42,403 bases of DNA, from the NCBI GenBank assembly GCA_025361845.1, contig JANYJL010000224.1, positions 1-42,403 on the forward strand, in the 5' to 3' direction. The stretch comes from Rhizobacter sp. Lineage in GTDB: Bacteria; Pseudomonadota; Gammaproteobacteria; Burkholderiales; Burkholderiaceae_C. How positions within the stretch are numbered: position 1 is the first letter of the stretch; the number at the start of each line of letters is the position of its first letter. The notes beneath the pieces were generated by a model, which had not been told where the DNA came from, did not search any database, and saw only the letters and a program-made list of their open reading frames with translations. Shown here piece by piece: positions 1 through 42,403 of this stretch. The position numbers were made by a program, and so were the translations under genes.

Positions 1-1104
1 GTTCACCGGGATCTGCACGATGCCGTTCAACTGGTACTCGACCGGGTCTTCGATCGTCACGATCTTCTCGGCGCCGTGGTTGATCTCGGTCAGCGCGGCG
101 TAGAGCGTCGTTGTCTTCCCGCTGCCGGTCGGGCCGGTGACGAGCAGCAGGCCGTAGGGCAGGCGCGCCAGCTCGCGCAGTTGCCGCACCGTCGGTTCGT
201 CGAAGCCCAGCGTCTCGAAGGTCAGGCCGCGCATATCGTCGGCCAGGCGCTGGCGGTCGAGGATGCGGATGACCGCGTCTTCACCGTGGATCGCCGGCAT
301 CACCGACACACGCAGGTCGATGTCGCGGCCGTCCAGGCGCACCTGGAAGCGGCCGTCCTGCGGCACGCGCCGCTCGGCGATGTCGAGTTCGGCCAGCACC
401 TTGATGCGCGAAACCACCTGCTCGGCGGTGGCGCGGCCGTCGATGCGCCCGGCCGCATCGAGCACGCCATCCACGCGCACCTTGATCGCCATGCCGGCGG
501 GGTCGCTCTCCAGGTGCAGGTCGCTCGCGCTGGCTTTGAGCGCGTCGAAGATCATCGAGCTGACGAGGCGCACCACCGGGCTGCTTTCGGCCGCGATGCC
601 GCCGAGCGACAGGTCTTGCGATGCGTTGTTCTCCGCATCGATCGTGTCGCCGCCGACGCCACTGAGCGCCCCTTCGGTCGCGCGCTGCGAGGCCTCGTGC
701 CGCTTCAGCCAGGCATGGATTTCATCGGCCGTGGCCAGGGCGATGCGGAAGGGCCGCTGCACGCGGTGTTCGATCCAGTCGATGCGGGCGGCGTCGAACG
801 GATCGTCGATGACAAGCCAGGTTTGTTCGATGCGCACTGACACCTCGTGCGCCAGAAACACCAGCCGTCGCTCTGCGTCCGCAAAGGCCAGCAAATCGAA
901 AGCGGGGGCCAGGCCGTGCAGGCGCTCGGCATCGAACACCGGCAAGGAGGCGGCCTCGCCGCAAGCGGCCAGCGTTTCGGCCGGCGACAGGCCGAGCGCC
1001 TGCGCGGCGAGCGTCACGAAATGCTGACCGCTCGCCCGCGCCTGCTGCGATTGCGCCGCGAAGAAGCTGATCGACGGTGCGGTCACCGCGGCATCGCGCT
1101 TCAT
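1..1104 (-). CDS. gspE: Type II secretion ATPase GspE, C-terminus cut by the window edge
   Basis: This is the cytoplasmic hexameric ATPase that powers pseudopilus assembly in type II secretion. 368 codons are visible, reading from ATG at 1104 off the left edge. A Walker A motif GPTGSGKTT lies near residue 323, followed by a VTIEDPVEY-type Asp box. Upstream are the GspE-like middle domain (DLHLES, RVDGVLD) and the arginine-rich RILDR segment. The zinc-binding and C-terminal parts are beyond the edge. The start codon overlaps the stop of gspF (ATGA), so the genes are translationally coupled. PilB/MshE-type pilus ATPases share these motifs. The adjoining gspF and gspG make GspE the better call. 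Confidence 0.93.
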   Translation of the reverse strand, partial: MKRDAAVTAPSISFFAAQSQQARASGQHFVTLAAQALGLSPAETLAACGEAASLPVFDAERLHGLAPAFDLLAFADAERRLVFLAHEVSVRIEQTWLVIDDPFDAARIDWIEHRVQRPFRIALATADEIHAWLKRHEASQRATEGALSGVGGDTIDAENNASQDLSLGGIAAESSPVVRLVSSMIFDALKASASDLHLESDPAGMAIKVRVDGVLDAAGRIDGRATAEQVVSRIKVLAELDIAERRVPQDGRFQVRLDGRDIDLRVSVMPAIHGEDAVIRILDRQRLADDMRGLTFETLGFDEPTVRQLRELARLPYGLLLVTGPTGSGKTTTLYAALTEINHGAEKIVTIEDPVEYQLNGIVQIPVN

Positions 1105-2297
1105 TGCACCATCTCCGTCAGCTGGAAGATCGGCATGTACATCAGCACGACGACGAGGCCGATCACCACGCCCATCACCAGCATCATCACCGGCCCGATC
1201 ACGCGGCCGATCCAGTCGGCGGCGCGAGCCACTTCTTCCTCATGGAACTCGGCAGCGCGGTCGATCATTTCGGCAAGCTTCCCGGTGCGCTCGCCGACGC
1301 GAAAGAAACGCTCGGCCACCAAGGTCGTGAGGCCTTGTGCGGCGAGGCTGTCGGCGAACTGCTGGCCTTCGCTCACGCGTTGGCGCGCGGCCTTCAGCCG
1401 CACCGCGGTGGCCGGCGGCAGCACGCCAGCCGCCATGTCGAGCGAAGCCACCAGGGGCATGCCACCCGAGAGCAGCAGCGCGAGCGTGCGGTACAGGCGC
1501 GCCATCTCGACTGTCGTGAGCATCTCGCGCAGGCGCGGCACCGCGGCACCGATGAGGCGGAGCAGCAGCCTTCCAGCGCCGAGACGCCAGGCCACGACCG
1601 CGCCGAACAGCAGGCTCGCGCCAATGCCGGCGGCCAACGCGGGGTGCGCCGCGAGCGACTGGCCCAGCACCATCAGCACACGCGAGGCCGGCGGCATGCG
1701 GTCGCCCATGTCTTCGAAGACCTGCGCGAACCGAGGCACGACGAAACCGATCAGGAACAGCAGCACCAGGCCGCTCACACCCAACAGGATCATCGGGTAA
1801 AGCGCCGCGGCGACGAGCTTGCCGCGCATCTGCTGCGCGAGGCGCTGGTATTGCACGAAGCGTTGCAGCGCGGGGGCGTAGTCACTGGTGCGTTCCGCGG
1901 CGCGCACCGATTCGGTCAGCAGCACCGGGAACACGGCCGGCTGGGCAGTCAGTGCGGCCGACAGCGGCAGGCCCTCTTCCACGGCCTTCAGCAAGGCGCC
2001 GATCACGTTGCCACCGGCGAGTGCTTCCTTGTCAGCGAGTGTGTGCAGCGCCTCGCGCACCGTGATGCCGGCCTGCACCATCGCCAGCAACTCCTGGCAG
2101 AACAGGTCGAGCGCGAAGGCCCGCGTGCGCACGCTGCGGCCTTGCAGCCACGCTGAAGCCGAGCCGACCGGCGCGATGTCGAGCACCGCGAGGCCACGCG
2201 CCGCGGCGCTGCGCCGAGCGGCGGGCAAGTCGTGCGCGTCGAGCACCAGCCGGCATTCGGCGGCCTGCCCGTTCAGCGCGACGATGCGGAATTGCAT
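1101..2297 (-). CDS. gspF: Type II secretion inner-membrane platform protein GspF
   Basis: GspF is the polytopic inner-membrane platform that couples the GspE ATPase to pseudopilin assembly. The product is 398 residues, the usual family size. Two repeated T2SSF helical domains are visible, at about 60-185 and 265-388. Hydrophobic segments lie near 160-190 and 215, and a long one near the C-terminus (365-395). I chose ATG 2297 (MQFRIVALNG), which matches the normal family N-terminus; an upstream in-frame ATG at 2369 would add 24 residues that overlap the end of gspG. It ends with a 4-base overlap on gspE. Confidence 0.93.
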   Translation of the reverse strand: MQFRIVALNGQAAECRLVLDAHDLPAARRSAAARGLAVLDIAPVGSASAWLQGRSVRTRAFALDLFCQELLAMVQAGITVREALHTLADKEALAGGNVIGALLKAVEEGLPLSAALTAQPAVFPVLLTESVRAAERTSDYAPALQRFVQYQRLAQQMRGKLVAAALYPMILLGVSGLVLLFLIGFVVPRFAQVFEDMGDRMPPASRVLMVLGQSLAAHPALAAGIGASLLFGAVVAWRLGAGRLLLRLIGAAVPRLREMLTTVEMARLYRTLALLLSGGMPLVASLDMAAGVLPPATAVRLKAARQRVSEGQQFADSLAAQGLTTLVAERFFRVGERTGKLAEMIDRAAEFHEEEVARAADWIGRVIGPVMMLVMGVVIGLVVVLMYMPIFQLTEMVQ

Positions 2298-2316
2298 GAT
2301 CGTGTCCGCCGTCGGC

Positions 2317-2751
2317 TCAGCGCTCGATGCCCACGTCCTGCGCATCGCCCGTGCCGCCGGGTTGCCCATCGCGGCCGAGCGTCAGCAGGTCGAACTCACC
2401 CTTCACTCCCGGCGTGCGGTAGATGTAGGGCCGGCCCCAGGGGTCTTGCGGCAGTTCACGCTTGAGGTAGGCACCGGCCCAGCGCGGTTCGTCCTCGGGC
2501 TTGACCATCAGCGCCGCCAGCCCTTGTGTGCCGTTCGGGTAGTGGCCGGTGTCGATGCGGTACTGGTCGAGCGCCTTCTCGAGCGAATCGATCTGCGCCC
2601 TCGCCACCTGGGTCTCGCTCTTGCCGATCTGTGCAAAGAACTTCGGCCCCACGAGACCGGCCAGCAGGCCGATGATGACCATGACCACCAACAACTCCAG
2701 CAGGGTGAAACCGGCCTCGCTGCTGCTGTCCGCCAGCAGGGGTTTGCGCAT
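2317..2751 (-). CDS. gspG: Type II secretion major pseudopilin GspG, internal start inside the epsA reading frame
   Basis: GspG is the main subunit of the type II pseudopilus. Read from ATG 2751 the product is 144 residues, typical of the family. It has a 14-residue leader MRKPLLADSSSEAG, a prepilin peptidase site G/FTLLE with the required Glu at mature position 5, one hydrophobic helix, and a C-terminal GspG domain (DSLEKALDQYRIDTGHYP, DPWGRPY). A GGGGG run sits 8 bases before this ATG and could serve as a ribosome binding site. There is no stop codon between this gene and the upstream LuxR regulator: the frame is open from 3624 to 2317. GspG may therefore be made alone from the internal ATG, as part of a 435-residue fusion, or both. 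Confidence 0.85.
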   Translation of the reverse strand: MRKPLLADSSSEAGFTLLELLVVMVIIGLLAGLVGPKFFAQIGKSETQVARAQIDSLEKALDQYRIDTGHYPNGTQGLAALMVKPEDEPRWAGAYLKRELPQDPWGRPYIYRTPGVKGEFDLLTLGRDGQPGGTGDAQDVGIER

Positions 2752-3624
2752 GCTCGAAGCCCCCAGCAGCTTGATCGAGATGGCCTTCGACACCGCCTGC
2801 GCGCGGTTGCTCGCATTCAGTTTGCGCAGGATCTTCTGCACATGGTTCTTCACCGTCAAAGGGCTGATGCTGAGGATCATGCCGATCTCCAAATTGCTTT
2901 TGCCTTCACGGATCCAGCGCAGGATTTCGACCTCGCGGTCGGTGACACCGGCATCGCGCTCGCCGGTCTGCTCCACCTCGGCCGCGGGCCGCTCGCGTGT
3001 CTGCGCGCGGCTGTAGGCGCTGAAGACATGCGGCACCAGCATCTGGGCCAGTTGCCGGTCACGCTCGCCGGGCATGCTGCGCATGGAGACGAAGGCGAAG
3101 AAACAATGCGCCGATGCCGCCGTCTGAGCCTTCGGAATGCCATGCACCACACAATCGCCGAAGCCGATCGAGGCCAGTTCTTCACCGAGGCGCACATCGG
3201 CGCTGTACTCGGCGTCCTTGCTGATGAGCAGAGGCTCATAGCCGTCGCCGATCCAGCGGTCCATCAGGTCGTTGGCCAGCCCGTCGCGGGGGTGGCAAAG
3301 ACGGGCGAGGGCCTCGGGGTCGATCGGGATGCTGTAGTAGTAGTCGTAGAACATGCGCGCGCTCTGGCTGCGTGGCACACCGCACACCAGCACGTCGTGC
3401 GGCAACACCGACTGCAAGCGCCCCTGCGCCCAGACGAAAAACTCGTAGCGGCGGCGCACCAGCACGGCGTCGGCCATGACCTTGAGCAGGGCATTCACGT
3501 CACTGTTGCTCAAGACGGCCTGGATCGCCGCGGAGGCTTCGGTCTGCGTCTCGTCGCGCAAGGCCGGGACGGGCGGCTCGGCGGCGCGCGTCGGCGCGCG
3601 CGCGGCTGCAGCATCAGTAAGCAT
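2317..3624 (-). CDS. epsA: LuxR-family regulator EpsA, in-frame with GspG (435-residue open frame)
   Basis: Residues 1-291 resemble the EpsA family of LuxR-type regulators found in exosortase B exopolysaccharide loci. An N-terminal sensor-like region (about 28-205) contains an FVWAQGRLQSVLPHDVLVCG stretch. A GerE-type helix-turn-helix follows at about 227-285 (VTDREVEILRWIREGKSN, LTVKNHVQKILRKL). EpsA would be expected to end near residue 290, but the codons run directly into GspG at Met292. ATG 3624 overlaps the last 11 bases of the upstream sugar transferase gene. The role, control of exopolysaccharide genes, is inferred from family and position. If translated through, the product would be a DNA-binding domain joined to a pseudopilin membrane helix. 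Confidence 0.8.
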   Translation of the reverse strand: MLTDAAAARAPTRAAEPPVPALRDETQTEASAAIQAVLSNSDVNALLKVMADAVLVRRRYEFFVWAQGRLQSVLPHDVLVCGVPRSQSARMFYDYYYSIPIDPEALARLCHPRDGLANDLMDRWIGDGYEPLLISKDAEYSADVRLGEELASIGFGDCVVHGIPKAQTAASAHCFFAFVSMRSMPGERDRQLAQMLVPHVFSAYSRAQTRERPAAEVEQTGERDAGVTDREVEILRWIREGKSNLEIGMILSISPLTVKNHVQKILRKLNASNRAQAVSKAISIKLLGASSMRKPLLADSSSEAGFTLLELLVVMVIIGLLAGLVGPKFFAQIGKSETQVARAQIDSLEKALDQYRIDTGHYPNGTQGLAALMVKPEDEPRWAGAYLKRELPQDPWGRPYIYRTPGVKGEFDLLTLGRDGQPGGTGDAQDVGIER

Positions 3625-5017
3625 TGGTTTGCCTCAGAACGATCTTGACGGTGCGCAGAAGAATCTGCAGGTCGAAGCCGAGCGACCAGCGTCGCAGGTA
3701 GTCGAGGTCGAATTCGATGCGCTGGCGCATCTTGTCGACGGTGTCGGTCTCGCCGCGCAGGCCGTTGACCTGGGCCCAGCCGGTGATGCCGGGCTTGACC
3801 TTGTGCCGCATCATGTAGCCCTTGATGAGGTGTCGGTACAACTCGTTGTGGGCCACCGCATGCGGGCGCGGGCCGACCATGCTCATGCGGCCTTGCAGCA
3901 CGTTGAACAGCTGCGGCAGTTCGTCGATCGAGGTCTTGCGCATGAAGGCGCCGAAGGGCGTGATGCGCTGGTCGCCGCGCGTGGCCTGCGTGACCTCGGC
4001 GCCGTCTTCGGCCACCGTCATGCTGCGGAATTTGTAGACCACGATGTCCTTGCCGTCGACGCCGTAGCGGCGCTGCCTGAACATCACCGGCCCGGGCGAG
4101 CTGAGCTTCACGCCGATGGCCGCCAGCAGCATCAACGGCGACAGCAGCGCGAGTGCGAAGCTCGCGATCAGCAGGTCGCTGGCACGCTTGACGATGCCGT
4201 TGACACCGACGAAGGGGGTCTCGCAGATGGCCACGACCGGGATACCGTTCACATCGTCGATGCGCGCCTGGATCAGGTCGAAGATGAAGATGTCGGGCAC
4301 GAAGTAGATCGACGCGGTGGTGTCCTTCATCTCGTCCAGCAGCTTCAGCACGCGGGGCTGTGCGTTCATCGGCAGCGCGATGAAGACAGCCTCGATGCCG
4401 TGCGCCTTGACATAGCCGGCGGCCGTGTGGATGTCGCCCAGCAACGGGCCTTCCTCAGGGGCTGCACCGGCACCGTCTTCACCCGTGTCGTCGCCGAAGA
4501 ATCCCTTGAACTGGAAACCCAGCGTCGGCTCGTTGCACATGTCGCGGGCGAGCTTGCGACCGATGTCGTTGGTGGACACGATCACCGCACGGCGAAAGCC
4601 GTCGATCGCCAGCAACTGGGGGACCAACAGCGGAATCACCCTGTGGGCGGTGTATTGCAGCAGTGGCGTCAGGCCGATCCAGGTGAACAGCATCGCCGGC
4701 TCGAAGTGGCCGATGAAACGCGTGGCGTAGCCGAAGAAGACCATCAGCCCGGCCACCATGAGCCAGTTCGACAGGATGCCGCCGAGCAGGCCGCGGCGGA
4801 TGCGGCTGATCGACACCTCGCCCGGAAAGGTGAGCGAAAACGCGATCAGCGCGAGCACCAGTTCCGCCCCGACGAAGGGGGTGTCGGTCACAGCGCAACT
4901 GATGAACAGTGCCAGCACGATCAGCACCGGGTCCACTGTCATGCGCACCAGCCCGATGACGGAGCTGCGGCCGCGGGCGATGTCGGTGGAGCGGGAGGTG
5001 ATCAGCATGGACGGCAT
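3614..5017 (-). CDS. Undecaprenyl-phosphate sugar phosphotransferase (priming glycosyltransferase)
   Basis: This integral membrane enzyme starts each exopolysaccharide repeat by transferring a sugar 1-phosphate, probably glucose, to undecaprenyl phosphate. The product is 467 residues with the full WcaJ/PssZ-type layout: several N-terminal membrane helices (about 25-130), a central nucleotide-fold domain (about 140-260), a hydrophobic segment (283-306) and the catalytic bacterial sugar transferase domain. That domain carries YKFRSM, DELPQLFNVLQG, MSMVGPRPH and PGITGWAQVNGL. The gene is first in a minus-strand group with epsA, gspG, gspF and gspE. No clear Shine-Dalgarno precedes ATG 5017, and ATG 5008 is an alternative. 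Substrate identity cannot be read from sequence. Confidence 0.92.
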   Translation of the reverse strand: MPSMLITSRSTDIARGRSSVIGLVRMTVDPVLIVLALFISCAVTDTPFVGAELVLALIAFSLTFPGEVSISRIRRGLLGGILSNWLMVAGLMVFFGYATRFIGHFEPAMLFTWIGLTPLLQYTAHRVIPLLVPQLLAIDGFRRAVIVSTNDIGRKLARDMCNEPTLGFQFKGFFGDDTGEDGAGAAPEEGPLLGDIHTAAGYVKAHGIEAVFIALPMNAQPRVLKLLDEMKDTTASIYFVPDIFIFDLIQARIDDVNGIPVVAICETPFVGVNGIVKRASDLLIASFALALLSPLMLLAAIGVKLSSPGPVMFRQRRYGVDGKDIVVYKFRSMTVAEDGAEVTQATRGDQRITPFGAFMRKTSIDELPQLFNVLQGRMSMVGPRPHAVAHNELYRHLIKGYMMRHKVKPGITGWAQVNGLRGETDTVDKMRQRIEFDLDYLRRWSLGFDLQILLRTVKIVLRQTNAY

Positions 5018-5067
5018 GGGCGGGGAAGCGCAGAAGGTAGCGGGCTTGTGTGACGGGTTGCTGAACC

Positions 5068-5110
5068 GACCGTGTCGCTTCAGGCAATAGAAATGCGTGC
5101 TGACACGGTC
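5068..5110. promoter_or_regulatory. Inverted 9-bp operator-like pair upstream of the sugar transferase operon
   Basis: GACCGTGTC at 5068-5076 is the exact reverse complement of GACACGGTC at 5102-5110. The arms are 25 bases apart and lie 51-93 bases upstream of the start at 5017. The core TGACACGG also occurs in the gene-free stretches at 20583-20590 and, inverted, at 33689-33696. That distribution suggests a shared regulator binding site, though a cruciform or chance repeat is possible. Confidence 0.4.
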
Positions 5111-5124
5111 TTGTCACCAAGCCT

Positions 5125-5748
5125 TCATGCGGACGGGTGCGCGCTCTTGCGCCGACGGCGCAGGCCCAGCCCCAACACGCCGAAGCCGGCAGCCAGCATC
5201 AGCACCGAACTCGCTTCGGGAACGGGCGCCACGGTGCAGTTGAAGCGGATCACCATGTCGTCGTAGTCGTAGTCGGAGCCCAGGCGCGAGCGGCCGTCTT
5301 CGAACAGCAGGCGACCGGAGAGGCCCCCCTGGTCGAGCACGATGCCGACGTTGGCGTCGTTCCACGCGTAGTTGTTGCGGTTGCTCGACTCGGCACGGCC
5401 CGCGCTTTGAAACGCGATGTCGAGCAGACCGACGTCGGCCCGCGTCGTGAGGGTCGTGCCCAGGCTCGCGCGGCTGTCGATCATCGAGGCGCCGTCGGGC
5501 CCGAAGAACTGGTTGCGTTGTGCCGCGTCCGAGCCTTCGAAGGTGTAGCTGATGAAGGCGCGTTGACCCGGGTCGAGCGTCAGGCGCAACTTGCCCACGG
5601 TGAAGTTCAGGCCGCTGCCGACGATCTGGTTGGCACCGGTGGTGTTGCGGGCGGCCGTGCCTCCGATCACTTCGAGAAAACTTTCGGCCTTGGCGGCCGG
5701 AAGCAAGGCGGCCAAAGCAAGGCCGAGTGCGAGCAGACGAAGTTTCAT
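5125..5748 (-). CDS. PEP-CTERM sorting domain protein, VPEAS variant
   Basis: This is a secreted protein of unknown function, predicted to be recognised by an exosortase and cut near its C-terminus. From ATG 5748 it is 207 residues. It has a signal peptide of about 20 residues ending AAKA, a body without a recognised enzyme domain, and an Asp-rich DYDYDDMVIRFN stretch resembling DUF4114-type proteins. The C-terminal signal is VPEAS followed by a hydrophobic helix and an RRRRK tail. AAGGG sits 6 bases before the chosen ATG; an upstream in-frame ATG at 5922 would add 58 residues that do not look like protein. XrtB, encoded at 28508-29383, is its likely sortase. Confidence 0.85.
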   Translation of the reverse strand: MKLRLLALGLALAALLPAAKAESFLEVIGGTAARNTTGANQIVGSGLNFTVGKLRLTLDPGQRAFISYTFEGSDAAQRNQFFGPDGASMIDSRASLGTTLTTRADVGLLDIAFQSAGRAESSNRNNYAWNDANVGIVLDQGGLSGRLLFEDGRSRLGSDYDYDDMVIRFNCTVAPVPEASSVLMLAAGFGVLGLGLRRRRKSAHPSA

Positions 5749-6103
5749 GGGGGACCCTTGTGGAGTGATGAGTTGGTGTGATCCGCGCTCGCCGCTTTCC
5801 GACAGCACACGCGATGACAGCGTGATGACGAGACGCATCGGACTCGGCGGTCCGCGTGGAACATCACCGCCATTGAAGAGTAGGCAAGCGCGCTGAAGCG
5901 CTCTATCTCGGATCGGTGGCAATTGCCGAAGGTCTACGCGCCGTTCGGACTACCTGAAACACATTCGCTTGCGGGTTCCCGGCCGATTCGGTCTGCGCCG
6001 GATGGCGGACCCCGCGAGTCGGGGGGGGGGGTGGAGGCGCCGGTGTGTTGTTGTTTGTGGAGGACATCAAACCGTCAAGTTCGACCTCTAGGCTGCGCTT
6101 CTC
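5749..6103. other. Divergent gene-free region containing an 11-G tract
   Basis: These 355 bases separate the minus-strand PEP-CTERM gene from the plus-strand protease/exosortase operon and should hold both promoters. I see no convincing gene. Notable pieces are an uninterrupted run of 11 G at 6021-6031, 73 bases before the plus-strand start, two ATGAC copies six bases apart near 5812-5830, and the perfect palindrome GGCAATTGCC near 5917-5930. I could not assign sigma-70 boxes with confidence. Confidence 0.6.
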
Positions 6104-6781
6104 ATGAAACGTTTCGCCTTTCGTTCACCGGCTTTCGTTCGTTGCCTGCCCTTCGTCGTCTTCGTCGTCGCGCTGGCTGCGCGCGGTGCCGCCGACGGCC
6201 ACACCGACACACGCTGGCTCTACCCATTGCAGGCGGGTGCGAGCGCACTCGCGCTGGCTTTTCTGTGGCGCCACTACAGCGAGTTGCGGGCGGACCGGCG
6301 TGCGGCGGCGCGGCCGGCGCATTGGTTGTTGAGCATCGGCGTGGGGCTGGCGGTGTTCGTGCTGTGGATCGCCCTGACCGAGCCCTGGATGCGTGTGGGC
6401 GAGCCTGTCGCCGCGTTCGTTCCGGTGCAGGCCGATGGCAGCCTGCAATGGGGCTTGATCGCGTTGCGAGGCATGGGCGCGGTGCTCGTGGTGCCCTTGA
6501 TCGAGGAACTGTTCTGGCGCTCGTTCCTGATGCGCTGGATCGACAACCGCGACTTCCTCGCCCACGCGCCGCAACACACGAGCCTGTATGCCTTGCTGGC
6601 CAGCTCGGCCGTGTTCGCGCTCGGGCACGACCTGTGGCTGGCCGGCCTGCTGGCGGGCCTGGCCTTCGGTGCCTTGTACCGTCACACCGGCCGCATCTGG
6701 CACGCCGTGGCGGCACATGCCGTGGCGAACCTGGCGCTGGCTGTCTGGGTGGTGCACCAACGCGCCTGGGGCTTCTGGTGA
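6104..6781 (+). CDS. CAAX-type intramembrane protease (Abi/CPBP family), exosortase-associated
   Basis: This polytopic membrane protein of 225 residues belongs to the CPBP family, which includes a subgroup known from exosortase loci (pepcterm_CAAX). The conserved catalytic positions are visible: the EELFWR glutamates at 134-135 with Arg139, His175 in FALGHD, and His205/Asn209 in HAVANL. About six hydrophobic helices are apparent. It is the first gene of a tightly packed plus-strand operon, and its stop overlaps the GTG start of the next gene. Family knowledge suggests intramembrane proteolysis, perhaps of sorted proteins or leftover sorting tails. The actual substrate is unknown. No strong ribosome binding site precedes ATG 6104. 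Confidence 0.88.
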   Translation: MKRFAFRSPAFVRCLPFVVFVVALAARGAADGHTDTRWLYPLQAGASALALAFLWRHYSELRADRRAAARPAHWLLSIGVGLAVFVLWIALTEPWMRVGEPVAAFVPVQADGSLQWGLIALRGMGAVLVVPLIEELFWRSFLMRWIDNRDFLAHAPQHTSLYALLASSAVFALGHDLWLAGLLAGLAFGALYRHTGRIWHAVAAHAVANLALAVWVVHQRAWGFW

Positions 6782-7629
6782 GGCGGCGCGACTTCGCGGT
6801 GGCTTCGGCCACGGCGCTTGCGATGCCGCCGGCCTTCGCGCTGATGGCTGGCGCCGCACCCGATTCACCGAGCGCGCGGCTCGACGCCAACCGCGCCGAC
6901 TCACCCTACGCCTGCGTGGCCAGCCTGATGGGTGGCGGTTGCTACAGCGCGGTGTGCATCGCGCCGCAATTCGTGCTGACGGCCGCGCATGTGGCTGCCA
7001 AAGCGCCGGACCTGTTCCTCTACCTCAACCTCGGGCGCGACCTGAGCCACCGCTACGCCATCAAGCGTGTGGCCACACCACCGCAGCCCGCGACGGCGGA
7101 CCCATCGCTGCCCGTCGGCGACCTCGCCCTGCTCGAAATCGATGGCCGCCTGCCCGAAGGCTTGGCATTGCCGCCTTTGGCCAGCACGCCGGCACGCGAG
7201 GGCCTGCGCATCGAGCTCGCAGGTTATGGCGCCTCGGGCCACGGCGACCGCGGCGTGACGGTCGGCAGCAACCCGATGCTCAAGCGCATCGGCGCCAACC
7301 GCATCGACCGCGTGCTGCGCAGCGACGATGCCAGCGCCACGCCGATGCTGTATTACTTTGGTTTCGATGCCGCGAACGCACGCGATGGGCGTTCGCTGGG
7401 TAACGGCATCGAAGCGGGTCTGGCCAGCGGTGACTCGGGCAGCCCGGCCTTCGTGCGTGAGAACGGCCGGCTCGCGCTGCTGGGCATCAACAGCTTCGTG
7501 ATCCGCAGTGGCTCGCCGTCGGCGCCCGCGAACGGCTTCGGCACGGTCGGTGGCGGCCAGGTGCTCGCCGCGCACAAGGCCTGGCTGCATTCGGTGCTGG
7601 GCGAAGGTGTGTGGGCCGGGTTGGCCTGA
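6778..7629 (+). CDS. Tat-exported trypsin-like serine protease 1
   Basis: This secreted S1-family serine protease is 283 residues from GTG 6778. The start gives an N-terminal RRRDF twin-arginine motif, a hydrophobic stretch and a cleavage region near AFALMAG, and it overlaps the preceding stop as GTGA. The catalytic triad looks intact: His71 in LTAAHV, Asp115 in DLALLEI and Ser220 in SGDSGSP. Cys46, Cys55 and Cys60 could form a disulphide after export. Unlike its paralogue at 8738, it ends without a C-terminal membrane helix or sorting tail. The frame stays open upstream to 5923, but that part overlaps the CAAX protease gene and is not credible protein. Substrate unknown. Confidence 0.87.
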   Translation: MRRRDFAVASATALAMPPAFALMAGAAPDSPSARLDANRADSPYACVASLMGGGCYSAVCIAPQFVLTAAHVAAKAPDLFLYLNLGRDLSHRYAIKRVATPPQPATADPSLPVGDLALLEIDGRLPEGLALPPLASTPAREGLRIELAGYGASGHGDRGVTVGSNPMLKRIGANRIDRVLRSDDASATPMLYYFGFDAANARDGRSLGNGIEAGLASGDSGSPAFVRENGRLALLGINSFVIRSGSPSAPANGFGTVGGGQVLAAHKAWLHSVLGEGVWAGLA

Positions 7630-7638
7630 AGACCCGCC

Positions 7639-8151
7639 ATGTCCGCACGCACCCGCCTCATCGTCTTCGTCGCCGTGTTCCTGCTGCTGTACGGCGGCTT
7701 GCAGTTCGCCACCGGTTTGCAGCGCTGGTTCATCGACGATCTGACCGTTCCTCTGGCGGCCTGGGCGATCAACACCACCGGTGTGTCACCCGTGCCCGTG
7801 CATGCCAACGGCTCGCGCCTCGTGGCCTCGGGCGGCGGCTTGAATGTCTTGCAGGGCTGCGAAGGGCTGGACTTGCTGTGCCTGTGGATCGCCGCGGTCA
7901 GTGCCGGCCCGTTCACCTGGCGGGCCCGCCTGCTGGCGCTGACGCTGGGCTCGGCCGTCGTCGTGGCACTCAACCAGATCCGGCTCGTCAGCCTTTATCA
8001 GCTCTACCGACAGCACCGCGCATGGTTCGACGATGCCCACGGCTTGTGGGGGCCGCTGGCCCTGGTCGTGCTGGTGTGGGCGCTGTATTCGCTGTGGCAG
8101 CGCGCTTCGGGCACCCCCTGGGTCACGACAGCCCAAGCGGCCACGCCGTGA
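7639..8151 (+). CDS. Compact exosortase-family protein (XrtM/XrtH-like)
   Basis: This is a 170-residue membrane protein, much shorter than the 291-residue XrtB in the same window. It keeps the order of exosortase active residues: Cys74 in GCEGLDLL, Arg115 in LNQIRLV and a His in DDAHGLWG (His134). Each lies beside a hydrophobic helix. Family knowledge predicts a cysteine transpeptidase that cuts a C-terminal sorting signal at the outer face of the inner membrane. It sits between two Tat-exported proteases, and the second of these ends in a sorting-like tail that is the obvious candidate substrate. The subfamily assignment is uncertain because I cannot run the models. Confidence 0.75.
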   Translation: MSARTRLIVFVAVFLLLYGGLQFATGLQRWFIDDLTVPLAAWAINTTGVSPVPVHANGSRLVASGGGLNVLQGCEGLDLLCLWIAAVSAGPFTWRARLLALTLGSAVVVALNQIRLVSLYQLYRQHRAWFDDAHGLWGPLALVVLVWALYSLWQRASGTPWVTTAQAATP

Positions 8152-8741
8152 TGAAGGCCGTGCTGGGGCGCGGGCTGGCCGCGCTGCTGTTGCTCTCGGC
8201 GCTCGCCTCTGCGGCCCAGCCGGTGTTGATCGCCGGGTTGATTCCGCTCTGGCGCCTTGCCATCGAAACCCTCGAACCGGACTTCCGGGTCGTCGACATG
8301 CGCGCAACGTCGACCGAGATCGAACTCCTCGTCACCCCCGCCCGCATCATCATCGTCGGCACCCGCGCGATCGTGCCCGAGGGGTCGGAGCAGGCGGCGG
8401 CATCCATGTCACGCGGCAACGTGTGGTTGCTGCTGACGGTCTTCCTCGTGACGCTGGTGGCTTGGCCTGTCGTGAACCCGATGCGACCCGCAGGCGCGTG
8501 GTCCCTGCGGCTGGCGCTCGGTCTGCCGGCGCTTGGCCTACTGCTGGCGCTCGATGCGCCGATCACGCTGCTCGGGCCTTTGCGATCGCTGATCACCGGC
8601 ATGGCTTCGGCGGAGGCCGACATCTGGGTCATCGGTGCGCGCTTTCTCCGCGGCGGTGGCCGCTACCTCGTGGCCATTGCGGGTGCAGCCCTGATCTGCC
8701 TGCTGAGCCCACCCTTCTTGCTGCGAAATGACACGCCATGA
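8151..8741 (+). CDS. Exosortase-associated small membrane protein of unknown function
   Basis: I do not recognise a family. The 196-residue product has an N-terminal hydrophobic segment, a short soluble loop of about 60 residues (DFRVVDMRATSTEIELLV), and about three further helices toward the C-terminus. This resembles proteins that follow small exosortases, but that is an impression only. The ATG overlaps the exosortase stop (TGATG), and its own stop overlaps the next start (ATGA), so it is translated with the cassette. A role as accessory or partner to the sortase is inferred purely from position. Confidence 0.7.
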   Translation: MKAVLGRGLAALLLLSALASAAQPVLIAGLIPLWRLAIETLEPDFRVVDMRATSTEIELLVTPARIIIVGTRAIVPEGSEQAAASMSRGNVWLLLTVFLVTLVAWPVVNPMRPAGAWSLRLALGLPALGLLLALDAPITLLGPLRSLITGMASAEADIWVIGARFLRGGGRYLVAIAGAALICLLSPPFLLRNDTP

Positions 8742-9706
8742 ACCGCCGACGCAGATCGATCTTCCTCGCCGGCAGCCTGGCCTCACTGGCCGTGGCCCGC
8801 CCCGCGCACGCGCTGATGGCCGGCGCCCTGCCCGACACCGCGGTCGCGCGCATCGACCCCAACACGCCGGCCTCTTCCTGGACCTCGGCGGTCGCGGTGA
8901 TCGCCAACGGCGGCACCTATTCGGGCGTGGTGGTCGCACCGCGCTACGTGCTGACGGCTGCGCACGTGCCCGGCGCGGCGCTGCCGGCGGCCGTGTCGGT
9001 GCAGGTGAATGCGCAGAGCACGCCGGTGGTGATTGCCGCGACGGCCATCACGATCTTTCCGGGCGCGAGCTTTCCGTACGACGACCTGGCCTTGATCACG
9101 CTGGCCACGCCGGTGCCCGACACGGTGGAGGTGTTGCCGATCTATCGGCAGGCCTTGACGGTGCGCCAGACCGTCACCCTCGTGGGCTACGGTTCATCAG
9201 GCAACGGCGACATCGGCCCCAGCGTGCCGAGCGTGGCCGGCGTGAAACGCAGCGGCCTGAACAGCATCGATGCCGTGCAGACGACGATCGACGCCTCGGG
9301 CCGCACGAGCCTGTTCTACCTGATGGACTTCGACGGCCCCACGGGCAACGGCGGCTTCGGTGCGGCCACCCTCGGCAATGCGCTGGAAACGGGCCTCGCC
9401 AGCGGTGACTCCGGCAGCCCGGCGTTTGCCACCATCGGTGGTCAGCGCTGGCTCATGGGCATCAACAACTTCACCGCAGCCTCACCCGGCAACACCACAA
9501 TTGATTTCAAGTTCGGCACCCTGGCCGGCGGCATGCTGCTGAGCGACCCACGTTTCATCGCCTGGCTGACGACGCAGACGCAGAACACACTCGGCCAATC
9601 GAGCGCGAGTGCCGGCGATGCGCCGCTGCCGGTGTGGGCGATGGCGGCGTTGGCGGCCGCGCTGGCCGGCAGTGCGGTGGCCCGCCGACGCGGCGCGCAG
9701 CCCTGA
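8738..9706 (+). CDS. Tat-exported trypsin-like serine protease 2 with C-terminal LPVWA sorting-like tail
   Basis: This 322-residue paralogue of the protease at 6778 shares LMAGA-PD after the signal and the GLASGDSGSPAF block. The N-terminal RRRRSIFLAG is a good twin-arginine signal. Triad residues are His76 (LTAAHV), Asp115 or Asp116 (YDDLALI) and Ser225 (SGDSGSP). The C-terminus differs from protease 1: DAPLPVWA at about 294-301, then a hydrophobic helix and an ARRRG basic tail. This tripartite form is that of an exosortase target, but with LPVWA in place of the PEP box. It is the last gene of the operon. Its likely role is a surface-processed protease; its substrate is unknown. Confidence 0.87.
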   Translation: MNRRRRSIFLAGSLASLAVARPAHALMAGALPDTAVARIDPNTPASSWTSAVAVIANGGTYSGVVVAPRYVLTAAHVPGAALPAAVSVQVNAQSTPVVIAATAITIFPGASFPYDDLALITLATPVPDTVEVLPIYRQALTVRQTVTLVGYGSSGNGDIGPSVPSVAGVKRSGLNSIDAVQTTIDASGRTSLFYLMDFDGPTGNGGFGAATLGNALETGLASGDSGSPAFATIGGQRWLMGINNFTAASPGNTTIDFKFGTLAGGMLLSDPRFIAWLTTQTQNTLGQSSASAGDAPLPVWAMAALAAALAGSAVARRRGAQP

Positions 9707-9741
9707 CCCCGCGGCCGCACCCGGTCAAGCAAACCAAGGCG

Positions 9742-10875
9742 TCACGGCCGCAGCGCGACGAGCTGCAGCACCATCGTCATCGCGCGCTCGTAGACCGCGT
9801 CGGGCGACATCCTGGAAGCTTCGGCGGGAGTAGCTGCGAAGGCTTGTGGCCAGGCGCTACGCAGGGCCGAAGCAGCGAGCAGCGTGGGCCGACCATCGAC
9901 ACCACGCAAGGCCATGCCGATGAGACGCCCTTCCCGGTCGAACACCGGCCCGCCATGCGGCCCGACGCTGGCGAGTTCAGAACCGAGGGCGTACACACTC
10001 GCCGTCCGCCACGAGCCGACGAAGCCAGTGTGCAGCAGCGGCCACATCGGCGTGACCAGTGCATCGGGACGCGCCGCGAATTCCACCGCCATCTGCGGGC
10101 TGCCTGGAAACGCATCGCGTTGAGCGACGGGAAACAGCGGCGTCGGATCATGCAGCGGTGAATCAAGCGCCAGTTCGGCCAGGCCCAACTCCGGCAGCAC
10201 ACGCGCGAGCCTTGCCGCGACGGTATGGCCTTGCGCGTCGCGCACCCAGAGTGACGAGTTGGGGGCGACGGCTTCGGCCGGTACCAGCGCCTGCTGGCCG
10301 CTCGGCAAGAGCAGGCCAGTGCTCATCACACGCGCCTGCGACGGCAGGGCGATGTCGGCATACGGTGCCTGGCGCGTGGCGCCTGCCAGCAGCCGTTCGT
10401 CGGGCGGCGCGGCAGGATCGCGCAAGCGTTCGGCCGTGGCGACCAGCAGCGGGTTGCCGGGCTGGCGTTGCATCGCGGCATCGAGCGTCTGCTGCGCCAA
10501 GGCGGTCTGACCGCCGATGTGCAGGAGCCACGAATACAAGCCCGCACCTTCGACCACATCGGCATGCGCGCCCGCCGCGTGGGCCGAGAAGGCCAGTGCG
10601 CGGCGGTACTCGCCCGCCTGCATCCAGCTGCGCACCAGGCCCCATTCGGCCACCGCGTCGTGGCGGAGTGCCGCGGCGCGTTCGTAGGCCCGCAGCGCAG
10701 CACCCGCATCGTTGGCACGCAGGGCCTGTTCGCCTTCTTCGACGAGACCGTGAAAGTCGCCGCCGGGGTCAGCGAAGGCGCTGCCGCTGACCGCAACGGA
10801 GAGTGCCAGCAGCAGCCGCGCTGCCGCGCCGGGCCAGCGTTTCACGCGCGGGCGATCACGGGTTGGCGAGAGCAC
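9742..10875 (-). CDS. TPR protein with degenerate trypsin-like domain (probable pseudoprotease)
   Basis: This exported 377-residue protein has a signal peptide ending near SAFADP, a TPR-like helical region (about 40-150) and a trypsin/HtrA-like fold (about 180-360). The fold is recognisable from LVPAEAV, RVLPELGLAELAL and GPHGGPVFDREGRLIGMAL. At the three triad positions the residues are Glu201 instead of His, Gly231 instead of Asp and His307 instead of Ser. Catalysis is therefore not expected, and a binding or scaffolding role is inferred. It follows the nucleotidase gene: ATG 10875 overlaps it by 20 bases, while GTG 10845 starts 10 bases beyond its end and would also keep the signal peptide. 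The start is uncertain. Confidence 0.78.
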   Translation of the reverse strand: MLSPTRDRPRVKRWPGAAARLLLALSVAVSGSAFADPGGDFHGLVEEGEQALRANDAGAALRAYERAAALRHDAVAEWGLVRSWMQAGEYRRALAFSAHAAGAHADVVEGAGLYSWLLHIGGQTALAQQTLDAAMQRQPGNPLLVATAERLRDPAAPPDERLLAGATRQAPYADIALPSQARVMSTGLLLPSGQQALVPAEAVAPNSSLWVRDAQGHTVAARLARVLPELGLAELALDSPLHDPTPLFPVAQRDAFPGSPQMAVEFAARPDALVTPMWPLLHTGFVGSWRTASVYALGSELASVGPHGGPVFDREGRLIGMALRGVDGRPTLLAASALRSAWPQAFAATPAEASRMSPDAVYERAMTMVLQLVALRP

Positions 10876-12775
10876 CGGTCGGGCAACCGGTCGTGGGCAC
10901 CGGCGCGTTCACACGTGCGATGCGCGGCGCGCCGAGCGAGGTCATCGCCACCGAGTTGTAGGCTGGGCTCGGCGTCTTGTAGTTGGCGAGGTAGGCGACC
11001 AGGGCATCGATGTCCTGCGCGCCGCCGAGCAGATTGGTACCGGCCAGGAAGGTGCTGAAACCGTCACCACCGGTCGACAGGAAGTTGTTGATCGTCACGC
11101 GGTAGGTCTTCAAGGGATCGGGCAGGTTGCCAGCCGCATCCACCAGGGTCTCGGTGCCGGCGCCGGTTGCGAGTGTGACATTGCGGATGCGTGCATCGCA
11201 GGCCTGGCTGCCGTCCCAGGTGTAGCGGAAGTTCGCGCTCGGAATCAGGATGCGCGTGGCCGTGGCGGCCTGGCCGCGGCAGCCGGCGAACTGCTGTTCG
11301 AGCGTGTCCTTGATGTTCTTCGCCGTCAGCGTGATCGTGACCAGGGCGTTGCCGAAAGGCTGCGTCGTGAAGGCTTCGCCGTAGGTGATGTTGCCGTCGC
11401 CCTCGCCGGCCGGGCTGGACGGGAAGGTGAAGCCAGGGCTGCGCACGCCGCCGCGGTTCATGAACGCGAACTGCGCGCCGCCAAAGGGCGCGGGGGCGGT
11501 GGCGGCCAACTGCGCATCGGCGATCAGGTCACCGGCCGGCATGTTGCACGCCGCGTCGAAGCTGTTGGCCTGCACGAGTGCCTGCGTGATGCTGCCGATC
11601 ACCGTGTTCGCGATCGGCGAGACCAGGTTGTTGTAGGCGGTGACGATGCCGGCCACCGCCGCACTCGGTGTCGTGGCCGGGTCCGTCCGGTCGACGACGC
11701 GGTTGGTGGCGGTGACGGCGACCACGTGGCGCGTGCTCGGGTCGAGTGTCAGATCGATGTCGCTCACCACGCGACCGAAGGCACCCGCCTGCGTGACCGG
11801 CACGAGCCGGCCCGCGGCGTTCGGCAGCTTGCAGTTGTAGGCCGTGTGCGTGTGGCCGCTGATGACCAGGTCCACCGCGTTGTCGAGCCGCGCGACGACT
11901 TCGGCGATGGCCGAGCCCGCGAGGTTGCCGGCACAGCCATTGATGTCGTTGCTGCCGCTCTGGAACCCGCCCTGGTGGACCAGCACGACGATGGACTCGA
12001 CCCCTTGCGCACGCAGGCGCGGCACCAGCGCGTTCACGGTGTCGGCTTCGTCCCTGAACTCCAGGCCCGCCACGCCGGTGGGCGTGACGATGGTCGGCGT
12101 GTCGCGCAGGGTCATGCCGATGAAGGCGACCTTCACGCCGTTGAAGGCCTTGATGCCATAGGGCGGCAACAGCGTCTTGCCGGTGGCGGTGGAGAACACG
12201 TTGGCCGAGAGCCACTTGAACTTGCCGCCTTCGAACGGCGTGGGGGTGCCGACACTGGCGCCCTTGCAGCTGTTGGGGTCGGTGGCGCCGCCGCTCAGCG
12301 TCGCGCAACCGCCTCGTTGCAAGCGCAGCAATTCGGCCGAGCCCTTGTCGAATTCATGGTTGCCGACGGCGTTGAATTCGAGGCCCAGGCGGTTCATCAC
12401 CTCGACCGTGGGCTCGTCGTGGAACAGCGCCGAGACCAGCGGCGAGGCGCCGATGAAGTCGCCCGCACCGACCACGGCGTTGAGCGGGTTCTGCGCCTTC
12501 AGCCGCGCCACGAAGCCGGCGAGGTAGTCGGCACCACCGGCGGCTACTGCCGAGGCGGCCGGTGCGGTCGGGGTCGCCGCGCTGTTGCCGGTGCCTTGCG
12601 TGGTCGCGTTGAAATTCCCGGGCGACAGCAAGGTGCCGTGGAAATCGTTGAAGCCGATGATCTTCACGTTGAAGGTCGGTGCAGCCTGCGCATGGGCTTG
12701 CGGCATCGCGAAAGCAGCGGCGGCACAAGCCACCGTCGTGGCAAGCGCGATGGCGAGGTCGTGGCGTTTGAACAT
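10856..12775 (-). CDS. Secreted 5'-nucleotidase / bifunctional metallophosphatase
   Basis: This periplasmic or extracellular enzyme of 639 residues hydrolyses nucleotides to nucleosides and phosphate. It has a signal peptide ending AHAQA near residue 30, then a calcineurin-like metallophosphatase domain. The metal-binding motifs are NDFHG (43-47), GAGDFIG, GNHEFD and SGHTHT. A C-terminal 5'-nucleotidase domain carries NRGGVRSPG and FLSTGGDGF. No lipobox, PEP-CTERM or anchor is seen, so the mature protein is probably soluble. It lies 42 bases after a PEP-CTERM gene and overlaps the TPR/pseudoprotease gene, suggesting one transcript. Recovery of phosphate or nucleosides from extracellular nucleotides is a reasonable inference. 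Confidence 0.9.
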   Translation of the reverse strand: MFKRHDLAIALATTVACAAAAFAMPQAHAQAAPTFNVKIIGFNDFHGTLLSPGNFNATTQGTGNSAATPTAPAASAVAAGGADYLAGFVARLKAQNPLNAVVGAGDFIGASPLVSALFHDEPTVEVMNRLGLEFNAVGNHEFDKGSAELLRLQRGGCATLSGGATDPNSCKGASVGTPTPFEGGKFKWLSANVFSTATGKTLLPPYGIKAFNGVKVAFIGMTLRDTPTIVTPTGVAGLEFRDEADTVNALVPRLRAQGVESIVVLVHQGGFQSGSNDINGCAGNLAGSAIAEVVARLDNAVDLVISGHTHTAYNCKLPNAAGRLVPVTQAGAFGRVVSDIDLTLDPSTRHVVAVTATNRVVDRTDPATTPSAAVAGIVTAYNNLVSPIANTVIGSITQALVQANSFDAACNMPAGDLIADAQLAATAPAPFGGAQFAFMNRGGVRSPGFTFPSSPAGEGDGNITYGEAFTTQPFGNALVTITLTAKNIKDTLEQQFAGCRGQAATATRILIPSANFRYTWDGSQACDARIRNVTLATGAGTETLVDAAGNLPDPLKTYRVTINNFLSTGGDGFSTFLAGTNLLGGAQDIDALVAYLANYKTPSPAYNSVAMTSLGAPRIARVNAPVPTTGCPTGALANP

Positions 12776-12817
12776 GGTGGACTCCTCGGGGTTGGCGCGG
12801 CGGCGGACCGTGCAGGC

Positions 12818-13396
12818 TCAGGTGCGGCGGCGTGCAGTGACGCCGAGGACAGCCAGGCCGGCGAGCAACAGCACCCAGGTGCCGGGCTCGGGCACGGCGG
12901 CCAGCATCACTGCACCGATCGTCGCGTTGAGCGGTGCACCGGCGTTGGTCACGCTTTGCGCGAGCACGCCGGTCACGGTGTAGGTGCCCGGTGCAGTCAG
13001 CAACCAGCCGCCGCGGCTGAAGCTCGGGTCAGCCCAGGCGGTGTCGAAATTGGTCACAGCCGTTTGCGTTCGCGAATACGCCGCCACAGGCACGGCGCTG
13101 GTGAGTTGCGAAACGCCGTTCACGCTGACGTTGAAGGTGTCGCCGGCAAAGCCGGCATCGAGCACGCGCAATTCGACGGGTGCCGCCACGGTGAAGGTGA
13201 AGGACAACATCGAGCCGTCGCTGTAGTCGATCCATTCGACACCACCCGACAGCGCCTGCACATCGTCCACATCGAACTCATGCCACTGGCCGTCCACGGC
13301 CAACGGGGTGATGGTGGCGTGCGCCATGCCGGCAGTGCACAGCGCCAGGGCGACGGCCGCACGGGCGGCAAGCGGGTTCAGTTTCAGCAGGTTCAT
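12818..13396 (-). CDS. PEP-CTERM sorting domain protein
   Basis: This small exported protein of 192 residues starts at ATG 13396, preceded by a good GAGGAG ribosome binding site. It has a signal peptide ending MAHA, and a beta-rich body of about 140 residues with no enzyme motif (FDVDDVQALSGG, SFTFTVAAPVELRVLD), of the kind often seen in exosortase targets. The C-terminal signal is VPEPGTW followed by a hydrophobic helix and a TARRRT tail, starting near residue 168. It is the first gene of the minus-strand group with the 5'-nucleotidase. XrtB is the likely sortase. The biological function is unknown. Confidence 0.88.
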   Translation of the reverse strand: MNLLKLNPLAARAAVALALCTAGMAHATITPLAVDGQWHEFDVDDVQALSGGVEWIDYSDGSMLSFTFTVAAPVELRVLDAGFAGDTFNVSVNGVSQLTSAVPVAAYSRTQTAVTNFDTAWADPSFSRGGWLLTAPGTYTVTGVLAQSVTNAGAPLNATIGAVMLAAVPEPGTWVLLLAGLAVLGVTARRRT

Positions 13397-13703
13397 GGCA
13401 ACTCCTCGACGACCGGCACCAACACGATGCATGGAGGTGACTGTCGGGTCCGCATCGAGCTGCGTCTATCCCGGCGGCATGACAAGGCCGAAGGGCATGT
13501 AGTCCGGATGGCGCGGATGCGAGTGGCGACGCATCACACCGATCCAGACCGGAACGCGTCACACGGCTTTCATCATGGTCGGTTCCACTGGAACATCCAC
13601 CCACACTGGCCGGACGACGCTGCGATGCGCGGGCCCACGCACCATGCGCACGCCATCGCGGGCCCAGGTTCTTCCCACAACATCCGGCAGTTCAAGCGCT
13701 GAA
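13397..13703. other. Divergent gene-free region between PEP-CTERM gene and double glycosyltransferase
   Basis: These 307 bases separate divergent genes and should contain both promoters. The plus frame is open back to an ATG at 13575, but its codons give a Thr/Ser/Arg-rich string unlike protein, so I leave it non-coding. I see no clear sigma-70 or sigma-54 boxes, repeats or RNA genes here. Confidence 0.5.
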
Positions 13704-15806
13704 ATGACCCTCGTCGATGCCTGGTACGCCCAGGCCCTGCAAGCCTTCGGCGCACGCGGGTTGGATGAGGCCATCGCTGACCGCTGCTCCGCGCACTGGG
13801 TGCGGTGGAGCCAGCGGCTGCCACTGCTGCGAGGCATGCTCTGGTTCCTCGTGTCGCGCCACGCCGAGCGCATCGTGTGCCCCTTCTCTGCCCGCGGCCT
13901 GCCGACCTTGCTGGTCCTGCACCGGCTGTTTTCAGCGCGCCCGCCGCGGCTCTATCTGGTGGAGTTCCTGCGTGGCGAGCCGAACGGAACAGTCGCACGC
14001 ATCAAGGAAGCCGTGCACGTGTGGCTGTTCGCGAACCTGCTGCCGCGCGTGCTGGTGGGTGCGCAAGTGATGACGCCGTGGGAAGTGCAGGCCTACGCGC
14101 GCAAGTACCGTCTGCCGCTGGAGCGCTTCACCTTCATTGCCTTTCCGATGGTGCGCACATCGAGCCAGGCCTTGCCCGCGCCGGCCTGCGTGCCGCGCCA
14201 TGTGCTTTCCTCAGGGCGTGCCGCCTGCGACTGGCCCACGCTCATCAATGCCGCGCGCGGTGCCACCTGGCCGCTGACGATCGTGTGTTCGGCCGAAGAC
14301 CGCGCGGAGGTCGATGCGCTGAACCACGACGGCCGCGCCACGGTGCTGAGTGAAATCACGCATGAAGAACACCAACGCCTGCTCGACAGCGCCGAGGTGT
14401 ATGCCCTGGTCTTGCGCGAGCAGCGCGCCAGCTCCGGCCAGGTGCGCCTGGCCCGCGCCATCGAGGCCGGCGTGCCGGTCGTGGCGACGCGGGTGCAGGG
14501 GCTCGAAGGCTATGTGGACGCGGGCACCACGGCGCTCGCGGTGACGGTGGGCGACGCGGCCGCATTGCGGGCGGCGATCGACCGTCTGTTGCTGGACGCG
14601 GCGCTGCGCGACGGCTTGCGGCGCAAGGCGCATGCGGCCATGCAAACCCGCTCGCTCGAGGCCTATGTGGACCGCATACGCGCCTTCGTGTTCGACACGC
14701 GGGAGCGCGGCCTTCGCGTGGCCTTCTGCGGCCCCATCGGGGCCGTCGGCAAACCGGCCGGCGGTGGCTACGAGTCGGCCAACCGGCGCAACTGCGACGC
14801 GCTGCTGCGGCGCAGTGTGACCGTGACCGAACTGCCCTACCCGAAAGTCACGACGCAGCCTGCTGCGAAGTTGCTGCGCTACGGCGCGAGCTTCCTGCGA
14901 ACTGCGGCCTTTCTGATCGCACGGCGCAAACACTACGACCTGCTGCACCTCACGCCCTTGAACATGCACTTCGCGCTGGCCGAATCCTGGCTGGTCGCGT
15001 GTGCGCGGTGGGTGGGCAAGCCGGTGCTGCTGGACATCCACGCCGGCAGCTTCGTGCGCCACTACGAAGGCGGCAGCGTGCTGTACCGCGGCACCATCGA
15101 CCGCACGCTGCGCCTGGCGAGCCAGGTCGCGGTCGAGGGTCAGGCCTACATCCCCTTCGTGCGCGAGCGAAGCCCGGCACCGGTGCTGCACTTTCCGAAC
15201 TATGTCGATGGCCCCGCACTGCGGCAGACACCGGCGGTGCGTTCTCTCGACCGCAACACCCCGGTGCGCCTGATCTACTTCGGGCGCCTCGTTGCAGAGA
15301 AAGGCATCGAGACGGCCTTGTCCACCTTGGTCGTGCTGCTGGCCCGCGGCCACGCAGTCGAACTGGAGCTGATCGGCGACGGGCCCGCGGCCTTCGTCGC
15401 CGAACTGCGCCAACGCCACATGAAGCTGCCCGTCACTTGGAGCACTGCTTTGCCGGTGGAGGCGATCTTGCAGCGTGCCGCATCGGCGCATTTCTTCATC
15501 TTCGCGTCACGCCACGATGGCGAGGGCCACTCCAACGCCTTGAACGAAGCCATGTCGCTCGGGCTCGTGCCGGTGTGCAGCGACCAGGGCTTCACCCGCA
15601 GCGTGGTCGGTGATGCCGGTGTGGTGCTGCCGGTGGCGGCACAGGCTTCGGACTACGCCGCGGTCATCGAGGACATCCTGCTGACCGACAGCTGGGTCAC
15701 GCTGTCTCAGCGCGCCCGCCAGCGGGTGCGCGCGCTCTACAGCGAAGAGGCCACACTGCCGCCCTTGATCGACACGTACCGACGCATGTTGGCCGACCGG
15801 CGATAG
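13704..15806 (+). CDS. Double-domain glycosyltransferase (two GT4-like units)
   Basis: This 700-residue cytoplasmic protein carries two glycosyltransferase-like units. The N-terminal half (about 1-345) contains an ASSGQVRLARAIEAGVPVVATRVQGLEGYV region, the nucleotide-sugar-binding C-lobe of GT-B enzymes. The C-terminal half (about 350-700) is a fuller GT4 enzyme with GPIGAVGKPAGGGYESANRR, LIYFGRLVAEKGIETAL, GEGHSNALNEAMSLGLVPV and a donor-binding E-x7-E-like stretch. The halves could add two consecutive sugars. ATG 13704 (MTLVDAWYAQ) was chosen because upstream codons do not resemble protein; its ribosome binding site is weak. It stands alone on the plus strand, converging on asnB with 10 bases between. 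Confidence 0.82.
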   Translation: MTLVDAWYAQALQAFGARGLDEAIADRCSAHWVRWSQRLPLLRGMLWFLVSRHAERIVCPFSARGLPTLLVLHRLFSARPPRLYLVEFLRGEPNGTVARIKEAVHVWLFANLLPRVLVGAQVMTPWEVQAYARKYRLPLERFTFIAFPMVRTSSQALPAPACVPRHVLSSGRAACDWPTLINAARGATWPLTIVCSAEDRAEVDALNHDGRATVLSEITHEEHQRLLDSAEVYALVLREQRASSGQVRLARAIEAGVPVVATRVQGLEGYVDAGTTALAVTVGDAAALRAAIDRLLLDAALRDGLRRKAHAAMQTRSLEAYVDRIRAFVFDTRERGLRVAFCGPIGAVGKPAGGGYESANRRNCDALLRRSVTVTELPYPKVTTQPAAKLLRYGASFLRTAAFLIARRKHYDLLHLTPLNMHFALAESWLVACARWVGKPVLLDIHAGSFVRHYEGGSVLYRGTIDRTLRLASQVAVEGQAYIPFVRERSPAPVLHFPNYVDGPALRQTPAVRSLDRNTPVRLIYFGRLVAEKGIETALSTLVVLLARGHAVELELIGDGPAAFVAELRQRHMKLPVTWSTALPVEAILQRAASAHFFIFASRHDGEGHSNALNEAMSLGLVPVCSDQGFTRSVVGDAGVVLPVAAQASDYAAVIEDILLTDSWVTLSQRARQRVRALYSEEATLPPLIDTYRRMLADRR

Positions 15807-15816
15807 CCCCGCCAGC

Positions 15817-17706
15817 TCATACCGCGAGCCGCGACTGCCGAACCCAGAGTTCGAAGTTGAGCAGCATCCACAACAGCTTCTCGTGGTTCTGCCGCTCTTC
15901 GAGGTGTTCGAAGACATAGCGCTTCACGGTGCCACGGTCGAGCAACTGGCCGGTGACGGAGGCCGGGCCGAGCAGGCAGTCGATCAACATGTCGCGCATC
16001 GTCGTGTGCAGCCACAAGTGAATGGGCATGCGAAAGCCCACCTTGCGACGCGCCGATATTTCCGCCGGCAGGAAGGCGCCGACGGCCTCGCGCAGCACGC
16101 GTTTGGTGGCCGTGCCGCGCACCCGCTGGTGGTCGGGCAACGAGGCCGCGAGTTCGATCAGCTGGTGATCCATGAAGGGCATGCGCGCTTCGATGGATGC
16201 GGCCATCGTCATGCGGTCACCACGCTCCAGCAGGTTGTCGGGCAGCCAGCTGGTCTGGTCGAAGAAGAGGATGCGCCGCAACGCGGATGCATCGGCAGCC
16301 GACTCGAACGGGTAGCTGGCGCCATTCACCAGCCGGGCCGGTGCGCGCCCGCACAGGTGCGCGACCTCGGCGCTCGACAAGGCGCCGAACCAGCGTGGCA
16401 TGCGCTCCTCGAAACCTTCGACACCGAGCGCGTCGACCGCGATCTTGATGCGCCGGGCGCCATACGGCAGCGCGCGCACGAGCGGCTCCACCACGCCGCG
16501 CCGCAACCCACGCGGGAGCGCCAGATAAGGCGCGGCGAGGCGCTCGTACACATGTTTCGGGTAGCCGCCGAGCGCCTCGTCGCTGCCCTCGCCGGTGAGC
16601 ACCATCTTCACCGACTTGGACGCTTCGCGCGCCAACAGATGGATGGGCACGTCGGCGGGTTCTGCGACCGGCGCATCGCGCATCGCGGCCACTTGCGGCA
16701 GCCAGTCGATCAGCTCGCGGTCATGCACCATCAGCTCGGTGTGCTGGGTGCCGAAGCGCTTGGCCACCGTCGCCGCATAACCGAGTTCGCTGAAACCCTG
16801 CTCGGCGAAACCGACTGAAAAGGTGCGCACCGGCGAAGAACTGTGCCGCGCCATCAGGGCGACGATGGCTGAAGAATCCAGCCCGCCAGAGAGGAAGGCG
16901 CCGTAGGGCACATCGCTGTCCATCATCAGGCCCACGGCTTCGTCGAGCTTGCTGCCGAAGGCGTCGGCCGCTTCGGCATCGTTCATGCCAGCGGGCAGGC
17001 CGGCAGCGCGCGCCGAACCATCGTGTGGGCGGTAGTAACGTGCCTCGTGCAGGCCGGTGGCCGTCCACGTCAAGTGGCAACCCGGGCTCAACTTGTAGAC
17101 GCCTTGCGCCCAGGTTTTCGGCCCAGGCAGGTAGCGGTACTGCAGGTAGTGCGGCAGCGCTTCGGTGTTGAGCCTCGCCGAAAAGCCGGGCCAGGCATGA
17201 AAGGCCTGAACCTCGGAGGCGAACACGAGGTCGCCATTGATTTCGGCGTAGTACAGCGGCTTCTCGCCGAAGCGGTCGCGCGCGAGGAAGAGCTGCCGCT
17301 TGGCTGCGTCCCAGATCGCGAAGGCGAACATGCCACGCAGGTGCTCGACACACTTCGAGCCGTATTCCTCGTAGGCGTGCACGATGGTTTCGGTGTCGGA
17401 GCCGGTAGCAAAGTGATGGCCACGCGCGCGCAGCTCGGCACGCAGCGCGCGGTGGTTGTAGATCTCGCCGTTGAAGACGATCTGCACCGATCCGGTCTCG
17501 TTGGCGATCGGTTGGTCACCACCGGCCAGGTCGAGGATCGCCAGGCGGCGGTGGCCGAGGCCCACCTGCAACTCACCGTGGGCGAAGAGCGCAGCGTAGT
17601 AGCCGTCGGCGTCCGGCCCGCGGTGCGCAATGGAGTCCGCCATCGCACCGAGCACTGCTCGTGCATCCGGTCGGGCTGTACCGACAAACCCGACGATCCC
17701 GCACAT
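15817..17706 (-). CDS. asnB: Glutamine-hydrolysing asparagine synthase-type amidotransferase
   Basis: The 629-residue product makes an amide using glutamine as nitrogen donor and ATP. Starting at ATG 17706 places the catalytic nucleophile at Cys2 (MCGIVGFVG), as class II glutamine amidotransferases need. The glutaminase domain (about 1-210) has RHRGPD-like and FNGEIYNHRALR motifs. The synthetase domain carries the ATP PP-loop SGGLDSS at 273-279, and LTGEGSDEALGGYPKH further on. An in-frame ATG at 17754 would bury Cys2 and is rejected. Within a polysaccharide locus such enzymes often amidate uronic acids or act on another acceptor rather than aspartate. The acceptor here is not known. Confidence 0.9.
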   Translation of the reverse strand: MCGIVGFVGTARPDARAVLGAMADSIAHRGPDADGYYAALFAHGELQVGLGHRRLAILDLAGGDQPIANETGSVQIVFNGEIYNHRALRAELRARGHHFATGSDTETIVHAYEEYGSKCVEHLRGMFAFAIWDAAKRQLFLARDRFGEKPLYYAEINGDLVFASEVQAFHAWPGFSARLNTEALPHYLQYRYLPGPKTWAQGVYKLSPGCHLTWTATGLHEARYYRPHDGSARAAGLPAGMNDAEAADAFGSKLDEAVGLMMDSDVPYGAFLSGGLDSSAIVALMARHSSSPVRTFSVGFAEQGFSELGYAATVAKRFGTQHTELMVHDRELIDWLPQVAAMRDAPVAEPADVPIHLLAREASKSVKMVLTGEGSDEALGGYPKHVYERLAAPYLALPRGLRRGVVEPLVRALPYGARRIKIAVDALGVEGFEERMPRWFGALSSAEVAHLCGRAPARLVNGASYPFESAADASALRRILFFDQTSWLPDNLLERGDRMTMAASIEARMPFMDHQLIELAASLPDHQRVRGTATKRVLREAVGAFLPAEISARRKVGFRMPIHLWLHTTMRDMLIDCLLGPASVTGQLLDRGTVKRYVFEHLEERQNHEKLLWMLLNFELWVRQSRLAV

Positions 17707-17868
17707 GTGTGGTCCTTGAAACGGATCGCGCGCTGCCCGCGGCGTCGCGCACATGGAGCCGTGTGCCCATGCGTTTGAATCCGATGCTAGTTCGCGATTG
17801 CGTAAATTCCGTTACAGCCACGCGAACGCGCCCGGCCATGTGGTGCACGCGCCTACAGGCATCCCACT

Positions 17869-18420
17869 TCACTCGACGAATCCGAACCGATCCGCCAGGC
17901 GGCCGAGCATGTCCTGCTTCATCGCGCTGGTGACCTCGCCCCCGACCGTGTACTCACGACAGAACCGCGGGCCGTGCGCCAACTGCTCCTGCCGCTTCTT
18001 CAGGTAGTCAGACGTCGAGGCCACGGCGCGCGCCGGGTTGCCGACGCACACCTGGCCCGGTGCCACATCGGACGTGACGACGCTCCCGGCGCCGATGATC
18101 GAATCGCTGCCGATGCGAACACCCGGCAGGATCAGCGCGTTGCCGCCCACGAAGACCCGATCGCCGATCGACACCCTGCCGATCCGCGTGTAGCCCAGCG
18201 CCCGCTTCGTGCTGGCATCATGGGCCAGCACGACGACACGCGGCGCGAGCGTGACGTCGTTACCGATGTCGATCAGCCAGGCATGGCTTTCGTCGAGCAC
18301 GACCCCCGGCTGCAGACTCAGGTTGCGGCCGATCTGCATGCCCATGCGTCGAAGGCGTTCGACCGGATCGGGTCGCCACGGTAGCAGCATCCGGCGTATC
18401 CATCGCCGCGCCCAATTCAT
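17869..18420 (-). CDS. Left-handed beta-helix acyltransferase (hexapeptide repeat)
   Basis: This cytoplasmic trimeric acyltransferase of 183 residues probably O- or N-acetylates a sugar unit. Hexapeptide-repeat rungs fill about 30-140, including IGDRVFVGGNALILPGVRIG and SIIGAGSVVTSDV, and GNPARAV marks the usual acetyl-CoA-binding end. A presumed catalytic His lies in VLAHDAST. The C-terminal 45 residues are helical and unassigned. The start overlaps the stop of the beta-helix lipoprotein gene (ATGA), so the two are coupled, with asnB following 162 bases downstream. The acceptor sugar cannot be told from sequence. Confidence 0.88.
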   Translation of the reverse strand: MNWARRWIRRMLLPWRPDPVERLRRMGMQIGRNLSLQPGVVLDESHAWLIDIGNDVTLAPRVVVLAHDASTKRALGYTRIGRVSIGDRVFVGGNALILPGVRIGSDSIIGAGSVVTSDVAPGQVCVGNPARAVASTSDYLKKRQEQLAHGPRFCREYTVGGEVTSAMKQDMLGRLADRFGFVE

Positions 18421-20510
18421 GTCGATGGCTCGAATGCACCGATGGTGGGAGCGTGCCCGAACGGCCGCCCCGATTTGTCGGTGATCGGTGCGAGCAGGGC
18501 CTCGGGATGAGGCGCCCCAGCGCCACGCAAAGGGGAAGACGCATAGGGCGCCAGGTTCGCATCGAGTTGCGGATAGAGCAGCACATCATCAACACCTGGC
18601 GGGATCTCCTTCAAGGAGCCCACGCGCGCCGCACAGCGCGCATTGCGTTCCCGGCCGAGAGCCAGGTAAGGCTCCATCGCGCCGATCAGCAACTCACCCG
18701 CCGCGAACCGCAACGACGAGAACGGGCGCAGCACATGCACCTGCACCTCGTCGTCGCTGTGCTTCACCGAGACCACGGCCAGGCCGCCGTCACCCTGCAG
18801 ATCGGCCCGCTCGCGCACGAAGAAGTTGCGGCCCGCCACGGCCCAGCGCACCAGCGGGAACTGCCCCGCCCCCGACAAGATCACCACCGTGCCCTGCACC
18901 GCACTCAAGGCCACCTCGCCGGAGGTCGCTTCGGGCAGAGTCCAGCCGTCCGTGCCGAGGCCATAGTGATCCCAATCGCAATCGAAGCTGAGGTTGTTGA
19001 GGTAGTGGTTGCCGCGCGTTCCGAGGCCGACGCCGTCGTAGTAGCCCATCGTGCAACCGACAGCGGTGTTGTTGAAGATCCAGTTGTCGGCACTCTTGTC
19101 GCAGGCCACCCCCGAGCCGTTGTCGCCGAGCACGTTCGCATAGACGTGGTTGCCGTGAGCGAAGTACAGGCGGATTCCGGAACTGGGCGCGTTCGAGCTG
19201 TTGGGGTTGTCGTGCTGTTGCGCCAACCAGTCGGCGTAGCCGGCCCCGCCGGCACCCCGTGCGCCGCTGCACACATTGCGCCGCACGACGCAGCCCACCG
19301 CGCCGGCCGTTTGCATCTCGTCGGTCGCTTCGTCGAAGATGTCCATGAACAGGTTGACGCCGTCGAAGAGGCCGGTGGTCCAGTTGTCGCGGCACTCGTT
19401 GTCCTGCACCAGCGCGCCACGCAACCCCATCAACTGCAAACCGCCGGTGGTGCCGTGCAGACGCCCGTTGCCGATCACCCGGTTGCGCTGGATCGTTGTG
19501 ATGCGGTGGGTGTCGCGCACGTTCGAGCCGATCGACGCGCCGGCGCCACCGTTGTTCTCGATGACGTTGTCCTCGAACAGCAGGCCGTCCCAGCCATAGT
19601 GCCTGGCCGCGTCGATCGTGATCGCGCCGTGGAAACCGCAGCGCAGGAACACGCCCGAGGTCGCGCAGTCGTGCCAGCGGTTGCGCCGGAACGCGGCGTC
19701 GACGAACCTGCCCGCGAAGCGCAGTTGATCGTCGTCGCTGCTCGACCCGGAACGGATCAGCATGCCCAGGCCTGCCGGGTGGGTGATCTGGTTGTCTTCC
19801 CACACCATGCCGCTGACATCGAAGGGCCTGCCACCCGAGGTGGCCAGGATGAAGACGGCCGCAGACGCACCGTAGGTGTAGCTCAGTGCCCGCGCGCACG
19901 TGAAGGTGCAGGCGCGAAAGCTCAGGCCTGCGCAATCGGCGCTGATGTCGGCGTAGAAGGAACCGTCGTCACCGACAAAATCACAAACCTCGAACACAGG
20001 AGCCCGCAGCAGCGGCCTGCGCACTGTCAACCTGAACGCCGGGCGGCCCGTCTGCCCCGGCGGCACGGCGAAGACGATGTTGCGAAACACCAGGCCTTCG
20101 AGGTCGCCGGTCCAGACGATGAAGTTCGCGGTGGCACTCAAGGTCCACACCGGCTTGGACGTTCCGACCGGATCGCTCGCCAGCGCGTAACTGTCGAAGC
20201 GCACATCGGGCACACGCGGGTCGTAGTCGCCGAGTTCCACCAACGTCGTACCGCCGCGCAGCAGCACCGTGTCTCCGGCGGTCAGTGTCGGAAGGGTTCG
20301 GCGCGGCGTGTCTGCCGCCGTTCCTCGCGATGCATCGCTGCCTGCGGCGGGGTCAACGTACCAGATGCGTCCACCCGGCAACGGCGCGGGCGCGGGTGCA
20401 GGCACTGCCTGTTCGGCACCGCCCGAACACGCGGCCAGCGCCAGCGCGCCCAGGCCGAGCACGGCGTGCCGCCTCGTCAAGCCTGGATCAGCCGCCGGCA
20501 AGGACTTCAT
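18417..20510 (-). CDS. Exported right-handed beta-helix lipoprotein (lyase/epimerase-like fold)
   Basis: This 697-residue envelope protein has a lipoprotein signal with TRRHAVLG then LAAC, giving lipidated Cys28; the paired arginines make Tat export possible. The body contains a WYVDPAAGSDASRGT opening typical of secreted parallel beta-helix proteins, then many short repeats with Asn ladders (FEDNVIENNGGAGASIG, IQRNRVIGNGRL, NWIFNNTAVGC). This fold is shared by polysaccharide lyases, epimerases and hydrolases, and I cannot identify the catalytic residues. It probably modifies or trims the exopolysaccharide during export, which is inferred from location. It is the first gene of a group with the acyltransferase and asnB. 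Confidence 0.82.
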   Translation of the reverse strand: MKSLPAADPGLTRRHAVLGLGALALAACSGGAEQAVPAPAPAPLPGGRIWYVDPAAGSDASRGTAADTPRRTLPTLTAGDTVLLRGGTTLVELGDYDPRVPDVRFDSYALASDPVGTSKPVWTLSATANFIVWTGDLEGLVFRNIVFAVPPGQTGRPAFRLTVRRPLLRAPVFEVCDFVGDDGSFYADISADCAGLSFRACTFTCARALSYTYGASAAVFILATSGGRPFDVSGMVWEDNQITHPAGLGMLIRSGSSSDDDQLRFAGRFVDAAFRRNRWHDCATSGVFLRCGFHGAITIDAARHYGWDGLLFEDNVIENNGGAGASIGSNVRDTHRITTIQRNRVIGNGRLHGTTGGLQLMGLRGALVQDNECRDNWTTGLFDGVNLFMDIFDEATDEMQTAGAVGCVVRRNVCSGARGAGGAGYADWLAQQHDNPNSSNAPSSGIRLYFAHGNHVYANVLGDNGSGVACDKSADNWIFNNTAVGCTMGYYDGVGLGTRGNHYLNNLSFDCDWDHYGLGTDGWTLPEATSGEVALSAVQGTVVILSGAGQFPLVRWAVAGRNFFVRERADLQGDGGLAVVSVKHSDDEVQVHVLRPFSSLRFAAGELLIGAMEPYLALGRERNARCAARVGSLKEIPPGVDDVLLYPQLDANLAPYASSPLRGAGAPHPEALLAPITDKSGRPFGHAPTIGAFEPST

Positions 20511-20724
20511 GACGCAAAGGCTGCAAAGCGAGAACTCGTGAACGACGATGAGCGGACCTTAGACAGCCCCCATGTCTGCCGCGTGACACGGCGTGTCACG
20601 CCGGTGAAACAGTGGCCGACTAGATTTCATCCTTGTCCACTCGGCGCAGTGTGCAGCCCGCGGGATCGGTTCAGCGCCAAGCCGAACTGCCTCCATCCGT
20701 TCATTCCCCAGCTCCGGCCCGCCT
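20511..20724. promoter_or_regulatory. Divergent promoter region with a 21-bp palindrome
   Basis: This region lies between the beta-helix lipoprotein gene and the polymerase-type operon. Its main feature is a perfect inverted repeat with 9-base arms, GCGTGACAC at 20581-20589 and GTGTCACGC at 20593-20601, around GGC. It contains the TGACACGG core also present upstream of the sugar transferase and epsD operons. A repressor or activator dimer site is plausible. Lacking a following T-run, it does not look like a terminator. Confidence 0.5.
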
Positions 20725-22191
20725 GTGCAATTGCCCCTTTCCTTTCGGCGCCAGCTCCCCGCCGTCGGCGTCGTCGGTGCCACGCTGGGCGCTGCGATCT
20801 TGCTCGGTGCACTGGCCGCCTTGTCGGGCGAGCTCGCGCTGCTGTTCGGCCTGGTCGCGATGCTCGCGGCCAGCGTTTTGCTGGCGCACCGCTTCGGCGT
20901 CTGGTGGATGTGCCTGCTGTTCCCGCTGGCGCAGACGGTCGTGGTGCCGCGTCAGGTGATGGGCGTTACCGGCATGAATCCGGTGAACATCCTCACCGCG
21001 GCGACCCTGGCCTCGCTTGCGCTGGCCTGGCTGAACGCCAGGTTTCGCCACACCGCGCTGGGTCTGCCCCCGATGCCACGCGTGCTGCTCTGGCTGTACG
21101 TGCTGCCGATCGGCCTGGCGGCACTTCACGGTTTTTCTTCGGTGGATCAGATCCCGGACTACTACCACCAGATCCGCGCGATCGCCTTCGAAGACGGTGG
21201 CGGCTACCTGCGCGATGTGTACACGCGGCCGATGTTCCTGGTCGTCTTCGCCCTGCTCGTCGCCATGGTGTTCCGCGATGCACCGAACCCCCGCATCTAC
21301 ATCGTGCCGAGCCTGTTGGCCGCGCTGGGCCTGTGCGGCCTGGTCGGCTACGTGCAGGTGGAGTCCGGCCTGAGCCTGAACGTGCTCGGATCGACCCATG
21401 CGCGCGGTGTGCTCTCGGGCCTCGGCATGCATGCCAATGAAATCAGCCTGCTGCTCAACACCGCGCTGGCGCTGGCGCTGTTCTCCCTGCGCGGTGCACG
21501 CGGCCTGACGTGGCTCGCCCTGGCGGTCTGCGCGGCGACCTTCGGCGGCACGGTGCTGCTGACGTTTTCGCGCGGTGGCTTTCTCGGCCTGCTGGTGATC
21601 TTCGTGGCCTTCCTGCTGCACGCCAACAGCCCGCGCTCGGCGGCGGCCGCAGTCGTGCTGGCAGCCTGCGTGGCCTTCGCACTGCCGGACGCAGTCGTCG
21701 AACGGGCCAGTACCGGCGTGTCGGCCGGGGACCAATCGGCGATTTCGGCAGGACGTGCCGATGCGATCTGGCCCCATGTGATTCCGGTGATCCTCGATTC
21801 GCCGCTGGTCGGCGGGGGCCTGATGTCGATCTTGTGGTCACCGCCCGCGCGCAGCGGGGTCATCTCGGTGGCGCAGACCCATAACGCGTACCTCGGTCTG
21901 TTGCTCGACATGGGCCTGCTCGGCTTCGTGGCCGTGATGGGCTTCTTCGGATGGGCCTGGACCCAGGTTCGCGCCGCCAGCCGCGAGGCCGACGATCCCT
22001 TCTTCCAGCACTTCTTCGCCGGCGCGGCCGTGACGATCCCGCTGCTCTTCGTGCAGGGCATCAGCGACGATCGGTTCACGCCCACCGCAACACAAACGCT
22101 CATGTGGTTCGGCATCGGCGCAGCGCTGGGCTACCGCGCGCGCATGGCACGGCGACGCGCGGCATCGGACCTGCCCACCGCAGCGCCATGA
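20725..22191 (+). CDS. O-antigen ligase/polymerase (Wzy_C) family membrane protein
   Basis: This polytopic inner-membrane protein of 488 residues has about eleven hydrophobic helices and belongs to the Wzy/WaaL superfamily. Characteristic features are a long periplasmic loop with HNAYLGLLLDMGLLG near residue 390, and a FSRGGFLGLLV helix before it. In an exopolysaccharide locus with a flippase and chain-length protein it most probably polymerises repeat units, although ligation cannot be excluded. The start is GTG 20725. Its stop overlaps the ATG of the next glycosyltransferase (ATGA), beginning a four-gene coupled run to 25953. Confidence 0.86.
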   Translation: MQLPLSFRRQLPAVGVVGATLGAAILLGALAALSGELALLFGLVAMLAASVLLAHRFGVWWMCLLFPLAQTVVVPRQVMGVTGMNPVNILTAATLASLALAWLNARFRHTALGLPPMPRVLLWLYVLPIGLAALHGFSSVDQIPDYYHQIRAIAFEDGGGYLRDVYTRPMFLVVFALLVAMVFRDAPNPRIYIVPSLLAALGLCGLVGYVQVESGLSLNVLGSTHARGVLSGLGMHANEISLLLNTALALALFSLRGARGLTWLALAVCAATFGGTVLLTFSRGGFLGLLVIFVAFLLHANSPRSAAAAVVLAACVAFALPDAVVERASTGVSAGDQSAISAGRADAIWPHVIPVILDSPLVGGGLMSILWSPPARSGVISVAQTHNAYLGLLLDMGLLGFVAVMGFFGWAWTQVRAASREADDPFFQHFFAGAAVTIPLLFVQGISDDRFTPTATQTLMWFGIGAALGYRARMARRRAASDLPTAAP

Positions 22192-23318
22192 GCCCGCGTC
22201 GGCCCCGACTGTGCTTCGTCAACCTCGATGCCTTCCCGGCCTTGGTGCCGGGCTACGAGGCGCATCGCATCGGCGGGGAGGAAGTCCAGCACAGCCTGCT
22301 GTCCACGATGTTCGCGTCGGCGGGCCACGAAGTGAGCCTGGTCACGGCCGATTTCGGCCAGGCCGACGACATGCAGGCGCACGGCGTTCGTGTGCTCAAG
22401 AGCTTCCGCGCCGACGCTGGCTGGCCGGTGCTGCGTTTTGTGCATCCGCGCTGGACGCGTTTGCACAGCGCGCTCCGGCGTGCGGACGCCGACGTCTACT
22501 ACGTGTCGTGCGCCGGCGCTCTGGTGGGTTGGGTGGCCTGGTTCGCGCAGCGCCACCGCCGACGCATGATCTTCCGCGTGGCGTCCGACACGGACTGTGA
22601 TCCGGACCGCTTGCTCGTCAAACACGCCCGCGACCGCTGGCTCTACCACCGTGGTCTGCGTCACGCCGACTGGGTGCTGGCGCAAACCGAGCACCAGGCC
22701 GGCTTGCTGCGCACCCACTACGGCATCGAAGCCGCCGTGGTGCCGATGGCCATCGATTTGCCAGCGGCCGACTCCTTGCGCGGCGAGCGCGACATCGATG
22801 TCCTGTGGGTCGCCAACATGCGCACTTTGAAGCGGCCCGAACTCTTCGTGGAGGCAGCTCTGCGACTGCCAAGCCGCCGCTTCCACATGGTCGGCGGCAG
22901 CATGCGGGACGAGCCCGAGGTGTTCCTCAAGGTCCGCGCGCTGGCACAGGGCATTCCGAACCTGACCCTGCATGGCCGGGTGGGCTACCACGACACGCTT
23001 GCACTCGTGCGGCGGGCACGCCTGTTCGCCAGCACCTCGCTGATCGAGGGCTTCCCGAACACCTTCTTGCAAGCCTGGGCGCGCGAGGTGCCGACGGTGT
23101 CCTTCTTCGACCCGGACGGTCTGGTCGCGCGGCACGAATTGGGCGTGCGTGTCGAGTCGGCCGAGCAGATGGCGGCGCAGATCGAGACCTTGCTCGGCGA
23201 GCCCGAGCGCCTGGCCCGCATATCCCGCGATTGCGGCGAGTTCATGCGCAAGCGCTACGACCGCGAGTCGGTGCTGCAACCGTATCTTCAAGCGGTGTCG
23301 AAGGCACTCGCCTCGTGA
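22188..23318 (+). CDS. GT4-family glycosyltransferase
   Basis: This cytoplasmic GT-B glycosyltransferase of 376 residues transfers a sugar to the lipid-linked repeat unit. An N-terminal acceptor lobe carries GGEEVQHSLLSTMFASAGHEVSLVT; the Gly-Gly loop near residue 25 is typical. The C-terminal donor lobe has VLWVANMRTLKRPELFVEA and SLIEGFPNTFLQAWAREVPTV, the EGFPN motif giving the first Glu of the E-x7-E pattern. ATG 22188 overlaps the preceding stop, and its own stop overlaps the GTG of the next gene. Donor and linkage are unknown. Confidence 0.9.
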   Translation: MSPRRPRLCFVNLDAFPALVPGYEAHRIGGEEVQHSLLSTMFASAGHEVSLVTADFGQADDMQAHGVRVLKSFRADAGWPVLRFVHPRWTRLHSALRRADADVYYVSCAGALVGWVAWFAQRHRRRMIFRVASDTDCDPDRLLVKHARDRWLYHRGLRHADWVLAQTEHQAGLLRTHYGIEAAVVPMAIDLPAADSLRGERDIDVLWVANMRTLKRPELFVEAALRLPSRRFHMVGGSMRDEPEVFLKVRALAQGIPNLTLHGRVGYHDTLALVRRARLFASTSLIEGFPNTFLQAWAREVPTVSFFDPDGLVARHELGVRVESAEQMAAQIETLLGEPERLARISRDCGEFMRKRYDRESVLQPYLQAVSKALAS

Positions 23319-24481
23319 CGAACGGCATGACAACCTCTCGCCCGACGCGGGTCGACATCGTGCTGAATTCGCTCGGCATCGGCGGGGCGGAGCGCCATTC
23401 GCTCGCGCTGGCCGACGCGCTGACGGCGCGAGGGTTCGACGTGCGTGTGATCGCGTTGTCTGCCGCCGAGGGTCTGCGACGACAAGACCGTACGCCCGCC
23501 ACCCTGAACGCCGTGCAGCTCACTCGGCGCGGCGCCATCGACCTGGCTGCGCTGCGCGTGTATCGCCGCCTGATCCGGGCCGACGCGCCCGACGTCGCGA
23601 TCACCGTGAACCAGTACCCGCTGGCCTTCGCGTGGCTGGCAACGCTGTTCTCGAAGCGCGCACCGATGTTGCAGATCATGCACACCATCGAGTTGCCGCA
23701 CGAAGACAGCGCGCTCAAGCGCTGGCTCTATCCGCGGCTGATGCGGGTGCCCGGCGCGGTGGCCTACGTCTGCGAGTTGCAGCGCCAGCATTGGCGGCGA
23801 GCAGGCATCCGGGCCCGGCCGGACCACTGCGTGCACAACGGCATCGACGTGGAACGCTTTCGTCCGCAGCCAGCCGAGGCCGTCGCGGCGACGCGCGCCG
23901 CATTGGGCTTCGCAGACGACGATCTGGTGGTCGGCCTGTGCGCCGTGTTGCGCCCCGAGAAACGCCATGATCTCTTGCTGCATGCGCTCGCCCTGCTTTG
24001 GCAACGAGGCGAGGCCCTGCACGCCCTGCTGATCGGTGATGGCCCGGAGCGTGAGCGCATCGAGGCGCTGGCGCAAGCGCTCGGCGTTGCGCACGCCGTC
24101 CACATCACTGGCTACCAGCAAGACGTTGTGCCCTTCATCGGCGCCTGCGATGCGATGTGCCTGGTGTCCGACCACGAGGCCTTCTCCCTGTCGATACTCG
24201 AATCGATGGCGATGGCCAAGGCCGTGGTTGCCACGCGCGCGGGCGGTGTGCAAGAGCAGATCACCGACGGCGAGACGGGTCTGCTGATCGCACGCGACGA
24301 CGCAGCGGCCCTGGCCGACGCACTGTCGCGACTGCGCGACCCGTCAATGCGCGCGGCGCTGGGCAAACGCGCGATGGCCAAGGCACGCAGCCAGTTCAGC
24401 GCCGACACCATGTTCGCCCGCTACGCCGGCATCGTGCGGCAACTCGCGCCCGTGCCCACCACCGCAGGGCAGGCGGCGTGA
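23315..24481 (+). CDS. GT4-family glycosyltransferase
   Basis: This cytoplasmic GT-B enzyme has 388 residues from GTG 23315, or 384 from ATG 23327. The GTG overlaps the preceding stop (GTGA), the usual pattern in this operon, and I prefer it slightly. The acceptor lobe has LNSLGIGGAERHSLALADAL, the donor lobe VVGLCAVLRPEKRHDLLLHA and GDGPERERIEALA, and the active-site helix EAFSLSILESMAMAKAVVAT. It resembles WcaL/EpsF-type transferases. It extends the repeat unit together with the glycosyltransferase just upstream. Specificity cannot be told from sequence. Confidence 0.9.
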   Translation: MTNGMTTSRPTRVDIVLNSLGIGGAERHSLALADALTARGFDVRVIALSAAEGLRRQDRTPATLNAVQLTRRGAIDLAALRVYRRLIRADAPDVAITVNQYPLAFAWLATLFSKRAPMLQIMHTIELPHEDSALKRWLYPRLMRVPGAVAYVCELQRQHWRRAGIRARPDHCVHNGIDVERFRPQPAEAVAATRAALGFADDDLVVGLCAVLRPEKRHDLLLHALALLWQRGEALHALLIGDGPERERIEALAQALGVAHAVHITGYQQDVVPFIGACDAMCLVSDHEAFSLSILESMAMAKAVVATRAGGVQEQITDGETGLLIARDDAAALADALSRLRDPSMRAALGKRAMAKARSQFSADTMFARYAGIVRQLAPVPTTAGQAA

Positions 24482-25953
24482 ACCGGCGCGCCACCTTCTG
24501 GCTGGGTGCCGCCAGCGCCGCGGACTACCTGGCCCAGATGCTGCTGCCCGCGCTGCTGGTGCGCACACTGGCACCCGAAGAATTCGGGGGCTATCGCATC
24601 CTCTGGATGACGGCGCAAACGGCGGCGCTCGTGTTGTCCTTGAACATGGCCCTGAACCTGATCTACCTCGCGCCACGCCATCCGCTGGAGCGCCGTGGCG
24701 CCTTGTTGGGCAACACGCTCACGTACCTGGTGCTGGTGGGTAGCTTGGCGGGCCTGTTCGCGACACCCTTGCTGCGCCTGTTGGCCGGGCCGCATGTGCA
24801 GCAGCTGTTTCCTCCGTGGGCCGTTCCCATCTTCGTCTGCGCCTGGATGGCGTCCCTGCCCTTCGACCACATCGGCCTGATCGCGGGCCAGCCTCGCAGC
24901 CAGGCCCGGCTGGCCATGGTCCAGACGCTCTTGCGGGTGACCCTGCTCGGTGGTGCGGCGTGGTTCACGAAGAGTCTGAACGGCATCGTGATCGGCATGA
25001 TCACGCTCGCCGCGGCGCGTTTGTGCCTGGTGGTGTGGTTTGCCCGATCGAGCCGCGCCTTCGGCAGCCTGCGCCTCGATGCCCGGCTGGCCTCGACCCA
25101 GGTGCGCTACGGCATCGGCTTCGGCCTCGGCGCCAGCCTCTTTGCGCTGCGGGGTCAAGCTGACGCCTGGGTCGCTGCGAGCTTGTTCGATCCGGCCGGC
25201 GTGGCGACGATCTCGATCGCGCTGGCCATCGTTCCCATCATCAGCGTGATACGCCAGACCTTCACCAGCGCCACGGTGTCCGAGGTCGCGCGGCTGTTCG
25301 CTGCTGGCGAACTGCAGGCTGCATTGCAGGTCAACCGCCGAGCGAACCTGGCGACAGCACTGGTGGTGTTCCCGCTCATCGGTGCGTTCGTGGCGGTGGC
25401 GCCCGATGCGATCTCGCTGGTGTACACACCGGCCTACCTGAACGCCGCATGGCCTGCGCGTTTCTACGCGATTGCGTATGCGGTGTGTGTGCTGGAGATG
25501 AGCACCGTCGTGCAGGCCCTCGGCGACGGCCGCTTCGTGATGCGTTCGGGCGTCGTGCTGCTCGTCGGTGGCAGCGCCGCTGCTTACCTGGGTGCCAGCC
25601 ACGCCGGCTTGCCGGGCATCGCATTGGGCAGCCTGGCCGCGATGTGGCTGGGCTCCGCCTGGAACATCGCCCACGTCGCGGCCCGTTGCAACACGGCTTG
25701 GGCATCGATCCAGGCTTGGCGCGAGATGGTTTGGCTGGGCGGCCTCACCGCGATCGCAGCCACCGTGACGGGTTTCGGCCTGTCCCACATTGCGGTCGGC
25801 AGCGCACTGGCGCGGGTGGTCTGTGGCTCGGCAAGTTTTGCCGCCTTGTACATCGGCATGGCGGCACTTTGGAGAACGACACGCACGCTCTACACGAACC
25901 CGTGGCTCCGCCGCAGCGCGTACGCGCCGCCGTTGGCCGGTTCACACCCCTGA
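24478..25953 (+). CDS. Wzx-like polysaccharide flippase / oligosaccharide transporter
   Basis: This inner-membrane protein of 491 residues has about 12 to 14 hydrophobic segments across its length, in the polysaccharide transporter/MATE-like superfamily that flips lipid-linked repeat units to the periplasm. Typical features are an N-terminal helix pair (FWLGAASAADYLAQMLLPALLVRTL), an EEFGGYRIL segment, and a second bundle from about residue 205 starting YGIGFGLGASLFALRGQADAWV. GTG 24478 overlaps the preceding stop (GTGA). The combination with a Wzy-like protein and the EpsF chain-length protein indicates a Wzx/Wzy-dependent pathway. Confidence 0.85.
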   Translation: MNRRATFWLGAASAADYLAQMLLPALLVRTLAPEEFGGYRILWMTAQTAALVLSLNMALNLIYLAPRHPLERRGALLGNTLTYLVLVGSLAGLFATPLLRLLAGPHVQQLFPPWAVPIFVCAWMASLPFDHIGLIAGQPRSQARLAMVQTLLRVTLLGGAAWFTKSLNGIVIGMITLAAARLCLVVWFARSSRAFGSLRLDARLASTQVRYGIGFGLGASLFALRGQADAWVAASLFDPAGVATISIALAIVPIISVIRQTFTSATVSEVARLFAAGELQAALQVNRRANLATALVVFPLIGAFVAVAPDAISLVYTPAYLNAAWPARFYAIAYAVCVLEMSTVVQALGDGRFVMRSGVVLLVGGSAAAYLGASHAGLPGIALGSLAAMWLGSAWNIAHVAARCNTAWASIQAWREMVWLGGLTAIAATVTGFGLSHIAVGSALARVVCGSASFAALYIGMAALWRTTRTLYTNPWLRRSAYAPPLAGSHP

Positions 25954-25979
25954 CACCGCAACACGCGACAGTTCGAGCC

Positions 25980-26771
25980 ATGCCAGCCGACCGCCAACGC
26001 CTGCAACAAGGCTTCGAACTCGCCCGCCTTTTCTTCGAACTCGCCACGAGCTTCGGGGCTGCCACCGCCTGGCACATCGCGCGCAGCCTGCGGCATGCGA
26101 TGCGCAAGTCGGGGCGCACCATGCTCGCTGTTCCCGGGCTCTCCGCCGGCGTTGAATTGCGTGGATTGAGCAGCGACGCCGCCACCTTCATCCAGATCTT
26201 CCTGCGCGGCGACCTCGATTTCGCGGTGCCGGGGCCGGCACCCCAAACCATCGTCGATGTCGGCGCGAACATCGGTCTCGCTTCGCTGTATCTGGCACGG
26301 CGCTTTCCCGCCGCCCGCATCGTCGCCATCGAGTTCGAGGCCGAGAACTTTGAGCAACTGCGCCGCAACACCGCGGCCTATCCCAACATCGAGTGCGTGC
26401 ATGCCGGGCTCTGGCCACACGACGGCGTCGTCGCCGTGGCCAACCCGGGCGCGGCGAAGTGGGCGCATGTGCCCACCGCAGCGGCGGACGATCGTGGCGC
26501 CACCGAAGCCGTCCGCGCCGTCAGTATGGAGACGCTGATGGCCGAGCGAGGCATCGCTTCCATCGACTTGCTGAAGATCGACATCGAGGGCAGCGAGTAC
26601 GAGTTGTTCGAAGCGGCGCCCGACTGGATGAACCGGGTGCGAACCGTGGCGATCGAGTTGCACGACCATCTGCGCCCCGGCGCCGGCGCCCGCTTCCTGG
26701 CCGCCCTGCGCGCGCGGCCCGTGCTGCTGGCCAGCCGTGGCGAATACCTGATCTGCACCTTCACCGGCTGA
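25980..26771 (+). CDS. FkbM-family methyltransferase
   Basis: This 263-residue SAM-dependent methyltransferase probably acts on a sugar hydroxyl of the exopolysaccharide. The SAM site is visible as IVDVGANIGLASLYLARRFP near residue 90, followed by IVAIEFEAENFEQLRRN. The FkbM family signature IDLLKIDIEGSEYELFEAA is near 195. The first 80 residues form a helical N-terminal extension. It begins 26 bases after the flippase gene, so it lies in the same operon but is not overlapped. The frame is open far upstream, but that part overlaps the flippase gene and is rejected. Confidence 0.9.
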   Translation: MPADRQRLQQGFELARLFFELATSFGAATAWHIARSLRHAMRKSGRTMLAVPGLSAGVELRGLSSDAATFIQIFLRGDLDFAVPGPAPQTIVDVGANIGLASLYLARRFPAARIVAIEFEAENFEQLRRNTAAYPNIECVHAGLWPHDGVVAVANPGAAKWAHVPTAAADDRGATEAVRAVSMETLMAERGIASIDLLKIDIEGSEYELFEAAPDWMNRVRTVAIELHDHLRPGAGARFLAALRARPVLLASRGEYLICTFTG

Positions 26772-26777
26772 GCGGCG

Positions 26778-27812
26778 ATGGACGCGCCCCTGGTAAGTGT
26801 GGTGATGCCGGTCTACGGTGTCGAAAAGTATGTCGGCGCGGCGATTCACAGCGTGCTCAGCCAGACGCTGCCCCAGTTCGAGCTGATCGTGGTGGACGAC
26901 TGCACGCCCGACGGCAGCATGGCGGTGGTTCGTTCGTTCGACGACCGTCGCGTGCGCATCGTTCGGCACCAGCGCAACCTGGGCCTGGCCGCGGCGCGGA
27001 ATACCGGCATCGCCAACGCACGCGGCCAGTTCATTGCACTGCTCGACTCCGACGATGTGTCGCCACCGCTGCGTCTGGCCACACAGGTGGCTGCGCTTCA
27101 GGCCGACACCCATCTCGTCGGCTGCGGCGGTCGAATGCAGTACATGAATCCGGAAGGGCTGCTGTATGGCCCGGTCCATCAACCGGAGGCCGAGTCCGCG
27201 CGCATCCCGCCGACCTTGCTGTTCCGTAACGCGTTCTTCGTGTCGAGCATGATGTTTCGCCGGCGGGTGTTCGAGACGCTGCGTTACCGCACCGACTACC
27301 GCATGGCCGAAGACTACGAGTTCATGGTTCGCGCAGCGCGCCTCGGGCGGATGTGCAACTTGCCAGAGTTGCTGCTGCACTACCGCATCCACCCCACCAG
27401 CCTGACTTCGACAAAACCCCAACTGATGGACGAATGCCGGCAACGCATCGCGACCGAGCAGTTGCGGTTGATGGGGCTGGAACCCAGCCCGTTCGAACTG
27501 GGGCTGCATCTGCACGCCGCAAATCCCGGCGCCCCGGTGAGCCGCCAGAAGCTCGGTGAGGTGTTCGATTGGCTGCGGAAGCTGTCGCTGGTCAACCATG
27601 CGGTGCAGATCTACCCGCAGCAGGCCCTCGACGACGTGATCGCCAGCAGCTGGTTCGAGGTGTGCACTCTCGCCTCCGGCCTGGGGCCGCAGGTTCTCGC
27701 GGGCTACTTCGGCAAGCGCCTGGAAGGCCGTGCCCGCATCCCAGCTCGCAGACTGATGAACTTCGCGATCAAGTCGCTGCTTCAGCTGAACAGAGAATCC
27801 TTGCGACGCTGA
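26778..27812 (+). CDS. GT2-family glycosyltransferase
   Basis: This GT-A inverting glycosyltransferase of 344 residues uses a nucleotide sugar and a divalent metal. It opens with VSVVMPVYGVEKYVGAAI, then has the nucleotide-binding VVDDCTPDGS, RNLGLAAARNTGI, and the metal-binding DSDD near residue 92. The acceptor-side aspartate lies in AEDYEF near residue 177. The last 130 residues are an additional helical region. It is the final gene of the plus-strand run from 20725 and starts 7 bases after the methyltransferase. It converges on epsI with a short hairpin between them. Confidence 0.92.
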   Translation: MDAPLVSVVMPVYGVEKYVGAAIHSVLSQTLPQFELIVVDDCTPDGSMAVVRSFDDRRVRIVRHQRNLGLAAARNTGIANARGQFIALLDSDDVSPPLRLATQVAALQADTHLVGCGGRMQYMNPEGLLYGPVHQPEAESARIPPTLLFRNAFFVSSMMFRRRVFETLRYRTDYRMAEDYEFMVRAARLGRMCNLPELLLHYRIHPTSLTSTKPQLMDECRQRIATEQLRLMGLEPSPFELGLHLHAANPGAPVSRQKLGEVFDWLRKLSLVNHAVQIYPQQALDDVIASSWFEVCTLASGLGPQVLAGYFGKRLEGRARIPARRLMNFAIKSLLQLNRESLRR

Positions 27813-27830
27813 GCAGCGTGTGCTGACCGA

Positions 27831-27846
27831 CGGCGCTCAGGCGCCG
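27831..27846. terminator. Candidate hairpin between convergent operons, overlapping the 3' end of epsI
   Basis: CGGCGC at 27831-27836 and GCGCCG at 27841-27846 form a perfect 6-bp stem with a TCAG loop, just between the convergent GT2 and epsI genes. A second small stem, ACGCT/AGCGT, lies immediately before it. Neither has a T-run, so a bidirectional stop of transcription is plausible but not proved; the stem also overlaps the end of the epsI coding sequence. Confidence 0.35.
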
Positions 27847-28511
27847 GAGCCACCAGCCAACTGGTGACGAACTGGCGCGCTGACCGCGCCGAGCAGACCG
27901 CGCAGGAATTCGTCTTGCGCAGCAAAGCTGGCCGGGGCATCCCTCGAGATGCTGGAAACGCGCACCAGCAAACCGTCGGGGATCTTGCCCGCCAGGCCAT
28001 AGCCGATCTGCGCGATCAATCGGTCGAGCCGCCCGATGACCACCCGGTCCCCCATCGTGAACCAGTAGGACACCGGCTCCGAACGATCAGCCTTCTCGGC
28101 ATGCATGCGCACCAGCGGCACCGAGGCGCCTGCCGCGTTCAACGTGTCCTTGTGCACGTCGCGCACGATGAAACCCTGCGCGGTGTAGCAAACCTCCTGG
28201 CGGTGCGCCTTCAGGCTGTCGGACTGGTCACCACCGTAGGCCACCACCAGCATCATGCGTTCGCCTCGATCGTTCACGTAGGCCCGCGAGACGATCTGGC
28301 CGTAGAGCTTGTCCAGGTTCTGCTGCACGTCGGGCGTGGGCGAAATGGGAATCACGCTGGCATCGACACGCCAGCCACCGAACTGCGCGGGGATCAGGGC
28401 TTCGAGTTGAAAGCCCGGGTTGGCCACGGCAACAGGGCGCCACGCACTGGCCAGCGCGGCGCAACAGAGCATTGCGACACCCGCAATCCACGAGACGGGT
28501 TTCACGTTCAT
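27837..28511 (-). CDS. epsI: Exosortase-associated protein EpsI
   Basis: This membrane-anchored periplasmic protein of 224 residues is the usual partner of exosortases in EPS loci. It has an N-terminal hydrophobic segment (about 8-25) and an EpsI domain with FGGWRVD, YVNDRGERMMLVVAYGGDQ, AHRQEVCYTAQGF and SYWFTMGD. The conserved Cys in EVCYTAQGF is present. Its start overlaps the xrtB stop by 4 bases (ATGA). The molecular role of EpsI is not established; it is proposed to help the exosortase or the polysaccharide side of sorting. It is the last gene of the epsD-E-F-G-xrtB-epsI operon. Confidence 0.93.
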   Translation of the reverse strand: MNVKPVSWIAGVAMLCCAALASAWRPVAVANPGFQLEALIPAQFGGWRVDASVIPISPTPDVQQNLDKLYGQIVSRAYVNDRGERMMLVVAYGGDQSDSLKAHRQEVCYTAQGFIVRDVHKDTLNAAGASVPLVRMHAEKADRSEPVSYWFTMGDRVVIGRLDRLIAQIGYGLAGKIPDGLLVRVSSISRDAPASFAAQDEFLRGLLGAVSAPVRHQLAGGSGA

Positions 28512-29383
28512 TCGGCACTCCGGCTCGGGCGCATCACACGCTTCATCAATTCATCCATGCCCAGCAAGGCCAGCAGCGCGAAGACGAAGAGCAAGACGCC
28601 GGAGGTGCTGTGCAGGAAGCCCTGCCCCGCTTCGTCGCCGAAGTGGTAAGTGATGAGGATCAACACCATCACGCGAACCACGTTGGCGACACAGGCGATG
28701 GGCACGATGGCGGCCAGCAGCACCCCGTTTCGCAGCCAGCCTTTCTGGTAGGTGAGGTGCATGTAGAGCACGCCGAGCGCGGCGAGCGAATAGATCGAGT
28801 TCAACCCCGAACAGGCGTCGGCCACGAGCATGCGATAGGGCCCGATCGAGATGACGACCCCGTCGCGCGCGATCGGGTAGCCCGCGTGGTACAGCAAGGT
28901 CTCGGCCGCGACCGACACGTACTGCTTGAGCCGCGAGGTCATCGCCACCAGCACGAAGCCCGGCAGCGGAATCATGAACACGAGAAAGAGCAAGGGGAAC
29001 CACAAGGCGCGCAGCGCCGCCGGGCCCCAGACCAGCAACAGCACACCGGCGAGGATCGGAATGTGCGCCGTGACCTCGAACAGGGGCAGGTTCTGCGAAC
29101 GACCGACGAAGTAGAAAAACAAGCCGATGAACAGGACGATGCCACCCGCCACCGGCGCACCGGCCGTCGGCAGGACTTGAAGCTCCTCGCGCTTGCGCCA
29201 GGCGAGCCACCAGAAAACCAGGGTGACGATGATGCCGTGCTCATAGGCCTCGTCGTTCCAGAGCGTGCCATTCAGGCGCAGGTAGGTCGGCAGCAGCAGG
29301 GCCAGCACGCCCAGGGCCAGCGGCGCCCAGGCCAGCAGGGCGGGCAGCGGGCGGGCCGGCACTTGTTCGAGGACAGAAGACAT
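28508..29383 (-). CDS. xrtB: Exosortase B
   Basis: This inner-membrane cysteine transpeptidase of 291 residues is predicted to cut PEP-CTERM proteins at the PEP box and pass them on toward the cell surface. About eight membrane helices are present. The three active residues are clear: Cys191 in ADACSGLNS, Arg237 in ANVVRVMVL and His258 in FLHSTSG. Assignment to type B rather than A rests on the surrounding epsD/E/F/G genes and EpsI type, a mixture of sequence and context. Two PEP-CTERM proteins in the window, at 5125 and 12818, are candidate substrates. Confidence 0.92.
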   Translation of the reverse strand: MSSVLEQVPARPLPALLAWAPLALGVLALLLPTYLRLNGTLWNDEAYEHGIIVTLVFWWLAWRKREELQVLPTAGAPVAGGIVLFIGLFFYFVGRSQNLPLFEVTAHIPILAGVLLLVWGPAALRALWFPLLFLVFMIPLPGFVLVAMTSRLKQYVSVAAETLLYHAGYPIARDGVVISIGPYRMLVADACSGLNSIYSLAALGVLYMHLTYQKGWLRNGVLLAAIVPIACVANVVRVMVLILITYHFGDEAGQGFLHSTSGVLLFVFALLALLGMDELMKRVMRPSRSAE

Positions 29384-29393
29384 GGTGTGGGTT

Positions 29394-30395
29394 TCAGCGT
29401 TCGTTCATGACGCCGCCGAGCACTTCGACGCTGTGCCGCGTGAGTTTGTCGGACAGGCGCTGCGCATCGGCCAGGCGGGTGCGGTTGCGCCGCGTCACGA
29501 GCAGGCAGCCGCTGGCGCGCACGGCGGCCGTCAGCGCTTCGCTGTACTGCGATGCGGGGGGCGTGTCGATCAGGATGAAGGCATAGCGCTGAGCGAGCAC
29601 GCCGAGCAACTGCGCAAATTGCCGGCGCTCCAGCAACGCCTGCGCATCGGGCTTGGCCGAGCCCGCCGGCAGCAGGTGCAAGCGTGGCTGGCCGGGTACG
29701 GCGCGGATGGGGGCGCGGGCCACGTCACGCGCCAGGTAGTCGGTCAGGCCGCTGCGGTTATCGACACCGAAGAAGGTGTGCATCGATGGCTTGCGCAGGT
29801 CGGCATCGATGACCAGCGTGTCTTCGTCGAGCTGGGCCAGCTGCATTGCGAGGTGCGCACAGACATGGCTGCGGCCTTCACCGTCGCCATGGCTCACGAT
29901 GGCCAGCGTGCGCTGTTCGGGCTCAGGGCCGAACCAGCGCAACACGAGCTGCGAGCGCACCGAGCGGAACACTTCGGCTTGCGCATCGCGGCCCTGCGTG
30001 GGCAGCAGCACCGCCGCTTCTTCGTCGAAGGTGGAAGGAATGAAATCGACATCGAACTGCCGTGCCAAAGCCAGGTCGATGTCGGCACGCACCACCATGC
30101 CGAGCGCGATCGCCAACTCGCCGAAGCGCCGCGGGTTTTGCGCCTGCTGCGCGAGCACGGCATCGACCTGCGGCGCTTCGAGCCGGCCCAGCTCGACCAG
30201 GATGTTGCCGAGCCGGCTCATTGGGACACCTTCGTGCTGCGCACTTCGGTATTCGCCCTTGGAGCGGCCCGGCGGGCTCATGCCGACAGTCGCACCTGCA
30301 GGCGCGGAGGCCGGGTTATCTTCGTGTTTGCCGGTGGACGGATCGAAGATGGTTTCGGGCCAATCAGCCGGTGCGATTTTCAGATTGCGTGCCAC
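29394..30395 (-). CDS. epsG: EpsG-type chain-length determinant tyrosine kinase
   Basis: This cytoplasmic protein of 333 residues is of the CpsD/BY-kinase type and works with EpsF on chain length and export. An N-terminal region has LGNILVELGRL and GELAIALGMV, a GspE-N-like domain seen in EpsG. The nucleotide fold carries GDGEGRS (about 170-176), VIDADLRKP (about 195-203) and FILIDTPP. The Walker A lysine is replaced by arginine, which I recall as common in EpsG proteins. No C-terminal tyrosine cluster is seen. GTG 30395 has a strong GGGGAG ribosome binding site 5 bases ahead and starts one base after the epsF stop; ATG 30419 is an alternative. Confidence 0.88.
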   Translation of the reverse strand: MARNLKIAPADWPETIFDPSTGKHEDNPASAPAGATVGMSPPGRSKGEYRSAQHEGVPMSRLGNILVELGRLEAPQVDAVLAQQAQNPRRFGELAIALGMVVRADIDLALARQFDVDFIPSTFDEEAAVLLPTQGRDAQAEVFRSVRSQLVLRWFGPEPEQRTLAIVSHGDGEGRSHVCAHLAMQLAQLDEDTLVIDADLRKPSMHTFFGVDNRSGLTDYLARDVARAPIRAVPGQPRLHLLPAGSAKPDAQALLERRQFAQLLGVLAQRYAFILIDTPPASQYSEALTAAVRASGCLLVTRRNRTRLADAQRLSDKLTRHSVEVLGGVMNER

Positions 30396-30396
30396 G

Positions 30397-31812
30397 TCAG
30401 CTCCCCTGCGGCGCGGCAATCGGGCCGCGCCATGCCAAGGCAGCCGGGTCGCGGCGGCGCGGCGCGGCGCGCGGAACAGAGCCGAGCATCGGCAACTTCA
30501 GGCCCGCTTCCAGATCGTCGGCACTGCGTATGCGGCGGTCAACCAGTTCCACCAGGAACGCCGCGGCCAATCCCATCAACAGACCGAGCACCCCGCTCAG
30601 CATCAGGTTGCGTTGCACTTTCGGGCTGCTCGGTTCACCGGGCACCGCGGCCGAGTTCAGGATGTAGGCATTGGTCTGCGTGTTCTGGCTTTCCAGGCGC
30701 GTCTGCGCCAGGCGCTGCAAGGCCACGTCGAACACACGTTGAGCGTTTTCGGCTTCGCGTTGCAAGGTCGACATCTCGTCACGCTGCTGCTTGATCTGCA
30801 ACACACGTTGCTTCTGCGCCGCGACAGCGTTGCGCACGCCGCCCTCGCGCCGGTCCGACACCGCGGCCACCGTGGCCACGCTGACATTCGCATTGCCGAG
30901 TTCGGTTTGCAGTCGCTCGCGCAGGCTTGCCAGTTCGGCTTGCAGGCGCTCGAGCGTCGGGTGGGCGGCGCCGTACACCTGGCTGGCTTCCTGCAAACGT
31001 GTTTCGGTGCGCAGCAACTCGGAGCGCAGGTTCTGCACCACCGGTGTCGAGCCCACTTCGGGCACGCTGCTCACGCTGGCGGTGCTGGTGTCGGAGCGCG
31101 AGCGGGAGTCGACCGATTGCGACTGCGCCAGCACCAATTGCTGCGACAGTTCCTGCAAGCGGATGCTCTCCACATCGAGCCGTTCGTCGTTGGCGACGAT
31201 GCCGTTGCGTTGCTGATAGGCCGACACCTTGGCCTGCGCGGTTTCGAGGTCGGCGCGCAGGCTTTTCAACTGTTCGTCGAACCACGAGGCGTAGAGCTTC
31301 GACGGCTGGTTGCGCAGCTCCAGGCTGGTGGCGATGTAGGTCTTGGCGAAGGCCTCGACCACCTGGGCCGCGAACTGCGGATCGGTGCCCGTGAAGCTCA
31401 AGGCCACGACCGAGCTTTCGCGCGAGGGTTTCACTTCGAGCTTCTTCGTCAGCAGGCCTGCGAAGTAAGCGTCGACGGAGCCGATTCCCTGTGTAGTGTC
31501 CCGCCACTGCTGAACGGCGGAGGGGTTGCGGTCGATGCCCAGGGACTTCACCACCTCCCGAGCCACACGCTCGCTTTGCAAGACGTCAATCTGCGTCGCG
31601 AGATAGGTCTGCGCGAGCATCGGCGTGCCGGCGCTGGCGCCGCTGCCCAGCGCGTCGGTCCCGCGCGGCTCGATCACCATCGTCGTCGTCGCCGTGTACT
31701 GCTTGGGCAACAGCGCCGTGATGCCCGCGGTGGCGCCCACCATCGCGCCGCACACCAGCACCACCACCCACCAACGGGCGACGATCACGCGCAAGAATTG
31801 ACCGAGGTTCAA
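30397..31812 (-). CDS. epsF: EpsF chain-length determinant (Wzz/PCP family)
   Basis: This 471-residue inner-membrane polysaccharide co-polymerase regulates chain length and couples to EpsG and the EpsE exporter. It has an N-terminal membrane helix (about 14-35), a Wzz domain beginning KQYTATTTMVIEPRG, a long periplasmic coiled-coil region (about 180-385, LRADLETAQAKVSAYQQRNG and similar), and a second membrane helix at about 404-425 after a Pro-rich PGEPSSPKVQRN. The C-terminal tail is basic and cytoplasmic. It overlaps epsE by 4 bases at its start. Confidence 0.92.
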   Translation of the reverse strand: MNLGQFLRVIVARWWVVVLVCGAMVGATAGITALLPKQYTATTTMVIEPRGTDALGSGASAGTPMLAQTYLATQIDVLQSERVAREVVKSLGIDRNPSAVQQWRDTTQGIGSVDAYFAGLLTKKLEVKPSRESSVVALSFTGTDPQFAAQVVEAFAKTYIATSLELRNQPSKLYASWFDEQLKSLRADLETAQAKVSAYQQRNGIVANDERLDVESIRLQELSQQLVLAQSQSVDSRSRSDTSTASVSSVPEVGSTPVVQNLRSELLRTETRLQEASQVYGAAHPTLERLQAELASLRERLQTELGNANVSVATVAAVSDRREGGVRNAVAAQKQRVLQIKQQRDEMSTLQREAENAQRVFDVALQRLAQTRLESQNTQTNAYILNSAAVPGEPSSPKVQRNLMLSGVLGLLMGLAAAFLVELVDRRIRSADDLEAGLKLPMLGSVPRAAPRRRDPAALAWRGPIAAPQGS

Positions 31813-32630
31813 AACAGACTCTCCCGCACATAGATCACGTCATCGGCTTGCAACTGGGTGTCGAGTTTCACGTCGAGCGTGCGCAGGCTGCCGTCTTCGG
31901 CCCGCCGCGTGATGCGCAGGTTCTTCTCGGTGCCGCGCTGGGTGAGCCCGCCGCCGGAAGACAGCGCCTGCATCACCGTCATGTCGCGCTCCAGGCGTTG
32001 CATGCCGGGGCGCTGCACTTCACCGTAGATGTAGAACGAGGGCGCACGGTGCACGTAGAGCACGTCGCCAGGCTGCACGACGATGTCGGCCGTGCGCGAG
32101 GCGCCGGGGCGGAACATGTTCACCAGGTCGATCTCGATGTTCTTCGATTCGCCGTTCTCGTAGCGGCTCAGGATCGCCCCGTCGGCACCGCCCGCTCCCA
32201 CGCCGCCCGCCTGCGCGAGCGCACCGCTGACGGTGTAGGTCATGTCGAGCACGTACTGGCCCGGGCGGTTGACATAGCCGAGCACCGCGACCTGCTGGCT
32301 GCGGTACTGCAACAAGGACACGCTGACCTGGGGCTTTTTCAGCACATCCTTTTGTTCGAGGCCGCGCGCGATGAGCTGCTCGACCTGCGCGGTCGTTTTG
32401 CCCGCCACGTCGAACGCGTTCAGGAAGGGGAAGGTGATGCGCCCGTCACCATCGACACGCGTGTCGAGCGTCAACTCGGGGTTCTGGAAGACGCTGATGC
32501 GCAGCTGGTCGCCCGCACCGAGCGCGAGGGTCTTGCCCGACACCGCCGGCTGCGCCAATGCTGGCAGTGCCAGGCACATCGCCAAGCCGGCCGCCAGCAG
32601 GCAGCGCGCGCTCACGAGAAATCGAGACAT
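31809..32630 (-). CDS. epsE: EpsE polysaccharide export protein (Wza/OPX family)
   Basis: This 273-residue protein forms or caps the outer-membrane export channel for the exopolysaccharide. From ATG 32630 it has a signal peptide ending PALAQ, then a Poly_export domain with ALGAGDQLRISVFQNPELT, DGDGRITFPFLN and SLLQYRSQQVAVLGYVNRPG. Two SLBB-like repeats follow, the second with FYIYGEVQRPGMQRL. There is no lipobox and no C-terminal amphipathic helix typical of Wza. Upstream in-frame codons to 32768 overlap epsD in another frame and are not credible. The next start, epsF, overlaps its stop. Confidence 0.92.
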   Translation of the reverse strand: MSRFLVSARCLLAAGLAMCLALPALAQPAVSGKTLALGAGDQLRISVFQNPELTLDTRVDGDGRITFPFLNAFDVAGKTTAQVEQLIARGLEQKDVLKKPQVSVSLLQYRSQQVAVLGYVNRPGQYVLDMTYTVSGALAQAGGVGAGGADGAILSRYENGESKNIEIDLVNMFRPGASRTADIVVQPGDVLYVHRAPSFYIYGEVQRPGMQRLERDMTVMQALSSGGGLTQRGTEKNLRITRRAEDGSLRTLDVKLDTQLQADDVIYVRESLF

Positions 32631-32655
32631 GGGGAGTGAAGATTCGCGAGAGGGC

Positions 32656-33630
32656 TCAGCGCAAGCCGGCCACACCCTTGTCCACCGCTGCCGTACCGCC
32701 GCTGGCAACCACGGGCTCGGCCGCCTTGCCCTGTTCCGTCTTTGCCGGCATGGCAGGCGTGGCCGCATCGCCCGCGGCGGGCAGCTTCAATTCGGCCAGC
32801 TTGGCGAAGTCACCGACGTATTCGATCTTCGCGCTGTCGCGCAGACGCTTGACCTCGGTGCGCGCCAACTCGTCACGCTTGCGCGTGGTCAGGTACTGCT
32901 CGATCAGCGGCGTGGCCTTGGCTTCGTCGAGCGCTTGCTCCTGCGACGCCAGCACCTGCAACACCGTGACCTTGCGGTCGGACAGGAAGACCGCCATCTC
33001 CCCGTTTTTCATGGCGCTGATCGCCGGCACCTGCTGCATCGGCAACTGCTCGGCACCGCGCACGGCCGCATTGCCGGCCACCTGGAACTTGTTCTTCTGC
33101 AACCAGGCCGCCACCTCGGGCATCGACTTGGCGGCAGCCACCACCGACTTGAGTTCGTCCACCCGTTCGGCCGGCAGGTTGGTGGCCAGTTCCTGCAAGC
33201 GGAACACGCGGCGCTGCGAGAACAGGGCCGGGTTGTCGGCGTAGTACTTCTTGACCGCGTCCTCGCCCGGCTTGGCTTGCGCCGTCAAGGTCTTCTGCAC
33301 ATAGGCCTGCGCCAGAATTTGCGCGCGGCTCTGCTCGATCGCCTCCAGCACTTCGGGGTCACGGTCCAGCTTCTTCTCGGTAGCCTGCTGAACCAACAGC
33401 TGCTGTTCGATCAAGCCATCGAGCACCTGTTTGCGGGCCAGATCCTGCTGCGCCGGCGGCACCCCTTGCAAGCGCGAGAGCTGCGCGTTCACTTGATGGA
33501 TCGACAGCTCGCTGCCGTTCACCTTCACGGCCACCTGGGACGCGAGTTTCTTGTCCTTGGCGCCTCCGGAGCAGGCAGACAGCACGACGAGGCAGGCGAG
33601 CAGCGGCACGAAGCGGGGCAGAGCAGTCAT
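32656..33630 (-). CDS. epsD: EpsD-family peptidyl-prolyl isomerase lipoprotein
   Basis: This 324-residue lipoprotein has lipobox LSAC with Cys20. It belongs to the EpsD family, which resembles SurA/parvulin peptidyl-prolyl isomerases. The SurA-like N-terminal part (about 35-115) has VNGSELSIHQVNAQLSRLQG and KQVLDGLIEQQLLVQQA. A rotamase-like part follows, with FRLQELATNLP, and the C-terminus is low-complexity Ala/Pro (about 285-324). It is the first gene of the epsD-E-F-G-xrtB-epsI operon. Helping outer-envelope assembly of the export apparatus is the likely role, by family. Confidence 0.9.
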   Translation of the reverse strand: MTALPRFVPLLACLVVLSACSGGAKDKKLASQVAVKVNGSELSIHQVNAQLSRLQGVPPAQQDLARKQVLDGLIEQQLLVQQATEKKLDRDPEVLEAIEQSRAQILAQAYVQKTLTAQAKPGEDAVKKYYADNPALFSQRRVFRLQELATNLPAERVDELKSVVAAAKSMPEVAAWLQKNKFQVAGNAAVRGAEQLPMQQVPAISAMKNGEMAVFLSDRKVTVLQVLASQEQALDEAKATPLIEQYLTTRKRDELARTEVKRLRDSAKIEYVGDFAKLAELKLPAAGDAATPAMPAKTEQGKAAEPVVASGGTAAVDKGVAGLR

Positions 33631-33831
33631 GAGATTCCGTAGGCAGTGAGGTTCGAAGCCGCGATCCTAAAGAGCGCTCGTGAATGTTCCGTGTCAGTCC
33701 CGCAAGGAATCACGCGTGCCGAACGGACTACGCCTTGCGACCCGGACCACATCAGTTGTCACCCCGCGATTGGAGGATTGCCGGATCGCAAACGAACGGT
33801 GCCGCGGTGGTGCAGTGCGCGACAAGACATC
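33631..33831. promoter_or_regulatory. Divergent promoter region of the epsD operon with a TGACACGG-type motif
   Basis: These 201 bases lie between divergent epsD and the CapK-like gene. CCGTGTCA at 33689-33696 is the reverse complement of TGACACGG, so it reads in the epsD direction, 59-66 bases before the epsD start. The same core is found upstream of two other polysaccharide transcription units. The frame of the plus-strand neighbour is open through here but its translation is not protein-like. Confidence 0.4.
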
Positions 33832-35331
33832 ATGGCGTTCGAGGACAGGCTGCACGCATCACTGGGGCTGTACATGCAAGCGCCCGAGTGGGTGCGCGCG
33901 CTGGGCGGCCGTGTGTACCGGGCCGTGCCGCAGCGAGTGCGGCTGGGTGCGCGGCACGGCAGTTTCCTCTCTGACGCACAAGCGCAGCCGCAAGACATCC
34001 GCTGGGAACACATCGCTGCGCGGCTCGAAGCAAGCTTGCATGCCGCAGCCGCTGTGCCGGCGCACGCAGACCAAGCCCGGCATTTGCTGAACCTGCGTAG
34101 CGATCCGCTGCAGCGCCTGCGCGAACTTCCGCTGATGTCGAAAGCCGCCATCAAGGCCGACCTGTCGGCGCACCTGCACCCGCACTTCGACGCCGCGCAG
34201 CGCCTGCCCATGTTCACCGGCGGCTCGACGGCCGAACCGATGTCCTTCTATCTGCACCGGCACGTGTCGCGTTCGAAGGAAAGCGCGTACTTGCGGCACA
34301 TCGAACACAGCCTGCTCGGTGCATCGCCGAGCGATTGGGCCCTGTCACTGCGCGGCCGCACCGTGGCCCGCGCGGGAGCGCCGGGGGAGCGGCTGTGGGC
34401 GACCGAACCGATCAAGCGCCACCTGCTCTTCAGCAGCGACCATCTGGAGCCGCGCTTCATGCCGGCCTACGTCAAGGCACTCGAACGCCTGAGACCGCCG
34501 CTGATCCACGCGTTCCCCTCGGCGCTCTACCCGCTCGCACGCTGGCTCGATCGGAACCCGGCACCGGCCTGGACCGACCACGTCAAAGGTGTGTTGCTGA
34601 CCTCGGAAAACGTCTACGACTTTCAGATGGCGCTGTTGCGCCGGGTGTTCCCGCGCGCCCGCATCGTCACGCACTACGGGCATTCGGAACGTGTGCTGAT
34701 GGCGGTGGCAACCGGCGCCGAGGCGCGTGCCGAATTCTTCCCGCTCTACGGCTTGCCGGAACTGGTGGACGCGCAAGGGCGTGTCATCGACGAGCCCGGC
34801 GTGCTGGGCGAGATCGTCGGCACCAGCTTCGACAACCACGTGATGCCCTTCCTGCGCTACCGCACCGGGGACATGGGCGTGTGGGCCGAGGCGCCGCAGT
34901 ACGGCGGCGCCACCAAGGGCACCACTCGTTTCGTGATGCAGCGCATCGAAGGCCGCTGCCAGGAGTTCGTCGTCTGTGCCGACCACCGGCTGGTGTCCAT
35001 CACCACGCTGGGTGCGGCGCACTTTCACGAACTCAGTCAGGTCGATCGCATCCAGTTCGAACAGCAGCGGCCAGGCCGGGTGACGCTGAAAGTCGTCACC
35101 GCCCACGGCCTGAGCGCCGCAGACAAGCTGCGCATGGCGGCGGCGGTGCGCGACAAGACCCAGGGTGGCTGCGAGGTCGACGTGCAAGAGGTCGCGGTCA
35201 TCGAACGCACGGCGCACGGCAAACAGCGCATGCTGATTCAGCACCTGGACCTGGACCACTACCTCGGCGCCGCGATCACACCCGAGCGGGAAGATGCGCT
35301 GATCGTCCGCCACGAGGCCCTGGCCGCATGA
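33832..35331 (+). CDS. CapK/PaaK-like adenylate-forming enzyme
   Basis: The 499-residue cytoplasmic protein resembles phenylacetate-CoA ligase and the CapK proteins of capsule loci. The nucleotide-binding P-loop-like motif is TGGSTAEP at about 129-136. Further motifs are LTSENVYDFQ, THYGHSERV, and FLRYRTGDMGV near residue 340 (the ATP-ribose-binding Asp). The role is probably activation of a carboxylic acid that is then attached to the polysaccharide, inferred from CapK context. ATG 33832 was chosen over the open frame back to 33646 because the extra 62 codons are not protein-like. Its stop overlaps the next start (ATGA). Confidence 0.85.
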   Translation: MAFEDRLHASLGLYMQAPEWVRALGGRVYRAVPQRVRLGARHGSFLSDAQAQPQDIRWEHIAARLEASLHAAAAVPAHADQARHLLNLRSDPLQRLRELPLMSKAAIKADLSAHLHPHFDAAQRLPMFTGGSTAEPMSFYLHRHVSRSKESAYLRHIEHSLLGASPSDWALSLRGRTVARAGAPGERLWATEPIKRHLLFSSDHLEPRFMPAYVKALERLRPPLIHAFPSALYPLARWLDRNPAPAWTDHVKGVLLTSENVYDFQMALLRRVFPRARIVTHYGHSERVLMAVATGAEARAEFFPLYGLPELVDAQGRVIDEPGVLGEIVGTSFDNHVMPFLRYRTGDMGVWAEAPQYGGATKGTTRFVMQRIEGRCQEFVVCADHRLVSITTLGAAHFHELSQVDRIQFEQQRPGRVTLKVVTAHGLSAADKLRMAAAVRDKTQGGCEVDVQEVAVIERTAHGKQRMLIQHLDLDHYLGAAITPEREDALIVRHEALAA

Positions 35332-37316
35332 GTTCCGCCAACGCCCCGACTGTCGAGCGCGGCTCGTTGCGCTGGTACTGGAACCGCATGCGGGTGATGA
35401 ACCCGCTGGAGCTGCCATCCCGCGCCGCCACCGCCGTGGGCAGCCTGAAGGACCAGACGCTCGACCGCTTCGGCATGCTGGCCCCCGCGCCGGCGAAGCG
35501 CCGCAGCTTCCCGGCGCCGTGGTTGGCTGCCGCGAACCACCTGCCCGATCTCGACGCGACACCCTACCTGCGCGAGGCGGATGCCATCGCTTCGGGAACG
35601 ATCGAACGACTCGACGGTGCGTCGATCGCGCTCGGCGCGCCGGCAGACTGGGATGCCTCGTCGCAGGCTTCGGCGCCGCTCGACGACGTGCGCTTCCAGA
35701 TGGAGTTGCACCGCCACGGTCACCTGGTTCGGCTGGCGCAAGCCTGGTGCCTGGGGCGCGATGCGCGGCACATCGCAGCCTTGTTGCACCAGCTCGAAAG
35801 CTGGCTGGACCAGTGCCCGTATCCACGTGGCGTGGCCTGGGCCTCGCCGTTGGACGCCGGGCTGCGCCTGTTGAACTGGTCGATCGTGTGGCAGTTGCTG
35901 CGTTTGGACCAGCCGGACAGCATCGTCCCCGAATCGCTGCGCCAGCGCTGGCTGGCCAGCATCTACGTGCATGCGCGCTTCGTGCGGCAGAACCGGGCGC
36001 GCCATTCATCGGCCAACAACCACCTGATCGGCGAGTTGATCGGCCTGATCGTGGCCGAGGCCACCTGGCCGGTGTGGTCCGAGCTCACCCGCTGGGGCAG
36101 TGCCGCGCGTGCCGAGTTGGTGGTGGAGGCGCTGCGGCAAACCCATCCCGACGGGGTGAGCCGCGAGCAGGCGAGTTGGTACCAGGCCTTCGTGTTCGAA
36201 CTGCTCGCCGTGTTCGTGCACATCGAACGATGCAAGGGCCGCGCCGTCGACGAACGCCTGCTGCGCCGCATGGGTGCGATGGCCGGGTTCATCGCAGCAA
36301 TGCGCGACTGCAAGGGTCACCTGTCCCACCACGGCGACGCCGATCAGGCACGGGCGCTGCACCTCGACCCGAACCCGGCCGACCCGTACGCCCGCATGCT
36401 GGCGCTGGCCGTGGATCTGCGCGTGGCGCCCGAGCTGCGGTCGCTGGTCGGCCAAGCCTCGGGCGTGACGCCGTGGCTGCTCGGCCGGGTGGTGCCCGAG
36501 CGTGCACCGGCCTCGCCCTCGCGCGCGGAGCAACGCGCCACGCGGGCGCTTCTGCCACGGGCCTACGCGCAGGGGGGCTACCACCTGCTGGGCAGCCAGT
36601 TCGGCGAGACCGACGAAGTGCTGATGACGGTGGACACTGGCGCGCTCGGCTACCTGAGCATCGCCGCGCACGGCCACGCCGACGCGTTGTCGCTGCGCCT
36701 GTCGGTCGCCGGTCAGCCGATCCTGGTGGACCGCGGCACCTATGCCTACAACGCCGAGCCCGCGTGGCGGCATTTCTTTCGCAGCACCCTCGCCCACAAC
36801 ACCGTGTGCGTGGACGACACCGATCAGTCCGGCTACGGCGGCCCGTTCCTGTGGCTGCGCCATGCGCGCACCGAGCTCGGCTCCTTTGACAGCAACGACA
36901 TGGCCGGCCATGTCGAAGCCTCGCACGACGGCTACAGCACGCTCGCCCGGCCGCTCGTTCACCGGCGCCGCGTCGAATGGCATGGCAGCGCGCGACGCTT
37001 CATCGTCGTCGACGATTTGCGGGGTGACGGGCCGCACGAGGTGGCCGTCGCCTGGCACTTCGACCCCGCCTGCCAGGTGGAGGTCTGCGACGAGGTGGTG
37101 CGCGTTCGAGCACCAGGCGTTTCGCTAACGCTGCGCGTGTCGGCACCTCCCGGCTCAGGCGCATGGCACCTGCACCAGGGCGACCCCGACTCGATGTTGG
37201 GCTGGCACTCACCTTCATTTGGCATTCGCGTTTCGGCGCCTTCGCTCGTCTGGCGCACGCGCGTCACCGAGACGATGTCGCTGAGCACGCTGATCGATAT
37301 CCAAACCCAAACCTAA
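35328..37316 (+). CDS. Heparinase II/III-family protein (polysaccharide lyase-like)
   Basis: The 662-residue protein has an alpha-helical N-terminal toroid (about 100-390) and a heparinase II/III-like beta domain (about 420-640). Signature stretches are NNHLIGELIGL near residue 228, AAHGHADALSLRL near 450 with the conserved His, and VDRGTYAYN, then FRSTLAHNTVCVDD. No export signal is apparent, though such proteins in polysaccharide operons are often assumed periplasmic, so the location is uncertain. It may cut uronic-acid-containing chains during release or turnover. ATG 35328 overlaps the previous stop, and the gene is followed 20 bases later by the WecG-like gene. Confidence 0.87.
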   Translation: MSSANAPTVERGSLRWYWNRMRVMNPLELPSRAATAVGSLKDQTLDRFGMLAPAPAKRRSFPAPWLAAANHLPDLDATPYLREADAIASGTIERLDGASIALGAPADWDASSQASAPLDDVRFQMELHRHGHLVRLAQAWCLGRDARHIAALLHQLESWLDQCPYPRGVAWASPLDAGLRLLNWSIVWQLLRLDQPDSIVPESLRQRWLASIYVHARFVRQNRARHSSANNHLIGELIGLIVAEATWPVWSELTRWGSAARAELVVEALRQTHPDGVSREQASWYQAFVFELLAVFVHIERCKGRAVDERLLRRMGAMAGFIAAMRDCKGHLSHHGDADQARALHLDPNPADPYARMLALAVDLRVAPELRSLVGQASGVTPWLLGRVVPERAPASPSRAEQRATRALLPRAYAQGGYHLLGSQFGETDEVLMTVDTGALGYLSIAAHGHADALSLRLSVAGQPILVDRGTYAYNAEPAWRHFFRSTLAHNTVCVDDTDQSGYGGPFLWLRHARTELGSFDSNDMAGHVEASHDGYSTLARPLVHRRRVEWHGSARRFIVVDDLRGDGPHEVAVAWHFDPACQVEVCDEVVRVRAPGVSLTLRVSAPPGSGAWHLHQGDPDSMLGWHSPSFGIRVSAPSLVWRTRVTETMSLSTLIDIQTQT

Positions 37317-37336
37317 ACCCAAGATCGGAGACTCTG

Positions 37337-38101
37337 ATGCGTCAGGAAATTCTCGGCTGCGCGATCGACAACCTGTCGATGCAACAAACACTCGACCGTG
37401 TCGGCACCATGATCGCCAGCGGCCTGCCCCACCAGCACGTGGTGCTGAACGCCGACAAGGTGGTGAAGGCCGCACGCGACCCGGCGCTGGCGCGCATCAT
37501 CTCGCGCTGCGACCTGATCAACGCCGATGGCATGCCGGTGGTCTGGGCCTCGCGCCTGCTGGGCCAGCCGCTGCCGGAACGGGTGACCGGTATCGACCTG
37601 TTCTTCAACCTGCTGGAACGTGCGGAGCAGGAAGGCTGGCGCGTCTACTTCCTGGGCGCGAAAGAGGAAGTGGTCAACGAGGTGGTGAGCCGCGCTCGAA
37701 AGCAGCACCCGGGCTTGGCCATCGCCGGGTACCGCAACGGTTACTGGAAGCCGGAGCAGGAACAGGAAGTCGTGGACGCCGTGGCCGCCACCCAGCCCGA
37801 CATCCTGTTCGTGGCGATCAACTCGCCGCGCAAGGAAGAGTTCCTCGCCAAGTACCAGCGCGAGATGCGCGTGCCGTTCGCGATGGGCGTCGGCGGCACC
37901 TTCGACGTGATGGCCGGGTTGACGAAGCGGGCACCGGTCTGGATGCAGCGCAATGGCTTCGAGTGGTTCTATCGCTTCCTGCAGGAACCCCGCCGCATGT
38001 TCTATCGCTACTTCATCGACGACATGGGCTTCTTCTGGTTGCTGGCCCGCGCGATGGTGCAGCGCCAGGTCGGCTTGCGCCGCGCCGGCTCGCGCATCTG
38101 A
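37337..38101 (+). CDS. WecG/TagA/CpsF-family glycosyltransferase (GT26)
   Basis: This 254-residue enzyme of family GT26 transfers a sugar, often N-acetylmannosamine(uronic acid) or a related residue, to a lipid-linked acceptor. The family pattern is complete: HVVLNADKVVKAARDP, INADGMPVVWASRLLG, YFLGAKEEVVNE, DILFVAINSPRKEEFLAKY, MGVGGTFDVMAGLTKRAPVWMQ and a final GFEWFYRFLQEPRRM. The conserved Asp in NADG near residue 61 is the presumed base. ATG 37337 has GGAG seven bases ahead. It is the last gene of the plus-strand cap/heparinase run. Confidence 0.92.
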   Translation: MRQEILGCAIDNLSMQQTLDRVGTMIASGLPHQHVVLNADKVVKAARDPALARIISRCDLINADGMPVVWASRLLGQPLPERVTGIDLFFNLLERAEQEGWRVYFLGAKEEVVNEVVSRARKQHPGLAIAGYRNGYWKPEQEQEVVDAVAATQPDILFVAINSPRKEEFLAKYQREMRVPFAMGVGGTFDVMAGLTKRAPVWMQRNGFEWFYRFLQEPRRMFYRYFIDDMGFFWLLARAMVQRQVGLRRAGSRI

Positions 38102-38125
38102 GGCATCGTTTGCGCCTGCGCATGG

Positions 38126-38143
38126 CTGTCACACGGCTGCCAC
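38126..38143 (+). promoter_or_regulatory. Candidate PhoB box upstream of ppk2
   Basis: CTGTCAC at 38126-38132 and CTGCCAC at 38137-38143 are two 7-base direct repeats with a 4-base gap, matching the known PhoB box layout. A weak -10-like TAAGGT begins ten bases downstream. The spacing is as expected for a PhoB-activated promoter. The site is 53 bases before the GTG start. Confidence 0.6.
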
Positions 38144-38195
38144 AAATCGCTCCTAAGGTCATCGCTCGGCTGCATGTGGCCGTGGAGGAATTGAA

Positions 38196-39110
38196 GTGAA
38201 CTCACCCGACGCCGACCTCATCAAGCGCATCCACCGCGACCTGCGTGACAGCTATGACGAGGAGCTGGAGCTCGAACTCGATGACCGCATCGTCGACGAA
38301 GCCGTCGGGCCGGCCGACATGGATGGGGGCGAGGACAAGGAAGACCGCAAGGCCTACTTCCGCGAGCTGTTCCGCCTGCAAGCCGAACTGGTGAAGTTGC
38401 AGGATTGGGTGGTGGCCACCAAACACAAGGTCGTCATCCTGTTCGAAGGGCGCGATGCGGCCGGCAAGGGCGGCGTCATCAAGCGCATCACACAACGGCT
38501 GAACCCGCGGGTGTGCCGCGTGGCGGCACTGCCGGCGCCGAACGATCGCGAACGCACCCAGTGGTACTTCCAGCGCTACGCCTCGCACCTGCCGGCCGGC
38601 GGCGAGATCGTGCTGTTCGATCGCAGCTGGTACAACCGCGCCGGCGTCGAGCGCGTGATGGGCTTTTGCACCGACGACCAGTACGAAGAGTTCTTCCGCT
38701 CGACGCCGGAGTTCGAACGCATGCTCGCGCGCTCGGGCATCCAGCTCATCAAGTACTGGTTCTCGATCTCGGACGAAGAGCAGCGTTTGCGCTTTCTCGG
38801 CCGCATCCATGACCCGCTGAAACAGTGGAAGCTGAGCCCGATGGATCTGGAATCGCGGCGTCGTTGGGAAGACTACACAAAAGCCAAGGAAGTGATGCTG
38901 GAACGCACCCACATTCCGGAGGCGCCATGGTGGGTGGTGCAGGCCGACGACAAGAAGAAGGCGCGGCTCAACTGCATCCACCATCTGCTCAGCCAGATGC
39001 CCTACGAAGAGGTCGCGCACCCGTCGATCGAACTGCCGCCGCGCGAGCGGCACGAGGACTATTCGCGCCAGCCGGTGCGCCAGGACATCGTCATTCCCGA
39101 GGTGTATTGA
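38196..39110 (+). CDS. ppk2: Polyphosphate kinase 2 (PPK2)
   Basis: This cytoplasmic enzyme of 304 residues transfers phosphate between polyphosphate and nucleotides. The Walker A motif is GRDAAGKGG at 85-93, with the lid and Walker B region in LFDRSWYNRAGVERVMGF near 138. WYFQRYASHLP and the C-terminal APWWVVQADDKKKARLNC complete the family signature. The short N-terminal acidic extension DEELELELDD is ordinary for PPK2 class I enzymes. The start is GTG 38196 with a good GGAGG seven bases before. A PhoB-box-like site precedes it, and pit follows 78 bases later, so it belongs to phosphate metabolism rather than the exopolysaccharide genes. Confidence 0.93.
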   Translation: MNSPDADLIKRIHRDLRDSYDEELELELDDRIVDEAVGPADMDGGEDKEDRKAYFRELFRLQAELVKLQDWVVATKHKVVILFEGRDAAGKGGVIKRITQRLNPRVCRVAALPAPNDRERTQWYFQRYASHLPAGGEIVLFDRSWYNRAGVERVMGFCTDDQYEEFFRSTPEFERMLARSGIQLIKYWFSISDEEQRLRFLGRIHDPLKQWKLSPMDLESRRRWEDYTKAKEVMLERTHIPEAPWWVVQADDKKKARLNCIHHLLSQMPYEEVAHPSIELPPRERHEDYSRQPVRQDIVIPEVY

Positions 39111-39125
39111 TCCTCGGGCGGCGGC

Positions 39126-39143
39126 GTGTCACGAACCTGTCAC
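39126..39143 (+). promoter_or_regulatory. Candidate PhoB box upstream of pit
   Basis: GTGTCAC at 39126-39132 and CTGTCAC at 39137-39143, separated by four bases, form a second PhoB-box-like pair, 45 bases before the pit start. Two such sites in consecutive intergenic gaps strengthen the call. The -10 element is not obvious. Confidence 0.6.
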
Positions 39144-39188
39144 GTTGCACAGTGAGCATGCGGCTCTTTCCTTGATCGGAGATTTCGC

Positions 39189-40240
39189 ATGAATTCGGCT
39201 ACCGCCATCGCGCCGCCCCTGCCGGCTGCACCCGCACCATCGCGTCCGCACCTGGACCACAAGCCGGGTCCGGTCACGGCCATCGTGTTCATCGGCATGC
39301 TCGCGGCCGGGTTGCTGTTCGGCGGCTACAGCCTGGTGTCCGATGTGAGCGAGGCGGGTCCGCACGCCACCACCTGGGTGCCCTACCTGCTGCTCGGTGT
39401 CGCCCTGGTGATCGCACTGGGTTTCGAATTCGTCAACGGCTTCCATGACACCGCCAACGCGGTCGCGACGGTGATTTACACCCACTCGCTGCCGCCGAAC
39501 GTCGCGGTGGTCTGGTCGGGCTTCTTCAACTTCGTCGGCGTGCTGGTCTCCAGCGGCGCAGTGGCCTTCGGCATCATCTCGCTGCTGCCGGTCGAACTGA
39601 TCCTGCAAGTGGGCTCGGGGGCCGGCTTCGCGATGGTGTTCGCACTGCTCATCGCCGCGATCATCTGGAACCTCGCCACCTGGTGGCTGGGCTTGCCGGC
39701 CTCCTCGTCGCACACACTGATCGGCTCGATCATCGGTGTGGGGGTGGCGAACGCGCTGATGCATGGCCGCGACGGCACGAGCGGTGTCGATTGGGCGCAG
39801 GCCACCAAGGTCGGTTATTCGCTGCTGCTCTCGCCGCTGGTCGGCTTCTGCTGCGCGGCCTTGCTGTTGCTGGCGCTGCGCGCCTTCGTGAAGAACAAGG
39901 CGCTCTACGAAGAGCCGCGCGGCAACAAGCCGCCGCCGCTGTGGATCCGCGCGCTGCTGATCCTCACCTGCACCGGCGTGTCGTTCGCACACGGTTCGAA
40001 CGACGGGCAAAAGGGCATGGGCCTGATCATGCTGATCCTGGTCGGCACCGTGCCGATGGCCTACGCGCTGAACCGCGCGATGCCAGCGGACAACATGGTG
40101 CAGTTCGTCGCCGTCGCTCACGTCACGCAGGAATCGCTGGTCAAGAGTGCCCCGACAGCGGCGCCGACCGCTCCGCGACAAACCATTTCCGACTACGTGC
40201 GCACCAAGACGCTGACACCCGAGGTGGTGCCGGCCCTGGC
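39189..40240 (+). CDS. pit: Inorganic phosphate transporter Pit, 3' end lost at the chimeric join
   Basis: This is a low-affinity phosphate/metal symporter of the PiT family. About 350 residues are visible, in ~8 membrane helices. The N-terminal signature is GFEFVNGFHDTANAVATVI and the matching C-terminal repeat is SFAHGSNDGQKGMG. ATG 39189 has GGAG eight bases ahead. The bacterial frame is good to about residue 350 (TPEVVPALA), where the sequence changes abruptly into retrotransposon. The frame happens to stay open to 40460, giving 423 residues, but the last ~73 are antisense retroelement codons and not Pit. The true gene would continue beyond this junction. Phosphate-regulated expression is suggested by the adjacent PhoB-like box. 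Confidence 0.88.
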
Positions 40241-40250
40241 TAAGGTCTTT
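40235..40250. other. Junction between bacterial and eukaryotic retroelement DNA
   Basis: To the left, high-GC coding sequence of pit; to the right, AT-richer antisense copia sequence. On the minus strand the retroelement protein can be followed to YIQAMWKDL, ending at about 40,240, and then stops making sense. On the plus strand Pit can be followed to PALA. No LTR, target-site duplication or shared long repeat is present at the join. The exact base cannot be fixed better than a few nucleotides. Confidence 0.8.
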
Positions 40251-41265
40251 CCACATTGCCTGAATGTATTAGTCGATCATGGTGAACTTTACCTTGCCAG
40301 GAGTGGAAAAATCAATGGTCATGCCCAGGTATTCATGAACCTTGCCTCTTGTTTTGGTGAGCAGTGCCTCTGCGCCGAATTCCCCCTCAAGCCAATTGAT
40401 GACATCAGAAACTACCGAAGCATCCACATGAGAGATTTTAAGATCATCAACATGCCATAAAATAGTACACTGATTGCCATTCACCGTCTTGTTCATGACG
40501 CACCAGTCATACGGGTTCACTTCGAATTTTCACTCCTTTATCTTGCTGGTTAGGCGCTTCCAAAACAAGAGCGCTGCCTTGAGTGTTCCGTAGAGTGCCT
40601 TTTTAAGTTCAATGTAGACCACCGGTTTACCCTTTTCCATCTGTATATGCTTCCGGTACAACTTAGGATCAATTCGTACCAGCAATGCAGCCATTTTTCC
40701 TTCAAGCCTCATGCGTACAATGTCGTCCATGTCAGCTTGCATAAAGGCCCCAGGAATGTCGACGGTAGCAACATCCCTTCCCTTCTTGGCATCAATAACG
40801 CATGAAAGCATCACGGATTCAATCGTGACGGTTGATGAGCTTGCATCCTCCTTTGCTGTGTATGGGCGCTGCTTGCGACCATCTGCACATCCTCTGCCCT
40901 TAATGGTGCCATTGCGCTTCTGCTTCAGAAACATTAGGTATTGCAGGGGTGCCCTCTTATCATCGCCCAACATCTTAGTAACATCTTTCGGCTCCAACAC
41001 CTTGCGATCATGGAGTTGCTGTAGTTCCTTGAGCACGGCATCAATTCCTGCATCACCGAACAGCTTAATGCCCTTCTTCATGTTATGTTGCATCATGACA
41101 ATGCTTTCAAGAGTGGCGTGTATATGCACATAGTCACGTGGTCGTCTAGGGTGCAGGTCGTACCTGTCATTTCGTTCCCCGTATGCTTGATCCATCTGTT
41201 CATCAACACTGGGCATGTCACCTTCGTTGCCAGCACCGCCGTCATTGCCGAAGGAGTCTTGTCGT
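40241..41265 (-). pseudogene. Copia reverse transcriptase (RVT_2), two in-frame stops
   Basis: The frame reads NDRYDLHPRRPRDYVHIHATLES, LQYLMFLKQKRNGTIKGRGC, then VATVDIPGAFMQADMDD (a catalytic-Asp region), VVYIELKKALYGT, YDWCVMNKTVNG and the HVDD catalytic box in LWHVDDLKISH. An in-frame TGA at 40530-40532 falls between KIKE and KFEVNPYDW, where a Trp is expected, so it looks like TGG changed to TGA. A second stop, TAA at 40266-40268, splits FTMID from YIQAM. Other Trp codons are TGG, so a TGA-as-Trp code is unlikely. The frame changes near 41265 from the linker. Confidence 0.82.
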
Positions 41266-41269
41266 CATC

Positions 41270-41590
41270 ATCATTCCCGTTATCATTGTCCCCGTCCTTA
41301 TCATCAGCAGCAGCTTCGACATCATTTTCATGTCCATTGTCATCCTCATTGTCATCATCGCCAGCATTGACATCGCCAGCATTGACATCACCATCATCAG
41401 TATTACCAGTATTCTCATTGTTGTTGTAGTCATACACTCCTGCAATAGGCACATTGGGCGCATTCGCTCCTGCAATGGGCGTATCGGGCATATCATCATC
41501 ATCATCAGTGTCATCGTCACCTGAATCAGGAGCGTAAGACTCATCATCCGGGTCATCGTCGTCGTCATCATAGATTGGGCTGCCGTGCAG
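41270..41590 (-). repeat. Low-complexity GAT/GAC tract encoding an Asp/Asn-rich linker
   Basis: On the plus strand this is a run of tca/atc trinucleotides. On the minus strand it encodes strings of Asp, Asn and Glu with short PNVPIAG-like repeats, separating the integrase from the reverse transcriptase. Repeat lengths vary, so this is a slippage-prone microsatellite-like tract. Confidence 0.7.
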
Positions 41591-42403
41591 GTCACCAAAA
41601 ACCAGTATGTTGCTCATGTTGGTGCGACGAGCGAGCGCATGCATGCATGCTGTCAATAACCTCCGCTGGCATAGGGAGTGCCGTCCAGCGGTTTCGATTG
41701 AGCACACACCCGTGGTGAGACTGTAGAAAAAATAACCACCTTGCGCATTGCCGGTAGGGTGCAAGCAATGGCTCCAGTAGTGCGAGTTGCCGTAGAATTG
41801 TCATGCTCCTCGTGTGTTTGGACGTATGTTCCAAACTCAAGCTTGCAATGCTTGGCATAGTCGATCTGCATGCCCACGACCATAGCGCATGGGCTGATTG
41901 TATCGGACACACCGTCCAATGCTGGAAAGCAATTTAGCCAAAAGTTACTGAAATATACCATCTCGACAATCATCCGCATGGGCAGACGGGTGAAAGGCAC
42001 TGTATTGTACACACACCGCACCCCCTCCTTCAAGGTTCGAATTTGCCGCTCAACCTCCGGCACATGCTCGTCGTTGGAGATGGTGTTAAGTGTGATCTGC
42101 ATGATGGCGAACTCGCCATCCAAATTCTCAAATTCGCCATCCATTAGCATGGCCTTGATGACAAACCCTCGCTTCCTGTAAATGGCATTCACTTGCTTAC
42201 GGACTTTAATCATTTCAGTAATGCCAAACTTGATGTTGCGCGAAATAGACGCAAAGAATAGAATTTCATTCACAAACATCACATGGCCGGCATGCACCAC
42301 ATCTTCGTTTTGCCTCATGATGCTCGCAGGAATATCAAATGTGCTCACTTCAACTCGGTCAACAGCATGCTGAATGGTCTTTCTCTTGAGTGATCCCACG
42401 TCA
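41590..42403 (-). pseudogene. Copia integrase core, partial and frameshifted
   Basis: A continuous frame from 42399 to about 41765 contains VMFVNEILFFASISRNIKFG, LMDGEFENL and DEHVPEVERQIRTLKEGVR, FWLNCFPALDGVSD, and YVQTHEEHDN. The central Asp (LMDGEF) and Glu (DEHVPEVER) of the DDE triad are plausible; at the first Asp position I see His in AGHVMFVN, which would inactivate it. After 41765 the coding moves one frame (HPTGNAQGGYFFYSLTTG), then another (VLNRNRWTALPMPAEVID), then back (ALARRTNMSN). Each shift fits loss or gain of one base. The 5' end of the gene lies beyond the right edge. Confidence 0.78.

Follow-up and report, generated by a model that had tools for sequence, protein, structure and literature searches.

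How do a LuxR-type regulator and a subunit of a secretion system come to be written as one uninterrupted reading frame, and would such a frame be a device that couples them, an accident of one lineage, or an error in the sequence? The question is raised by a 42,403-nucleotide stretch of Rhizobacter sp. (contig JANYJL010000224.1; hereafter, the window), where a minus-strand frame from 3624 to 2317, 435 codons from ATG to TGA with zero internal stops, contains both EpsA and GspG. The frame is genuine and unusual in the sequence as given. An earlier interpretation made from the letters alone (hereafter, the sequence-only reading) had placed the two genes in a single frame without a stop between them, and both profiles indeed exceed their cutoffs there, with the borders that it gave: the EpsA region (TIGR03020, 195.1 bits against a cutoff of 170, covering positions 1-246 of the 247 of the model) occupies residues 38-282 (2779..3513, minus strand), with a LuxR/GerE helix-turn-helix at residues 228-280, and the GspG match (TIGR01710, 169.5 bits against 88.85) takes up residues 305-432 (2329..2712, minus strand), beginning at G305, with Met292 at 2751-2749. 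In Pfam, the 435-codon frame carries GerE at 228-280, N_methyl at 302-325 and T2SSG at 329-432, both PF07963 and PF08334 being above cutoff in the GspG part.

The translation likewise bears out the GFTLLE site and the leader of about 305 residues that had been proposed: the prepilin site lies between G305 and F306, mature GspG would begin at F306 (2709), and the leader would span 305 residues if the frame were translated through from the EpsA ATG. As there is no stop after EpsA, any EpsA started at 3624 must therefore be fused to GspG. In an AlphaFold2 model of the fusion (44 sequences, mean pLDDT 79.3, pTM 0.52), EpsA is ordered, a long pilin helix is predicted at residues 308-359, and residues 273-304 (2713..2808, minus strand) form a low-confidence junction (pLDDT <50) that takes in the EpsA end and the greater part of the GspG leader. 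Foldseek matched the pilin part of this model to solved pseudopilins, and the EpsA part to quorum-sensing LuxR proteins such as CviR and QscR (E about 1e-7), the TM-scores of these latter matches being low over whole chains, at about 0.4-0.5 by target.

The fused frame sits within a compact run of minus-strand genes. Upstream, and overlapping the EpsA start, lies an undecaprenyl-phosphate glucose phosphotransferase (TIGR03023; WcaJ; 3614..5017), and downstream a GspF-like inner membrane protein (PF00482; 1101..2297) and a GspE-like ATPase (1..1101) truncated by the contig end. The association of EpsA with an XrtB/PEP-CTERM locus is also found here, as the same window holds, above cutoff, exosortase B (XrtB, 28508-29383), EpsI (27837-28511) and proteins with the PEP-CTERM motif (5125-5922 and 12818-13432), together with EpsF (30397-31812), recovered by the profile search of the window, and an EpsG-like tyrosine kinase (29394-30419, minus strand; TIGR03029 235, under the cutoff of 313.8). 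The N-terminal stretch of this kinase resembles an MshE-type c-di-GMP-binding motif (37.5 against a cutoff of 38). Near the exopolysaccharide locus there is also a gene for a CAAX-type membrane protease beside two trypsin-like protease genes (6104-6781, 6901-7629 and 8738-9706, all on the plus strand), as well as a protein (9742-10875, minus strand) whose matches to trypsin-like and TPR domains are weak and fall under the Pfam cutoffs.

An open frame upstream of a prepilin site is not unusual by itself, since at 65% GC a run of 21 random codons remains open with a probability of 0.59, and 7 of 47 other gspG genes (counted after dropping duplicates and matches without a [GA][FMYIL][TS]L[ILVM]E site) have 159-258 open codons ahead of the site; a long open upstream frame was accordingly rejected as evidence of fusion. 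One of the seven belongs to the same genome as the window. None of them has an upstream Pfam domain: when the seven upstream stretches, ending just past the cleavage site, were scanned, six gave N_methyl only and one gave nothing. The remarkable point is that here the open upstream frame is a real gene, and it is the missing EpsA stop that constitutes the unusual feature, more than chance.

How far the window departs from the ordinary condition can be seen in the closest relative with an identical gene order, wcaJ-epsA-gspG-gspF-gspE (L006, JALHMQ010000023.1), a locus that the genome search placed in another family of the same order. There the two genes are separate and in different frames, the epsA TGA (5799-5801) overlapping the gspG ATG (5801-5803) as TGATG, an arrangement such as occurs where translation is coupled. 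The identities between the window and this locus are 56% for EpsA and 59% for GspG, within the range of their neighbours (GspF 50%, GspE 56%, WcaJ 65%), so that neither fused part looks decayed. Among the fetched loci, it is only in L006 (with its copies) and in the window that a pilin match follows the EpsA match within 600 nt. L006 also carries, at 1693-2529 on the minus strand, a gene which by eye looks similar to the protease genes of the window.

The end of EpsA itself was compared in 85 distinct frames, that of the window and 84 from the other fetched loci, once duplicates and matches below 100 bits had been dropped. Counted from the NRAQAV-type motif, the stop comes after 9-42 residues in all 84 other frames and after 157 in the window; the EpsA of genome G489, 53% identical, has its own stop 26 residues past the motif. 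In that genome (G489:C27:23000-31619, L167) gspF and gspE come immediately after epsA, with no gspG between. Aligned by eye, the tails (KLLGASS in the window, KLLASS in L006 and KLLGGSS in G489) suggest that the EpsA end, which is poorly conserved, was lost together with its stop just ahead of the GspG start. The genus is represented by one genome in the collection, and hence neither the direction of this change nor its fixation in the species is demonstrable. As a general rule, the adjoining of EpsA to type II secretion genes is weak: among 65 EpsA loci of L007-L085, a GspG-like match was present somewhere in the fetched stretch in 24, GspE in 7, WcaJ in 4 and GspF in 1.

GspG is probably still translated from its own start. 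The plainer option of the sequence-only reading, in which EpsA has lost its stop and GspG starts internally behind a GGGGG ribosome site, is the one that the analysis favours. The ATG of Met292 (2749..2751, minus strand) would give a protein of 144 aa with a 14-residue leader, MRKPLLADSSSEAG, and is preceded at 8 nt by GGGGG (2760..2764, minus strand), a candidate ribosome-binding site whose duplex with the anti-SD is calculated at -8.4 kcal/mol. This pairing is the strongest of those of the in-frame ATG, GTG and TTG codons (EpsA's own ATG has -5.6), and is equalled by 3.8% of the 1223 ATGs in the window; it is much weaker than that of the L006 GspG start (-15.2), and where coding sequence is GC-rich a GGGGG run may match the anti-SD fortuitously. 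A 14-residue leader fits the pattern of the 47 other gspG genes, of which 44 have their nearest in-frame ATG 4-50 residues ahead of the prepilin site and 3 have none.

The explanation we prefer, to which we would give a probability of about one half, is that the epsA stop was lost in this lineage at a coupled epsA/gspG junction, with GspG still made from Met292. The starting point would have been an ordinary, tightly coupled junction in a type II secretion-like operon, sharing its contig with an exosortase-B/exopolysaccharide locus; the loss of the epsA stop codon would have left both genes in one frame; GspG would have continued to be made from its own start (2751), and those ribosomes that start at EpsA would produce a 435-residue EpsA-GspG protein, probably with no special regulatory role. 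The 305-residue leader of this protein would be cytoplasmic, and the prepilin peptidase may remove it as it does other leaders. Were EpsA to need a free C-terminus, the intact domains without a stop would instead favour a sequence error or efficient cleavage.

A conserved EpsA-GspG fusion was found nowhere else in the contigs, the relatives, the genomes of the family, order and class, the plasmids or the viral contigs searched. The contig search kept 80 loci from 146 related stretches; of 60 relatives, 58 gave a match, and the negative holds among the matches listed; a search with EpsA alone in 399 genomes of the family gave 60 matches in 52 genomes, of which 30 were fetched as loci; and the 67 genomes of the family to which L006 belongs were also taken in. 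Beyond these, 399 genomes of the order were searched twice, with different centres and overlapping sets, and 369 of the class once, and no other full-span match at E 1e-62 appeared in either, with few candidates scored per genome. The EpsA-alone, order and class searches retained up to 4-6 candidates per genome under strict E-value limits, at which weak fusions could be missed. Among plasmids 1118 records matched, 0 of them covering 80% of the query, and no viral contig matched the fusion query.

Several candidates, whose matches seemed to cross from EpsA into GspG, were set aside on inspection. In L032 (query 230-431) the region ahead of GspG crosses stop codons and shows no helix-turn-helix by eye; L023, L041, L076 and L080 each have an EpsA stop, and no independent pilin match follows within 600 nt; and in L099 (genome G051) a TAG closes EpsA and a signal-peptide protein comes next. 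A further candidate, from the relatives search (G040), spans query 42-329 with one TGA. In the order search, the match of G841 has the same place and score as that of G423, which is L006. No EpsA-GspG fusion or folded prepilin leader was named in the titles and abstract openings of the literature searched, and neither LuxR nor EpsA occurs in the text of PMC1569441.

A fusion that is absent from every other genome examined could also be no fusion at all, the real genome having an EpsA stop and two ordinary genes, with an error of the draft sequence or its assembly hiding the stop. We regard this as possible rather than probable. The assembly is a draft of 399 contigs, 90.65% complete, and when single changes were tried over codons 280-304, 6 of 225 substitutions and 2 of 75 deletions gave an EpsA stop before residue 310; one substitution and one deletion would each let EpsA finish two codons ahead of Met292, with 11 residues past the motif, which is inside the range of the other EpsA tails. 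However, the frame still runs on for at least 371 residues after 73 of the 75 deletions and after every one of the 75 G insertions, and as most single-base indels give no nearby stop, only a few specific errors would do. Both domains, moreover, are otherwise intact, and consensus errors outside homopolymers are rare.

The most ambitious explanation, which builds on the release option of the sequence-only reading, is that EpsA is synthesised exclusively as a GspG leader, tethered to the membrane until it is freed by the cut between G305 and F306, so that assembly of the secretion system would control the regulator and link secretion to exopolysaccharide production. In its favour, EpsA started at 3624 is always fused in the given frame, cut site and topology fit prepilin leaders, and the model has an ordered EpsA, a low-confidence stretch at 273-304 and a pilin helix from 308. 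Prepilin leaders are described as cytoplasmic, cut on the cytoplasmic face and variable in length (PMC10191384), from which a cut at this site is possible, although the available part of the same source offers no example of a folded leader. Against it, the fusion is absent from L006, from G489 and from all the other collected EpsA frames, and a good GspG start is retained. The A24 prepilin peptidase was also undetected: PF01478 and PF06750 gave zero matches in the window's own assembly, 90.65% complete, and were recovered in 12/14 and 8/14 control genomes. As the same assembly has three T2SSF-type genes, besides several pilin-like matches, the missing peptidase is probably a gap in the draft; the negative still counts against release.

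Release by the prepilin peptidase is thus topologically possible but unlikely, and it is left unsupported because L006 has a stop between the genes and no second fusion was found: the examination of EpsA homologues for the same fusion, which had been proposed as a check, gave none, and the stop in a close relative, which had been named as the sequence half of what would speak against it, is there. The strict form of this idea, in which EpsA exists only as a folded 305-residue cytoplasmic leader and each cut that matures a subunit frees one exopolysaccharide regulator, we consider very doubtful. Highly improbable, finally, is an uncut fusion acting as a membrane-tethered one-component regulator resembling ToxR or CadC, with its DNA-binding domain at the membrane and the pseudopilin domain outside as sensor, for the order of DNA-binding domain, hydrophobic prepilin helix and pilin domain fits, but the GFTLLE site is intact and should be cut, no relative with such a layout was found, and GspG is a filament subunit for which we know of no sensor role.

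Most likely, then, the fusion arose by accident in one lineage or reflects a mistake in the sequence; it is no proven new switch. A real frame would hard-wire a regulator to a secretion subunit, and would offer a natural test of how large a folded leader can be and still be handled by the prepilin peptidase and the membrane-targeting route. At present it is one unconfirmed example, which mainly shows how coupled neighbours in an operon can merge.

Set beside known systems, the window EpsA resembles the XrtB/PEP-CTERM-associated LuxR-type regulators of TIGR03020 in its near full-length match and in the XrtB, EpsI and EpsF genes of the window, and differs from them in that it lacks its own stop and continues into GspG, whereas the 84 others end 9-42 residues past the motif. 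Its GspG is like the type II secretion major pseudopilins of TIGR01710 (solved relatives: PulG, 5wda; EpsG, 3gn9) in its score above cutoff, its GFTLLE site and a possible own start that would give a 14-residue leader, but the frame upstream is open through a real gene and not through a domain-less stretch. The L006 locus shares the order wcaJ-epsA-gspG-gspF-gspE, and there epsA and gspG, kept separate in different frames, are joined by TGATG.
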